From assembly GCA_025966315.1 (NCBI GenBank), contig JAOPUZ010000023.1, positions 124,001 to 188,000 on the forward strand: a stretch of 64,000 nucleotides of DNA. Reading direction: 5' to 3'. The position numbers and the translations under genes were made by a program. The DNA is from Frankiales bacterium (GTDB lineage: Bacteria > Actinomycetota > Actinomycetes > Mycobacteriales > Jatrophihabitantaceae). The notes beneath the pieces are model-generated. The model had not been told where the DNA came from. It was given only the letters and a program-made list of their open reading frames with translations, and searched no databases. Positions 1-64,000 of this stretch are shown here, in pieces; positions within the stretch are counted from its first letter, which is position 1; every line of letters starts with the position of its first letter.

Positions 1-644
1 CCGGCGCCGGCTCGCGCCACCCCGGTCACCACCAGGGCCAGCGATTCCAGCACCACAACCAGGCCGCGGCCACCGGCGTCCACCACCCCGGCACGGGCCA
101 ACACGTCAAGCTGTCCGGTGGTACGGCGCAGCGCCAGATCCGCGCCAGTCAAGGCCGCCAGCACCGTTTCCGACAATCGCTGCTGGGGATCCGTGCCCGA
201 GGCATCGTGAGCCGAGGCGGCCTCCGCGGCGGCGCGCAGCACGGACAGGATGGTGCCTTCGACCGGCTCGGCCACCGCCTCGTAAGCCGCTGAGGTGGCC
301 CGCTGCAACCCGTCGACGAGATGGGCCGACCCGCCCGCGTCCACCCCGGCAAAACCCTCGGCCAGCCCGCGCAACACCTGCGAGAGGATGACGCCGGAAT
401 TGCCGCGGGCGCCGAGCAGCGCGCCGCGAGCCATGATGCGTAACACCGATCCCGCCCCGGTCGACTCGTCGGCGGCGACCGCGTCGGCTGCGCAGCGCAG
501 CGTCGAAGCCAGGTTCGTACCGGTGTCGCCGTCCGGAATCGGGAAGACGTTCAACGCGTCGATCTCACTCTGGCAGCGCACCATCGCCGTCGTCGCGTCC
601 GAACACCAGCGGCGTACCGCGGCGGCGTCCAGCAGCGCTTGCAT
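1..644 (-). CDS. DAK2-domain protein (FakA/YloV-like), 3' end outside the window
   Basis: Partial gene running off the left edge; about 214 N-terminal residues are present. The N-terminus contains the DAK2 (dihydroxyacetone kinase L-domain) signature PIPDGDTGTN near residues 35-44 and LLGARGNSGVILSQ near 76-89, which place ATP and Mg2+ in this family. Relatives include FakA, which phosphorylates fatty acids held by FakB/DegV partners, and YloV. The ATG at 644 is the natural start because the family begins just before this domain. The neighbour on the other side is the divergent rpmB, the usual actinobacterial arrangement, in which recG often follows. The family call is firm; fatty-acid kinase activity is inferred, since no DegV-type partner is visible here. 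Confidence 0.85.
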   Translation of the reverse strand, partial: MQALLDAAAVRRWCSDATTAMVRCQSEIDALNVFPIPDGDTGTNLASTLRCAADAVAADESTGAGSVLRIMARGALLGARGNSGVILSQVLRGLAEGFAGVDAGGSAHLVDGLQRATSAAYEAVAEPVEGTILSVLRAAAEAASAHDASGTDPQQRLSETVLAALTGADLALRRTTGQLDVLARAGVVDAGGRGLVVVLESLALVVTGVARAGA

Positions 645-931
645 TGGTGGCCTCCTGCCGGTACCGAGCTGGTGCGTGGCGTATCAGGACCCGTCAGTTG
701 CTCGTCTGGACCCATCCGGTGCTCGCCGGATTCGCGGAATGAAACACTACTGGCCGTCAGCGTCAGGCTACGGCTGTTCCGGTTTTGAGCCAGGCTGCCC
801 GCCTGGCTACACTGGGCGGGTTGTTCAGTGGATGCCGGCGACCAGCTAGCATCGGTCAGCACGCACGGCCGCTGGACGATCCTCATATCCGGCCCGCGCC
901 GGCACATCGTTACCTGAAGAAGGAGTCCATT

Positions 932-1123
932 GTGGCCAGCCACTGCGACGTCTGCGGCAAAGGGCCCGGCTTCGGCATGTCCGTCTCGCACTCCCACCGA
1001 CGTACGCACCGCCGCTGGAACCCGAACGTGCAGACGGTCCGCGCCCTGGTAGCGCCCGGCACCCGCCGCCGCGTGACCGTGTGCACATCCTGCCTGAAAG
1101 CCGGCAAGGTCACCCGCGCCTAA
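932..1123 (+). CDS. rpmB: 50S ribosomal protein L28, zinc-binding (C+) type
   Basis: A 63-residue ribosomal protein of the large subunit. It starts with GTG at 932, preceded by AGAAGGAG six bases upstream. Two CxxC pairs (HCDVCGK near the N-terminus and VCTSCLK near the C-terminus) form the four-cysteine zinc site of C+ L28 proteins; the central SHSHRRTHRRWNPN block is typical of L28. It is divergent from the DAK2 gene and ends ahead of a strong hairpin. Many actinobacteria also carry a cysteine-free L28 made under zinc starvation; no such second copy is in this window. Confidence 0.96.
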   Translation: MASHCDVCGKGPGFGMSVSHSHRRTHRRWNPNVQTVRALVAPGTRRRVTVCTSCLKAGKVTRA

Positions 1124-1173
1124 GCATTGAGCGAGCTAGCAGCTCTAGGCAGCTAGCCGCGATCCAGCTCGAA

Positions 1174-1217
1174 ATACGCCGAAGGCCGAGTCCACCCGGA
1201 CTCGGCCTTCGGCGTAT
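1174..1217. terminator. Perfect 20-bp inverted repeat between rpmB and thiL
   Basis: The arms 1174-1193 and 1198-1217 are exactly complementary, with a four-base loop ACCC. The hairpin sits between the convergent 3' ends of rpmB and thiL, so it can serve both strands. There is no clear T-tract on either side, as is common for actinobacterial terminators. Confidence 0.8.
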
Positions 1218-1229
1218 CAGCTCCGCGTA

Positions 1230-2207
1230 TCAGCGGAAATGCTCGTGGCCACCGTCCGGCCAGCGCACACCGTCGACGCGCACGCCGGAACCGGAGTTGA
1301 CCATCCCGATAGGCGTCCACTCTGACGGCAGGGACGCGAAGTTCGGAAAGGTCGCCACCAGGGCGTAGTCGTCACCGCCGGTCAGGATCCAGCTCATCGG
1401 GTCGACGTTGAGCGCCGAGCCGACGTCGCGCAGCTTCGGCGGGGCGATCAGGGCCGCCGCCCGGATATCGATCCGTACCTCGCTGGCCTCGGCGATATGG
1501 CCCACATCCGCGATCAGCCCGTCCGAAACGTCGGTCATCGCGGTGGCGCCGAGTGCGGCGGCGCGTGGACCCTGGGCGTACGGCGGTTCAGGACGACGAT
1601 GCGCATTGACCACCTGTACCGGCGAGCGAAACCCGCGCGCGAGCGTGGCGAAACCGGCGGCGGCCCAACCCAGCCGTCCGCTCACCGCCAGCACATCACC
1701 GGAACGCGCCCCGGACAACAGCACCGGGTCCCGCCCCTGCAGGTCGCCGAAGGCGGTCACGCCGAGGATGATCAGGTCGGCCGCACTGACATCGCCGCCC
1801 ACCACGACCGCGCCCACCTCGGCGCATTCCTCGGCGAAGCCGGCCACCAGCCCGTCGACCCAGCTGACCTCGAGTTCGGGCGGCAGGCCAAGGGCAACCA
1901 GCAACGAGCTCGGCTGCGCGCCCATCGCCACGATGTCGGCGAAATTGCGTGCCGCGGCCTTACGCCCGATGTCGTGAGCGGTCGACCAGTCCCGGCGGAA
2001 ATGCCGATTCTCCAGCAGCAGATCAGTGGACGTCACAACCTTGCCGTCCGGCAACGCCAGCACGGCCGCGTCGTCACCGGGACCGACCACGACGGTCGCG
2101 CCGGCTGATTCCTGCTGCTCCCCCGCCCACCCGGTCTCGGGCGTACGGCTGCCACCGAGGGCAGCGATCATCCGCCGGATCAGCCCGAACTCTCCCAGTT
2201 CGGCCAC
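1230..2207 (-). CDS. thiL: Thiamine-monophosphate kinase
   Basis: ThiL phosphorylates thiamine phosphate to thiamine diphosphate with ATP. The 325-residue protein has the family's usual length and AIRS/PurM-type fold: GELGEFGLI-like N-terminus, the metal and ATP motif GPGDDAAVL at about 43-51, STDLLLENRHF, VGGDVSAAD, TDVSDGL and ILTGGDDYALVA. The GTG at 2207 is the first conventional start, but its upstream sequence is poor. Six codons upstream, an in-frame ATT at 2225 lies eight bases after a perfect AGGAGG, and a TAG stop overlaps that Shine-Dalgarno sequence, so translation may begin at ATT and add MITEPRT. Function is confident; the start is not. Confidence 0.93.
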   Translation of the reverse strand: MAELGEFGLIRRMIAALGGSRTPETGWAGEQQESAGATVVVGPGDDAAVLALPDGKVVTSTDLLLENRHFRRDWSTAHDIGRKAAARNFADIVAMGAQPSSLLVALGLPPELEVSWVDGLVAGFAEECAEVGAVVVGGDVSAADLIILGVTAFGDLQGRDPVLLSGARSGDVLAVSGRLGWAAAGFATLARGFRSPVQVVNAHRRPEPPYAQGPRAAALGATAMTDVSDGLIADVGHIAEASEVRIDIRAAALIAPPKLRDVGSALNVDPMSWILTGGDDYALVATFPNFASLPSEWTPIGMVNSGSGVRVDGVRWPDGGHEHFR

Positions 2208-2380
2208 GGTTCTCGGCTCGGTAATGTCGTCCGCCTCCTAGATGGTGCTCAGATGCACGCAGAGGAATCTTCACACGTCGCGAAATCTGCGCTGCGCTAG
2301 GTTCTACGGGTCAGGTTTGCGCTCCCCCCACCCACACCGCGGATCCCCCAGCGCAACCGCCCGAACCGAGAGGAGGCGTC

Positions 2381-2623
2381 ATGGCCCAGTCGGTCAACGC
2401 CTACATCCTGATCCAGACCGAGGTCGGTCGGGCGGCGGCTGTAGCCACTGAGATTGCCGCGATCGACGGGGTTACCTTGGCCGAGGACGTCACCGGCCCG
2501 TACGACGTCATCGTGCGCGCCGAGGCCCGTGACATGGACGAATTGGGCCGGCTCGTCGTTGCCCGGGTGCAGGGCGTCAGCGGGATCACCCGCACGCTCA
2601 CCTGCCCGGTGGTACACCTCTGA
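2381..2623 (+). CDS. Stand-alone Lrp/AsnC ligand-binding (RAM) domain protein
   Basis: An 80-residue protein consisting only of the RAM/ACT-like effector domain of Lrp/AsnC regulators, without the helix-turn-helix. The pattern AYILIQTEVGRAAAV, then GVTLAEDVTGPYDVIVRAEA, then GVSGITRTLTCPVV is characteristic. Such proteins usually form oligomers that bind amino acids or modulate partner proteins; the partner is not known here. A good GAGAGGAGG precedes the ATG. It is divergent from thiL and lies directly upstream of the DUF3515 gene, with which it is probably co-transcribed. Confidence 0.85.
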   Translation: MAQSVNAYILIQTEVGRAAAVATEIAAIDGVTLAEDVTGPYDVIVRAEARDMDELGRLVVARVQGVSGITRTLTCPVVHL

Positions 2624-2653
2624 AGCCGGCCTCGATCAGCGAGGAACGCCACC

Positions 2654-3244
2654 ATCGACCGGACCCAGCGCCGAGCTGCGCTCATCGCTACCGCCCTGGC
2701 CCTACCGCTGGCGGTGCTGCTCGCCTTCATCCTGTCCGCGCACCGGTCCACCTCAGGTGATCCGAACGCGGACGGCTCGTCCAGTCCGTCCGGTCCGTTG
2801 CCGGCCGTCACGGTGGCCGCCCCGCCGCCGCCCAGCGACGCCACTCAAGCCGCGTGCGTCCAAGTCTTCGCCAAGCTACCGGTCCAACTCGGCGACCTGG
2901 CCCCGCGGCGTACCGACACCGACTCCTCATTCGTCGCGGCCTGGGGCGACCCGGCCGTCGTGCTTCGCTGCGGGGTGAGCCGGCCGGCCGAGCTGGCGCC
3001 CGATTCCGCCGCCTTCATCATCAACGTCGACGGCGTCGAATGGTTACCCAGCCAGACCAAGGACGCCAACGTCTTCGTCAGCACCGATCGAGCCGTCTAC
3101 GTCGAGGTGAGCGTCCCCAAGCGCATCGTCGTCCAGCCGTTGCCGACGCTGGCCGATGCCGTCGCCGTGCTGCCCGCAGTGTGCCTCGACCAGAACCTGC
3201 AAGGCACCGTGCCTACCGCCAAGCTGTGCACCCGCCGGCCCTGA
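2654..3244 (+). CDS. DUF3515 family membrane-anchored protein
   Basis: The product has one N-terminal membrane segment, a Pro/Ser-rich linker and a periplasmic-side domain containing WGDPAVVLRCGV and VDGVEWLP, typical of the actinobacterial DUF3515 family of unknown function found beside ddl and thiL. The start is unusual. The only conventional start before the linker is GTG at 2714, which cuts the membrane segment in half. In the same frame an ATC at 2654 lies seven bases after GAGGAA and restores the complete leader DRTQRRAALIATALALPLA. Upstream of it the frame runs straight to the TGA stop of the Lrp gene with no other start. The start is therefore inferred; the family assignment is fairly secure. 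Confidence 0.75.
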   Translation: MDRTQRRAALIATALALPLAVLLAFILSAHRSTSGDPNADGSSSPSGPLPAVTVAAPPPPSDATQAACVQVFAKLPVQLGDLAPRRTDTDSSFVAAWGDPAVVLRCGVSRPAELAPDSAAFIINVDGVEWLPSQTKDANVFVSTDRAVYVEVSVPKRIVVQPLPTLADAVAVLPAVCLDQNLQGTVPTAKLCTRRP

Positions 3245-3320
3245 GCCAGGCACCGCCGCACCGAGAGCGGCACCAGCACCAGCACCGGGAGCAGCAGGCC
3301 GACGTCAGCGCCGGCCGCCG

Positions 3321-4379
3321 TCAGCGGCGAGCGAGTGCGGTGGCCACCAGGCGGTCGATCAGCTCGGTGTAGCTGACGCCGGATTCGGCCCACATCTTCG
3401 GGTACATCGAGATCGGCGTGAAGCCCGGCATGGTGTTCACCTCGTTCACCGTCAACGTGCCGTCCTCGGCGAGGAAGAAGTCGACTCGGGCCAGTCCGGC
3501 GCAGTCCAACGCCGTGAAGGCGTCACACGCAGCCTGTTGCACGGCCTTGAGGGTGCCCGAATCGAGTTCGGGCGGGATATCGTAGTCGCTGGCGTCCTCG
3601 AGGTATTTCGCCTCGAAGCTGTACCAGTCGTAGTCGGCGTGCAGTTTGATCTCGGCGGGCAGGGACGCGGTGACGGTGCCGTCGGCGTCCTGCAGCACCC
3701 CGCATTCGATCTCACGGCCGACGCAGGCACGCTCGATGAGCAGCTTGTCGTCGTGCCCGAAGGCCAGCGCCAGTGCATCCGGCAGCTCGTCGTAGTCCCG
3801 TACCTTCGTGATGCCCACGCTGGAGCCGGCCCGAGCCGGTTTGACGAACACCGGCAGGCCCAGGTGCGCGATGTCGACACTGGACACCGGCTGGCCGCGG
3901 CGAACCACCAGGTAGTCGCCCACGTTCAGCCCGGCGGCCTTGAGCACCGTCTTGGTGAAGGCCTTGTCCATCGCCACCGCGCTGCCCAGGACCCCGGAGC
4001 CGACGTAGGGAACGCCAGCCATTTCCAGCAGGCCCTGGATCGTGCCGTCCTCGCCGAAGCTGCCGTGCAGGATCGGGAACACCACCTCGACCGTGCCCAG
4101 CAGGGCAATCGCGGAACCCGACTCGAAGACGGCCACCTCGGACCAGGCTGGATTGCCGGCCACCACCTCGGGCAGCCGGCCGTCGGTGATCTGCAGCTGC
4201 GCGGGATCGGCGATGGTGCGGATCCAGTTGCCGCCCCGGGTGATGCCGACGGTGACGACCTCGTAGCGAGCGGGATCGAGTGCGGCCAGCACGCTGCCGG
4301 CGCTGACCACCGAGATGGCGTGTTCGCTGCTTTTACCGCCATACACCAGGGCGATCCGGATCCTGTCGGCCATGGACAC
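3321..4379 (-). CDS. ddl: D-alanine--D-alanine ligase
   Basis: ATP-dependent ligation of two D-alanines for the peptidoglycan stem peptide, in the cytoplasm. The 352-residue sequence has the ATP-grasp layout: VYGGKSSEHAISVVSA at the N-terminus (substrate site), LHGSFGEDGTIQG, PVFVKPARAGSSVGI for ATP, ARVDFFL, and the metal-binding NEVNTMPGFT near residues 312-321. Translation can start at GTG 4379 or ATG 4373, two codons apart. It follows gpsA by 16 bases on the same strand, so the two form an operon with the acyltransferase upstream. Confidence 0.96.
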   Translation of the reverse strand: MSMADRIRIALVYGGKSSEHAISVVSAGSVLAALDPARYEVVTVGITRGGNWIRTIADPAQLQITDGRLPEVVAGNPAWSEVAVFESGSAIALLGTVEVVFPILHGSFGEDGTIQGLLEMAGVPYVGSGVLGSAVAMDKAFTKTVLKAAGLNVGDYLVVRRGQPVSSVDIAHLGLPVFVKPARAGSSVGITKVRDYDELPDALALAFGHDDKLLIERACVGREIECGVLQDADGTVTASLPAEIKLHADYDWYSFEAKYLEDASDYDIPPELDSGTLKAVQQAACDAFTALDCAGLARVDFFLAEDGTLTVNEVNTMPGFTPISMYPKMWAESGVSYTELIDRLVATALARR

Positions 4380-4395
4380 CGAGGCTAGCGGATGC

Positions 4396-5391
4396 TCACT
4401 CGCTCTTGGTGGATCGACTCATCAACCGGCGCATCGCGTGCTGCGGACTCGAGCCGCGATGGCATACCGACTCGACCTCGCGAACGAGCGGCACGTCGAC
4501 GCCGTAACGATCGGCCAGGGCCAGGATGGCGATGCAGGACTTGACCCCCTCCGCCACCTGCCCGTGGGTAGCGGCCTGCGCCTCGGCCAGCGACTCGCCC
4601 CGGCCCAGTCGCTCGCCGAAGGTCCGGTTGCGTGACAACGGGGAAGCGCAGGTGGCCACCAGGTCGCCGAGCCCGGCCAGTCCCGCGAAGGTCGCCTGGT
4701 CCGCGCCCAGTGCGGTGCCCAGCCGCGACGTCTCGGCCAGCCCCCGGGTGATCAGCGAGGCAACGGTGTTGTCGCCGAAACCCATCCCGACCGCCATCCC
4801 GCAGGCCAGCGCCATCACGTTCTTCACCGCGCCGCCGAGTTCGGTGCCGATCACGTCGGTGTTCGTGTACGGGCGGAAGTAAGGGGTGGCGCACGCGCGC
4901 TGCACCAGTTCGGCGCGGGCCGCGTCCGTGCAGGCGATGACGGTCGCGGTGGGCTGGCCGAGCGCGATCTCGGGTGCGAGGTTCGGACCGGACAGCACCG
5001 CGACCCGGTCGGCGCCGGCGTGCGCCACCTCCGCGATCACCTCGCTCATCCGCTTCGTGCTACCGACCTCGATGCCCTTCATCAGGCTCACCAGAGTCGC
5101 GTCGGCGCCGATGTCAGCCGCCCACCCGGCCAGGTTGGCCCGCAGCGACTGGGCCGGGATGGCGAGCACCACCAGCTCGGCCCCCGCGATCGCGGACCGG
5201 GCATCCGCGGTCGCCGACAGGCCGGCGGGCAGTTCCACGCCGGGCAGGTACTCGGGATTGGTACGCGTGCAGCAGATCACTTCGGCCAGCTCGGCCCGGC
5301 GAGCCCAGATCGTGGTCTCGGTACCGGCGTCGACCAGCACCTTGGCGAAGGTCGTACCCCAGGATCCGGCGCCGAGCACAACGGCCCTCAT
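4396..5391 (-). CDS. gpsA: NAD(P)-dependent glycerol-3-phosphate dehydrogenase
   Basis: Reduces dihydroxyacetone phosphate to sn-glycerol-3-phosphate for phospholipid synthesis. The 331-residue protein starts with [17 protein letters not shown], carrying the Rossmann motif GAGSWG at 7-12. Further signatures are [17 protein letters not shown] and the catalytic-lysine region [13 protein letters not shown]. An open frame extends upstream to 5517, but the ATG at 5391 fits family N-termini and overlaps the stop of the acyltransferase gene by four bases (ATGA), showing translational coupling. Gene order plsC-gpsA-ddl joins lipid and wall precursor synthesis. Confidence 0.96.
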
Positions 5392-6155
5392 CCGGCCACC
5401 TTCGGTTCGGCCCCGCCGTCGGCTTCGGGTGAGCGGGGGTCGCCGCGGACGTAGCGGACGAACTCGGCCGGTGGCTCGCCGGTTCGCAGCCCGGCCACCT
5501 GCGCGGTGACCGCCCACATGATCCGATCGGTCATCTCACGCAACACCTCGGCGCTGGCTGGCCGTCCCGCGAACTCGGCGAGCTGTACCGGGGCGCCGGC
5601 CGAGATCGAGACGTGCTTGCGCGGCACCGGGCGGAACCGGCGCGCGTAGACGTTGAGGAATTCCTGCGCTCCCCACTGGCCGACCGGAATGACCGGCACG
5701 TCCGGGGCCAGCAATGCCAGCCGGGCGACGCCGGTCTTGGCTTGCATCGGCCAGAAATCCGGTTGCCGGGTGACGGTGCCCTCGGGATAGATGATCACGA
5801 CCTCGCCCCGGCTCAAGGCCTCGACCGCGCCGCGCAAGGCGGCATCGGCATCGGTGGTGCCGCGGCGGACGGGGATCTGCCCGGTACCGACGAAGACCCG
5901 GCCGATGAGCGGGATGCTGAACAGGCTGGCCTTGGCCAGGAATCGGGGATTGCGGCCGGCGTCCCAGACGAACCGGCCGATCACCAGCGGGTCGACGTAG
6001 GAGATGTGATTGACGGCCAGGATGGCCGGGCCGTGTCGCGGCAAGCGCGTCAGGCCGAACCAGCGCTTGGGCAGCAGGACCTGCAGCAACGGCAGCAACG
6101 TGACGACACAGAGACGCAGGTATCCACCGGGCTGCTCCCACCGCCGTCCGGCCAC
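5388..6155 (-). CDS. plsC: 1-acyl-sn-glycerol-3-phosphate acyltransferase (PlsC family)
   Basis: Adds the second acyl chain to make phosphatidic acid at the membrane. With the GTG at 6155 as start (AGGAG ten bases upstream) the protein has 255 residues. It carries the acyltransferase motif NHISYVD (H50 and D55 of the HX4D pair) and YPEGTVTR near 123-130, plus a hydrophobic stretch at 16-28. A longer open frame reaches 6389, but its extra 78 residues look non-coding and would run back over the divergent cofC start. It is coupled to gpsA, which supplies the glycerol-3-phosphate backbone. Confidence 0.88.
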
Positions 6156-6265
6156 TGCAGGTTTTCTCCTGTGTCTGGTTGGAGGTGTCGGTTGGTACGT
6201 GCCTGTTTGGGTATGTCTGTTGTGCGTGTCCCCGTTGCGGGCCACTCGGCTGGCCTCTGAGTCTG

Positions 6266-6294
6266 CCACGCCGCCGTCGCTCACGGCGGCGTGG
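6266..6294. promoter_or_regulatory. Perfect 12-bp inverted repeat in the plsC/cofC divergent promoter
   Basis: The arms 6266-6277 (CCACGCCGCCGT) and 6283-6294 are exact complements around a CGCTC loop. The repeat ends 12 bases before the cofC GTG and directly abuts a -10-like CACGAT at 6295-6300. If cofC is leaderless, the repeat covers the -35 region, which suits a repressor or activator site. It could also be an mRNA hairpin on the plsC side. No regulator is identifiable from the sequence. Confidence 0.45.
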
Positions 6295-6306
6295 CACGAT
6301 CCAGGG

Positions 6307-6936
6307 GTGCATTGGCGGTTGTTGATTCCCATGAAGCCCGCCGCGCAGGCCAAGACCCGGCTTCGCGGCGCCACCAGCGCCGACGCCAATCACGAGCAAC
6401 TGGTCCGCGCGATTCAACAGGACACGCTCGCTGCCGTGCTGGGCGCGCGGGCAGTGCACGCGCCCATCGCCGGTATCCACGTGATCGCCGGCCAACTGCC
6501 CTGGCCAGCGCCGTTCCCGCCCGACGTCGAGCTGGTCGGTGACGCCGGTGGTGGGCTGAATGCCGCCATCACCGCGGCGGCACTGCTGGTGCGTCAAGCG
6601 CATCCGGACGACGGGTTACTCGCCATGGTGGCCGATCTACCGGCATTGCGTCCGGCCGAGTTGCGGCAGTTGCTGCTGGACGCGGACGGGATCGCACGGG
6701 CAGTGGTGATCGATGCGGCGGGCAGCGGCACGACCATGTTGCTGGCCGCGCCCGGCGTGGACCTCGACCCGCAGTTCGGCCTGGACTCGGCGCGCCGGCA
6801 TCAGCAGTCCGGTGCCATCGCGTTACCGGCCGAGCCCGGCCTGCGCCAGGACGTCGACACCGCCGACGATCTGCGTCGCTGCCTGCGCCTCGGGGTAGGC
6901 GAGCGAACGGCGGCGATGATCGCGCACCTGGTCTGA
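6307..6936 (+). CDS. cofC: 2-phospho-L-lactate / phosphoenolpyruvate guanylyltransferase, coenzyme F420 biosynthesis
   Basis: Transfers GMP from GTP to 2-phospholactate or phosphoenolpyruvate in the F420 pathway (FbiD in mycobacteria). The 209-residue sequence has the nucleotidyltransferase opening LLIPMKPAAQAKTRL, DAGGGLNAAI, MVADLPALRPAEL with the metal aspartate, and AGSGTTMLLAAP. GTG at 6307 matches family N-termini; the frame is open further upstream but overlaps the plsC promoter region. A -10-like CACGAT six bases before the GTG suggests a leaderless mRNA. No other F420 gene is in the window. Confidence 0.88.
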   Translation: MHWRLLIPMKPAAQAKTRLRGATSADANHEQLVRAIQQDTLAAVLGARAVHAPIAGIHVIAGQLPWPAPFPPDVELVGDAGGGLNAAITAAALLVRQAHPDDGLLAMVADLPALRPAELRQLLLDADGIARAVVIDAAGSGTTMLLAAPGVDLDPQFGLDSARRHQQSGAIALPAEPGLRQDVDTADDLRRCLRLGVGERTAAMIAHLV

Positions 6937-6997
6937 CCGGCCGCCAGTAACGCCACGAAAGTTCAGCCGTTCATTTCGGGCGGGCATGATGTGAACC

Positions 6998-9124
6998 ATG
7001 ACCGAAACGGCAGCAGCGTCCGAGCTCGCCCCCGCGGCCGGTGACCGCACCGAAGGCGAGCCCGAACCAGGCCTCGAACTACCCGCGGACCGCTTCTCCA
7101 ACCGCGAGCTGTCCTGGTTGAACTTCAACGCCCGGGTGCTGGCGCTGGCCGAGGACCGCCGCCAGCCCCTGCTGGAACGGATGAAGTTCCTGTCCATCTT
7201 CGCCAGCAACCTGGACGAGTTCTACATGGTTCGGGTCGCCGGCCTGAAGCGTCGCCAAGAGATGGGCTTGACGCTGCGCGGCTCCGACGGGTTGACCCCG
7301 CGGGAGACGCTGGCGTTGATCGGCGAGAACAGCGGCGAGCTGACCGCCCGGCACGCGCGCTGTTTCCTCAACGACGTTCAGCCCGCGCTGGCCCAGCAAG
7401 GTATCCGGCTGTTGAGTTGGGGCGAGCTGAACGAGCATCAGCAAGCCGAACTGTCGGAGTACTTCCACTCCAAGATCTTCCCCGTGCTCACGCCGCTGGC
7501 CGTCGATCCCGCGCATCCCTTCCCGTACATCTCCGGGCTGTCGCTCAACCTCGCCGTGCTGGTTCGCGAACCGGACTCCGAGATCGACCGGTTCGCGCGG
7601 GTCAAGGTACCCAACAACGTCCGCCGGTTCGTGGTGGTCAAGCAGACCGCGGAAGAAGCCGACTTCCTGCCGCTGGAAGAACTGATCGCCGCCCATCTGC
7701 CCGCGCTGTTCCCCGGCATGACCGTGGTCGAGCATCACCTGTTCCGGGTCACCCGCAACACCGACTTCGAGGTGGACGAGGACCGCGACGAGGACCTGCT
7801 GCAGGCCCTGGAACGGGAGTTGGTGCGCCGCCGCTTCGGGCCGCCGGTTCGGATGGAGGTCGGCGAGGACATCGACGAGGCCGTGCTGGCGCTACTGATC
7901 AGCGAGATCGACCTGCAACCCTCGGAGGTTCAGCGGCTGCCCGGTCTGCTGGACCTGACCGCGCTGTGGCAGATCTACGACCTGGATCGTCCGGCGCTGA
8001 AGGAAGCACCGTTCGTGCCGGCCACGCATCCCCGTTTCGTGGAAGGCGAGGTGCCGAAGTCGGTCTTCGCCACGCTGCGCGAGGGCGACGTGCTCGTGCA
8101 TCACCCGTACGAATCGTTCGCCACCAGCGTGCAGCGCTTCATCGAGCAGGCCGCCGCGGACCCGAATGTGTTGGCGATCAAGCAAACCCTCTATCGGACC
8201 TCGGGTGACTCGCCGATAGTGGACGCGCTGATCGATGCCGCCGAGGCCGGCAAGCAGGTTGTGGTGCTGGTCGAGATCAAGGCCCGCTTCGACGAACAGG
8301 CCAACATCAAGTGGGCCCGTGCACTGGAACGCGCCGGCTGCCACGTCGTGTACGGGCTGGTCGGGCTGAAGACGCACTGCAAGACGTCCTTGGTCGTACG
8401 GCAGGAAGGCGGCTCGCTGCGCCGTTACGCCCACATCGGTACCGGCAACTATCACCCGAAGACCGCGCGGCTGTACGAGGATTTCGGGTTGTTCACCGCC
8501 GACGAGCAAATCTGCTCCGACCTCACCGATCTGTTCAACGTGCTGACCGGTTACTCGCGCCAGACCAGTTACCGCACATTGCTGGTCGCGCCGCACGGAT
8601 TGCGGTCCGGTCTGCTCGAGCGCATCGAACGAGAGATCGACCTTGCGCTGGCGGGCCGGCCGGCGCATATCCAGATAAAGACCAACCACCTGGTGGACGA
8701 GTTGCTGATCGATGCGCTCTATCGCGCCTCGGCGGCCGGCGTCCGGGTCGAGTTGATGGTCCGTACCTTCTGCACGATCAAAGCCGGCGTTCCCGGCCTG
8801 AGCGACAACATCACCGTGCGTTCGGTGCTCGGACGATTCCTCGAGCATTCCCGGGTGTTCTACTTCGCCAACGACGCAACGCCGGAGTACTGGATCGGTT
8901 CGGCGGATCTGATGCACCGCAACCTGGATCGCCGCGTCGAGGTACTGGCCCAGGTCACCGGCCCGAATACCGATCAGCTGCGCTACACCTTGGACCTGGC
9001 ATTCGCGTCGGAAACGACCGCCTGGGAACTGCAGGGCGACGGGCGCTGGATTCGCAGCGGCGGGGCCAAGTCGGTCGACTACCAGGAGGTGCTGCTCAAG
9101 CGGCTGGCCTCCCGCGGCGAGTGA
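6998..9124 (+). CDS. ppk: Polyphosphate kinase 1
   Basis: Reversible synthesis of inorganic polyphosphate from ATP. The 708-residue protein has the full PPK1 layout: an N-terminal helical domain beginning [16 protein letters not shown], a head domain, and two phospholipase-D-like catalytic domains. The autophosphorylated histidine is H460 in [13 protein letters not shown], and H479 lies in [14 protein letters not shown]. The ATG at 6998 follows a -10-like CATGAT by seven bases, consistent with a leaderless transcript. The stop overlaps the start of the Nudix-phosphatase gene (GTGA), so the two are coupled, as in mycobacteria where ppk and mutT1 are adjacent. Confidence 0.97.
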
Positions 9125-10110
9125 GCAAGGCCAACCGTCGCGAACCGGCCGCGCTGCCGCCGGCCATCCGGGCCGGCGGCGCGGTGGTATGGCGCGAGGA
9201 CGACGACCACGCGGTGGGCCGGCACGTCGAGGCGCCCGCTCCCGACGCGAACTTGTTGATCGGCTTGGTTCACCGTCCGCGATATGACGATTGGAGCCTG
9301 CCCAAGGGCAAGCTGCATCGATCCGAATACGCGCTGCAGGCCGCGGTCCGCGAAGTCGGCGAGGAGCTGGGTTCCACCGTCCGCGTCGGACCGCGCCTGA
9401 GCAGCGTTGATTACCAGACGAAGGATGGTCGCAAGAAGGTCGACTACTGGGCGATGCGCCATCTGGGCGGCGCCCATACCGCGTCGGACGAGGTGGACGA
9501 GTTGTGCTGGCTGCCGCTGGCCGAAGCCGCCGAGCGGCTGAGCTACGACCTCGATCGGCAGGTGCTGGCTGACTTCGCCACCCGCCCGCGACACGCGGCC
9601 ATGCTGTTGCTGGTCCGGCATGCCAAGGCGGGCAAGCGATCGGCGTTCCGCGGCGATGACCGGCTGCGGCCGCTGGACCGGATCGGTCGGCGCCAAGCTC
9701 GGGATGCGGCCGGGTTCCTCAGCTTGTTCGCCCCGACTCGCATTCTGGCCGCGGACCGCGTGCGCTGCGAGCAGACCGTTGCCCCCACCGCAGCGATGCT
9801 CGGCCTGTCCGTCGAGTCCGCGCCGGAGTTGTCCGACGAAGGCTTTGTGCAGCGCGCGGACCGGGCGGTACGGCGACTGCGCGAGCTGGGTGACGACGAC
9901 CAGGTCAGCGTCGTGTGCAGCCAGGGAACGGCAATACCGGGTCTGCTGGCCGAGCTCGGGCTTGCTGGCAACGGGCACCGGCCACATCCGGCCCGCAAGG
10001 GCTCGGTATGGGCGCTGTCCGTCGACGGCGGTTCGGTCGTCTCGGCGGACTACTACCCGCGGCCAGGCCAGCCCCGCACAGTCGAAAGTCCTGCTCTTGC
10101 GCCCCGATAG
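9121..10110 (+). CDS. mutT1: Nudix hydrolase fused to histidine phosphatase (MutT1 type)
   Basis: A 329-residue two-domain enzyme. Residues 15-155 form a Nudix domain with the full Nudix box at 63-85 (GKL, then REVGEELG with the metal glutamates). Residues 160-320 form a histidine phosphatase domain starting [13 protein letters not shown], which supplies the RHG-like motif. Mycobacterial MutT1 with this architecture cleaves 8-oxo-dGTP and dinucleoside polyphosphates. It starts with GTG at 9121, overlapping the ppk stop. Coupling to ppk suggests a shared role in nucleotide or polyphosphate turnover. The last codons overlap the 50-bp palindrome that follows. Confidence 0.9.
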
Positions 10111-10132
10111 GGACGTGAGAGCAGGACTTTCG
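10083..10132. terminator. 50-bp palindromic element, copy 1 (terminator-like)
   Basis: The left arm 10083-10097 and right arm 10118-10132 pair perfectly over 15 bp; the outer ten bases are CGAAAGTCCT / AGGACTTTCG. The middle 20 bases can form a small imperfect inner stem. The left arm lies inside the last codons of mutT1. A second element with the same outer arms and exactly the same total length is at 26671-26720, so this may be a dispersed family as well as a terminator between convergent mutT1 and hup. Confidence 0.75.
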
Positions 10133-10149
10133 GCGTAAAACAGGGGCAA

Positions 10150-10680
10150 CTAGCGAGCGCGCTTGGCCGGAGCCTTCTTCGCGGGCGCCTTCTTGGCGGG
10201 GGCCTTCACGGCCGCCGTCTTGGCCGGAGCCTTCTTGGCCGGAGTGGTCTTGACCGCGGCGACCTTCTTGGCCGGAGTGGCCTTCTTGACCGGCGCCGCC
10301 TTGACCGCGGCGACCTTCTTGGCTGGCGCGACCTTCTTGGCCGGAGCCGCCTTGACGGCAGCCTTGGCCGGAGCCTTCTTGGCCGGCACCTTGGCGATCT
10401 TCTTGGCGCCGCTGATGATCGCCTTGAACTCCGCACCGGCACGGAACGCCGGAACCGATGTCTTCTTCACTCGCACACTCGCGCCGGTGGCCGGGTTACG
10501 AGCGATGCGGGCCGCGCGGTCACGCTTCTCGAAAGAACCGAAACCGGTGAGCGCCAACTTCTCACCCTTGACGACAACTGCGTAGATCTCGTCGAGGACA
10601 CCGTCGAGAGCGGTGGCCGCTGCCTTCTTGTCCGAGCCGAGGCGAGCAGCCAGCGCCTCAATGAACTGAGCCTTGTTCAC
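10150..10680 (-). CDS. hup: HU-type nucleoid protein with long Lys/Ala/Pro tail
   Basis: Residues 1-90 form a standard HU domain: MNKAQFIEALAARLG, LTGFGSFEKRDRAAR and NPATGASVRVKKTSVPAFRAG. Residues 100-176 are low-complexity PAKKA-type repeats, resembling the histone-H1-like tail of mycobacterial HupB and Streptomyces HupS. The tail binds and compacts DNA and is often acetylated in relatives. GTG at 10680 is preceded by GGGAGGACCAC. The gene has its own long upstream region. The tail is encoded by near-repetitive GC-rich DNA that is prone to length change. Confidence 0.95.
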   Translation of the reverse strand: MNKAQFIEALAARLGSDKKAAATALDGVLDEIYAVVVKGEKLALTGFGSFEKRDRAARIARNPATGASVRVKKTSVPAFRAGAEFKAIISGAKKIAKVPAKKAPAKAAVKAAPAKKVAPAKKVAAVKAAPVKKATPAKKVAAVKTTPAKKAPAKTAAVKAPAKKAPAKKAPAKRAR

Positions 10681-11156
10681 GTGGTCCTCCCAGGACGCTG
10701 ATCAGCCACCATGGCTGACCTTCACGCGGAACGGTAAAGCGTGAACGGCTCAGAAACAACGCAATCCGCTTGTGTCGCAAGCAATTGGTGCCGATTTTGG
10801 GCTCCGCGGCGGGCTGTGGCGCCGATCTTGGGCCAGCGGCCGCGGGCGGTGCGAAGCAACCTTCAACCTGTGCCCAGGAGGCCAAACGCGCCGGACGTAG
10901 GAACCGTCCGGCGCGCTCGGCGCAACGTAACGCGGTTGCGCCTGACAAAGAATCTACTTATCAAATAGACTATAACTCGCACGCACCGCTGTTTGGCTGA
11001 GCCCGGTCTCGACCGCCGAGCGCGCGACGCCAGCAGCGCCGAACACGGCGACCCGACGGGCCCGAACGCCCGTTCAAGCCAGAATCACGTGGCCGGACAG
11101 GGCGTTTTGCTGCCGTGAGCAAACTCGCACACTATTTTTTTTGCGAATTGGCCGTT
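10681..11156. other. 476-bp non-coding region upstream of hup
   Basis: No supported gene is seen. The part nearest hup holds its ribosome binding site and presumably its promoter. An AT-rich segment at 10942-10980 contains a rightward promoter-like pair: CTGACA at 10942-10947, an 18-base spacer, and TAGACT at 10966-10971. A run of eight T on the plus strand at 11135-11142 follows a small TTTGCT/AGCAAA hairpin at 11106-11123. Together these could bound a plus-strand RNA of about 165 nt, but this is only suggestive. Confidence 0.4.
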
Positions 11157-11753
11157 TCAGCGTGTCGTGAGGGCCGGTAGCCACGGTTTGCGGCTTTGTT
11201 CGTAGCTGTCGATGTACTCCGGAGCGCGCAACGTGAGACCGATGTCGTCCAATCCTTCGAGCAATCGCCAGCGCGTGTAGTCGTCCAATTCGAAGTCGTG
11301 AACCTCGCCCGTCCACCGCACCTGACGCTCGATCAGGTCGATCGTGACCTCGGTCGAAGGATCGTCCTCGATGTCGTCGAGCAACCGCTGCACGATCTTC
11401 TCGGCCAGCATCACGGTAAGCAACCCGGCTTTGAGCGAGTTACCGCGGAAGATGTCGGCAAATCGCGGCGAGATAACGACCCGGAAGCCGTAATCCATCA
11501 GCGCCCATACGGCGTGCTCGCGTGACGATCCGGTGCCGAAGTCCGGGCCGGCGACCAGAACGCTCGCGCCGGCAAAGCGATCCTGGTTCAGCACGAAGCC
11601 GGGCTCGTTGGCTCGCCAGGCGTGGAACAACGCATCCTCGAAGCCGGTGCGTGTCACCCGCTTCAGGTATACCGCGGGGATGATCTGGTCGGTGTCGACG
11701 TTGCTGCGCCGCAGCGGCACGGCGCGGCCGGTGTGCACGGTGAACTTGTCCAT
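11157..11753 (-). CDS. leuD: 3-isopropylmalate dehydratase small subunit
   Basis: Small (swivel) subunit that with LeuC isomerises 2- to 3-isopropylmalate in leucine synthesis, and citramalate-derived intermediates if CimA is active. The 198-residue protein contains the hallmark blocks [31 protein letters not shown] and [10 protein letters not shown]. The ATG at 11753 is followed by the conserved MDKFTVHTG opening. It lies 82 bases after leuC in the same direction, the standard leuCD operon. Confidence 0.97.
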
Positions 11754-11835
11754 GGAGATTTCCCTTCCGAGTTCTAAAGATTCGCCAGCGCGCTTGATTC
11801 AGTACCGGTTCGCGAGGTTCGCGATACTCGCCGGT

Positions 11836-13257
11836 TCACGACTTCACCAGATCGGCCGGGCTGGCCAGGTGACCGGTGATGGCCGTCGCGGCGGCGACCA
11901 GCGGCGACACCAGATGGGTCCGGCCGCCTTTGCCCTGCCGCCCCTCGAAATTCCGGTTCGACGTGGACGCGCTGCGCTCCCCCGGCGCCAACTGGTCCGG
12001 GTTCATCCCCAGGCACATCGAACAGCCCGCCTGGCGCCATTCCGCTCCGGCGTCGGTGAAAACCTGGTCCAGGCCCTCTTCCTCGGCTTGGGCCTTGACC
12101 CGCATCGAGCCGGGCACGATCAGCATCCGCACGCTGTCGGCGACCTTGTGTCCCTTGAGGACCTCGGCGGTGGCCCGCAGATCCTCGATGCGCCCGTTGG
12201 TACAGGAGCCGACGAACACGGTGTCGACCTTGATGTCGCGCAGCGGGGTGCCGGCCTCCAGACCCATGTAGGCCAGTGCCTTCTCGGCTGAGATCCGATC
12301 GGATGCCTCGACGTAATCGGCCGGGTCGGGCACGGAGCCGGACAGCGGGGCACCCTGCCCGGGATTGGTTCCCCACGTCACGAAGGGCGAGATGGCCGCT
12401 GCGTCCAGGGTGACCTCGGCGTCGAACTCGGCGTCGTCGTCGGTGCGCAGAGTGTGCCAGTACTCGACCGCCGCATCCCAGTCCGCTCCGGACGGCGCAT
12501 GCGTTCGGCCCTTCAGGTAGTCGAAGGTGACCTGGTCGGGTGCGATCATGCCGGCCCGGGCGCCCCATTCGATGCTCATGTTGCACACGGTCATGCGGGC
12601 TTCCATGGACATCTGCTCGAACACCGAGCCGCGGTATTCGACCATGTAGCCCTGGCCACCACCGGTCCCGGTCTGCGCGATGACGGCCAGGATCACGTCC
12701 TTGGCCGTGACGCCCGGCGCAAGTTCACCGTCGATCATTACCGCCATCGTCTTGGGGCGGTCCAGCGGCAGGGTCTGGGTCGCCAGCACATGTTCGACCT
12801 GGCTGGTGCCGATACCGAAAGCCAGTGCGCCAAACGCGCCGTGGGTCGAGGTATGGGAGTCGCCGCAGACCATCGTCATGCCGGGTTGGGTGATGCCGAG
12901 CTGCGGCCCGATGACGTGCACGATGCCCTGTTCTACATCGCCCATCGGGTACAGCTCGATGTTGAACTCGGCGCAGTTCCGCCGCAGCGTCTCGATCTGG
13001 GTACGGCTGACGTCGTCCTTGATCGAGCTCGTTCCCAGCAGCGGCAGCGTGTAATCGGTCGGCGTGTTGTGATCCTCGGTGGCCAGGGTGAGGTCGGGCC
13101 GGCGTACGCCGCGACCGGCCAGCCGCAAACCGTCGAAGGCCTGCGGGCTCGTCACTTCGTGGACCAGATGCATGTCTATGTAGATCAGATCCGGCTCGCC
13201 CGGCGCGGTGTGCACGAGGTGGCCTTCCCATAGCTTCTCTGCCAGCGTCTTACCCAT
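11836..13257 (-). CDS. leuC: 3-isopropylmalate dehydratase large subunit
   Basis: Large aconitase-like subunit carrying the [4Fe-4S] cluster. The 473-residue sequence shows the expected cysteines in [10 protein letters not shown] and [11 protein letters not shown], plus the aconitase blocks [13 protein letters not shown] and [16 protein letters not shown]. It begins with [15 protein letters not shown] and is first in leuCD. The operon is divergent from the IclR regulator gene, with an 88-bp shared promoter region containing a perfect palindrome. Confidence 0.97.
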
Positions 13258-13314
13258 CGAGTTCGCTCCTTCGGTCGCGCCGCGCGTCGGCCGCGCCGCG
13301 ACAACGTCGTTTGC

Positions 13315-13331
13315 TTCCCAGTATCTGGGAA
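13315..13331. promoter_or_regulatory. Palindromic operator between leuC and the IclR regulator
   Basis: TTCCCAG-TAT-CTGGGAA is a perfect 7-bp inverted repeat with a three-base spacer. It lies three bases upstream of a -10-like TAGTAT (13334-13339) that is six bases before the regulator's ATG, so it covers the regulator's -35 region and can also reach the leuC promoter. In related bacteria the IclR protein encoded here (NdgR/LtbR group) binds its own promoter and that of leuCD. The assignment as its site is inference. Confidence 0.65.
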
Positions 13332-13345
13332 TCTAGTATCGCCTT

Positions 13346-14050
13346 ATGGGACAGCATAGCGGGATCGGCGTCGTGGACAAGACTGTTTCCATCCTGTCCG
13401 CGGTCGCCGAAGGTCCGGCCTCGCTGAACGAGCTGGTGGCCCGCACCGACCTGCCGCGGGCCACGGCTCACCGGCTGGCCGTCGCGCTCGAAGTGCACCG
13501 TTTGCTGGTTCGAGATGCGGACGGGCGGTTCGTCCCGGGTCCGCGCCTGGGTGAACTTGCGGCCGGCGCCACCGATCCGCTGGTGGACAGCGCGGGCGAG
13601 GTGCTGGGCTGGGTGCGTGACACCGCGGGCGAAAGCGCGCAACTCTATCGGCGCGACGGGCACGAACGGGTGTGCGTGGCCACCGCCGAGCGCCGGTCCG
13701 GGCTGCGGACGACGGTCCCGCTGGGTGCTCGCTTCCCGCTGACGGCAGGCTCCGGCGCGCAAGTGCTGTGTGCCTGGGAAAGTCCGGAGAATCTGGCCGC
13801 GCTGCTGCCCCAGGCCGTATTCACGGCCCGGTCCCTGGCCGAGGTCCGGCGCCGCGGTTGGGCGCAGTCGGCCGGCCAGCGCGAGCCCGGGGTGGCTTCG
13901 GTGTCGGCGCCCGTCTTCGGCCCGGGCCAGCGGGTAGTGGCCGCGGTATCGATCTCCGGGCCGATAGAGCGGTTCGGACGCTCACCGGGCCAGCGGTTCG
14001 CACCGATCCTGCTCAGTGCGGCGCAGCGACTGCAATCCGCACTCACCTGA
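13346..14050 (+). CDS. IclR-family transcriptional regulator (NdgR/LtbR-like)
   Basis: The 234-residue protein has an N-terminal winged helix-turn-helix (VDKTVSILSAVAEG, then LPRATAHRLAVALEVHRLL) and a C-terminal IclR effector domain (LGELAAGA, VATAERRSGLRTTVPLG, VSAPVFGPGQRVVAAVSISGP). Location divergent from leuCD matches NdgR of Streptomyces and LtbR of Corynebacterium, which control leucine and other amino acid genes. The ATG at 13346 lies six bases after TAGTAT, so the mRNA is probably leaderless. Ligand and full target set cannot be read from the sequence. Confidence 0.9.
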   Translation: MGQHSGIGVVDKTVSILSAVAEGPASLNELVARTDLPRATAHRLAVALEVHRLLVRDADGRFVPGPRLGELAAGATDPLVDSAGEVLGWVRDTAGESAQLYRRDGHERVCVATAERRSGLRTTVPLGARFPLTAGSGAQVLCAWESPENLAALLPQAVFTARSLAEVRRRGWAQSAGQREPGVASVSAPVFGPGQRVVAAVSISGPIERFGRSPGQRFAPILLSAAQRLQSALT

Positions 14051-14094
14051 GTAGCCCTGGCCGACCCCGTCCGACTTTGCCTAACGGGCCACGA

Positions 14095-16164
14095 TCACGC
14101 ATCAGGCTCGGGCATGCTGGGCCGCGCCGTCGACAGCCAGTCACCATGTGGTCGCGGCCGACCGAACAGGAATCCCTGCTGGACTCGAACCCCCATGTCC
14201 CGTAGCCGGCGCGACTGCACGGGGGTCTCCACGCCTTCCACGATCAGCTTGCTGGTCAGGGTGCTCAGCAAGGCCACGGTGGCCTCCACGAATCGCCAGC
14301 CGTCCTCATCGTCATCAGTGGGCAGCAGCGAGCGGTCGAGCTTGATGCCGGCCAGCGGTAGCGAGCGCAGCAACGACAGCGAGGTCTCACCACGGCCGAA
14401 GTCGTCCACCATCACCTGCATGCCGAGACTGACCGCGTAACGAAGTTGAGCCTGTAACTCCGCACCGGACACCGAGCCAGCCAGTTCTTCGGTCACCTCG
14501 ATGATGACCGTTTCCAGCGCCAGCCCGGCGTCGGAAGCGCTGCGCGCGACCGCGTCAATGGCCGAACCGGTGCCGATCAATTCGCGGGATACGTTCACCG
14601 CAATCGCCGCACCCGGGAAGGCGGACTGCAGTTGGCGTCCGCCGGCAAAGGCGAGATCGAAGAGCATCTCGGCGAAAGATGGCGTCAGGCCGAGTTGCTG
14701 GCTGGCGGTGATGATGCTTTCGGCATCGATGTGTTCGCCCGCACCGGTGAGCCGGACCAGCGCCTCGAACGAGTCGACACGGGCCGCTACGACGTTCACC
14801 AGCGGCTGGAACAGCATCGTCACCTCGCGCGCGGCGACCGCGCGGCGCACGGATTCTTCGAGTTCCACCCGATCATCGGCCGCCTGCGAGATCGCCGGCG
14901 TCCAGCTCACCACGTCGCGCCAGAGTTCCCGTTTGGCCACGGCCAACGCCCGTTCGGCCTGGTCGCAAGCGCTGAGCAGCGGCTGGAGCGGCAACCGGTC
15001 CACCCAGCCGGCCCGCATGGCGACGGGTATCCGCTGACGGCCGACCTGCACGGTCAGTTCACGTTGCTCCTCCACCCGGGCCAGCAGCGGCGAACCGTCC
15101 AGACACAGCACGACAAACTCGTCCCCCGACAGCCGGACGACGACGTCCCCGACCAACGCGGCTGAGCGTAGCCAGCGGGCCATCGCGATCAGGCACTGAT
15201 CAGCAGCGAACTGACCCCAGAGCTCGTTGATGCTCTTGAAGCGCCGGATGTCGAGGAAGGCGACCCCGACGAACGGCGAACTCACCGGATCGTCGAGTTC
15301 GGTGATGTCCAGCAACGCACGGCGGTTGAACAGGCCGGTCAGGGGGTCTCGGACGATTTGATCCACCAGTCGGCGTTGCTCGGCCTCGCTGCCGGTTACG
15401 TCTTCGAGCTGGACCACGACCAATGCCGTGTCGGCATCGCGTCCGGCCATCCGGGAAGCCCGCGCCCGGTACCAGCGTGGATGCGGCGTCACCGTGGCCA
15501 GCAGCCGGTCGACCGACCCACCCCGGGACGCCTCGGCGAGCACCTCGGAGATTGCGGCAACCATGTCCGATGGCATCAGATCGGGCCATCGCGCACCGAC
15601 CCGCAGCGGCACGCCGGCCAGCAGATCGGCCATCGGGACGTTCCAGGACAGCAGCGTCGCGTCCGAGCGCACCAACAGCTCGCCGACCCGGATCGCGTCC
15701 AGATACGGCCAGTCGCTGTCAGTGCCGTTGGCGAGCTCGAAGTCGGGCACCTTGCGCCACCACAACGCCCACTGGCCGGAGCGCTCGACCTTGGACAGCC
15801 GGACGAAACGCACAGTTGCCGTGCCGGCCGCCAACGGCATCACGAGGCTGCTCTGTTCGGCGTCCGCCGGCAGCGACACCAATTCGGTCTGCACCGTGGT
15901 CCAGAACGCGCGCGCGTCGTCGCTCTCGCCGGGCCAGCCGAAGCCGGCCTCGCTGACGTAACAGGGGTAGCGCACGTCGACGATGCCGACGCCGAGTTCA
16001 GCGCGCTCGCCCAGCACGACGAGCGCGGCAAATCCGCCCGCCGACCGGCGTTCGCCGGATCCAGACGTAGACGAACCCGGCTCGAACGTGACGCCCACAC
16101 GCCCTCCCCGAGTCAGCGCGGTCGCAGCCAACCGCGACGGTCGCCATTTCTCGAGCGCCCGCAT
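14095..16164 (-). CDS. GGDEF-EAL protein, probable c-di-GMP phosphodiesterase
   Basis: A 689-residue cytosolic protein: an N-terminal region with no clear match (1-155), a PAS-like segment around 160-270, a GGDEF domain around 275-425 and an EAL domain around 440-685. The GGDEF signature is changed to SGDEF (346-350) and the preceding I-site RxxD is not evident, so cyclase activity is doubtful. The EAL domain keeps the expected catalytic set: EAL at 467-469, AVNVSREL, IIEVTEE, VDDFG with D587 and D588, GIKLDRS and VEGVET. It therefore probably degrades c-di-GMP. It is convergent with the IclR gene. No membrane segment is seen. Confidence 0.85.
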   Translation of the reverse strand: MRALEKWRPSRLAATALTRGGRVGVTFEPGSSTSGSGERRSAGGFAALVVLGERAELGVGIVDVRYPCYVSEAGFGWPGESDDARAFWTTVQTELVSLPADAEQSSLVMPLAAGTATVRFVRLSKVERSGQWALWWRKVPDFELANGTDSDWPYLDAIRVGELLVRSDATLLSWNVPMADLLAGVPLRVGARWPDLMPSDMVAAISEVLAEASRGGSVDRLLATVTPHPRWYRARASRMAGRDADTALVVVQLEDVTGSEAEQRRLVDQIVRDPLTGLFNRRALLDITELDDPVSSPFVGVAFLDIRRFKSINELWGQFAADQCLIAMARWLRSAALVGDVVVRLSGDEFVVLCLDGSPLLARVEEQRELTVQVGRQRIPVAMRAGWVDRLPLQPLLSACDQAERALAVAKRELWRDVVSWTPAISQAADDRVELEESVRRAVAAREVTMLFQPLVNVVAARVDSFEALVRLTGAGEHIDAESIITASQQLGLTPSFAEMLFDLAFAGGRQLQSAFPGAAIAVNVSRELIGTGSAIDAVARSASDAGLALETVIIEVTEELAGSVSGAELQAQLRYAVSLGMQVMVDDFGRGETSLSLLRSLPLAGIKLDRSLLPTDDDEDGWRFVEATVALLSTLTSKLIVEGVETPVQSRRLRDMGVRVQQGFLFGRPRPHGDWLSTARPSMPEPDA

Positions 16165-16213
16165 TGAGCTGAGCAGAGCCTTCTCCTACCGGAGCACCGC
16201 TGGCAAGTACGCG

Positions 16214-16496
16214 CTACAGCCAAGATCGACGGCTGTGTACGAGCCGGTAACCGTCGGGGTCTTCGATCGTCACGCCCAGCGGTCGCCGGACGGGTTGCGG
16301 CGGGCACGACCCGGCCCCCGGCCGCCTCGATCGTGGTAACAAGGTCCGGGTCGAGCTGCTCGCCCGCGTACAGCACGGACCTAGCCAGCCCGGAGGCCAA
16401 GAACCGCTCGCTGGCGGCTAGGTCAAGCGCGGGGCGTGCGATGCGCAGGTGCGCGCTGACCAAGCTCGGGACGGACAACACAGGGCTTTGCACCAC
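16214..16496 (-). pseudogene. Decayed VOC (glyoxalase/bleomycin-resistance) gene
   Basis: The 5' part reads LRIARPALDLAASERFLASG then LARSVLYAG, the usual opening of a VOC-superfamily protein. It then jumps directly to EQLDPDLVTTIEAAGGRVVP, which belongs near the C-terminus, so roughly 50-60 residues are missing. After that the frame is lost; a different frame gives VTIEDPDGYRLVHSRRSWL followed by TAG at 16214-16216, the typical VOC ending. An internal deletion plus a frameshift therefore explains the remnant. Neighbouring DNA shows nothing mobile. An intact VOC gene of a different subgroup is at 60396-60788. Confidence 0.75.
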
Positions 16497-16571
16497 ACAC
16501 CAACGACCAGCACGTCTCGCATACAGCCCGAGGCTAGAGCTTGTCGAAAGATGTCAGCCCGTCGAAGGTTC

Positions 16572-16877
16572 TCAGCGGCCGCGCACGACTCGGTGGACCG
16601 CGATCATAGATGCGTCAGGATGCTCCTGAGGCAAGTCGACGCCCTTCGCGGCAGCGACCTTGATCATCGCGGGCATCAATCGGGACTCGGTGAACTTCTG
16701 GTGGTGCTCGGCTGATTGCCAAACGTCGAAAATCTCAACGCGCCCGTCTTTCTCGAAATGGGTGTGCACGATCATGCCTTCCGGCGGATCGTTGTCCACG
16801 CCCATTTCCTCGGTCACCGCATCGAGCATCTCGATGGGCACGCCTACCGGCATTGTCTGCTGAAAGATGACGGCCAT
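16572..16877 (-). CDS. Small antibiotic-biosynthesis-monooxygenase-like protein
   Basis: A 101-residue protein with the dimeric alpha-beta-barrel pattern of the ABM/ferredoxin-like superfamily: MAVIFQQTMPVGVPIEMLD, then GMIVHTHFEKDGRVEIFDVW, then a helix QKFTESRLMPAM. The ATG at 16877 has GGAGG seven bases upstream; the open frame continues to 17051 but without support. Members act as small monooxygenases, heme-degrading enzymes or stress proteins of unknown role; no active-site signature allows a closer call. It stands alone between the VOC remnant and the tRNA genes. Confidence 0.7.
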   Translation of the reverse strand: MAVIFQQTMPVGVPIEMLDAVTEEMGVDNDPPEGMIVHTHFEKDGRVEIFDVWQSAEHHQKFTESRLMPAMIKVAAAKGVDLPQEHPDASMIAVHRVVRGR

Positions 16878-17111
16878 CGTGGGCCTCCTAGGATTGTGCG
16901 CGGACCATACTGCTGTACCTCGTCGCTGTCTAGACCTGTCGGGCGCTGACTGGACCTCTGCGACCTCTGCGCGAATCAGGTTGACCAAGCTGACGGCTTG
17001 AACACAGCGAACCGCCCCGCAACCATTCGATTCAATGAACCAGCAGGTCACAGGACGGCTCGGCCCTGGTTTTCATCGCTACCAGACGCAATTTCCGCCG
17101 GTAGCCTTTGG

Positions 17112-17184
17112 TAGCCCCGAAGGGATTCGAACCCTCGCTACCGCCGTGAGAGGGCGGCGTCCTAGGCCGCTAGACGACGGGGCC
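17112..17184 (-). tRNA. tRNA-Glu (anticodon CTC)
   Basis: A 73-nt cloverleaf. The acceptor stem GGCCCCG pairs with CGGGGCT (one G-U), the anticodon loop CTCTCAC gives CTC for GAG codons, and the T-arm reads GAGGGTTCGAATCCCTT. Discriminator A is followed by an encoded CCA at 17111-17109. It lies downstream of tRNA-Gln and gltX on the same strand. Confidence 0.96.
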
Positions 17185-17210
17185 CTAGGTCGAACTTGCC
17201 AAGACTTGCG

Positions 17211-17282
17211 CTGGGGTACCAGGACTCGAACCTAGACTAACTGAACCAGAATCAGTTGGGCTGCCAATTACCCCATACCCCA
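17211..17282 (-). tRNA. tRNA-Gln (anticodon CTG)
   Basis: A 72-nt cloverleaf with acceptor TGGGGTA/TACCCCA, anticodon loop TTCTGGT giving CTG for CAG codons, and T-arm CTAGGTTCGAGTCCTGG. No CCA is encoded. It lies between gltX and tRNA-Glu. With gatCAB in the same window and no glnS visible, it is probably charged with Glu first and then amidated. Confidence 0.95.
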
Positions 17283-17382
17283 ATACAACGTGTGCCGGCC
17301 CGTCTGGCATCACCAACCGGACCGAAAGGGAATGCTACCGGAGTCCGGCGCCCGTTTCGAATCGGACCCGCCGAGCCTGCGT

Positions 17383-18861
17383 TCAGACCGTCAGCGCGGC
17401 CCGCAGTCGCGACATCGACACATCCCGCCCGAGCAACTCGAGCGACTCGAACAACGGCGGCGAGACCTGCTTGCCGGTCACCGCGACTCGCAGTGGACCG
17501 AACGCCACCCGCGGCTTGAGCTCGAGACGTTCGATGAGTTCGGCCTGCAGCGCCTGCTCGATCGTCGTCGTCTGCCAGGTGTCGACCCCCTCGAGGGCGG
17601 TGATGGCCGCAGCCAATACCGGCCGGCCCTTTTCGCCGAGCTGCTTGGCCACTGCGGTCTCGTCCAGCGCGAAGTCGCCTTCGGCGACGAACAGGAAGGC
17701 GAGCATGTCCACCGCTTCGCCGAGCGTCCGAATGCGCTCCTGCACCAGCGGCGCAACGCCCAGCACAAGTCGTCGCTCCTCATCCGTCGGCACGGCCGAG
17801 ATCACCCCGGCCGCGGCGAGAAAGTCCTGAAGCCGCTGAGCGAAATCGTCCGGCGTCAGCAGCCGGATATGGGTGGCGTTGATCGCCTCGCATTTCTTCT
17901 CGTCGAACCGGGCCGGGTTCAGCGAGATGCCCGTGCCGTCGAATGCGGCCACAAGTTCGGCCGGCGAGAAGATGTCGCGATCGTCGGCAATCGACCAGCC
18001 CAACAGGGCCAGGTAATTCTCCAAGCCTTCGGGGAGATAGCCCTGTTCGCGGTAGCGATAGATCGACGCCTGCGGGTCGCGCTTGGACAGCTTCTTGTTG
18101 CCCTCACCCATCACGTAAGGCAAGTGCCCGAATTCCGGGACGAAATCCGCGACGCCGATGTCGATCAGCGCGCGATACAACGCGATTTGACGTGGGGTGG
18201 ACGGCAACAAGTCCTCGCCCCGGATGACATGGGTGATCCGCATCATCGCGTCGTCCACCGGATTCACCAGTGTGTACAGCGGCTCGCCGTTGCCCCGGAC
18301 CACCACGAAGTCGGGGACAGTTGCGGCGTCGAACCGGATCTCACCGCGGACCAGGTCATTCCAGGCCAACTCACCGGTGGGCATCCGCAACCTCAGTACC
18401 GGCAGCCGGCCCTCGGCGCGAAAATCGGCCCGCTGCTGCTCGGTCAGGTCGCGGTCGAAGTTGTCGTAGCCGAGTTTGACGTCGCGGCCGGCGGCCCGGT
18501 GTCGCGCCTCGGTCTCGTCGTTGGTCGTGTACGACTCGTAGAGATGGCCGGCGGCCAGCAGCCGCTCGACGACGTTGCGGTAGATATCGCCGCGCTCGCT
18601 TTGCCGGTACGGAGCGTGCGGGCCGCCGATGTCCGGGCCCTCGTCCCAGGTCATCCCGAACCAGCGCAGCGTGTCCAGCAGCATCTCGTAGGACTCCTGG
18701 CTGTCCCGGGCGGCGTCGGTGTCCTCGATCCGAAATACGAAGGTGCCGCCGTAGTGGCGGGCAAAGGCCCAGTTGAACAGGCAGGTCCGGATCAGCCCGA
18801 CGTGTGGCATACCGGTCGGGGACGGGCAGAACCGCACCCGCACGCTGCTGTCCAAACTCAT
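17383..18861 (-). CDS. gltX: Glutamyl-tRNA synthetase
   Basis: Class I synthetase charging tRNA-Glu and, in bacteria using GatCAB, also tRNA-Gln. The 492-residue protein has the HIGH-type motif [10 protein letters not shown] at 13-22, [22 protein letters not shown], and the KMSKS-type motif KKLSKR at 256-261, followed by the anticodon-binding domain. The start ATG overlaps the stop of the FAA-hydrolase gene by four bases (ATGA). The two tRNA genes it serves are immediately downstream on the same strand. Confidence 0.97.
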
Positions 18862-19670
18862 CCGGTGCGCACCTCAGTGACCGAGCGCACCTCGTTGACC
18901 AGGTCCCCGATGCCGTCGATCGACACCGTGACCGTGTCACCGTTCACGATCGGCCCGACCCCTTCGGGCGTGCCGGTCAGGATCACGTCGCCCGGCACCA
19001 ACGTCATCACCTTGGACATGAACGAGATCAACGTCGGGATGTCGAAGATCATGTTGCTGGTGTTGCCGTCCTGGCGAACCGCGCCGTTCACCAGCGCCCT
19101 GACGCGTACCGCGGACGGGTCGAACGAGGTCTCGATCCAGGGGCCGATCGGGCAGAACGAGTCATAACCCTTGGCTCGGGTGAACTGGACATCGGCCCGC
19201 TGCTGGTCGCGAGCGGTGACGTCGTTGGCGCAGGTGTAGCCGAACACCACGTCCAGCGCCTTCTCTGGCGGGACATCCTTGGCCACCCGGCCCACGATCA
19301 GAGCCAGTTCGGCTTCATGCTCCACCCGCTCCGAGTCGGCCGGCAACCGGATGACATCGCCCGTTCCGATGACCGAGGTCGACGGTTTGAGGAAGATCAG
19401 CGGCCGCTCTGGCACGTCATTGCCCAGTTCGGCGGCATGAGCGGCGTAGTTGCGGCCGACGGCCAGCACTTTGCTGGGCAGAATCGGTGCGAGCAGCCGG
19501 ACGTCGCCGATGGCGAACCGTTCCCCGGTGAACTCGATCGGTCCCATCGGATGGTCTTTGATCGCGGCGAGAACCAACGAGTCGAAGTCTGGATCCGGCC
19601 CGGCTCCCGCCGCGCCTTCCACGACTCCCCAAGCGATGCCCCCGGAATGAACGAATCTGGCTATGCGCAC
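18858..19670 (-). CDS. Fumarylacetoacetate-hydrolase-family protein
   Basis: A 270-residue member of the FAH superfamily, which hydrolyses or decarboxylates 2-oxo acids. The core has [18 protein letters not shown], the metal-binding acidic block [14 protein letters not shown] around 114-127, [13 protein letters not shown], and the C-terminal [15 protein letters not shown]. It starts [19 protein letters not shown]. Linkage to gltX through a four-base overlap is common in actinobacteria and does not reveal the substrate. The superfamily is certain; the reaction (for example oxaloacetate decarboxylase or acylpyruvase) is not. Confidence 0.88.
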
Positions 19671-19823
19671 GGCTGACAGGCTACCGCTGTGTGTTGTTGG
19701 GCCAGCGTGACGACTCGCGCGGTGGCTCGTCCGGTAGTTCGTTCGGCAGCTCGCTGGGTGGCCCGCGACGCATCGAGCTGCCGGCCCGGTCGCCGGCGAT
19801 GCCGGTTCGTGGATACTCGACGG

Positions 19824-20183
19824 GTGAGCACGATGCCTTCGCAGTCCGCGCTGCAGCGCGTCCCGGCCCGCGAACGACGCCGGCTGGCCTTGATGTTGCT
19901 GCCGATGGCGCTTGCCCTGCTGGCGCTCGGCCTCGTGTCCACAGTGGTCAGCGGCCCGCTCGGTTGGAAGGTCGTCGGCGGCGTCGTGCTGATCATCGCC
20001 TGCGCCTTGCTCGGCATCGTGCTGGGCCTGCAGCGCTCGGCGGCGATCACCGACCGGCAGCAGGCTGAGCAGCAGCTGGACGCCACCTTGATGGGGGCCG
20101 TGGGCGCGTGTGGCAGCTCGTGCGGCTCCGGTGCGGACGCCTGCGACGCCGACTGCGCGATTCGCACGCTGCCCCGCAACTAG
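19824..20183 (+). CDS. Small membrane protein with a C-terminal four-cysteine cluster
   Basis: With GTG at 19824 the protein has 119 residues. A basic N-terminus (VPARERRRLA) precedes two close membrane helices (about 24-45 and 49-69) and a coiled-coil-like ITDRQQAEQQLDATL. The C-terminal tail carries the spacing C-x3-C-x6-C-x3-C in ACGSSCGSGADACDADC, which could bind metal or form disulfides. A -10-like GATACT ends six bases before the start, suggesting a leaderless mRNA. I do not recognise the family. Longer upstream starts are possible but Arg-rich and unlikely. Confidence 0.6.
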   Translation: MSTMPSQSALQRVPARERRRLALMLLPMALALLALGLVSTVVSGPLGWKVVGGVVLIIACALLGIVLGLQRSAAITDRQQAEQQLDATLMGAVGACGSSCGSGADACDADCAIRTLPRN

Positions 20184-20253
20184 CTCACCCGGTTGGCCGG
20201 TGCCGGCCGATTCGGGTCGCGCTCGCCGGACGGGTCCGGCGCGCCGGACGCGC

Positions 20254-21843
20254 TCAGCGATCCAGCAGGCCGAATCGGACGGCGTCGGACAACGCCAACC
20301 AGGACGCCTCGATGATGTTGGGGTGGACGCCGACGGTCGTCCATTCGCTGCTCTTGTCCGAGGTTTCGATCAGTACCCGGGTGGTGGCGTCAGTACCGTG
20401 TGCGCCCTGGCCGGCCTGCAGGATGCGCACCTTGTAGTCCGTCAGCTCCAGCTCGGCCAGGCGCGGGAACACCTCTTCCAGGGACGAGCGCAGCGCCAGG
20501 TCCAACGCGTTGACGGGGCCGTTGCCTTCAGCGGTGGTGATCACCCGATGACCACCGGCATGCACCTTGACGGTCGCCTCGGTGATGAGCGCACCGTTCT
20601 CACGCCGATCGATGATCACCCGGTATGACTCGAGCGTGAACGGAGCGACCACGGCCTGCTCGCCCTGCAGTTCGTCGCGAACCAGGAGTTCGAACGAGGC
20701 GTCGGCGGCCTCGTAGGACCAGCCGCCGGCCTCGCGTTCCTTGACCCGGTTCACCACCGCGGACACGACCTCGGGACGATCGGTGACGTCCAGCCCGAGC
20801 TCGGCTGACTTGAGCTCCACCGAGGCGCGCCCGGCCATCTCGGTGATCAGGATCTGCTGCTTGTTGCCCACCAGCGTGGGCTCCATGTGGTTGTACAGCT
20901 CAGGCCCCATCTTGATGGCCGAGGCGTGCAGACCAGCCTTGTGCGCAAAGGCGGAACTGCCTACGTAGGGTGCGTGCGTGTCCGGCGCCAGGTTGGCGAT
21001 CTCAGCGATGGCGTGCGATACCCGAACGCTCTCGCCGATCGTGCCCGGCGGCAGGACGTCAAGGCCCAGCTTGTACACCAGGCCGCCGATAACCGAGAAG
21101 ATGTTGGCGTTACCGGCCCGCTCCCCGTAGCCGTTGGCGGTGCCCTGCACGTGGGTGACACCGGCGTCGACGGCCGCGAAGGTGTTGGCCACCGCGCAGC
21201 CGGTGTCGTCCTGGGTGTGGATGCCGAGCCGGATCCCGGTCCGCTGCCGCACCTCGGTCACGACCCGGTGAATGCCCATCGGCAGCATGCCGCCGTTGGT
21301 GTCACACAGCACGCCGACGTCCGCCCCGGCGGCGGCCGCGGCCGCCAGCACCCGGACTCCGTAGTCCCGGTCGTGGGTGTAGCCGTCGAAGAAGTGCTCG
21401 CAGTCCAGAAACACCCGCCGACCGGCCGCCCGCAGGAAAGCGACGGTGTCGCTGACCATGGCGAGGTTCTCGTCCAGCGTGGTTCGCAATGCACGCTCGA
21501 CGTGCCATACGTCCGACTTGGCCACCAGGGTGACGACCGGGGCTTGGCTGTCGAGCAACGCACGCACCTGGGCGTCGTCCTCGACCCGCACGCCGGCCTT
21601 GCGGGTCGCACCGAAGGCGACCAGCGTGGCGTGCCGCAGCTGCAGCTCACCGGCGGCGGCCCGGGCGAAGAACTCGGTGTCCTTGGGGACCGCACCGGGC
21701 CAGCCACCTTCGATGAATCCCACGCCGAGGCTGTCGAGCAGCCGAGCCACCGCGAGCTTGTCGCCCACCGAGTAGCTGATGCCCTCGCGCTGAGCTCCGT
21801 CACGAAGGGTGGTGTCGAAGACATGGAAATCGTCGGTGAGCAT
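20254..21843 (-). CDS. cimA: (R)-citramalate synthase
   Basis: Condenses acetyl-CoA and pyruvate to citramalate, giving a threonine-independent route to 2-oxobutyrate and isoleucine. The 529-residue sequence has the HMGL/LeuA TIM barrel with FDTTLRDGAQREGISYSV, FIEGGWPGAVPKD and GIHTQDDTGCAVANTFAAVDAG, then a C-terminal LeuA regulatory domain (about 370-525). The FIEGGWPG signature separates CimA-type from 2-isopropylmalate synthase. It lies 39 bases downstream of leuB in the same direction, consistent with shared branched-chain amino acid control. Confidence 0.92.
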   Translation of the reverse strand: MLTDDFHVFDTTLRDGAQREGISYSVGDKLAVARLLDSLGVGFIEGGWPGAVPKDTEFFARAAAGELQLRHATLVAFGATRKAGVRVEDDAQVRALLDSQAPVVTLVAKSDVWHVERALRTTLDENLAMVSDTVAFLRAAGRRVFLDCEHFFDGYTHDRDYGVRVLAAAAAAGADVGVLCDTNGGMLPMGIHRVVTEVRQRTGIRLGIHTQDDTGCAVANTFAAVDAGVTHVQGTANGYGERAGNANIFSVIGGLVYKLGLDVLPPGTIGESVRVSHAIAEIANLAPDTHAPYVGSSAFAHKAGLHASAIKMGPELYNHMEPTLVGNKQQILITEMAGRASVELKSAELGLDVTDRPEVVSAVVNRVKEREAGGWSYEAADASFELLVRDELQGEQAVVAPFTLESYRVIIDRRENGALITEATVKVHAGGHRVITTAEGNGPVNALDLALRSSLEEVFPRLAELELTDYKVRILQAGQGAHGTDATTRVLIETSDKSSEWTTVGVHPNIIEASWLALSDAVRFGLLDR

Positions 21844-21882
21844 GGGTGAATCCTCTGCGAGTTACTGCTGCCGGTCTGACGG

Positions 21883-22905
21883 TCAGGAAGCGACGGCGGA
21901 CGCGATCCGCGCGCCGATTTCCTTCGTGCTGCCGGGATTGCGCTGGTCGCGCTGGGCGATGTCGGCCTCCACCGCGGCTTCTACCTTGGCCGCTTCGGCG
22001 TCGTGCCCGAGATGGCTCAGCAGCATCGAGACGGACAGGATTGCCGCGGTCGGATCCGCGATGCCCCGGCCGGCGATGTCGGGCGCCGAACCATGCACCG
22101 GTTCGAACATGGACGGCGAGGTACGCGTCGGGTTGACGTTGCCGCTGGCCGCCAGGCCGATGCCGCCGGCAATCGCCGCGGCCAGGTCGGTGACGATGTC
22201 ACCGAACAGGTTGTCGGTGACGATCACGTCGTAGCGACCCGGATCGGTGACCAGGTAGATCATCGCGGCGTCCACGTGGTTGTAGGCCACCTCGATACCA
22301 GGGAACTCCTCGCCGACCTGCTGCACCGTCCGCGCCCACAGATCACCGGCGTGCACCAGCACATTCGTCTTGTGCATGAAGGTCAAATGCTTTCGTGGCC
22401 GCTTGGCCGCGCCTTCGAAGGCCGCCCGCACTACCCGCTCGATTCCGAAGGCGGTGTTGAGACTCACCTCGGTGGCGATCTCCTGGCTGGTCGACTTCCG
22501 CAACGAACCGCCGTTGCCTGCGTACGGACCTTCGGTTCCTTCGCGGTAGACCACGAAGTCGATCTGGGGGTCGCCGGCGAGCGGCGAGGTCACGCCCCGG
22601 TAGAGCTTGGACGGGCGCAGGTTCACGTAGTGGTCCAGTTCGAACCGCAGCCGCAGCAACAGGCCGCGCTCGAGGACTCCAGAGGGTACGGACGGATCCC
22701 CCACCGCGCCCAGCAGGATGGCGTCGTGCTGGCGGATCTCGCCCAGCACCGAGTCCGGCAAGGTCTCGCCCGTGCGGTGGTAGAGCGCCGCGCCGAGTTC
22801 GTAGTTGGTCTTTTCGACGCCGGGCAAAATCGCGTCAAGGACGGTCACCGCTTGTTCGATGACCTCTACCCCGATCCCGTCCCCGGGTACGACGGCAAGC
22901 TTCAT
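21883..22905 (-). CDS. leuB: 3-isopropylmalate dehydrogenase
   Basis: NAD-dependent oxidative decarboxylation in leucine synthesis, and of 3-methylmalate if CimA operates. The 340-residue protein opens [20 protein letters not shown] and contains [21 protein letters not shown], the tyrosine region [12 protein letters not shown], and the cofactor block [17 protein letters not shown] followed by [24 protein letters not shown] precedes the ATG. A 22-bp perfect hairpin separates it from ilvC upstream. Confidence 0.97.
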
Positions 22906-22923
22906 TGCAGCGTTCCTTTCCAG

Positions 22924-22972
22924 CGATCGAGGAAGGGATTGCCGTGCTGGACGGCAATCCCTTCCTCGATCG
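22924..22972 (-). terminator. 22-bp perfect hairpin between ilvC and leuB
   Basis: The arms 22924-22945 and 22951-22972 are exact complements around the loop GCTGG. The hairpin begins 7 bases after the ilvC stop and ends 19 bases before the leuB start, so it can stop or reduce ilvC transcription or protect its mRNA 3' end. No T-tract follows on the minus strand, so partial read-through into leuB is possible. Confidence 0.8.
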
Positions 22973-22978
22973 GAGTGG

Positions 22979-24076
<1,098 letters not shown>

Positions 24077-24104
24077 TTACGTACAAGCTTCTCGGACGGC
24101 TCGC

Positions 24105-24632
24105 TCAGGCGGTGTTTCGCTCCACGCTGCGCAGCGCGGCCTGGGTCATCGAACGCGGGCCCCGGCCGAGTGCGACCATGCCGGACTGGACCATCTCACG
24201 AATCCCGTACGGCTCCAGCATTTTCAGTAGCGCTTCCAGTTTCGCCGGCGGACCGACGACTTCCAGGGTGAGCGCTTCGGGACCGACATCGACGACCTTG
24301 GCCTTGAACAGCTCAGCCGTTTCGACGACGCCGCGCCGGGTGGCCTCATCGGCGCGGACCTTGACCAGTAGCAGTTCACGCTGCACGGCCTGGCCCGGCT
24401 CGAGTTCGACGATCTTGAGCACGTTGATCAGCTTGTTCAGCTGCTTGGTGACCTGCTCCAGGGCATTGCCCTCGACGCCGACCACGATGGTGATCCGGGA
24501 GATCTCCGGGTGCTCGGTCGGCCCGACGGCCAGTGATTCGATGTTGAAGCCGCGACGGCTGAACAAGCCGGCCACTCGGGCCAGCACGCCTGGACGATTC
24601 TCGACCAGCACGGAAAGGGTATGTCTCGTCAT
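24105..24632 (-). CDS. ilvN: Acetolactate synthase small (regulatory) subunit
   Basis: Binds valine and activates IlvB. The 175-residue protein starts MTRHTLSVLVENRPGVLARV, an ACT domain (about 4-78) with the conserved NRPGVLARVAGLFSRRGFNI, followed by a second ACT-like domain containing ELLLVKVRAD and LTLEVVG. The ATG at 24632 is one base after the ilvB stop (TGAAATG), so translation is coupled. The frame is open further upstream only because it overlaps ilvB. Confidence 0.96.
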   Translation of the reverse strand: MTRHTLSVLVENRPGVLARVAGLFSRRGFNIESLAVGPTEHPEISRITIVVGVEGNALEQVTKQLNKLINVLKIVELEPGQAVQRELLLVKVRADEATRRGVVETAELFKAKVVDVGPEALTLEVVGPPAKLEALLKMLEPYGIREMVQSGMVALGRGPRSMTQAALRSVERNTA

Positions 24633-24633
24633 T

Positions 24634-26412
24634 TCAGACCCCGGCTTGGAAGTCGGGACGCACGCCGCGCGCGGCCAGGATGTCATCGTTGGACGTGCCG
24701 GCCGCGACCATCGGCCACACCATCGCGTCCTTGCCCACGGTGAAGTCCACCACCACCGGCTGATCATCGATGGACATGGCCTTCTCAATCGTGGCGTCCA
24801 CCTCATCGGCAGACTCGCAGCGCAGCCCGACACATCCCAGCGCGTCGGCCAGCTTCACGAAGTCCGGGATCCGGCGCGGGCTACCCTGCCCCGACCCGCC
24901 GACCGGCGCATGCGTCCCCAACTCGGTGTTGGAATAGCGCTGTTCATAGAACAGCGTTTGCCATTGCCGGACCATGCCCAGGTTGCCGTTGTTGATCACC
25001 GCAACCTTGATCGGGATGCCCTCGATGGCGCAGGTGGCCAGTTCCTGATTGGTCATCTGGAAACAGCCGTCGCCGTCGATCGCCCAGACCAACTTGTCCG
25101 GTGCGCCGAGCTTGGCCCCCATCGCCGCCGGCACCGCGTAGCCCATCGTGCCCGCGCCCCCGGAGTTCAACCAGGTATAGGGATTCTCATACGAGATGAA
25201 TTGGGCGGCCCACATCTGATGCTGACCGACACCGGCCGCGAAGATCGTGTCCGGTCCGGCGATCTTGCCCAGCCGTTCGATGACGTATTGCGGGGCCAGC
25301 GCGCCGTCGGTCGGCTCTTCATAGCCGAGCGGGTAGACCTCGCGCCAGCGGTCGACCTGCTGCCACCACCCGGTGAGATCGGCGCGGGTGCCTTCGGCGT
25401 ATTCGGCTTTGATGGCCGTGATCAGATCGGTGATGACCTCGCGGGCATCCCCGACGATGGGCACGTCCGCGATGCGGTTCTTGCCGATCTCGGCCGGGTC
25501 GATGTCGGCGTGGATGACCGTCGCGTGCGGGGCGAACGAATCGAGCCGGCCGGTGACCCGGTCATCGAACCTGGTGCCCAGCGCGATCAGCAGATCCGCT
25601 TTCTGCAACGCCGTGACGGCCGCGACGGTGCCGTGCATGCCGGGCATCCCCAGGTGCTGGCGATGCGAATCCGGGAACGCGCCCCGGGCCATCAGCGTGG
25701 TGACCAGCGGGATGCCGGTCAGCTCGGCCAGGGTGCGCAACTCGGCCACCGCCCGCGCCTTAAGCACGCCACCACCGACGTACAGCACCGGTCGCTGAGC
25801 ACTGGCGATCAGTCGGGCCGCCTCGCGAATCTGCTTACCGTGCGGCTTGAGCACCGGGCGGTAACCGGGCAAATCGATCACCGGCGGCCAGTCGAAGGTG
25901 GTGGCCGCTTGCAGCACGTCCTTGGGAATGTCGACCAGCACCGGCCCGGGCCGTCCACTGCCAGCCAGGTAGAACGCTTCCGCGATGGTGCGCGGGATCT
26001 GCTCGGCGTGCTGGACCAGGAAGTTGTGCTTCGTGATCGGCAACGTGATGCCGGAGATATCAGCTTCCTGGAAGGCGTCCGTACCGATCGAGGCAAACGG
26101 CACCTGGCCGGTGATCGCAACGATGGGGACCGAGTCGAGAAAGGCGTCGGCGATCGGGGTGACCAGGTTTGTAGCACCTGGCCCCGACGTCGCCATGCAG
26201 ACCCCGATCTTGCCGCTGGCCTGCGCATATCCCTCTGCGGCGTGCCCCGCGCCCTGCTCGTGGCGGACGAGGACGTGCCGGACTCTCGTGGAGTCGTACA
26301 GCGGGTCGTACGCAGGCAAGATCGCTCCGCCCGGGATGCCGAATACGACTTCGGCGCCGACCTCTTCGAGCGAACGGACCAGAGACTGGGCGCCATTGAC
26401 GCTTTCGCTCAT
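24634..26412 (-). CDS. ilvB: Acetolactate synthase large (catalytic) subunit
   Basis: Thiamine-diphosphate enzyme making acetolactate or acetohydroxybutyrate, the first shared step of Val/Leu/Ile synthesis. The 592-residue protein has the catalytic glutamate region [39 protein letters not shown]-binding and central domains, and the ThDP/Mg motif [18 protein letters not shown] followed by [12 protein letters not shown]. It is preceded by an attenuator leader with its own small peptide and terminator and followed by ilvN and ilvC. Confidence 0.97.
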
Positions 26413-26483
26413 CGCACTTCGGCCTTTCTCGAACGAACAGAATCGGGATAGAGCTGGTTTGTGCCGAACCGTAAACGCCCACT

Positions 26484-26517
26484 AAAAAACCCCCCGTGCC
26501 GATGCACGAAGGGTTGG
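26484..26517 (-). terminator. Attenuator terminator in the ilvB leader
   Basis: On the minus strand CCCTTCGTGC pairs with GCACGGGGGG around a short ATCG loop (ten pairs, two of them G-U), followed at once by six T. It lies about 75 bases upstream of the ilvB start and downstream of the leader peptide. Upstream sequence GCGCGTC (minus strand, next to the leader stop) can pair with GACGCGC just before this stem, giving a competing structure. Confidence 0.85.
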
Positions 26518-26556
26518 CGCGTCTTCTGCGGCCATTGCTGGCCAGCTGAGGACGCG

Positions 26557-26592
26557 CTAGTCGATGAGTACGAGCTGCTGCACACCGAGCAC
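26557..26592 (-). CDS. ilvB leader peptide (attenuation sensor)
   Basis: An 11-codon reading frame starting GTG at 26592: (M)LGVQQLVLID, stop TAG. Five of eleven residues are Leu, Val or Ile (not counting the initiator GTG), with LVLI placed directly before the stop, as expected of a ribosome-mediated attenuator sensing branched-chain amino acids. GGGGGTG lies a few bases upstream as ribosome site, and a TGA stop closes the frame nine codons earlier. It is followed by mutually exclusive stems and a T-tract terminator before ilvB. Not verified by homology, but order, spacing and codon content all agree. Confidence 0.75.
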   Translation of the reverse strand: MLGVQQLVLID

Positions 26593-26635
26593 GCTACACC
26601 CCCGCCGCGAAGCCGATCAACTGGATCGCGGATGT

Positions 26636-26650
26636 TCTCACCTAGTGAGA
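26636..26650. promoter_or_regulatory. Palindrome upstream of the ilvB leader
   Basis: TCTCAC-CTA-GTGAGA is a perfect 6-bp inverted repeat, 44 bases upstream of the leader peptide GTG. The position fits the ilvB promoter region, with TTGTCT on the minus strand just before it as a possible -35. It differs from the TTCCCAG palindrome at leuC, so if it is an operator it probably serves another regulator. Confidence 0.45.
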
Positions 26651-26670
26651 CAATCGTCCCATCTGGCACC

Positions 26671-26720
26671 CGAAAGTCCTACGCCAGCGGTGCTATGACA
26701 CCGCCTGGGTAGGACTTTCG
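26671..26720. terminator. 50-bp palindromic element, copy 2 (terminator-like)
   Basis: The outer arms 26671-26682 (CGAAAGTCCTAC) and 26709-26720 pair perfectly over 12 bp, and the interior CCAGCGGTG/CACCGCCTGG adds an imperfect stem. It starts one base after the stop codon of the large secreted-protein gene and so can terminate it. Length and outer ten bases match the element at 10083-10132. Confidence 0.75.
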
Positions 26721-26721
26721 A

Positions 26722-29700
26722 TCAGCCCAACGGAGCCGGCGGGATCTCGACGGCGATGAACTGCCAGGATCCGTTGATCGGCTCACTGGTCGACAGGTCG
26801 ACCGAACCGGCGTCCGCAACCGGCGCGAGTCGGCGCTGTACCCAGAATGCCTGCCGGTTACGCCGATCGAGGTAGCTGTGGATGACTTCCTGATCAGCCG
26901 GCACGCTCGGCGTCTGGGCCGAGCGCAGGATGTCGCGACCGACGCCCCAGACCAGTGAGTTGTCGAAGTTTGTAGTCATCGTGAGCGCGGGCGCACCACT
27001 CGTGCCGCTGGCCTTGACCGTGGCACCGAGTTGATCCGCGGCACCCAGGTAGGCGGCCACGGTAATGCTCGCGCGCAGCGCCTCGGTGCGCAGGTAAGCC
27101 GTGACGACCGCGCCGGACAACCGCTGGGTGGCGTGCGCCTGCCATACCTCGGTCGCGCCGCTGAGGTGACTCGTCCGCGACGCCAAGGTCCAGTCCAGTC
27201 CACCGCCGTCGAGCCGGGTCACTTGCTGGTTCTGGTGTCCATCACCGTCCGCCGACACGTAGGCCACGAGCAGTTCATCCCCCGCGCTGGTGCTGAACCG
27301 CGGCGAATGGATGACGTCGCACGGAACATGCAGGTCCGCCGCGACGACCGTGTCGACGGTTGCCGGTGCCGGCTTCGGCGCCGCGGTGACCGTGATGGTG
27401 ACGGTGGCCGGATCGGAGGAAAGGGTGCCGTCCTCGACCCGGAACGTGAAGGCGTCCGCCCCGACGTAGTCAGCGCTCGGGGTGTACGTCCGGTTGGCGC
27501 CGGTGCCGGAGAGGGTGCCGTGCGAAGGCGCCGTCAGGACGGTGAAGCCGATCGGGTCACCATCGGGGTCGCTGCCGGAGAGCACCACCGGCACGGCATG
27601 ACCAGCCTGGGTGGACACCGACTGTGGTGCCGCTGACGGCGCGCGATCCGGCGGCGGCGTCACGGTGATCGAGACCGTGGCCGCGGACGAGGTCAGCGTC
27701 GCGTCGCTGGCGGTGAACGTGAAGCTGTCAGCACCGGCAAATCCAGCAGCCGGTGTGTACGTCAGGTTCGGAGCCGTGCCGGACAACGAACCGTGAGTCG
27801 GGCCGGACGACACCGCGTAGGTCAGCGCGTCACCGTCGGCGTCAGTTGCCGACAGGGTCACGGCCGCCGGCGTTGCGGACTGGGTCGAGATCGAGTCCGA
27901 TGCCGCGACCGGAGCGCGGTCCGGCGGCGAGGTGACCGTGACAGCGACGGTGGCCGGTTGCGAGGTCAGCGTGCCGTCGGATGCTGTGAAGGTGAACGAG
28001 TCCGGCCCGGCGTAGCCATCGGCCGGCGTGTACGTCAGGTTCGGAGCCGTCCCGGACAGCACCCCGTGCGCCGGGGCGGTGGCGACCGCGTAGGTCAGCG
28101 CGTCGCCGTCGGGGTCGATGCCGGCCAGCGTGACGGGCACGCTCTGACCGGACTGGACGGTGAGCGAGGCGTCGGTGGCCGACGGCGGCTGATCGACCGG
28201 CGGGGCGACCGAGATCGCTACCGATGCCGGCGGGGAGGTCAGCGTGCCGTCGGTGACGGTGAAGTTGAATGAATCCGGACCGGAATAGCCGGCGTCGGGC
28301 GTGTACGTCAGCGCCGAGGCAGTCCCGCTCAGCGAGCCGTGCGCGGGCGGATCGGCGACTACGAAGCCGAGCGAGTCACCGTCTGGATCCGAGCCGGTCA
28401 AGGTGATTCCACTGGCCTGGCCGGCGGGCACGGTGACTGCCTGCGCGTCGGCCACCGGCGCATGGTTCTTGGGCAGCGAGACGTTCACGGTCACGTTGGC
28501 CGTGCCCGAGGTCAGCTTGCCGTCGTTGGTGGTGAAGGTGAAGGAATCGGGACCGGCATAGCCCGACCCGGGTGTGTACGTGAGCAGCGGGGCGGTGCCG
28601 GAGATCGTGCCGTGGCTCGGGTTGGAGACAACGTCGTAGCTGACCGGGTCGCCATCCGGGTCGGAGCCGGCCAACGTCACGTCGACGGCGTGCCCGACCA
28701 GCGTCGAAACCGTCTGGTCGCTGGACAGCGGGGCCTGGTCGGGACGGGGAACCACCGTCAACGAGGCCGCTTGTTCGGCGGGCGCGATGACGCTGCCGGT
28801 GGCCGCTCCGGACACGGACGTCGTCACTGTGCCGAGCAGGTCGGATGCCTTTACCCCGATGTGCACGCTGGCGGCGCCACCGGCGGGCGCGGTGAGGCCG
28901 GACCAGGTGAGCGTGGATCCGGAGATAACCGGGTCGGTGGTGGTGGAGCCGGTCGTGGAGCCGGCCTGATAACTGAAGCCGACCGGGAGTTGCGCGGACA
29001 GGTTGGTGACCATCACGTCGGCCGAACCTCGGTTGGTGACACTGATGGTCAAGCCCACACCCGCGCCGCGCACCACGGTGGCGGAGTCGGCGGTACCGGA
29101 GGCGGTCAGCGGCAACTTGCCACTGGGCGAGAAGGTGGCCAGCGAGGAAAAAGTCTGGCTCTGGCCGGCGGGCAGGTTCAGGGACCAGGACAGGCCCATC
29201 CCGTTGTCGACCGGCGCCTGGCACAGGCAGGTGTCGTCGAACGGCGACTGCGTCCCGACCGCGGCCCAGACCGAGTTGTAACCGTCCTCGAGGTGTCGGC
29301 TGCCGGCGGTCAGCGGAAGGAACTGCTCGGCCCGGCTGCCTGGCGTGACGCCAGCGGTACACGCGACGGCGTCGGTCGCCGGGTCGACCAGGCCGTAGTC
29401 GTCGCCGGCATCCTGCAACTCGCAGTCAGCGGCCCGATAGATGACGCCGGTCGCCGCGGCGGCCGAAGTGTTCGTGACGACCATGTCCGTGCGGTAGGAC
29501 TCCTGGCCGCTCACGTAACGGTCGGTCTGGACAACGCGCAACCCGCTGGCCGCGGCTTGGACTACTGATGTCATGGAGTACGGATCGTCGATGGTGCCGG
29601 CGCCGGTGACCGCACTCTGGCTGACCGGAGTCCACGCGGTAAGGGGGCTGGCGGCGCTTCCGGAGGGGATGTCGGCCGGGCCGTACAACGTTCCGCCGGT

Positions 29701-29922
29701 GGCCACGAACGTGCCGCAGGCGGTGTCGTCGCTCCACTGGCCGCCGTCGCCGGCGTAGTCGGCGCCGCACTTGAGATCCGGGGTGGTGGTGATGCTCAGC
29801 GGCCCCCCGGAGTTGATGTGACCGGTGACCGCGAGAGCTGGCACGGCCGTCGCGACGAGCCCGGCTGAAGCCAGAGCTATCGCAGCGACAGCAACCAGCA
29901 GTCGCTGCGACCGACCGTGCAT
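26722..29922 (-). CDS. Large secreted protein with five cadherin-like/Ig-like repeats
   Basis: A 1066-residue exported protein. Residues 1-31 form a signal peptide ending AVPALA. Residues 32-300 are a Cys-containing N-terminal domain of unknown type, 300-390 a DUF11/CARDB-like domain (TISVTNRGSADVMVTNLS), and 394-848 five tandem repeats of about 91 residues. Each repeat has a DPDGD or DADGD calcium-type loop, then HGxLSGT, LTYTP and GPDSFTFT, as in bacterial cadherin-like adhesins. The C-terminal 215 residues are unassigned; there is no sortase motif or anchor. I start at ATG 29922, giving the signal peptide; the frame is open to 30132. It is probably a surface or matrix adhesin. Confidence 0.85.
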   Translation of the reverse strand: MHGRSQRLLVAVAAIALASAGLVATAVPALAVTGHINSGGPLSITTTPDLKCGADYAGDGGQWSDDTACGTFVATGGTLYGPADIPSGSAASPLTAWTPVSQSAVTGAGTIDDPYSMTSVVQAAASGLRVVQTDRYVSGQESYRTDMVVTNTSAAAATGVIYRAADCELQDAGDDYGLVDPATDAVACTAGVTPGSRAEQFLPLTAGSRHLEDGYNSVWAAVGTQSPFDDTCLCQAPVDNGMGLSWSLNLPAGQSQTFSSLATFSPSGKLPLTASGTADSATVVRGAGVGLTISVTNRGSADVMVTNLSAQLPVGFSYQAGSTTGSTTTDPVISGSTLTWSGLTAPAGGAASVHIGVKASDLLGTVTTSVSGAATGSVIAPAEQAASLTVVPRPDQAPLSSDQTVSTLVGHAVDVTLAGSDPDGDPVSYDVVSNPSHGTISGTAPLLTYTPGSGYAGPDSFTFTTNDGKLTSGTANVTVNVSLPKNHAPVADAQAVTVPAGQASGITLTGSDPDGDSLGFVVADPPAHGSLSGTASALTYTPDAGYSGPDSFNFTVTDGTLTSPPASVAISVAPPVDQPPSATDASLTVQSGQSVPVTLAGIDPDGDALTYAVATAPAHGVLSGTAPNLTYTPADGYAGPDSFTFTASDGTLTSQPATVAVTVTSPPDRAPVAASDSISTQSATPAAVTLSATDADGDALTYAVSSGPTHGSLSGTAPNLTYTPAAGFAGADSFTFTASDATLTSSAATVSITVTPPPDRAPSAAPQSVSTQAGHAVPVVLSGSDPDGDPIGFTVLTAPSHGTLSGTGANRTYTPSADYVGADAFTFRVEDGTLSSDPATVTITVTAAPKPAPATVDTVVAADLHVPCDVIHSPRFSTSAGDELLVAYVSADGDGHQNQQVTRLDGGGLDWTLASRTSHLSGATEVWQAHATQRLSGAVVTAYLRTEALRASITVAAYLGAADQLGATVKASGTSGAPALTMTTNFDNSLVWGVGRDILRSAQTPSVPADQEVIHSYLDRRNRQAFWVQRRLAPVADAGSVDLSTSEPINGSWQFIAVEIPPAPLG

Positions 29923-30241
29923 CGACAACTCAGTACCTATCTCGGACGGTGAGCACCCCAGGTGTTCGAGATGCCCGAATTTCGCTTGGATGGGCAGGCG
30001 CAAATCGGGGAAATCCGGTCCGGCTCCGTTAAATCCAAATATTGGCGCCGTGAGGTACATGTTAGCGCTGGCTGGGCATCTTGAGCAATGGCGACACGAC
30101 GAAGCCAGTTGATTCACTCGGTTGATCGTCAAGAAACACGCAAACCCGCACGGCTTCGAACGGGCGTAACAGCATTGTTATGCCCGTTCGACCCGCCGGG
30201 TACCGTCCCAGGGCCCTACCAGCCCAGGGCGGTCAGCCCTT
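29923..30241. other. Non-coding region between ilvD and the secreted-protein gene
   Basis: It contains the ilvD terminator hairpin (30157-30190) and, nearer 29923, the promoter region of the secreted-protein gene. The segment 30020-30060 is AT-rich for this genome (TTAAATCCAAATATTGG) and is the likeliest promoter site. No small gene or known riboswitch fold was recognised. Confidence 0.4.
30157..30190 (-). terminator. ilvD terminator hairpin
   Basis: A 15-bp stem, 30157-30171 with 30176-30190 (CGAACGGGCGTAACA against its complement with a single mismatch that is a wobble pair on one strand), loop GCAT. It lies about 50 bases after the ilvD stop codon. No T-tract. Confidence 0.7.
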
Positions 30242-31960
30242 CTAGAAGCAGACCGCACCGACCGCGGCCGATTGCACCAGCTTCGCGTACTTGCCGAGCA
30301 CGCCGGTGTTGAAACGCGGCGGCAAGGGCTGCCACGCCGCTCGGCGCCGATCCAGCTCCTCGTCGTCGACGTCCAGCTCCAGGGTGCGGTTCGCGATATC
30401 GACCACGATCCGATCACCATCGGCGACCAGCGCGATCGGCCCACCGACCGCGGCCTCGGGAGCGACGTGACCGATGCACAAGCCGGTGGTGCCGCCGGAG
30501 AAGCGTCCGTCGGTCAGCAACAGGACATCCTTGCCCAGGCCGGCGCCCTTGATCGCACCCGTGATGGCCAGCATCTCGCGCATGCCCGGGCCGCCCTTGG
30601 GACCTTCCCAGCGGATGACGACGATGTCGCCCGCCTTCAGCGTGCCGTCGGCCACCGCCTGCATCGCGGGCTGCTCGCGGTCGAACACCCGGGCGGTGCC
30701 CTCGAAGACGTCGGCATCGAAGCCGGCCGTCTTGACCACTGCGCCTTCCGGGGCGAGGTTGCCGTGCAGGATCGTGAGTCCGCCGGTTTTGTGGATCGGG
30801 GCGTTGAAGCTGCGGATCACCGAACCGTCGGGCCGCGGCGGGGACAGGGTGGACAAGTTCTCGGCCAGCGTCTTGCCGGTCACCGTCAACGCCTCGCCGT
30901 GCATCAACCCCTCGTCGAGCAGTGCCTTCATCACGACCGGGATGCCGCCGATCCGATCGATGTCGGTCATCACATACCGGCCGAACGGCTTCATATCGGC
31001 CAGGTGCGGCACCTTGTCGCCGATTCGGTTGAAGTCGGCCAGCGTCAGCTCGACCTCGGCCTCGCGGGCGATCGCCAGCAGGTGCAGCACGGCGTTGGTC
31101 GACCCGCCCAGCGCCATGACCACGGTGATCGCGTTCTCGAACGCCTCGCGGGTCATGATGTCGCGCGAGGTGATGCCGGCGTCGATCAGCTTGACCGCCG
31201 CCTCCCCCGAGCGCTCGGCGTAGGCGTCCCGGCGTGAGTCCGGTGCGGGCGGGGCCGCGGATCCAGTCAGCGACATGCCCAGCGCTTCAGCCGCCGAGGC
31301 CATCGTGTTGGCGGTGTACATGCCGCCGCAGGCGCCCTCGCCCGGGCAGATTGCACGCTCGATCTCGTTCAGCTCGTCGCGAGTGATCTTGCCGGCCAGG
31401 CAGGCGCCGACACCCTCGAACGCGTCGATGATCGTGACGTCGTTACCGTGCAGCTAGCCGGGCAGCGTCGAGCCCGCGTAGAGGAACACCGACGCGACGT
31501 CCAGCCGGGCCGCGGCCATCAACATGCCGGGCAGCGACTTGTCACAGCCGGCCAGCAACACAGCCCCGTCCAGACACTCGGCGCGGAACACGGTTTCGAC
31601 CGAGTCGGCAATCACCTCGCGCGACACCAGGGAGTAATGCATGCCGTCGTGACCCATCGAGATGCCGTCGGACACCGAGATGGTGCCGAACTCCAATGGG
31701 AAGCCGTCCGCGCCACGCACGCCGATCTTGGCTTGCTTGGCCAACCGGTCCAGCGACAGGTTGCACGGCGTGATCTCGTTCCAGGAGGAGGCCACACCGA
31801 TCTGTGGTTTACGCCAGTCATCGTCGCCCATGCCCACCGCGCGCAGCATGCCGCGAGCGGCGGCGCGCTCGATGCCATCGGTCACGGCATGGGAATGCGG
31901 CTTCCGATCGGTAGCGGTGGACGGGCTGGCGGGCGCGGTGTCTGCAGAGTCGTCGGTCAC
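30242..31960 (-). pseudogene. ilvD: Dihydroxy-acid dehydratase interrupted by one in-frame TAG
   Basis: IlvD converts dihydroxy acids to 2-oxo acids in Val, Ile and Leu synthesis. The frame 31960-30242 (573 codons) reads as a complete enzyme except for an amber codon at 31456-31454. Before it lie [18 protein letters not shown] and [17 protein letters not shown]; the break reads LYAGSTLPG[22 protein letters not shown]. After it lie [18 protein letters not shown] and [15 protein letters not shown]. No frameshift or other stop occurs. Cluster cysteines lie on both sides, so the 168-residue front fragment cannot work alone, and the first possible internal ATG is 45 codons later. A true null, a read-through codon or a sequencing error are all possible. 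Confidence 0.9.
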
Positions 31961-32046
31961 GAACGGAGCCTACGACGGCATCGCAACACGCAATAGACGT
32001 GGTCTCAATTCGTTGGCCCCGGTACGGGCATGACATCGTAAGAACC

Positions 32047-32421
32047 GTGACGCAGGTACGCAGAACGGTGATCAGACACCCCAATTCGGCTTATTTCATC
32101 GTGGCATTCGTGGCCCTGTGTGCCACCGCGATCGTCCGGGGTCCGATCCAGGCGCTGATCTACCTGATCCCGCTCGCCGGTGTGGTGTACATCGTGCGCA
32201 CGGCGACCATTGTCGACGAGGACGGTCTGCGGGCCCGCGCCGTCTTCGGGGAACAAGCGGTCAGCTGGTCCGAGCTGACCGGACTGCGGCTGGCCGACTC
32301 CGGCGCCGTCTACGCCGTCGATGATGCCGGCAGCCAGCTCCGGCTGCCCTGCGTCCGCAGCACCAAACTCGAGCCGCTCATCCGAGCAGCCGACGGGCGC
32401 ATCCCGGATCCGGCGGCTTGA
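32047..32421 (+). CDS. Small membrane protein with PH-like domain
   Basis: A 124-residue protein (GTG at 32047) with two N-terminal membrane helices (about 15-30 and 33-48) and a short bacterial PH-like domain: TIVDEDGLRARAVFGEQAVSWSELTGLRL, then LRLPCVRSTKLEPLI. Actinobacteria often carry such a gene divergent from ilvD. Its function is unknown; the domain usually lies on the cytoplasmic side. A -10-like CATCGT seven bases before the GTG suggests leaderless expression. A start 16 codons upstream is possible. Confidence 0.75.
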   Translation: MTQVRRTVIRHPNSAYFIVAFVALCATAIVRGPIQALIYLIPLAGVVYIVRTATIVDEDGLRARAVFGEQAVSWSELTGLRLADSGAVYAVDDAGSQLRLPCVRSTKLEPLIRAADGRIPDPAA

Positions 32422-32438
32422 CGCACACCTGCGGCCAG

Positions 32439-32486
32439 CGACACCTCGCGCAGACGGCACCTCGCGCGGACGGCACCTCGCGCGGA
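32439..32486. repeat. Three tandem 16-bp repeats
   Basis: Copies at 32439-32454, 32455-32470 and 32471-32486; the last two are identical (CGGCACCTCGCGCGGA), the first has two changes. They fill the gap after the PH-domain gene and before the lipoprotein gene. No coding frame is supported. They could come from replication slippage. Confidence 0.8.
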
Positions 32487-32565
32487 CACTCATCGGCCGC
32501 CTCTAAGCCGGTACCTAGGCGCCAGGCCGTCAGCGCACTCGCTCCCACCAGGCAGACTGGACCCC

Positions 32566-33810
32566 GTGCCCGCTCGTCCCGCTCACCCCGTCCGGCGTTG
32601 CCGCGCGCGGCTATGGGCCGCTGCGTTGCTCGCGCTACCGGTGCTGGCAGCCTGCAGTTCGGGAGCGGCCGGCAGCACGCCCACCTGGGTGCCACAGCCG
32701 GATATCGGCGCCGATATCAACCCCACCCCGGAACTGCCGGGTAGCGCCGTACCGGAGCCACAACCGTCCACCCCGAACACGCCGAACCCCGGCGGCAGCC
32801 CGCAGGCTCCCGGGTCCGCCGCCCCGTCCCCATCGGCGAACCAGGATCCGTCGGTCGTGGCCACGAAGCTGAATCAACCAACCGGGCTGGTGGTGTTACC
32901 CGACGGCACAGCTCTGGTCGGTGAACGGACCACGGGACGGATCTATCGCGTTCAGCCGACGGCCGGCCAGCCCGCAGCCCTCGTCCAGACCCTGGCCGGT
33001 GTGGATGGCAGCGGCGACGGCGGCCTGCTCGACCTGGCGCTGTCGCCGACGTTCGCGCAGGACGGGCTGATCTACGCCTACCTGACGACGGCCACCGACA
33101 ACCGCGTCGTCCATTTCGCCGTCGGCTCGGCCCCCTCGCCGGTGATCGTCGGCATCCCCCGGGGCGCGCGCCACAATGCGGGCCGAATCGCCTTCGATGC
33201 GACTGGGTCACTGCTCACCGGTACCGGTGACGCCAACAGCCCCGCCGCCGCCCGGAGCGCGACCAGCTTGGCCGGCAAGATCCTGCGCACCACGGACATC
33301 GGACGTCCGGCGGCCGACAACCCCGACCCGAGCTCGATCATCTACGCCTCGGGTTTCTCGACCGTGACGGGTTTGTGCGTCGATGCCCAGACCGGAACCC
33401 GAGCAGTCATCTCGGCCGGCAGCCCCGATGAGGTCAATCTGATCACCGCGGGTGGCAACTACGGGCCGACCGGCGCTCCAAACACGCCGGCTCCGAAAGC
33501 TCCGGCCGCGACCTTGCCGGCGGCGATGTCGGGTGCCGGCGGCTGTGCCTTGGCTGACGGGCAACTTTTCGTCGCTACCTCGACCGGCAAGTCGCTTGCG
33601 ACCGCGACGATCGCGACCAGCGGCAAGGTGGGCAGCTTCGCCGCCGGTCTGACCGGCAAGTACGGGCGGCTGCGCACCGTCGTGGCCGGCCCGGATGGCG
33701 CGCTCTGGCTGACCACCAGCAACCGCGACGGGCTAGGCAAGCCGGTCGCCGACGATGACCGGGTGATCCGGATCTCGGCCGCGCAGGGTGGCGCCGCATC
33801 CGTACTCTGA
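32566..33810 (+). CDS. PQQ-type sugar dehydrogenase-like lipoprotein
   Basis: A 414-residue lipoprotein. The signal peptide ends in the lipobox LPVLAAC (cysteine near residue 30), followed by a 60-residue Pro/Ser/Asn-rich linker. The rest is a six-bladed beta-propeller of the soluble glucose/sorbosone dehydrogenase family: LNQPTGLVVLPDGTALVGERTTGRIYRV, GDGGLLDLALSPTFAQDGLIYAYL, RHNAGRIAFDATGSLLTGTGDA and DGALWLTTSNRDGLG. It may oxidise sugars with PQQ outside the membrane, or only keep the fold. GTG at 32566 follows CAGACT by seven bases, so it is probably leaderless. It is convergent with gatB. Confidence 0.85.
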   Translation: MPARPAHPVRRCRARLWAAALLALPVLAACSSGAAGSTPTWVPQPDIGADINPTPELPGSAVPEPQPSTPNTPNPGGSPQAPGSAAPSPSANQDPSVVATKLNQPTGLVVLPDGTALVGERTTGRIYRVQPTAGQPAALVQTLAGVDGSGDGGLLDLALSPTFAQDGLIYAYLTTATDNRVVHFAVGSAPSPVIVGIPRGARHNAGRIAFDATGSLLTGTGDANSPAAARSATSLAGKILRTTDIGRPAADNPDPSSIIYASGFSTVTGLCVDAQTGTRAVISAGSPDEVNLITAGGNYGPTGAPNTPAPKAPAATLPAAMSGAGGCALADGQLFVATSTGKSLATATIATSGKVGSFAAGLTGKYGRLRTVVAGPDGALWLTTSNRDGLGKPVADDDRVIRISAAQGGAASVL

Positions 33811-33870
33811 CCGGTCCGCTGCGCTGGGCCGTCGGGCGACACTGACCGGTCCACCGATCGGACCGGGCCG

Positions 33871-35373
33871 CTAGTCGGTTACGCCGAGGCGTTCCAGCAG
33901 AATGCCGCGTACCGCGGCGGCGTCGGCTTGTCCCTTGGTTGCCTTCATCACCGCGCCGACCAGGGCGCCCACCGCCGCGACCTTGCCGGAACGGACCTTC
34001 TCGGCTACGTCCGGGTTGGCGGCGATCGCGGCGTCGGCGGCGTCGGTCAACGCCGAGCTGTCCGACACCACGGCCAGCCCGCGCTCGGCGACGACCGCAT
34101 CGACCTCGTGGCCGGTCTCGAGCACCGCGTCGACGACCTGGCGGGCCAGCGCGGTGGTCAGCGACCCCGAACTCACCAGGGCAACCACCCGCGCCACCTG
34201 GCTCGGGGTGATCGGCAGCGCTGATGCTTCGATTTCGCGGGCGTTGGCGAGCTGAGCCAGGTAGCCGACCCACCAGTTGCGGGCCTCGGACGCCGGCGCG
34301 CCCGCGTCGATGGTGGCCGCAACGACGTCGACGACGCCCGCGTTACTCATCTTGGCCAGCTCGTCGGTGGAGAAGCCGAGTTCGGCCCGCAACCGGGTCC
34401 GGCGCGCCGCCGGCAGCTCGGGCAGCGCGGCGCGCAGCTCGGCCACCCAGGCGGGGTCCGGAGCAATCGGGACAAGGTCGGGCTCGGGGAAATAGCGGTA
34501 GTCGGTCGCCTCTTCTTTGCTGCGACCGGATCGGGTCTCGCCGGTCGTCTCCTGGAAGTGCCGGGTCTCTTGCTTGATCCGGCCGCCGGCATCGAGGATC
34601 TCGGCCTGCCGGATGACCTCGGACCGGACGGCCCGTTCCACGCTGCGCAGCGAGTTAACGTTCTTGGTCTCGGTCCGGGTGCCCCATTCGGTGGCACCCA
34701 CCGGCATCAGTGAGGTGTTGACGTCACAGCGCAGGCTGCCCTGCTCCATCCGTACGTCGGACACGCCGAGCGTTCGCAGGATGTCGCGCAACTCGGTGAC
34801 GTAAGCCTTGGCCACCTCAGGAGCCAACGCACCGGTCCCTTCGACGGGCTTGGTCACGATCTCGACCAACGGGATACCAGCGCGGTTGAAGTCCACCAGC
34901 GAGTAGTCCGCCCCGTGAATCCGCCCGGTCGCGCCACCGACATGGGTGTTCTTGCCGGTGTCTTCTTCCATATGCACCCGCTCGATGCCGACCCGGTAGG
35001 TCTTACCGTCGACATCGACGTCGAGGTAGCCCTCTACGCAGATCGGTTCGTCGTACTGCGAGATCTGGAAGTTCTTCGGCATGTCGGGATAGAAGTAGTT
35101 CTTACGGGCGAAGCGGCACCACTCGACGATGGAGCAGTTGAGCGCCAGACCGATTTTGATGATGGACTCGATGGCCTTGGCGTTGGCCACCGGCAGCGCG
35201 CCCGGCAGGCCCAAACACACCGGGCAGGTATGGGTGTTCGGCGCGGCGCCGAACTCGGTGGAGCACCCGCAGAACATCTTCGACACGGTGCCTAGCTCGA
35301 CGTGGGTCTCGAGTCCGATCACCGGTTCGTAGCGGGCGACAACGTCCGTGTAGTCCAAGCTCAGCGTGGTCAT
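33871..35373 (-). CDS. gatB: Asp-tRNA(Asn)/Glu-tRNA(Gln) amidotransferase subunit B
   Basis: Binds and activates the misacylated tRNA for amidation. The 500-residue protein opens at ATG 35373 with [15 protein letters not shown], has the zinc-site cysteines [10 protein letters not shown] and [37 protein letters not shown], and a C-terminal YqeY-like tail domain. The open frame runs to 35589 but ATG 35373 overlaps the gatA stop (ATGA), fixing the start. It is the last gene of gatCAB. Confidence 0.97.
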
Positions 35374-36893
35374 CGGGCACCTCCGAGCGTGGGGATCCGT
35401 CCGAGAATCGGGCCGTTGGCCGCGTTGTACGCCGCTTCGAAGGCAGCGCCGACCCGGTAGCAACGATCGTCGGCCATCGTCGGGGCCATGATCTGCAGGC
35501 CGACCGGCAACGCGGGCCCGGTTTCGTCGGACAAACCGCACGGTACCGAGATGGCCGGCGTGCCGGCCAGCGATGCCGGCAACGTGCACAGATCGTTGAC
35601 GTACATCGCCATCGGGTCGGCCACTCGCTCACCGATCCCGAAGGCCACGAACGGAGACGTCGGCGAGATCAGCACATCAGTCGTGGCGAATGCCGCGGCA
35701 AAATCTCGCGAGATCAGCGTGCGAACCTTCTGCGCCTGCCCGTAGTACGCGTCGTAGTAGCCCGAGGACAGCGCGTACGTGCCGATCATGATTCGACGCT
35801 TGACCTCGGCGCCGAACCCGGCCTCGCGGGTGAGCGACATGACTTCCTCGAGCGAGTGACCGCCGTCGTCGCCGACGCGAAGTCCGTACCGGACAGAATC
35901 GAAGCGGGCCAGGTTGGACGAGCATTCGCTCGGTGCGATCAGGTAATACGCCGCGAGGGCATAGTCGAAGTTCGGGCAACTCACCTCGACGATGTCTGCC
36001 CCCAGACCGCGCAACGTCTCGACCGCGGCGGCAAAAGAGTCGAGGACGCCCTGCTGGTAGCCGCCGTTGAGCCCGGTCAGCTCAGTCACGATTCCGACCC
36101 GGACACCGGCCAGCTCACCGAGGGCACCGTCGCGGGCCGCGGCGACGACATCAGGACCGGGATTGGGGATCGACGTCGAATCACACGGATCGTGCCCGGC
36201 GATCACCTGGTGCAGCAGGGCGGTGTCGAGCACGGTGCGGCCGAACGGGCCGGCCTGATCGAGTGATGATGAGAATGCGATCAGCCCGTAGCGGCTGACC
36301 GCGCCGTAAGTGGGCTTGTGGCCGACGATGCCGGTGACGGCCGCCGGCTGACGAATCGAGCCACCGGTGTCGGTGCCGATGGACAAGGGCGCCTCGAAAG
36401 CGGCCACCGCGGCGGACGAGCCACCCGACGAGCCACCCGGGACGCGGCCGAGATCCCACGGATTGTGGGTCGGGAAGAAGGCCGAATTCTCGGTCGAGGA
36501 CCCCATCGCGAACTCGTCCATGTTGGTCTTGCCCAACATCACGATGCCGGCCTGCTTGATGCGGGTGGTCACGGTGGCGTCGTAAGGCGGCACCCATCCC
36601 TGCAGGATTTTCGAGCCTGCGGTGGTCTCGAGCCCTTTGGTGACAACCACGTCTTTCATGGCCAGCGGCACACCGGCCAGCGGACCGAGGTGCTCACCGG
36701 CACTTCGGCGGGCATCGACGGCGGCCGCGGCGGCCAAGGCGCCGACGGCATCGACCTGCAGGAACGCCTTGACATCGCCGTCCACTTCAGTGATCCGGTC
36801 CAGGTGCGCCTGCGCGACCTCGACCGCGCTCACTGAACCGTCCCGCACTGCCGCGGCCGTATCGGCGGCGGTCAACTCGAACAGCGCGGCCAT
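35370..36893 (-). CDS. gatA: Asp-tRNA(Asn)/Glu-tRNA(Gln) amidotransferase subunit A
   Basis: Amidase-signature subunit that releases ammonia from glutamine. In the 507-residue protein the Ser-Ser-Lys triad is visible: lysine in [12 protein letters not shown], serines in [14 protein letters not shown] and [12 protein letters not shown]. The family ending [17 protein letters not shown] is present. The ATG at 36893 shares one base with the gatC TAA stop, so all three subunits are translationally coupled. Confidence 0.97.
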
Positions 36894-37204
36894 TATTCTT
36901 CCTCACCCAGGATCTGCGGTACCCGAAAGCGGTCTTCTTCAACCGACGGCGCCCCGGCCAGCACATCGTCGCGGAGGAGCGATGGCACCAGCACGTCCGG
37001 ACGGAAGACATTCTCCAGCGGGACGGCGTGAGAGGTCGGCGGGATATCGGCCGCCGCGACCTCGCCGACTCGGGCGACCGCGCCCAGAATCACTTCGAGC
37101 TGTTCGGCGAAGACGTTGAGTTCGTCGTCGGTGACGGCCAGCCGGGCCAGTTTCGCCAGATGGGCAACTTCGTCTCGAGTCAGTGCGCTGCGGGTGTCGG
37201 ACAC
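36893..37204 (-). CDS. gatC: Asp-tRNA(Asn)/Glu-tRNA(Gln) amidotransferase subunit C
   Basis: A 103-residue subunit that clamps GatA and GatB together. It has the family opening [21 protein letters not shown], the helix [19 protein letters not shown], and the extended tail ending [16 protein letters not shown]. It is first in the gatCAB operon and overlaps gatA by one base. With gltX and tRNA-Gln in the same window it supports the indirect Gln-tRNA route. Confidence 0.96.
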
Positions 37205-37292
37205 ACCGAGTGAGTCTAGGACCTGACGGCGACCCCGGGCAGCCCGGTGCCCGCTGCGTTGCGGTTCGCTGTCCGATTCGCGGGCCAGCTGT

Positions 37293-37328
37293 CGAGTTGG
37301 TTCCCGAGTAGGTTCGCGAGTTGGTTCG
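37293..37328. repeat. Three tandem 12-bp repeats before gatC
   Basis: CGAGTTGGTTCC, CGAGTAGGTTCG and CGAGTTGGTTCG occur head to tail in the 128-bp gap between the cyclase gene end and the gatC start. They lie in the upstream region of gatC and could be binding sites or slippage products. Confidence 0.7.
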
Positions 37329-37332
37329 CCGA

Positions 37333-38877
37333 CTATGCCGTCAGGCGCATCGCTGCGCTCACTTCATTTTCGTCCGCCGGGCCGGACGACTCGATCTCGC
37401 AGCGATTACGCCCGGCCGCCTTGGCCCGGTACAGCGCACGGTCGGCCGCGCCGAGCAGCGTCATCGATGTCGCGGATCCATCCTGGGAGATCGCTACCCC
37501 GACGCTGCCACTGATCGGTACCGGCGCCTGGGCATTGACCAGGCTGGCGCGAAGTCGTTCGGCCGCGGCGCTCGCGTCGGACCGGGTTACCCCGGCGAGC
37601 ACCACGCCGAATTCCTCGCCTCCGTAACGAGCCACCACGTCCGTCGAGCGGGTCGCGGACTGTAGCGCTGACGCGGCGACCCGCAGCACCTCGTCGCCGA
37701 CCAGGTGGCCGTGCTCGTCGTTCACTCGTTTGAAGTGGTCGAGATCGACGAGCGCCACCGCAATCGAGCCGCCCGTCCGTTGAGCGCGAGCCAATTCGCG
37801 CGCCAGATGCTCATCGAACATCCGCCGGTTCAACACCCCGGTGAGGCCGTCGGTGCTGGCCGCGTTGCGCAGTTGGCGGACGAGCATCGCCCGGGCCAGC
37901 GCCAGCCCCGACTGCGACGCCGCCTGGCTGGCGGTGGACAGCATCCAGCGTTGCAGACCGATCCGGGCCGTGCGCCGCGGAACTTCCAGCACCAGCCAGC
38001 CACCGATGGTGCGATCCACCGGGATCGGCAGGACCACGGCAGTGCCCAGGTTCGGAAGCACCCGATCCAGATGCGGGTTTCGGGCCGCCACGACCCGGCG
38101 CAGCAACACCGGCGCACCGCTGTCGTTGGCCTCGGACAGCGCCTGGTCTGCAGCCAAATCCGTCACCGCGTCGGCCAGGATCACGATTCCTCGCGTCATC
38201 GACAGTTCGGTCACCATCGTGCGGGTCAGCAAGCCGGCGATCTCGTCGGCATTCTGCAGTAGTTGCAATGCCACGGCCAGTTCATGCAGCACCTCGGCCG
38301 AGAACCGCCGCTTCTTCAATTCCCGTTCGTTGGTGGCCGCAAACGTCGAGGTCGTCAGCGCGGTGAGCCATATCGCGGCAAGGAATACGACGTAGTGCCG
38401 GTAAGGAAATTCAGTCGTTGCCGTGACCGCCTGGAACACGCCGTCGCGTACCATTTCGATCGCGCACATCACGGCAATCGAGTGCCATAACGCCACCTTG
38501 ATGCCAGACCTGAACGACATCAGCAGACAGACGCCCATCACGTGCACGACGATGAGGTACGTGACCATGCCGGTTGGGCCACCGAGGCTCACCAGCAGAA
38601 TCGCGCCGCACAGACCGTCGGCCAGTAATCCGGCGGAGGCAATCGCAATCGCGAATTGCCGGCCCACTCGCGGCGACAGCGGCGTAAGCAGGCACAGCAC
38701 CAGGTAGCCGACGGCCATCGGCGGCAGGGGTAATCCAACGTCGGCACGCTCACTGGGCAGGGCCTGCCACAATACGATGGCGGCGGCGAGCAGGCCGAGC
38801 CGCAACGCGGTGGCCCACCGGATGCGATCAGCCAGCGGGACCAGGCCACGCCGGGACGGGTCTTGCTTTTTACTCAT
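37333..38877 (-). CDS. Membrane-bound diguanylate cyclase with GAF-like domain
   Basis: A 514-residue protein that should make c-di-GMP from two GTP. Residues about 22-185 hold five or six membrane helices, 190-335 resemble a GAF sensor, and 345-500 form a GGDEF domain: STDGLTGVLNRRMFDEHL, VDLDHFKRVNDEHGHLVGDE and RYGGEEFGVVL with GGEEF at 419-423. An RxxD inhibitory site (RSTD, 410-413) stands five residues before it, so product inhibition is expected. The start ATG at 38877 overlaps by four bases the stop of the upstream membrane-anchored TasA-like gene, so the two are made together. The input signal is unknown. Confidence 0.93.
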   Translation of the reverse strand: MSKKQDPSRRGLVPLADRIRWATALRLGLLAAAIVLWQALPSERADVGLPLPPMAVGYLVLCLLTPLSPRVGRQFAIAIASAGLLADGLCGAILLVSLGGPTGMVTYLIVVHVMGVCLLMSFRSGIKVALWHSIAVMCAIEMVRDGVFQAVTATTEFPYRHYVVFLAAIWLTALTTSTFAATNERELKKRRFSAEVLHELAVALQLLQNADEIAGLLTRTMVTELSMTRGIVILADAVTDLAADQALSEANDSGAPVLLRRVVAARNPHLDRVLPNLGTAVVLPIPVDRTIGGWLVLEVPRRTARIGLQRWMLSTASQAASQSGLALARAMLVRQLRNAASTDGLTGVLNRRMFDEHLARELARAQRTGGSIAVALVDLDHFKRVNDEHGHLVGDEVLRVAASALQSATRSTDVVARYGGEEFGVVLAGVTRSDASAAAERLRASLVNAQAPVPISGSVGVAISQDGSATSMTLLGAADRALYRAKAAGRNRCEIESSGPADENEVSAAMRLTA

Positions 38878-40040
38878 GGCAGTTCCTTACGGGATTCGGA
38901 TACACGGTTTTCGGAATGAGTGGATTCGGATTGACGGGTTTTCGCCCGCAAGTGCGGGAATTGAATTCTTGGGCTGCGGAACAACGGCGCTCGTGACAAC
39001 TTGGGATCGGAATGATCCATCCGGTTCTGGATCAACAGGAATACGACGACCAGCACGAGCAGTGCGACGGGGAATGCGGCCCGGGTGGCCAGTCCGGCCG
39101 CGACCGCCTGTAGCGCAACCCAGTGGTCCGCAGCCGTGACCTGAGTGCTCGCCGTCGACGGCGTCGGGCTCGAGGGGTCGTCGACGGCGGCCGCCGCGCC
39201 GGTGTCACGCGGGTGGGCTCGCGCCGTCGGAGCAGGTTGGCCGGTCGGCGTAGCGGTTGGCACGGCCGGACTCGAGCGCGCCGAACCGGTACCCACGGGC
39301 GGCCCTGAGGTCGAACCGGCGGAGGTCGAGCCGGCGGAGGTCGAGCTGGGCCACGCGGTGGCGGGCCTGGAGGTGGGCGACGCGGTGACGGTAATCGAGG
39401 GATCAGCAGGAGTTCCGGACGGCGCGATCGAGGCGAAAACCGCGTCCCACTCGAAATCGGCGCTCGCCGAGGTGCCCTGGGCGGTATCGACGTCGGCCAC
39501 CTGCACGTCGAAACGAAACGTTGCCGACGCGACCGAGGACGAACCGGCACGTTGCCAGCCGGTATCCAGGGGGTCCTCGCGGGCGCCGAGCCCGGCTAGG
39601 GTGCCGTCGTAGAGCGGTTCGCCCTGGAAGTCCGCACACGAGTTCTGCTCGCCACTACCGACGGAAACTCGCACCATCAACCAAGTTGACAGCTCGCCGG
39701 TGACGTCATCGGCGCGTAGCACGACTCGCTGTCCGGCCCCGGTTCCGGGAATGCTCACGATCGTGCAGCGACTCACTTCTCGTCCCGGCTGCAAGTCGTG
39801 ATCATCGAACAAGGCGGGTTCGCTCGGCGCCGACGGATCCGCCTCGGACGGCGACGCGGCCGAGTTGGCGGCAAGCCGCATCGAATAGATGCGGCCACCG
39901 GCATCGTGACTCGGTGATTGCGCGCCTCGCCCGAGCCCAATTCCGGCAACGGCCAGCAGCGCGGTCAGCAGGAATGCGGGCAACGCGTAAAGGTAGGCAG
40001 AAGCGTTGCCACGCGTGGGGTTTTTCGCCGTACCGGTCAC
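38874..40040 (-). CDS. Membrane-anchored TasA/camelysin-like protein
   Basis: A 388-residue exported protein. A membrane segment or signal (18-36) leads to a domain (50-202) sharing two blocks with the protein of 40273-41007: DLQPGREVSRCTIV here against ALKPGDSGSSCITV there, and FRFDVQVADVDTAQG with ADFEW against FRFNYALATDAPNTAQG with KLTWE. These blocks are typical of TasA/camelysin-type matrix proteins. A 100-residue Ser/Thr/Pro/Gly stalk, a C-terminal membrane helix (321-338) and a 50-residue cytosolic tail follow. It starts with GTG and is coupled to the cyclase gene. Proposed role: tethered fibre subunit or anchor. No closer relative is recognised. Confidence 0.65.
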   Translation of the reverse strand: MTGTAKNPTRGNASAYLYALPAFLLTALLAVAGIGLGRGAQSPSHDAGGRIYSMRLAANSAASPSEADPSAPSEPALFDDHDLQPGREVSRCTIVSIPGTGAGQRVVLRADDVTGELSTWLMVRVSVGSGEQNSCADFQGEPLYDGTLAGLGAREDPLDTGWQRAGSSSVASATFRFDVQVADVDTAQGTSASADFEWDAVFASIAPSGTPADPSITVTASPTSRPATAWPSSTSAGSTSAGSTSGPPVGTGSARSSPAVPTATPTGQPAPTARAHPRDTGAAAAVDDPSSPTPSTASTQVTAADHWVALQAVAAGLATRAAFPVALLVLVVVFLLIQNRMDHSDPKLSRAPLFRSPRIQFPHLRAKTRQSESTHSENRVSESRKELP

Positions 40041-40272
40041 CCGTATTTGATCGGTTTAGTGCGGCATCAATTGAGTGATGCGGGGCCTTGCGACCGTACT
40101 TCTTGGGCCGATGCGCACAAGGTTAGGCCCGCAGACCCAAACATGTTGACTTTGCTTGGGCTGGTCCGACACCGCCCGATTGGTTGGGCACAGAACGTTT
40201 TCGCAACCTATCAAATCCATTGGTATGACCCAACCAGGTCATCCCGTCAATCCAGAGAAAGCAGGCCACACC
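40041..40272. promoter_or_regulatory. Divergent promoter region of the TasA-like genes
   Basis: A 232-bp spacer between the two TasA-like genes. It holds a 6-bp inverted repeat GCATCA-ATTGAG-TGATGC (40064-40081), and ATCAAAT occurs close upstream of both starts (40051-40045 on the minus strand; 40210-40216 on the plus strand), so both genes may share a promoter type. I saw no c-di-GMP riboswitch consensus. The region is less GC-rich than its surroundings. Confidence 0.5.
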
Positions 40273-41007
40273 ATGGTCGGACAACATAGAGGCCGCGACG
40301 AAGCCGGTGCGGAGGCGCGCAGTACCGATTCGTCAGCACCACGCCCCCGCGCCAGCCGTCGAACCGGCCGTCTACTGTTTGCCGCTGGCGTGCCGTTAGG
40401 TCTGCTCGGTGCTGGCGCCTTGGTATGGCAAGCCTCCTACGCAGCATTCAGTTCCACCACCGTCAACCCGGGAAACACCTTCACCGCCGGCAGCGTCGTA
40501 CTCACGGACAACGACAGCGGTACCGCGGTGTTCACCACGGCAGCTCTGAAGCCGGGTGACAGCGGATCGTCCTGCATCACCGTCACCTACAGCGGATCGC
40601 TCACGCCGTCGGCACCGGTTCAGCTGTACGTGGCGTCGGGCGATGCCACCGATACACCCGGATCTGGTGGCGGCGCGCTGTCGACCGCGTTGGACTTCAG
40701 TGTCGAAACGGCCACCGGATCCGGAATCTTCGGTTCCGGGGCGCCGTGTACGGCGCTGAGCGGCACCGCAATCTTCGGTAGCGCAGCGAATACCACCATT
40801 ACCGCAGGAGCCATGTTGTCGGATTTCGTGGCCAAGAACGCCTACAGCAGCGGCGGCACCACCAGCGTGTCCTCCGCCTGGACGCCGACCGGCGGTTCGA
40901 GCACCACCAAGGTGTTCCGATTCAACTACGCCTTGGCCACCGATGCGCCGAATACCGCTCAGGGAGCGGTTGCCACCGTGAAATTGACATGGGAATCACG
41001 CAGCTGA
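40273..41007 (+). CDS. Secreted TasA/camelysin-like protein with SipW-type signal
   Basis: With ATG at 40273 (AGG seven bases upstream) the protein has 244 residues; ATG 40225 is an alternative giving 260. A basic N-terminus and a hydrophobic segment (33-51) are followed by WQASYAAFSSTTVNPGNTF, the pattern of SipW-dependent signal peptides in which cleavage precedes AFSS-like sequence. The mature part has LKPGDSGSSCITVTYSGSL and ends FRFNYALATDAPNTAQG followed by KLTWESRS, as in TasA/camelysin (M73-like) proteins. There is no C-terminal anchor. Its 3' end overlaps the peptidase gene by 19 bases. It is probably a matrix or fibre subunit. Confidence 0.75.
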   Translation: MVGQHRGRDEAGAEARSTDSSAPRPRASRRTGRLLFAAGVPLGLLGAGALVWQASYAAFSSTTVNPGNTFTAGSVVLTDNDSGTAVFTTAALKPGDSGSSCITVTYSGSLTPSAPVQLYVASGDATDTPGSGGGALSTALDFSVETATGSGIFGSGAPCTALSGTAIFGSAANTTITAGAMLSDFVAKNAYSSGGTTSVSSAWTPTGGSSTTKVFRFNYALATDAPNTAQGAVATVKLTWESRS

Positions 41008-41516
41008 CCGGTGCCGCCCGCCAACTCGTGCAGTCGATCGTCATCGGCCTGTGCGCGGTGGTAGGCAGCCTGGTGCTCATCTCGGTAGTGCCGGCGCTGT
41101 TCGGTTGGCGATCAGTGAACGTGCTCAGCGGTTCGATGGCACCCAGGATTCACCCGGGCGACGTCATCGCGGTTGCGCACATCGTGCCCGCTGAGCTGCA
41201 CCCCGGTCAGGTCGTCCTGGTCCGCGAACGGGCCGATGGTGACCGCATGGTCATGCACCGCTTCGTGCGCTTCACCCCGACCGGCGACCTGATCACCAAG
41301 GGCGACGCGAACCGGGAGGTTGACTCCTCCCCGGTACCGCCGCAGGATTTGCTCGGCCTGCCGCGGCTCCGGGTTCCATGGATTGGATTGCCCGCGATCT
41401 GGTGGCGCGCTCACCAAACGCTGCCGTTGGCCCTGCTGGCCAGCGGTGCCGGGATAGCGGGCGCGATCACGCTCGGCGCGGACGGGGTGACGGCGCGCCA
41501 TCGCCGCGCCATCTGA
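40989..41516 (+). CDS. sipW: SipW-type signal peptidase I
   Basis: A 175-residue membrane peptidase of the ER-type S26B branch. N-terminal helix 15-37, nucleophile serine S49 in SGSMAPRIHPGDV, catalytic histidine H90 in DRMVMHRFVRF (histidine replaces the lysine of ordinary bacterial LepB), and TKGDANREVD at 104-113; a second helix is near 141-160. SipW in Bacillus processes TasA and TapA for biofilm fibres. The gene overlaps the 3' end of the TasA-like gene, which is very likely its substrate, and the tethered protein may be another. Confidence 0.92.
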   Translation: MGITQLTGAARQLVQSIVIGLCAVVGSLVLISVVPALFGWRSVNVLSGSMAPRIHPGDVIAVAHIVPAELHPGQVVLVRERADGDRMVMHRFVRFTPTGDLITKGDANREVDSSPVPPQDLLGLPRLRVPWIGLPAIWWRAHQTLPLALLASGAGIAGAITLGADGVTARHRRAI

Positions 41517-41626
41517 GTATGCGACCGCACGGCGGGACCCAGGGCAGGCGGTATCAGATCAGGATCAGGTTCCGGAGGAGACCTCCGCGTTACAGCAGAG
41601 ACACATGGACTTGCGACAATCGCCGC

Positions 41627-45691
<4,065 letters not shown>

Positions 45692-45725
45692 CGGGAGCCA
45701 GCCAAAATCGCCGAAGTCATCGGCA

Positions 45726-46835
45726 TCATCGCGATGTCGCGGTGATGGTGGCCGAGCCGAGCACCCGGTCGCCGTCGTACATCACCAGCGCCTGGCCAGC
45801 GGCCACCCCGAACTGCGGTCGGTCGAGCCGCGCGGTCAGACCACCGTCGGGATCGAGCCGCACTCGCGCGGGCGACACCATTCCATGAGCTCGCAACTGG
45901 ACGGCACAGTCGAATTCGTCCGAGCCCCGACGTGAAATCCAGACCGGCGCCGTACAGCTGATCGCGCCGACCTCCAACGCGGCCTTGTCCCCCACCACCA
46001 CGGTGTTGGACTTCGGGCTGATGGACAGCACGTAGCGCGGTTTTCCACCGGCGGCGGGCGTGGTCAGGTTGAGCCCCTTGCGCTGGCCGACGGTGAAGCC
46101 GAAGGTGCCGGCATGCTCGCCCAGCACCTGGCCGTCCGCGTCGACGATGTCCCCCGGACGCTCACCCAGCCGGTCGGTGAGGAAACGCTGGGTGTCGCCG
46201 TCGGCAATGAAGCAGATGTCGTGGGAATCGGGCTTGTCGGCCACCGACAGTCCCCGGGCGGCGGCCTCGGCCCGGACCTGGTCCTTGGTGGAATCGCCGA
46301 GCGGGAAGATCGCGTGCGACAGCTGATCGGGGGTCAGCACGGCCAGCACGTAGGACTGGTCCTTGCCGGCGTCGACCGAGCGACGCAACTCCCCGTCGGC
46401 GAGCTGGGCGTGATGGCCGGTGACCACCGCGTCGAACCCGAGTGCCAGAGCGCGATCGAGCAACGCCGAGAACTTGATCTGCTCGTTGCAACGCAGGCAC
46501 GGGTTCGGCGTCCGGCCGGCCTCGTACTCGGCCACGAAGTCATCGATCACGTCAGCGGCGAAGCGTTCGGCGAAATCCCATACGTAGAAAGGGATTCCGA
46601 GCACATCGGCCGCACGGCGCGCATCGTTGGCGTCCTCGACGGAGCAGCAGCCACGCGCCCCGGAACGGAGGGTGGCCGGCTGCCGCGACAGCGCCAGGTG
46701 CACCCCGGTCACGTCCCAGCCGGCATCCACCGCCCGAGCCGCCGCCACCGCGGAATCAACCCCACCGCTCATGGCCGCGAGCACCTTCAACGGGACATCG
46801 CTGGTCGTCGCGTTCAAGCAAGCATCCCCTTTCAT
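45726..46835 (-). CDS. mnmA: tRNA 2-thiouridine(34) synthase MnmA
   Basis: Thiolates U34 of tRNA Lys, Glu and Gln. The protein has the PP-loop [18 protein letters not shown], the two catalytic cysteines in [16 protein letters not shown] and [10 protein letters not shown], and the domain [20 protein letters not shown] 46835 overlaps the cysteine desulfurase stop by four bases; a TTG at 46817 with AAAGGGG upstream is an alternative giving 363 residues. Coupling to the desulfurase makes sense because that enzyme provides the sulfur. Confidence 0.95.
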
Positions 46836-48010
46836 CGTCGCACCGCATTGGCCAAACCGGCCCGGCGAGCCCGTTCGACCACGCCGCCGATCGCGCCCAC
46901 CACCGCCTCGACGTCGGACTCGGTGGACGTGTGCCCCAACGAGAATCGCAGCGAACCACGGGCCGTCGCCTCGTCCGCCCCCATCGCCAGCAGGACGTGG
47001 GAGGGCTGCGACACGCCGGCCGAGCACGCAGAGCCGGTGGAGCATTCGACGCCCTTGGCATCCAGCAGCATCAAGAGCGAGTCACCCTCGCAGCCCCGGA
47101 AGGACGCGTGCACGTTGCCGGGCAGCCGCTGGGTCGGATGGCCGTTGATCCGGGCCTCAGGGACCTCGCGGAGGATGCCCGCGATCAACGTGTTGCGCAG
47201 GCCGGTCAGTCGCTGGGCCATTTCGCTGCGCCGTCCGACCGCGAGCTCGGCCGCCAGCGACAAGCCGACCACACCGGCGGTATCCAGGGTGCCCGACCGG
47301 ACGTCACGCTCCTGGCCGCCACCGTGCAGCAGCGGAACGCAGTTGACATCCCGGCTGAGCAGCAGCGCGCCGGCTCCGTACGGCCCGCCGAGCTTGTGAG
47401 CGGTGACCGTCAGCGCATCCACGCCCGAGCGCGCGAAGGAGACATCGAGGGTGCCGACCGCCTGCACCGCGTCGGTGTGGAACGGGATGTCCCACTGGTG
47501 CGCGACCTCGGCCAGCTCGCTGATCGGCTGGACGGTACCGATCTCATTGTTGGCCCACATCACGCTCACCAGGGCGACGGAGCCCGGATCGCGCGCGATA
47601 GCGGTCGCCAGCGTGTCCGGGTGGACCTGGCCGACCTCGTCGACGGGCAGCAATTCAACCTGCGCCTGCTCGTGCGAGCCCAGCCAGAGCACCGCGTCCA
47701 GGACCGCGTGATGCTCGATGGCACTGACGAGGATCCGGCGCCGGGCGGCGTTCTCGGCTCGACGGGCGAGATAAATGCCCTTTACGGCCAAATTGTCGGA
47801 CTCGGTGCCACCACCGGTGAAGATGATCTCCGAAGGGCCGGCGTCCAGGCTGGCCGCCAACCGCTCCCGCGACTCTTCGACGGTGCGGCGGGCGCGACGA
47901 CCCGCGGCGTGCAGGGAGGACGCGTTGCCGACCTCACTCATGGTCGCGGACATGGCAGAGATGACCTCCTCCAGCATGGGAGTGGTCGCCGCGTGATCGA
48001 GGTAGGCCAT
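46832..48010 (-). CDS. iscS: Cysteine desulfurase (NifS/IscS family)
   Basis: A PLP enzyme that removes sulfur from cysteine as a persulfide for tRNA thiolation and Fe-S clusters. The 392-residue protein starts [17 protein letters not shown], with [14 protein letters not shown], the PLP-lysine block [16 protein letters not shown], and the catalytic cysteine in [23 protein letters not shown] 48010 is the family start; the open frame continues far upstream through the MFS gene without meaning. It forms an operon with mnmA, suggesting its main client is tRNA thiolation. Confidence 0.95.
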
Positions 48011-48060
48011 CCGGTCCAGCTTACGGTCAGATTTCCGGCGGTGCTCCGACGGCAGTCGGA

Positions 48061-49416
48061 CTAACTGCGCACAGCACTCGGCCGGATCTGCCCGGCCCGC
48101 GGGATGGCCAGGCCGGCGATCGCCGCCATCGTGGTGAACACCACGGCCAGCGCCACGGGATAGCTGAGTGTGCCGCTCGCGGCGATGGCCACCAGGGCGC
48201 CCGCAAACGCGGTGCTGAGGGCGCTGGCGGTCGAGTCGGCCAGTTGCAACGCGGCCGAATCCGAGCCGCGGTCGGCATCGGTGGTGAAGTCGAGCAGGGT
48301 GACGCTCACCGTGGTCAGGGCCAGTCCCGCGCCCAGCCCGGCCAGTGGCCAGACGAAGAACGAGAGCACTCCTAGCCGACCCACCAGCGTCGCGATGCTC
48401 ATGCCCACCCCCGCCCCGGCAATGCAGGCCAGCCCCGCGCGAACCAGCACCGGCCGGCGCTCGGGCGGGGTACGCGTCTGCACCTGCGAACCGGCGGCCC
48501 AGCTCAGCGCCGACAGGATCAGCGGCAGGCCGGACACGGTGGGCGAGTAACCGTGCACCAGCGTGAGGGTGAGCGGCACGGTCGATTCCATGCCGACGAA
48601 CGTGCCGCCCAACACGCCCCGGAACGCGACGACCGCCGGTACGCCGCGCCCGAACCGGAACGTGCCGGTGGGCACCAAGCGGCGCAGGCCCACCACCAGC
48701 GCCACTACCCCGACCGCTCCTACCGCGACCGGCACCGGGCCGTGATGCTCGCCGAGATTGGCCACCGCGGCCACCCCGAACGCGGCCAGCAGGGCGTACC
48801 CGATCCGGGCGATTCCAGGCGGTGTATCGGCGTGCGCCGTCTGGGCACTGCGACGCAAACCCAACAGGGACGGCAGCATCAGCAGACCGCCGACCACCAC
48901 GAAGGGGGCGAGTCCGCTGAAGACCCAGCGCCAGGACAGGTGCTCGGTCAACCAACCGGCCACGATCGGACCGACCAGACCGGGCACGATCCACGCCGTG
49001 GACAGGGCCGCGAAGATGCGAGGCCGTAGCTCCTCCGGGTAAACCACACCCAGGACGACGTACATCGCCGTGATCAACAAGCCGGTCGACAGCCCCTGCA
49101 CCACCCGGCCGCCGACGAGTTGCCACATCGCCTGAGCCGAGCCCGCGATCAGCAGGCCGGTGACGAACAGGACCAGGCCGGCCAGCAGCGGAGTGACCGG
49201 CCCGCGCCGGTCGGACGCCAGTCCGCTGATGACCATGCCCACCAGGCTGGCGACCAGAAATCCGGTGAAGGACCAGCCGTAGGCCGCCAGCCCGTGCAGG
49301 CTACGGGCCGCCGTCGGCAACGCGGTGGCCACCGCCATCGCCTCGAACGCGATGATCGTCATCAGCATCAGAATCGCCACCGACGTCAACCGATAGGCCG
49401 GCGCGAAGAGGCTCAT
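48061..49416 (-). CDS. MFS transporter, probable drug/efflux type
   Basis: A 451-residue membrane protein with about 12-14 helices. The loop after helix 2 reads GLASDRRGPVTPLL, the MFS motif A (GxxxDRxG) region, and the helix-5 pattern GLVGPIVAGWLTEHLSWRWVF matches motif C of proton-coupled efflux pumps. Substrate cannot be read. It starts with MSLFAPAYRLTSVAILMLMT and lies 15 bases downstream of the small exported protein gene on the same strand. Confidence 0.88.
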   Translation of the reverse strand: MSLFAPAYRLTSVAILMLMTIIAFEAMAVATALPTAARSLHGLAAYGWSFTGFLVASLVGMVISGLASDRRGPVTPLLAGLVLFVTGLLIAGSAQAMWQLVGGRVVQGLSTGLLITAMYVVLGVVYPEELRPRIFAALSTAWIVPGLVGPIVAGWLTEHLSWRWVFSGLAPFVVVGGLLMLPSLLGLRRSAQTAHADTPPGIARIGYALLAAFGVAAVANLGEHHGPVPVAVGAVGVVALVVGLRRLVPTGTFRFGRGVPAVVAFRGVLGGTFVGMESTVPLTLTLVHGYSPTVSGLPLILSALSWAAGSQVQTRTPPERRPVLVRAGLACIAGAGVGMSIATLVGRLGVLSFFVWPLAGLGAGLALTTVSVTLLDFTTDADRGSDSAALQLADSTASALSTAFAGALVAIAASGTLSYPVALAVVFTTMAAIAGLAIPRAGQIRPSAVRS

Positions 49417-49431
49417 ATCGGCGAGCTCATC

Positions 49432-49977
49432 TCAGCCGTCGACCTGATCCGCCTCGCGCACCGCATACCCGCCCGAAGCGGCCAACGCGACGCCGATCGC
49501 CGCCAGCACGGTCGTGACGACCACGATCCCGCTCGGCCACGCCGAGCCGGCGTCATCGGCATCGTCGACGAAGACCTTGGGTACGCCCTGGCAGCTGACG
49601 TGATAGTCGCCGGAGCGGGTCAGCTGGAACGTGGCGAAGACGTGCAGGTCGCGGGCGTCGTCCATGGTGGCCACGATCGACAACGGCTGTGCGCCGTCGC
49701 TGCTCGTCCCGGTGCAGTTCAGGGTGACCCCGGAGCCGATCACACCCTTGGCCGCCAGCGTCGCCGGGCCGTCGGTGCTCGAGAGCTGGTAGACCTTGCC
49801 GGCGGTGAGCCGGTAGGTGGACGGCGGCGAGGCGCCGGAGCCGTCGTAGGCGTGGTGCTGTGATCCGGCCGCCAAGCGGGCCACGGCCAGCAGCACAAAG
49901 GCGAGCAGCAGTACTGCGGCGCCGACGACCAGCCGGCGACGCGCCGCGACAACGGTCGGGGGGACGCTCAACGCCAT
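49432..49977 (-). CDS. Small exported protein with two membrane helices
   Basis: A 181-residue protein with an N-terminal helix (about 14-37), an extracytoplasmic domain with two cysteines ([11 protein letters not shown] and [12 protein letters not shown], possibly a disulfide) and a C-terminal helix (about 148-172). The family is not recognised. It overlaps the 3' end of the PLP-enzyme gene by ten bases and precedes the MFS gene closely, so it is part of one long operon. It could assist the transporter, but this is only positional inference. Confidence 0.7.
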
Positions 49978-51065
49978 TCGCCCCCGGCCAGGACACCTTC
50001 GAGAAACGCCCGCTGAGGCGCGAGGTCGAGGCCGCGGGCCGCCAACCAGTCGTCGGCGTAGTAGCTGTCGTGATAGCGCTCGCCGCCGTCGCAGATGAGC
50101 GTCACGATGCTGGCCGCGGCCCCCCGCGCCCGCAGCCCGGCCGCAACCCGCAGGGCGCCGACGAAGTTCGTGCCCGTCGACGGGCCGACCCGACGGCCGA
50201 GCCGATCGCTGAGCAGCCGCATCGCCGCCAGGGACGCCTCGTCCGGCACCGCGATCATCCGATCCACCACGTCGCCGACGAAGCTCGGCTCCACGCGCGG
50301 TCGGCCGATCCCTTCGATCCGGGAACCGATCCCGGTCCGAACCCGGTCATCGCGAGCCAGCCAGCCGGGCAGGAACGCAGAGTTGTCCACGTCCACCACG
50401 CAGAGCCGAGTCGCCAACCGCCGGTAGCGCAGGTAGCGACCGATGGTTGCCGAGGTACCGCCAGTGCCGGCACCGACGACGATCCAGTCCGGCACCGGAT
50501 GCCGCTCCGCCGACAACTGCGCGAAGATCGACTCGGCGATGTTGTTGTTGCCTCGCCAGTCGGTGGCCCGCTCGGCGAAGGTGAACTGGTCCAGGTAATG
50601 ACCACCGCAGTCGGCCGCCAGCCGGCGGGCCTCGTCGTAGACCGTGGTCGGGTCATCGACCAGATGACAGCGGCCGCCTTCGCGCTCGATCAGCGCGATC
50701 TTGCCGGTCGAGGTGCTGGCCGGCATCACCGCGATGAACGGCAGGTTCAGCATTCGCGCGAAGTACGCCTCGCTGATCGCCGTGGAGCCGGACGACGACT
50801 CGATCACCGTCGTTCCCTCGGTCAGCCAGCCGTTGGCGAGGGCATAGAGGAAGAGCGATCGGGCCAGCCGGTGCTTGAGCGAGCCGGTCGGATGCGTGGA
50901 TTCGTCCTTGAAGTAGAGGTCGATCGGCCAGCCGGGCGGCAGCTCGAATCGCACCAGGTGGGTGTCGGCGGATCGGTTGGCGTCCGCCTCGACCAACCTG
51001 ATCGCCTCATCCGACCAGGCACGCGCGGTGGCATCGCTGCGGTCGATGTCATCGGAGGGCGTCAT
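49968..51065 (-). CDS. cds1: PLP-dependent cysteine desulfhydrase / cysteine-synthase-like (Cds1 type)
   Basis: A 365-residue fold-type II PLP enzyme. The PLP lysine is K64 in [16 protein letters not shown], with the substrate loop [15 protein letters not shown], and the phosphate loop [14 protein letters not shown]. The [17 protein letters not shown] block matches the actinobacterial group that includes Mycobacterium Cds1, which releases H2S from cysteine; a synthase role cannot be excluded. ATG 51065 overlaps the HAD gene stop by four bases. The frame to 51179 is not supported. Confidence 0.82.
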
Positions 51066-51724
51066 GCCGCCAGCCGATCCAACTCGACCAGTACGTCGGC
51101 TGGCCGCGCGCACAAACCATGGGCCCCGGCAGCGGTCAGCTCGACGAGCGTCCCGTACCCCCACAGCACGCCGAGACACTGGACGTCATGCGCCGCGGCG
51201 CCGAGCACGTCGTGGCTGCGGTCGCCCAGCATCAGGACCGTGCTCGGAGCCGGATCGCCGAGGCGGTGCAAGGCCTCGCCGACCACCAGCGCCTTGGTGT
51301 CGCGCAAGCCGTCGACGGTGTCGCCGCACACCGTCTCGAAGTAGCCGTCCAGTCCGAGGTACTCGACGATCTGGGCCGCGTGCGGCTCCGGCTTGCTGGT
51401 GGCCACCGCCAGCCGCAGGCCACGGGCGACGAAACCGTCGAGCATCGCCGGCACACCGGCATAGGCCGAAGTCTGAAATAGACCGCGATCCACCACGTAG
51501 TGCTGGCGGTAGGCAGCGATCACCGCGGCCATCCGGCGCTCGCCCACCAATGGCGGCAGTGAATGCCAGAACGGTGGGCCGAGCAAGGAACGGGCGGTGT
51601 CCTCGTCCACCCACGGCACTCCGGATTCAGCGAACGCCTTTTGCAGGCAGGACAGGATGCCCGGCGCCGAATCGCTCAGGGTGCCGTCCAGGTCGCACAG
51701 GACCGTGGTTATCACGACGGCCAC
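51062..51724 (-). CDS. HAD-family phosphatase (phosphoglycolate-phosphatase-like)
   Basis: A 220-residue HAD hydrolase. Motif I is [14 protein letters not shown] with the two aspartates, motif [12 protein letters not shown], the conserved lysine is near [14 protein letters not shown], and motif IV is [16 protein letters not shown]. The alpha-helical cap is like that of Gph/PgmB enzymes. Substrate is not identifiable; in this position (between enoyl-CoA hydratase and Cds1) metabolite repair is a reasonable guess. It is coupled to both neighbours. Confidence 0.88.
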
Positions 51725-51727
51725 CGC

Positions 51728-52507
51728 TCAGTTGCCGGTGAAGACAGCCTTGCCGGGACCGTTCTTCACAAAGGAGTCGACGCCGATGCGCTTGTCCTCG
51801 GTAGCGAACAAGGCCGCGAACAGCTGAGATTCGATGCGCAGCCCGGTCGCCAGGTCGGTGTCCAGGCCCTGATCGATAGCGGCCTTGGCCGCGCGCAGCG
51901 CGAGCGTCGGGCCCTTGGCCAGCTTGGCCGCCATGGCTTGCGCGCTGCTCAACACCTCGGCCGCCGGGACGACCGCGTCCACCAGCCCGATTTCGTGTGC
52001 CTCGGTCGCATCGATGAAACGGCCGGTGAAGATGAGATCCTTCGCCTTGGCCGGCCCGACCAGCCGCGCCAGCCGCTGGGTGCCGCCCATCCCCGGGATG
52101 ATGCCCAGCAGGATCTCGGGCTGGCCCCACTTGGCCGTGTCGGCGCTGATCCGGAAGTCTGCCGCCATCGCCAGCTCGCAGCCGCCACCGAGCGCGTAAC
52201 CGGTCACCGCCGCGATGGTCGGAACCGGAATCTGGGCGATCGCGGTGATCGCGCCCGAGACGTCCTCAGCTTCGCGCATCATGGTCTGGGCCGAGATCGT
52301 GTTGAACTCCTTCACGTCCGCGCCGGCTACGAAGACCTTCTCGCCGCCCCACAGGATCACCGCACGCAGATCCTGATGATGGCTGGCCTGCTGGGCCACC
52401 TCGCGCAGTTCGTTCTGGACCTGGGTGTTCAACGCGTTCACCGGGGCGCGGTTGATACGAATGGTGCCGACGCCATCGACGACGTCCAGGCTCACGAATT
52501 CAGTCAT
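51728..52507 (-). CDS. Enoyl-CoA hydratase
   Basis: A 259-residue crotonase-family enzyme of typical length. The two catalytic glutamates are E111 in GYALGGGCELAMAADFRI and E131 in WGQPEILLGIIPGMGGTQRL; the oxyanion residues lie in FVAGADVKEF. Both glutamates being present argues for true hydratase activity on trans-2-enoyl-CoA. Three bases separate its stop from the HAD start, so it heads the operon of HAD, Cds1, exported protein and MFS genes. Confidence 0.93.
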   Translation of the reverse strand: MTEFVSLDVVDGVGTIRINRAPVNALNTQVQNELREVAQQASHHQDLRAVILWGGEKVFVAGADVKEFNTISAQTMMREAEDVSGAITAIAQIPVPTIAAVTGYALGGGCELAMAADFRISADTAKWGQPEILLGIIPGMGGTQRLARLVGPAKAKDLIFTGRFIDATEAHEIGLVDAVVPAAEVLSSAQAMAAKLAKGPTLALRAAKAAIDQGLDTDLATGLRIESQLFAALFATEDKRIGVDSFVKNGPGKAVFTGN

Positions 52508-52548
52508 GAGCGGAGCGTACCGAGCGCCGCCGACGATTCCGCTCAGCC

Positions 52549-52590
52549 GGCTCAGATGGCTCAGATGGCTCAGATGGCTCAGATGGCTCT
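52549..52590. repeat. 9-bp tandem repeats at the ABC-ATPase gene end
   Basis: Four perfect copies of GGCTCAGAT (52549-52584) plus a partial copy. They span the stop codon of the ABC ATPase gene, whose last codons come from the repeat. On the minus strand each unit reads ATCTGAGCC, so every unit contains TGA in one frame, ensuring termination. Confidence 0.9.
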
Positions 52591-53406
52591 GGCGTAGAAC
52601 CGACCGTGATCTCGTTCGACGTTGAGGGCCAGTCCGAAGGTCTCACTCAAGCGTTCGGACGTGAGCACCTCTTCGATCAGGCCCTGCGCCACCACCCGCC
52701 CCTCGCGCAGCAGCAAGGCGTGGCTGATGCCGACCGGAATCTCTTCCACGTGATGGGTGACCAGCACGGTGGCCGGCGCGTCGGGATCCGCGGCCAGCCG
52801 CGCGAGGCGGCGCAGCAGGTCCTCGCGGCCGCCGAGATCCATGCCGGCTGCCGGCTCGTCCAGCAACAACAACTCGGGGTCGGTCATCAGCGCCCGCGCG
52901 ATCTGCACCCGCTTGCGCTCGCCCTCGCTCAGCGTGCCGTAGGTGCGATCGGCCAGCTCGGCCACGCCGAAGCGCGCCAACAGGCTACGGGCGCGTCGGA
53001 CGTCCAGCCGGCCGTAGGCCTCGCGCCAGCGTCCGATCACGGCATAACCGGCCGACACGACCACGTCGATGACGGTCTCGCCGCCCGGAATCCGCTGCGC
53101 CAGGGCCGCCGACGACAGGCCGATCCGAGGCCGTAGTTCGAACACGTCCACCGCGCCGAGTCGCTCGCCGAAGATGGCGGCCGTCCCGGACGTCGGGTGC
53201 ATGGAGGCCGCGGCAATCTGCAACAGGGTGGTCTTGCCGGCCCCGTTTGGGCCGAGCATGGCCCATCGTTCGTCCTCTTCCACGGTCCAGTCGATCGCGT
53301 CGAGCAACAGCTTGGGCCCACGCCGCACGGTCACCTGTTGCAGCTGCAGGATCGCGTCGGGATCGACCTCGAATTCCGGGAGTGACACTCGTCTATCCAA
53401 CCGCAT
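52579..53406 (-). CDS. ABC transporter ATP-binding protein
   Basis: A 275-residue ATPase (ATG 53406; GTG 53388 gives 269 residues). Walker A is MLGPNGAGKTTLLQIA, the signature is YGTLSEGERKRVQIARAL, Walker B is LLLLDEPAAGMDLGG, and the switch histidine is in VLVTHHVEEIP. The YGTLSEGERK form resembles the ModF/YlmA-like group in which no permease is linked; none is encoded nearby. The frame is open far into glgX antisense, which is spurious. It is divergent from glgX with a 33-bp gap. Confidence 0.9.
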   Translation of the reverse strand: MRLDRRVSLPEFEVDPDAILQLQQVTVRRGPKLLLDAIDWTVEEDERWAMLGPNGAGKTTLLQIAAASMHPTSGTAAIFGERLGAVDVFELRPRIGLSSAALAQRIPGGETVIDVVVSAGYAVIGRWREAYGRLDVRRARSLLARFGVAELADRTYGTLSEGERKRVQIARALMTDPELLLLDEPAAGMDLGGREDLLRRLARLAADPDAPATVLVTHHVEEIPVGISHALLLREGRVVAQGLIEEVLTSERLSETFGLALNVERDHGRFYARAI

Positions 53407-53439
53407 CTGCTCCGAAGGGCGGCGGTAGGGTGCCGCTAG

Positions 53440-55611
53440 ATGGAGCCCACAACCGACCTCACCGCCGTCCTCGGCCGCCGACTGGGCAGCCGGGTCGATC
53501 GCGGGTCCGACTTGATCGCCTGGCCGGGCCGGCCGTTTCCGATGGGAGCGAGCTGGGACGGTGAGGGCACCAACTTCTCGTTGTGGTCGCCGTCGGCCAC
53601 CAAGGTTACCGTCTGTCTGTTCGATCCAGCCGGACGCGAACACCAGGTGGAATTGGGCGAGCAGAGCTTCCACGTCTGGCACGGCTACATTCCGGGCGTC
53701 AATCCGGGACAGCGCTACGGCTTCCGGGTGGCCGGTCCGCATGAGCCGGGCCGGGGGCAGTGGCACAACCCGGCCAAGCTGCTGATCGATCCGTACGCCC
53801 GGGCCATCGAAGGCGACTTCGTCGACAACGCTGCCTGTTACGCCGACAACGACTGGAATTCCGCGCCGTACGTCCCCCGCTCGGTCGTGATGTCCGAAGG
53901 CGGCTTCCCGTGGGGCGGCGATCGTCCGCCGAAGACCGCGTGGGAAGACACGGTCATCTATGAGCTGCACGTCAAGGGGTTCACCGCCCAGCATCCCGAC
54001 ATCCCGCCGGAGCTTCGGGGCACCTACGCGGGGCTGGCTCACCCGGCCGCGATCTCGTATCTTTCCGAGCTCGGGGTGAGCGCGGTCGAGCTGATGCCGA
54101 TCCATCAATTCGTCACCGAGGCGGGCCTGCAGGCTCGTGGACAGAAGAACTACTGGGGCTACAACTCGCTCGGCTTCTTCGCCCCGCACGCCGCCTACGC
54201 CACGCACACCGGACGGCTCGGCGGCAACCAGGTACGCGAATTCAAGGCGATGGTACGGGCGCTGCACGCGGCCGGCATCGAGGTGATCCTGGACGTGGTC
54301 TACAACCACACCGCCGAGGGCGAGCCGGACGGGCCGTTGCTCGGTTACCGCGGCATCGACAATCCGGGTTACTACCGGCTGAATCCCGGCAACCCCGCGA
54401 CGTACACCGACTACACCGGTTGCGGCAACACCTTCGACGTGCGCACGCCGGCGGTGCTGCAGCTGGTGATGGACTCCTTGCGGTACTGGGTCACCGAGAT
54501 GCACGTCGACGGATTCCGGTTCGATTTGGCCTCGGCACTGGCCCGCGCGCTGCACGACGTCGACAAACTCTCCTCGTTCTTCGACACCATTCACCAGGAC
54601 CCGGTGATCAACTCGGTCAAGCTCATCGCCGAGCCGTGGGATATCGGCGACGGCGGCTACCAGGTCGGCGAATTCCCGCCGCTGTGGACGGAATGGAACG
54701 GCAAATACCGCGATACGGTAAGGGATTTCTGGTCCCACGGCGGCGGCGTCCGCGACCTGGCCTACCGGCTGACCGGCTCGTCGGACCTGTACGCCGACGA
54801 TGGCCGGCTGCCCTACGCCTCGATCAACTTCATCACCGCCCACGACGGTTTCACCATGCGCGATATGGCTTCTTACCAGCATAAGCACAACGAGAACAAC
54901 CTCGAACAAAACCGCGACGGCACGGACGACAACCGGTCGGTGAACTTCGGAGTCGAAGGTGAGACCGTCGATCCGCAGATCCGGGCGTCACGACTGCGAC
55001 AGGTCCGCAGCCTGTTGACGACCTTGTTGCTGTCCACCGGGGCGCCGATGCTCACCGCCGGCGATGAGCGGTTCCGCACCCAGGGCGGTAACAACAACGC
55101 CTATTGCCAGGACAATTCGATCTCGTGGATCGATTGGAACGACACCGCGGAAGGCCGCGATCTGCTCGATCTCACCCGCCGCCTGATCGCGCTGCGCAAG
55201 TCCGCGCCGGTACTACGCCAGCCGGCGTTCTTCGAGGGGCGCCCGGTGGACGGCGGCGACGGCTGCAAGGACCTGGCCTGGTTTCACCCGGACGGCCGCG
55301 AGCTGGCCGACAAGGATTGGTACGACCGTTCGCTCAGCACGGTCGGCATGTATCTAGACGGCCGCGGTCTTCGGCACCGCGGTTCGCGCGGCGAGAAGCT
55401 GATCGACGATTCCTACCTGATGCTGCTGCACTCGGGCGACGAGCCGGTCGACTTCGTGCTGCCCGGCTCGCCGTGGGCCGACCGCTACCCGGTTGTCTTG
55501 GACACCGGCGCCACCGGCGGCGAGCCGTCGCCCGGCGTGATCTTTGCCGGCGGCGCGACCATCATCCTGGCCGCACGCACCGTGCTGGTGCTGCGCGCCG
55601 ACCGAGACTGA
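53440..55611 (+). CDS. glgX: Glycogen debranching enzyme GlgX
   Basis: Hydrolyses alpha-1,6 branches of phosphorylase-trimmed glycogen. The 723-residue protein has an N-terminal CBM48 (GASWDGEGTNFSLWSPSATKV) and a GH13 barrel: VILDVVYNHTAEG, DGFRFDLASALAR with the nucleophile aspartate, LIAEPWDIGDGGYQVG with the acid glutamate, and FITAHDGFTMRDM with the stabilising aspartate. ATG 53440 is eight bases after TAGGGT. It is convergent with glgP, its partner in glycogen breakdown, the two ends separated by a strong hairpin. Confidence 0.97.
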   Translation: MEPTTDLTAVLGRRLGSRVDRGSDLIAWPGRPFPMGASWDGEGTNFSLWSPSATKVTVCLFDPAGREHQVELGEQSFHVWHGYIPGVNPGQRYGFRVAGPHEPGRGQWHNPAKLLIDPYARAIEGDFVDNAACYADNDWNSAPYVPRSVVMSEGGFPWGGDRPPKTAWEDTVIYELHVKGFTAQHPDIPPELRGTYAGLAHPAAISYLSELGVSAVELMPIHQFVTEAGLQARGQKNYWGYNSLGFFAPHAAYATHTGRLGGNQVREFKAMVRALHAAGIEVILDVVYNHTAEGEPDGPLLGYRGIDNPGYYRLNPGNPATYTDYTGCGNTFDVRTPAVLQLVMDSLRYWVTEMHVDGFRFDLASALARALHDVDKLSSFFDTIHQDPVINSVKLIAEPWDIGDGGYQVGEFPPLWTEWNGKYRDTVRDFWSHGGGVRDLAYRLTGSSDLYADDGRLPYASINFITAHDGFTMRDMASYQHKHNENNLEQNRDGTDDNRSVNFGVEGETVDPQIRASRLRQVRSLLTTLLLSTGAPMLTAGDERFRTQGGNNNAYCQDNSISWIDWNDTAEGRDLLDLTRRLIALRKSAPVLRQPAFFEGRPVDGGDGCKDLAWFHPDGRELADKDWYDRSLSTVGMYLDGRGLRHRGSRGEKLIDDSYLMLLHSGDEPVDFVLPGSPWADRYPVVLDTGATGGEPSPGVIFAGGATIILAARTVLVLRADRD

Positions 55612-55678
55612 GCACCGCTCGACCGAGTTGCTGACGCGATCCGGTGCCGGCGCGGGCTAAGCCGGTGCGCGGGCGGAG

Positions 55679-55736
55679 CTAGCTGTGATGTCCCGGGCTA
55701 GCGGTGATGCCCGGGACCCCTGCACAGCACAGCTAG
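55679..55736. terminator. Double-stem hairpin between glgX and glgP
   Basis: The outer arms CTAGCTGTG (55679-55687) and CACAGCTAG (55728-55736) and inner arms TCCCGGGC (55691-55698) and GCCCGGGA (55709-55716) all pair perfectly. The right outer arm covers the glgP stop codon. It separates two convergent genes and can act on both. Confidence 0.8.
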
Positions 55737-58303
55737 TGCGCGACCGACACGAGCCCCAATTCAGCCGGCCCGGCCAGCAGTGGATTGGTCGGCAGTACCC
55801 GCACCGTGTAACCGAACGGGCCGGCCTTGCGTAACGGCACGTCGCCGGTGAAGAAGCCGGTGCCGTCCCGCTCGTCGGCCAGTTCGAGCGGGATCACGTT
55901 CTGGGTGGTGAGCCGGTTGTCGGCGTCGACCGGACCGAACACGGCCTCCACGGTGAGGTCGGACGCGGTGAGACCGGCCAGCGTGACCTCGGCTCGCAGC
56001 TGCAAGGTGCCACCGAGCGTGGGATCACCCTCGATGTTGGAATCCACGTGGCGCACGGCGACGTTTTTCCACGCGCCCACGACCCAGCTCTTCCATTCGG
56101 CCAGCTCTTTCGCGCCAGCGTAATCATCGGCGATCATGCTCCGCCGCGATTCGGCCGCCGGGACGTAGAGCCGCTGGATGTAATCCTGCACCATCCTGGT
56201 CGCCTGCACCTTCGGCCCGAGCGACTTCAGCGTGTGCCGGACCATGGCAACCCATTGAGCCGGCACACCCTTCGTGTCCCGGTTGTAGAAGCGCTGGGCC
56301 ACCTGGTGCTCGAGCAGGTCGTAGAGCGCCGCGGCCTCGACGGCATCACGATGGTCGTCGGTAGTGCCGGCCAGCGAGTCGTCGGCGGACGGGATCTCCC
56401 AGCCGTTGTGGCCGTCCTCACACCATTCATCCCACCAGCCGTCCTTGATGGACAGGTTCAGGCCGCCGTTCAGCGCGGCCTTCATGCCGGAGGTGCCGCA
56501 CGCCTCGAGCGGGCGCAGCGGGTTGTTCAACCAGACATCGCTGCCCCAGTACAGATAACGGGCCATCCCGATGTCGTAGTCGGGCAGAAAGGCGATCCGG
56601 TGCCGCACGCTGGGATCGTCGGTGAACCGCACCAGCTGGCTGATCAGCTCCTTGCCGCCGTCGTCAGCCGGGTGTGACTTGCCGGCCACCACGATCTGGA
56701 TCGGGCGCTCCGGGTCCGTCAGCAAACGGCGCAGTCGCTCGGGATCGCGCAGCATGAGCGTCAGCCGTTTGTAGGACGGGACGCGCCGGGCGAAACCGAT
56801 GGTCAGGATGTCCGGGTCGAAGGCCGTCGCGGTCCAGGCGAGTTCCACCGTCGAGAAGCCACGCTCGAGGCTGCTCTCCCGGATTCGCCGGCGGATCTCG
56901 ATCACGAGTCGCTCGCGCAGTTCGCGCTTGATCGACCAGAGTTCGCTGTCGCTGACCTTGTCTATCGCGGTGAAGGCGGTGCCGGCCGCGACTGCCTCGG
57001 CACCGGCCTCACGCTCGCCCAGGTCGTAGATCTCACGGGCCATCCAGGTCGGTGCGTGCACGCCGTTGGTGATCGAGGTGATCGGCACGTCGTCGGCGTC
57101 GAAGCCGGGCCACAGGCCGTTGAACATCGACCGGCTCACCCGACCATGCAACTGGGCCACGCCGTTGGCGCGTTGACCCAACCGCAGCCCCATGTAGGCC
57201 ATGTTGAACTTCGTCGGGTCTTCCTCCGCACCGAGCGCGAGGATCTTGTCCACCGCGACCCCGGGCACATCGGCCAGGTAGGTCTCGATGAGCGAGCGGT
57301 CGAAGCGATCGATGCCGGCCGGGACAGGCGTGTGGGTAGTGAAGACGGTGCCGGCCCGAACGGCCGTCAGCGCCTCTTCGAAGCTGAGCTTGGCCGGTTC
57401 GACGCTGAGCTCGCTGATCCGTTCGATGCCTAGGAAGCCGGCATGCCCTTCGTTGGTATGGAAGACCTCAGGCTCGGGATGACCGGAGACGGCACAGAAC
57501 GCGCGGATTGCGCGGACGCCGCCGATGCCCAGCAGTAGCTCCTGCAGCAGCCGGTGCTCCGGGCCGCCGCCGTACAGCCGGTCGGTCACCCCGCGGGCGG
57601 CCACGTCGTTTTCTTCGACGTCGGAATCGAGGAGCAGCAACGGAACCCGGCCAACCGAGGCGAGCCAGACTTGAGCGTGCAGCTGCCGGCGCTCGGGGAG
57701 TTCGAGGATGACCCGGATGAGATGGCCGTCGGCATCGCGCAACGGCGTGATCGGCAGCCCCTGCGGGTCCAGCGAGGGGTAACGCTCCTGCTGCCAGCCT
57801 TCGCGCGACAGCGACTGGGAGAAGTACCCGGCGCGGTAGAGCAAGCCCACACCGATGATCGGCGCGCCCAGATCCGAGGCGGCCTTGAGGTGGTCACCGG
57901 CCAGGATGCCCAGGCCGCCGGAGTACTGGGGCAACACCTCGGTGATGCCGAACTCGGGCGAGAAATACGCCACCGACTCGGGCAGCGAACCGGGCGACTC
58001 GGCCAGCTGATTCTGATACCAGCGTGGGCGTTCCAGGTAATCGCGAAGATCGTCGGACACGTCACGCAGTCGCCGCAGGAACCGGCGGTCCTTGGCCAGC
58101 GACTCGAGCCGGTCGGTACTCACCGCGCCGAGCAGTCGGGCCGGGTCACCGTGGCAGGCCTCCCACACCTCGGGATCGACCGCCTCGAACAGGTCTTGTG
58201 ACTCGGGATGCCAGGACCACCGCAGGTTGGCGACTATTTCGCCCAGCGGGGCCAGCTGCTCGGGAAGAGCAGCGCGAACGGTGAGACGACGGAGAGCCTT
58301 CAT
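55733..58303 (-). CDS. glgP: Alpha-glucan (glycogen/maltodextrin) phosphorylase
   Basis: Releases glucose-1-phosphate from alpha-1,4-glucans with PLP. The 856-residue protein belongs to the actinobacterial/archaeal GlgP branch that starts with a DUF3417 domain (VANLRWSWHPESQDLFEAVDPEVWE). Further blocks are AYFSPEFGITEVLPQYSGGLGILAGDHLK (cited in parts), HTNEGHAGFLGIER and the PLP-lysine region GTSGMKAALNGGLNLS. The start is ATG 58303, with MKALRRLTVRAALP. In this enzyme branch relatives also use maltose-1-phosphate-derived glucans, linking it to the divergent glgE. Confidence 0.95.
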   Translation of the reverse strand: MKALRRLTVRAALPEQLAPLGEIVANLRWSWHPESQDLFEAVDPEVWEACHGDPARLLGAVSTDRLESLAKDRRFLRRLRDVSDDLRDYLERPRWYQNQLAESPGSLPESVAYFSPEFGITEVLPQYSGGLGILAGDHLKAASDLGAPIIGVGLLYRAGYFSQSLSREGWQQERYPSLDPQGLPITPLRDADGHLIRVILELPERRQLHAQVWLASVGRVPLLLLDSDVEENDVAARGVTDRLYGGGPEHRLLQELLLGIGGVRAIRAFCAVSGHPEPEVFHTNEGHAGFLGIERISELSVEPAKLSFEEALTAVRAGTVFTTHTPVPAGIDRFDRSLIETYLADVPGVAVDKILALGAEEDPTKFNMAYMGLRLGQRANGVAQLHGRVSRSMFNGLWPGFDADDVPITSITNGVHAPTWMAREIYDLGEREAGAEAVAAGTAFTAIDKVSDSELWSIKRELRERLVIEIRRRIRESSLERGFSTVELAWTATAFDPDILTIGFARRVPSYKRLTLMLRDPERLRRLLTDPERPIQIVVAGKSHPADDGGKELISQLVRFTDDPSVRHRIAFLPDYDIGMARYLYWGSDVWLNNPLRPLEACGTSGMKAALNGGLNLSIKDGWWDEWCEDGHNGWEIPSADDSLAGTTDDHRDAVEAAALYDLLEHQVAQRFYNRDTKGVPAQWVAMVRHTLKSLGPKVQATRMVQDYIQRLYVPAAESRRSMIADDYAGAKELAEWKSWVVGAWKNVAVRHVDSNIEGDPTLGGTLQLRAEVTLAGLTASDLTVEAVFGPVDADNRLTTQNVIPLELADERDGTGFFTGDVPLRKAGPFGYTVRVLPTNPLLAGPAELGLVSVAH

Positions 58304-58390
58304 GCGGCAAACCTTAGCGAACGCGGCAACGCTTACATCCACGCCAGCCGCCAAGTAACGCCATCGCCTCGCCACCGTTACGGTAGAGAG

Positions 58391-60379
<1,989 letters not shown>

Positions 60380-60395
60380 CGGCCCTTCTGAACGC

Positions 60396-60788
60396 TCAGA
60401 TCGCCGCCGCGGACGGCGGCCGGGGCACCAGACAGAACGGATGGCCGGCCGGGTCGGCGTAGGCCTGGAAGTTCAACGTTCGATCAACATTGCGGCCGCC
60501 GTCGAGTTTGACGGCCCCGAGGGCGAGGGTCGGTCCGTCCGCTGCGTCAAGGTCGGAGACCATGACGTCGAGATGAAACTGCTGTGGATGGTTCGGGTCC
60601 GGCCACCGCGGCGGTTGATGGTCCGGCGCGAGCTGGAAGGCCAAGCCGGACGCGATGTTGCCATCGGACACGACGACCCAATCGTCGCTGGCATAGGTGA
60701 TCGGCTGGCCTAGCAGGGCCGAATAGAACCGCGCCAGCGCGAACGGATCCGGGCAATCGATGACGACCTGGTGGATGCGACCGATCAT
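60396..60788 (-). CDS. VOC/glyoxalase-family protein
   Basis: A 130-residue protein of the vicinal-oxygen-chelate fold: MIGRIHQVVIDCPDPFALARFYSALLG, then FQLAPDHQPPRWPDPNHPQQFHLDVMV, ending ADPAGHPFCLVPRP. This PD-x-ALARFY and HPQQFHLD pattern is typical of the large actinobacterial glyoxalase-like group of unknown substrate. ATG 60788 is the natural start. It is convergent with glgE with a 16-bp gap, and is not obviously part of glycogen metabolism. Confidence 0.85.
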   Translation of the reverse strand: MIGRIHQVVIDCPDPFALARFYSALLGQPITYASDDWVVVSDGNIASGLAFQLAPDHQPPRWPDPNHPQQFHLDVMVSDLDAADGPTLALGAVKLDGGRNVDRTLNFQAYADPAGHPFCLVPRPPSAAAI

Positions 60789-60862
60789 GGGACCCAGCCT
60801 GCCACGCAACCCGGGTTGATCGAGCACCAGCGGCGCGGCGTGGTTCGTGGTTCCATGAAGAG

Positions 60863-61303
60863 GTGCCCGCCTGGTTGATCTGGTTGATCGGCGCTGCGGC
60901 TCTGGCTGGGGCCGAGACGTTGTCGTTGGACTTTGTCCTGATCATGTGCGCCGGCGGCGCCGCGGCCGGTGGAATCGCGGGCGCCGCGGGCGCGCCGCCG
61001 CCCGCCCAGGTCGCGGTGGCGATCGTCGTCGGGCTCGCCCTGCTCGCGTTCGTACGTCCGATCGCCAAACGCCACCTCAACCCCGGCGTGCATGTGATGG
61101 GGACGGCCGCCCTCGTCGGCAAGGACGCGGTCGTACTGAGTCGAGTCGATGCCCACGACGGCCGCGTCCGGTTGAACGGCGGTGAATGGTCGGCGAAATC
61201 GTTCGACGAAACCCAGGTGATGCAGGTGGGAACCGTCGTCCGGGTGATGAAGATCGACGGCGCCACGGCGTTGGTCTGGGACCACTCGGACCTCGCGGTG
61301 TAA
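60863..61303 (+). CDS. NfeD-like membrane protein
   Basis: A 146-residue protein of the short NfeD type: two or three N-terminal membrane helices (about 4-20, 24-45, 48-65) and a C-terminal OB-fold (VMGTAALVGKDAVVLSRVD, then VGTVVRVMKIDGATALV). NfeD proteins act with SPFH-domain proteins, and the next gene is exactly such a partner. GTG 60863 has a weak GAAGAG upstream. The pair probably organises membrane microdomains or controls membrane proteolysis. Confidence 0.9.
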   Translation: MPAWLIWLIGAAALAGAETLSLDFVLIMCAGGAAAGGIAGAAGAPPPAQVAVAIVVGLALLAFVRPIAKRHLNPGVHVMGTAALVGKDAVVLSRVDAHDGRVRLNGGEWSAKSFDETQVMQVGTVVRVMKIDGATALVWDHSDLAV

Positions 61304-61367
61304 CCGGTGCAAGTGCTGTAGATGCTGTACGGAAGCGGAAAGTCAACGTCCGAACCGAGAGGCTCAT

Positions 61368-62642
61368 ATGAACGCCGTCCTGATCGCGGTACTGGTCATT
61401 GCCGTGCTCGCCGTCATCACCCTGCTTCGCAGTGTGCGGATCGTGCCGCAGGCTCGAGGTGCGGTGGTGGAGCGGTTGGGGCGCTACACCCGCACCCAGG
61501 GCCCGGGGGTCGCGATACTGGTGCCCTTCATCGACCGGATGCGGCCACTCATCGACTTGCGCGAGCAGGTGGTCAGCTTCCCGCCGCAGCCGGTGATCAC
61601 CTCGGACAACCTCACCGTGGCCATCGACTCGGTCATCTACTTCCAGGTCACCGACCCGCGCTCGGCCACCTATGAGATCCAGAACTACATCCAGGCCGTC
61701 GAGCAGCTCACCATCACCACGCTGCGCAACGTGGTCGGCGCGCTCAACCTGGAGCAGACGCTGACCAGCCGGGACGGCATCAATACCCAGCTGCGCGGTG
61801 TCCTGGACGAGGCGACCGGTCCGTGGGGCATCCGGGTGGCCCGGGTAGAGATCAAGGCCATCGAGCCGCCGGCCTCCATCCGCGACGCGATGGAAAAGCA
61901 GATGCGTGCCGATCGGGACAAGCGCGCCATCATCCTGTCCGCCGAGGGGCAACGCGAGTCGGCGATCAAGACCGCGGAAGGGCAGAAGGCGGCCCAGATC
62001 CTGTCCGCTGAGGGCCAGAAACAGGCCGTGATCCTCAGCGCCGAGGCCGAGCGGCAGTCCAGCATCCTGCGAGCCGAGGGCGAACGGGCGGCTCGTTACC
62101 TGCAAGCGCAAGGCCAGGCCAAGGCAATCGAGACCACCTTCGGGGCAATCCACGCGGCCAAGCCCGACGCCGCCCTGTTGGCGTACCAATACCTGCAGAC
62201 GTTGCCGCAGATCGCCAAGGGCGACGCCAACAAGATGTGGATCGTGCCGAGCGAGTTCTCCAAGGCGCTGGAAGGGCTTTCGCGATTGGCCGGCGGCGAG
62301 CCCGACGCCGCCCCGTCCTGGTTGGCGGCCAGCAGCACCGGCGGCCCAGCCACCGCGAATGGCGACGGCTCGGGGGCGGCTAACGGCGCCGCCGTGGAAC
62401 CGATCGACACCAGCACCTGGTTCGACTCGCACCTACCACCGGCCGCCGTGCAACCGGAGGCCGCAAACCTGCGAGGCTCCGACACCGATCCGGACAGCCT
62501 GGACGCCCACGCCGGCTTGAGCGCCGAAGACAACGACGGCACGCCGCTGCTGCCGCCGATCCCGCCGCTGCCAGCCGTGCCGCCGATCAGTGCGGCGACG
62601 GCAACGAGCTTCCCGAGCGAGGACGAGCCGCCCACCCCGTAG
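61368..62642 (+). CDS. SPFH/stomatin-like protein (QmcA-type)
   Basis: A 424-residue membrane-anchored protein. N-terminal helix 3-20, SPFH domain about 22-200 ([35 protein letters not shown]-type core, [18 protein letters not shown]), a coiled coil about 185-265 with ILSAEGQ and related heptad-like repeats, and a 130-residue low-complexity Ala/Pro/Asp tail ending DEPPTP. The tail is longer than in most relatives. Paired with the NfeD gene 64 bases upstream in one operon. Such proteins form oligomeric membrane scaffolds. Confidence 0.9.
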
Positions 62643-62796
62643 CACGCGCAAGGCACCGGCGCGCCCACCCAGTTTGTCGGCGGGGCGCCAAGCTGTGAGC
62701 GCTTACAGTTCGTGGCAGAGTAGAGCCGACACCGGACAGCCGAACCCGGGGCATCAACGGTGTGATCCGAGCTGGCAACAGGAAGCGAGGCAGGCT

Positions 62797-64000
<1,204 letters not shown>

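Follow-up and report, generated by a model that had tools for sequence, protein, structure and literature searches.

A four-gene module in a 64,000-nucleotide stretch of Frankiales bacterium DNA (contig JAOPUZ010000023.1; the whole stretch is called the window here) is, on balance, best read as a fibre-sensing c-di-GMP system, in which a membrane-anchored TasA-like protein, named TasB here, would dock a TasA fibre and report its state through the membrane to a cyclase. The constant core of the system is a gene pair, in which a tail-bearing surface protein is followed by an enzyme with PilS-like membrane and GAF-like parts. Cells would apparently use it to sense the fibres on their own surface, and no earlier description of this was found; to our knowledge, how single-membrane bacteria sense their own surface structures and pass this on to c-di-GMP is largely an open question. 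The pair is compact, occurs in named strains and offers a short tail motif with natural exchanges at both ends.

The locus and its four products

All four open reading frames at 37333-41516 are intact, and their coordinates and strands agree with the layout given in the preliminary description. The cyclase gene (37333..38877, minus strand, 514 aa; PilS-like membrane part, GAF-like part and GGEEF domain) follows the gene for TasB (38874..40040, minus strand, 388 aa), and the claimed overlap between the stop of tasB and the start of the cyclase gene is present and spans 4 nt (38874..38877, minus strand). On the plus strand lie a free TasA-like protein (40225..41007, with its start at 40225 or 40273) and a signal peptidase (40989..41516). 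The module forms an insertion of about 4.4 kb (37205..41617) between gatC and an ACT-domain gene; it is missing at this site in all eight relatives checked, in which the gatC and ACT matches lie 117-147 bp apart. GC content across the insertion (0.62-0.69) differs little from that of the flanks, the repeats listed (20 of 24 direct families) included no convincing candidates for direct repeats flanking it or inverted repeats at its ends, and a plasmid collection searched with the TasB ectodomain yielded no matches at E<=0.001. A riboswitch was considered for 36800-42000 and rejected, as the sole Rfam match reached 13 bits where the gathering score is 40. The same four genes occur again in other named genera, at least seven in all; the gene set is thus not unique to this strain, and the arrangement is more than chance.

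TasB consists of an N-terminal hydrophobic helix, a TasA-like ectodomain (aa 46-206; 39423..39905, minus strand; AlphaFold model, Foldseek match to 8aur), a Ser/Thr/Pro-rich stalk modelled at low confidence without secondary structure (aa 207-302; 39135..39422, minus strand), a C-terminal membrane helix (aa 323-344; 39009..39074, minus strand) and a conserved tail, predicted to be cytoplasmic, reading QNRMDHSDPKLSRAP...F (aa 338-361; 38958..39029, minus strand). Its AlphaFold model, with block means of pLDDT of at least 80 over aa 71-200, matched 8aur in Foldseek at E 4.2e-4 and 5of2 in VIA at Z 8.3 (125 residues, rmsd 3.1). The model of the free protein (mean pLDDT 74.4) matched 8aur at E 1.5e-6 and TasA in VIA at Z 8.9 (146 residues, rmsd 3.6), and, TasA aside, no PDB entry matched either model at E<0.001. 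Both proteins are accordingly predicted to have the TasA beta-sandwich fold, and the structure prediction proposed as a check came out in favor of the preliminary description.

No Pfam or NCBIfam domain was matched in TasB, an NCBIfam scan of the free protein from the window gave no match, and Peptidase_M73 scored 19.4 bits on the latter, below its cut-off of 22.5. Among the 24 members of the free-protein family, Peptidase_M73 was matched at E<=0.01 in 12 (best 1.9e-11) and NCBIfam TasA at E<=0.05 in 8, and comparison of the family with the PDB TasA chain gave E 0.011. The TasA assignment therefore rests on family profiles and folds, and not on a single-sequence match, and on these grounds the suggested kinship of both proteins to TasA/camelysin stands. 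That the two are paralogues, as was also proposed, is borne out by the motifs LxPGxxxSxCxxV and FRF...TAQG common to both and by profile-profile comparison of the free and anchored families (probability 99.9%, E 6e-31).

The two proteins differ after the signal peptide. By analogy with the available portion of PMC9674648, the segment AAFSSTTVNPGN of the free protein (40441..40476, plus strand) probably occupies the position that the donor strand has in TasA. With patterns fitted after inspection of the sequences, a donor-strand-like motif was found at this position in 24/24 free and 0/24 anchored proteins using the loosest pattern, and in only 16 or 9 of the 24 free proteins, still with none of the anchored ones, using stricter patterns. 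Since it is without the donor-strand segment, TasB is by this feature a TasA relative and not a TasA fibre subunit. The TasB model is also closer to the self-complemented TasA monomer (Z 8.3) than to the fibre form (Z 7.0), and so lends no support to an open acceptor groove.

The peptidase scored 61.1 bits with NCBIfam TIGR02228 (cut-off 51.85) and has both Ser49 and His90, so that its earlier reading as a SipW-type enzyme holds; it is predicted to be a SipW-type, or ER-type, signal peptidase I, with a score of 50 bits against the 190 required for the Bacillus SipW equivalog NF046067.

In the cyclase, the GGDEF domain (aa 340-492; 37402..37860, minus strand) matched PF00990 at E 9e-46, and GGEEF is present with RxxD (RSTD) five residues ahead of it, in agreement with the intact sites first described. 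With its GG[DE]EF motif, the protein is a predicted diguanylate cyclase. The membrane part (about aa 20-185; 38323..38820, minus strand), placed by hydropathy and family alignments, has a conserved loop FRSGIKVALWHS and exit motif NEREL; simple hydropathy gives five segments, with a sixth assumed by analogy to the family. PF25323 (6TM_PilS) scored 21.3 bits on the window cyclase, below its cut-off of 27, and exceeded that cut-off in the relatives L204 (30.8 bits) and L198 (28.6 bits); it was matched at E<=0.01 in 2/13 aligned members of the enzyme family. GAF was matched in 7/13 relatives, and a Pfam scan found no GAF in the window cyclase itself.

A conserved tail paired with an exchangeable surface protein and output

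The tail, with consensus FLxxQxR[IL]DRRDPKLALAP, is almost invariant across 63 proteins. Among 70 assessable named loci, collected by the membrane-GAF half of the enzyme, the tail gene lies directly upstream of the enzyme in 62, and 56 of these 62 pairs overlap by 4 nt; for this count the cyclase starts were set from alignment, as high-GC open frames extend upstream of the true start. Carriers of the pair include Geodermatophilus, Kineosporia, Actinoplanes and Kineococcus. The tail gene is missing at the remaining eight enzymes (L098, L114, L120, L125, L128, L129, L132 and L143). A tail-like remnant was judged by eye at L128, which is probably one record with L090; L091 and L092 are also without a tail gene, and L093, cut by a contig end, was excluded from a count. 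In the reverse direction, a search of 396 genomes with the tail gave 22 matches outside the window (one of them, L194, duplicates the DNA of a query row): 17 adjoin a membrane-GAF module, one adjoins an EAL gene and three are lone tails. Mirror-tree correlation gave no specific signal, with 0.46 for tail versus membrane module and 0.45 for tail versus GGDEF. The tail-less enzymes, the lone tails and this lack of signal weigh against the sensing reading.

Both ends of this pair vary around a constant tail and membrane part. The outside part is TasA-like or consists of other proteins of up to ~3,000 aa, and the one non-TasA outside part scanned was Ig-like. TasA and SipW genes stand beside 24/27 TasA-like anchors and 0/36 other anchors. 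The output is GGDEF, GGDEF-EAL, or a histidine kinase near an EAL gene: seven tail neighbours are without GGDEF, all five of those scanned are histidine kinases (HisKA_3, HATPase_c), and in 6/7 of these loci an EAL gene lies no more than ~0.65 kb away from the tail gene. In a quickly built tree of 81 membrane modules, the output changes at least two times and the ectodomain type at least three times; the window cyclase forms a long branch on this tree, which was counted against the sensing reading, as was its 6TM_PilS score below the cut-off. TasA-like proteins are often present without the enzyme; they occur in 21/197 genomes, with 6 of those 21 among the enzyme-family genomes of a larger sample that overlaps the first. 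The link to a c-di-GMP synthase that was first described is kept in other genera, with the correction that the enzyme accompanies the cytoplasmic tail of the anchored protein and not the fibre module itself.

The suggestion that fibre and second messenger are made together understates these data. A shared operon could raise matrix fibre and c-di-GMP together while tail and enzyme make no contact, and the 4-nt gene overlap fits such co-production, as does the fact that c-di-GMP commonly promotes matrix production. This account leaves unexplained why a short tail is kept across unrelated ectodomains and beside histidine kinases, and we regard it as unlikely, albeit the strongest of the alternatives. 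Because the tail persists with non-TasA ectodomains and histidine-kinase outputs, sensing by a membrane receptor is favored over mere co-production.

A proposed outside-in mechanism

The mechanism that we infer runs from fibre formation and docking at TasB to tail-enzyme contact and an inward signal. SipW would trim the free TasA-like protein, which could then polymerise at the cell surface. TasB, with its stalk, membrane helix and tail and without a donor-strand segment, would be the cell-bound docking subunit, and its membrane helix and DPKL tail may touch the cyclase encoded by the next gene at its PilS-like membrane part. Fibre attachment, occupancy or tension at TasB would in this way alter cyclase activity and local c-di-GMP. 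This would provide a plausible cell-bound anchor for TasA-type proteins of Actinomycetota. Whether the pairs of Actinomycetota and Chloroflexota form a common outside-in family is an evenly balanced matter; in such a family, a changeable surface protein with fixed helix and DPKL tail would be read by a fixed membrane-GAF receptor whose c-di-GMP-linked output can change, being a cyclase, a cyclase-phosphodiesterase, or a histidine kinase with a receiver-EAL gene nearby. A single receptor family would then let cells detect fibres or giant surface proteins that differ widely in kind.

The signal could also run outward, with the enzyme or its product governing, via the tail, how the surface protein is displayed, released or clustered. 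The conservation and predicted cytoplasmic location of the tail would suit this, and LapD is a known case of inside-out control of adhesins by c-di-GMP. The tail protein of the window has no Pfam or NCBIfam domain, no c-di-GMP receptor was recognised among the four proteins, and the histidine-kinase versions suit an input role better; outward control is therefore given a small probability, somewhat below that of co-production.

GG[DE][DE]F is kept in 68/74 named enzymes; two others are cut by contig ends, and L103, L117, L143 and L161 read without it, so some partners may be inactive as cyclases. The membrane protein might instead serve chiefly to anchor the surface protein or as a platform for its assembly, with a secondary catalytic domain. 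Such a role would agree with these four members and with the close pairing and gene overlap, but is very improbable given the 68 motif-bearing members and the fact that elsewhere the output is swapped for a histidine kinase and not simply lost.

Comparison with known systems

The outside-in reading has a parallel in PilY1-SadC surface sensing, where a fibre protein exerts control on a membrane cyclase; that system, as usually described, is built of unrelated proteins, whose genes do not form one-to-one pairs with a shared tail. A precedent is PilS-PilR of Pseudomonas. According to the available part of PMC6058289, PilS has six transmembrane segments, through which it interacts directly with the pilin PilA. 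The PilS domain is matched by the membrane half of some enzyme-family members, and here too the proposed ligand is a fibre-linked membrane protein. In contrast to PilS-PilR, the output is GGDEF, GGDEF-EAL or a HisKA_3 kinase with an EAL gene nearby, the fibre protein is of the TasA type and not a type IV pilin, and the ligand has a dedicated tail and a gene overlapping that of the sensor.

With Bacillus TasA-TapA-SipW, the module shares the predicted TasA fold of both exported proteins, a SipW-type peptidase and, in the free protein, a donor-strand-like segment after the signal peptide. It differs in that the second protein, too, is a TasA relative, is anchored in the membrane and has no donor segment, and the portion of the literature at hand on the Bacillus system makes no mention of a paired cyclase or conserved tail. 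According to the accessible part of PMC10151520, TapA donates a strand and has its donor N terminus attached to a complete Ig domain; this arrangement was not found in TasB, which is not TapA-like because its ectodomain is TasA-like and has no donor-like motif. The same part of that source describes sipW-calY1-calY2 of B. cereus, which likewise combines two TasA/camelysin-type proteins (two camelysins) with one SipW, and mentions there neither a stalk nor a membrane helix, and no DPKL tail or partner cyclase.

The tail motif can further serve as an annotation handle for surface proteins that have no domain match, as in the window. The tail search of 396 genomes also gave a weak match in G569, and a four-row tail profile gave 10 weak matches (E 6e-4 to 0.01).

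The four genes and the identity of their exported products

All four genes are present with the content and layout given in the preliminary description. The cyclase (37333-38877, minus strand) contains a complete Pfam GGDEF domain (E 9e-46) with both GGEEF and RxxD, and its start shares a 4-nt overlap with the stop of TasB, the anchored TasA-like protein (38874-40040, minus strand), whose C-terminal part consists of a stalk, a membrane helix and then a tail. The genes for the free protein TasA (plus strand, starting at 40225 or 40273 and ending at 41007) and the peptidase (40989-41516, plus strand) overlap each other and are divergent from TasB and the cyclase. This peptidase is of the proposed SipW type; it passed the ER-type model TIGR02228 (61.1 bits, cut-off 51.85) and fell below the cut-off of the strict Bacillus SipW model (50 vs 190 bits).

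As neither exported window protein reached a Pfam cut-off, families were built in order to establish TasA identity. Peptidase_M73 was matched by 12 of 24 free proteins at E<=0.01 (best 1.9e-11), and the NCBIfam TasA model by eight at E<=0.05 (best 6.3e-6). Against solved structures, the free-protein profile gave TasA as a weak top match (5of1 E 0.011; 8aur E 0.012), followed by an unrelated enzyme at 0.014. The free and anchored families are related to each other (hhalign 99.9%, E 6e-31). AlphaFold models had a mean pLDDT of 74.4 for TasA and 68.6 for TasB, a value that stalk and tail bring down, and the structural comparison suggested in the preliminary description returned 8aur, a TasA fibre, as the sole PDB match with E<0.001 for each model (TasA 1.5e-6, TasB 4.2e-4). 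A second aligner placed three TasA entries at ranks 1-3 for both models (Z 8.9, 7.5 and 7.4 for TasA; 8.3, 7.7 and 7.0 for TasB, with unrelated folds at 6.6 or below), the TasB model being nearer monomeric than fibre TasA. Such middling Z scores are insufficient alone; what settles TasA identity is that the sequence profile, the SipW neighbour and the structural rank all concur, and family profiles and predicted folds agree with the TasA/camelysin relationship first proposed for both proteins.

Pairing of the tail gene with the enzyme

Relatives outside the genus have the same overlap and a common tail. When the membrane-GAF half of the cyclase served as enzyme query against the class, 20 of 345 genomes matched, and a tail search of the same sample yielded 21 matches at E<1e-7, 18 of which (window included) adjoin an enzyme with this half; the remaining three (L094-L096) adjoin other GGDEF or EAL genes, Pfam having been run on two of these in L094 and on one in L095. 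Close reading of 24 loci (the window and 23 others) identified the tail gene in 21 and an overlap of exactly 4 nt in 19. Among the 84,980 species genomes of a named collection, 74 enzyme loci were found, partly duplicating the class-sample loci so that the two sets of counts are not additive. These include Geodermatophilus, Kineosporia, Kineococcus, Cellulomonas marina, Actinoplanes, Paractinoplanes, Pilimelia, Spirilliplanes and Motilibacter, as well as many Frankiales MAGs, Solirubrobacteraceae, Acidimicrobiaceae, Nitriliruptoraceae and Chloroflexi MAGs. With four loci cut by contig ends, 70 were assessable; the tail gene lies directly upstream of the enzyme in 62 and is absent in eight, and the overlap is exactly 4 nt in 56 of the 62 pairs (in L104 the tail gene is 36 nt upstream). 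The pairing is real and widespread and, as far as literature searches go, undescribed; no description was found in a mainly open-access literature, where absence is weak evidence. GG[DE][DE]F is kept in 68 of the 74 named enzymes, two being cut short and four reading without the motif. Family enzymes of the latter kind are L117 (same DNA as L080 849-2417), L161, L103 and L143, in which the missing motif may reflect lost activity, errors in the sequence or a different role. Upstream of 8974 in locus L128, the final residues of the tail protein seem to survive as a remnant ahead of an intact cyclase, which suggests decay of the partner gene.

The consensus of 63 tails (62 named plus the window) is FLxxQxR[IL]DRRDPKLALAPV...L.F. 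Within DPKL, P and L occur in 63/63 and D and K in 61 each, and the preceding Q is found in 61/63. Judged by hydropathy, and assuming six helices with the N terminus inside (simple hydropathy gives only five of the six segments in the window), the tail would lie on the cytoplasmic side, as would two stretches of the enzyme, the loop FRTGLKxALWH and the exit motif NERELRRR. A variant tail, RDVKLSxADW, ends two-helix proteins of 216-217 aa in L094 (8415-9065), L095 (947-1600) and L096 (8124-8774), which form one more branch of this tail family; their genes are convergent with a GGDEF-EAL gene (identified by Pfam in L094), and a second GGDEF gene is nearby in L094 and L095.

Exchange of ectodomain and enzyme output

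Anchors are TasA-like in 27 of 63 pairs and not in 36, the latter having lengths of 96-2987 aa, with contig ends truncating many of them; a scan of one, of 2368 aa, showed it to be a run of bacterial Ig domains. TasA and SipW genes flank 24 of the 27 TasA-like anchors (L097 counted via its copy L015; exceptions L104 with neither, L140 with SipW only and L170 with TasA only) and none of the 36 others, many of which are on short contigs (Fisher p 2e-14, shared descent not corrected for). The full gene set sought in the preliminary description recurs in seven named genera: Geodermatophilus, Kineosporia, Kineococcus, Pilimelia, Paractinoplanes, Actinoplanes and Spirilliplanes. Ectodomain type switches at least three times in a quick tree built from 81 membrane modules. 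The fibre part also occurs alone, since G019, a genome of the same family with no tail match, has TasA-like proteins (L014, L017) and a SipW-type peptidase beside one of them (L017).

Two SipW-type peptidases (L018 8879-10096; L019 5566-6744) have a Pro/Glu-rich N-terminal extension of ~220 aa, and in L019 peptidase and TasB are separated by an additional protein that is Gly-rich and hydrophobic at its N terminus. The window's own genome encodes a second SipW-like peptidase (L002, contig C20, 49711-50145; 35% identity). It forms the first part of a 539-aa ORF, immediately upstream of which lies the gene for a small protein of 128 aa whose N terminus is hydrophobic; this is possibly a separate SipW-type system.

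A reverse tail search of 396 phylum genomes gave 22 matches outside the window, one of which (L194) is the same DNA as one of the query rows. Ten adjoin a membrane module with GGDEF, seven a membrane module without it and one a receiver-EAL gene; three are lone and one is weak. The seven without GGDEF (L204, L206, L208, L211, L212, L199 and L198) encode the tail protein and then the membrane module, and the five that were scanned all proved to be histidine kinases. Six of the seven have an EAL gene no more than ~0.65 kb from the tail gene (divergent in L212), and in L198 one is 5 kb away; Pfam detected a receiver domain in the EAL neighbours of L204, L206 and L211 and GAF in that of L199, and those of L208 and L212 were detected by single-sequence search only. 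These loci, mostly with an EAL gene nearby, are apparently a two-component version. In the quick tree the kinase group is one clade, as are seven Chloroflexi GGDEF-EAL proteins, labelled as such by length and Pfam-confirmed in one (L118). As ectodomain and output are both exchanged across pairs, tail and membrane module are the parts retained.

Proposed sensing and history in this genome

According to PMC9674648 and PMC10151520, B. subtilis TasA subunits are linked via a donor strand at the N terminus (residues 28-38), the first of which would come from TapA. A comparable segment follows the signal peptide in the free proteins of these loci and is missing from the anchored ones: with patterns fitted after inspection of the sequences, 24/24 free proteins matched a loose pattern and 16 and 9 matched two others, against 0/24 anchored proteins under each. 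This difference suggests that TasB serves as a docking subunit bound to the cell. The membrane part of the enzyme family appears related to the PilS domain (above cut-off in L204 and L198, and below it in the window), and PMC6058289 describes PilS as interacting directly with pilin by means of its six segments; by this relationship, the surface partner's membrane helix and tail are what the enzyme would sense. No specific signal came out of a mirror-tree comparison (0.46 for tail/membrane module vs 0.45 for tail/GGDEF). A fibre-sensing c-di-GMP module is the best-supported reading, unproven and somewhat favoured, with proposed contact, signal direction and fibre formation. It is highly improbable that the membrane protein is mainly an anchor or assembly platform with a secondary catalytic domain; the four named enzymes without a cyclase motif make this slightly stronger and fibre sensing slightly weaker.

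Eight further genomes from the genus, not all of them complete, gave no TasA, TasB-ectodomain or tail matches, and the tail is present in three of 24 family genomes (the window's, G017 and G022). Since gatC and the ACT-domain gene are 117-147 bp apart in all eight relatives examined, four from the genus and four from the family, the ~4.4 kb module (37205-41617) was, most simply, inserted between them. There is no integrase among the four module genes, and none of the repeats listed convincingly flanks 37205-41617. In G017 and G022, the module is found at another site with all genes on one strand.
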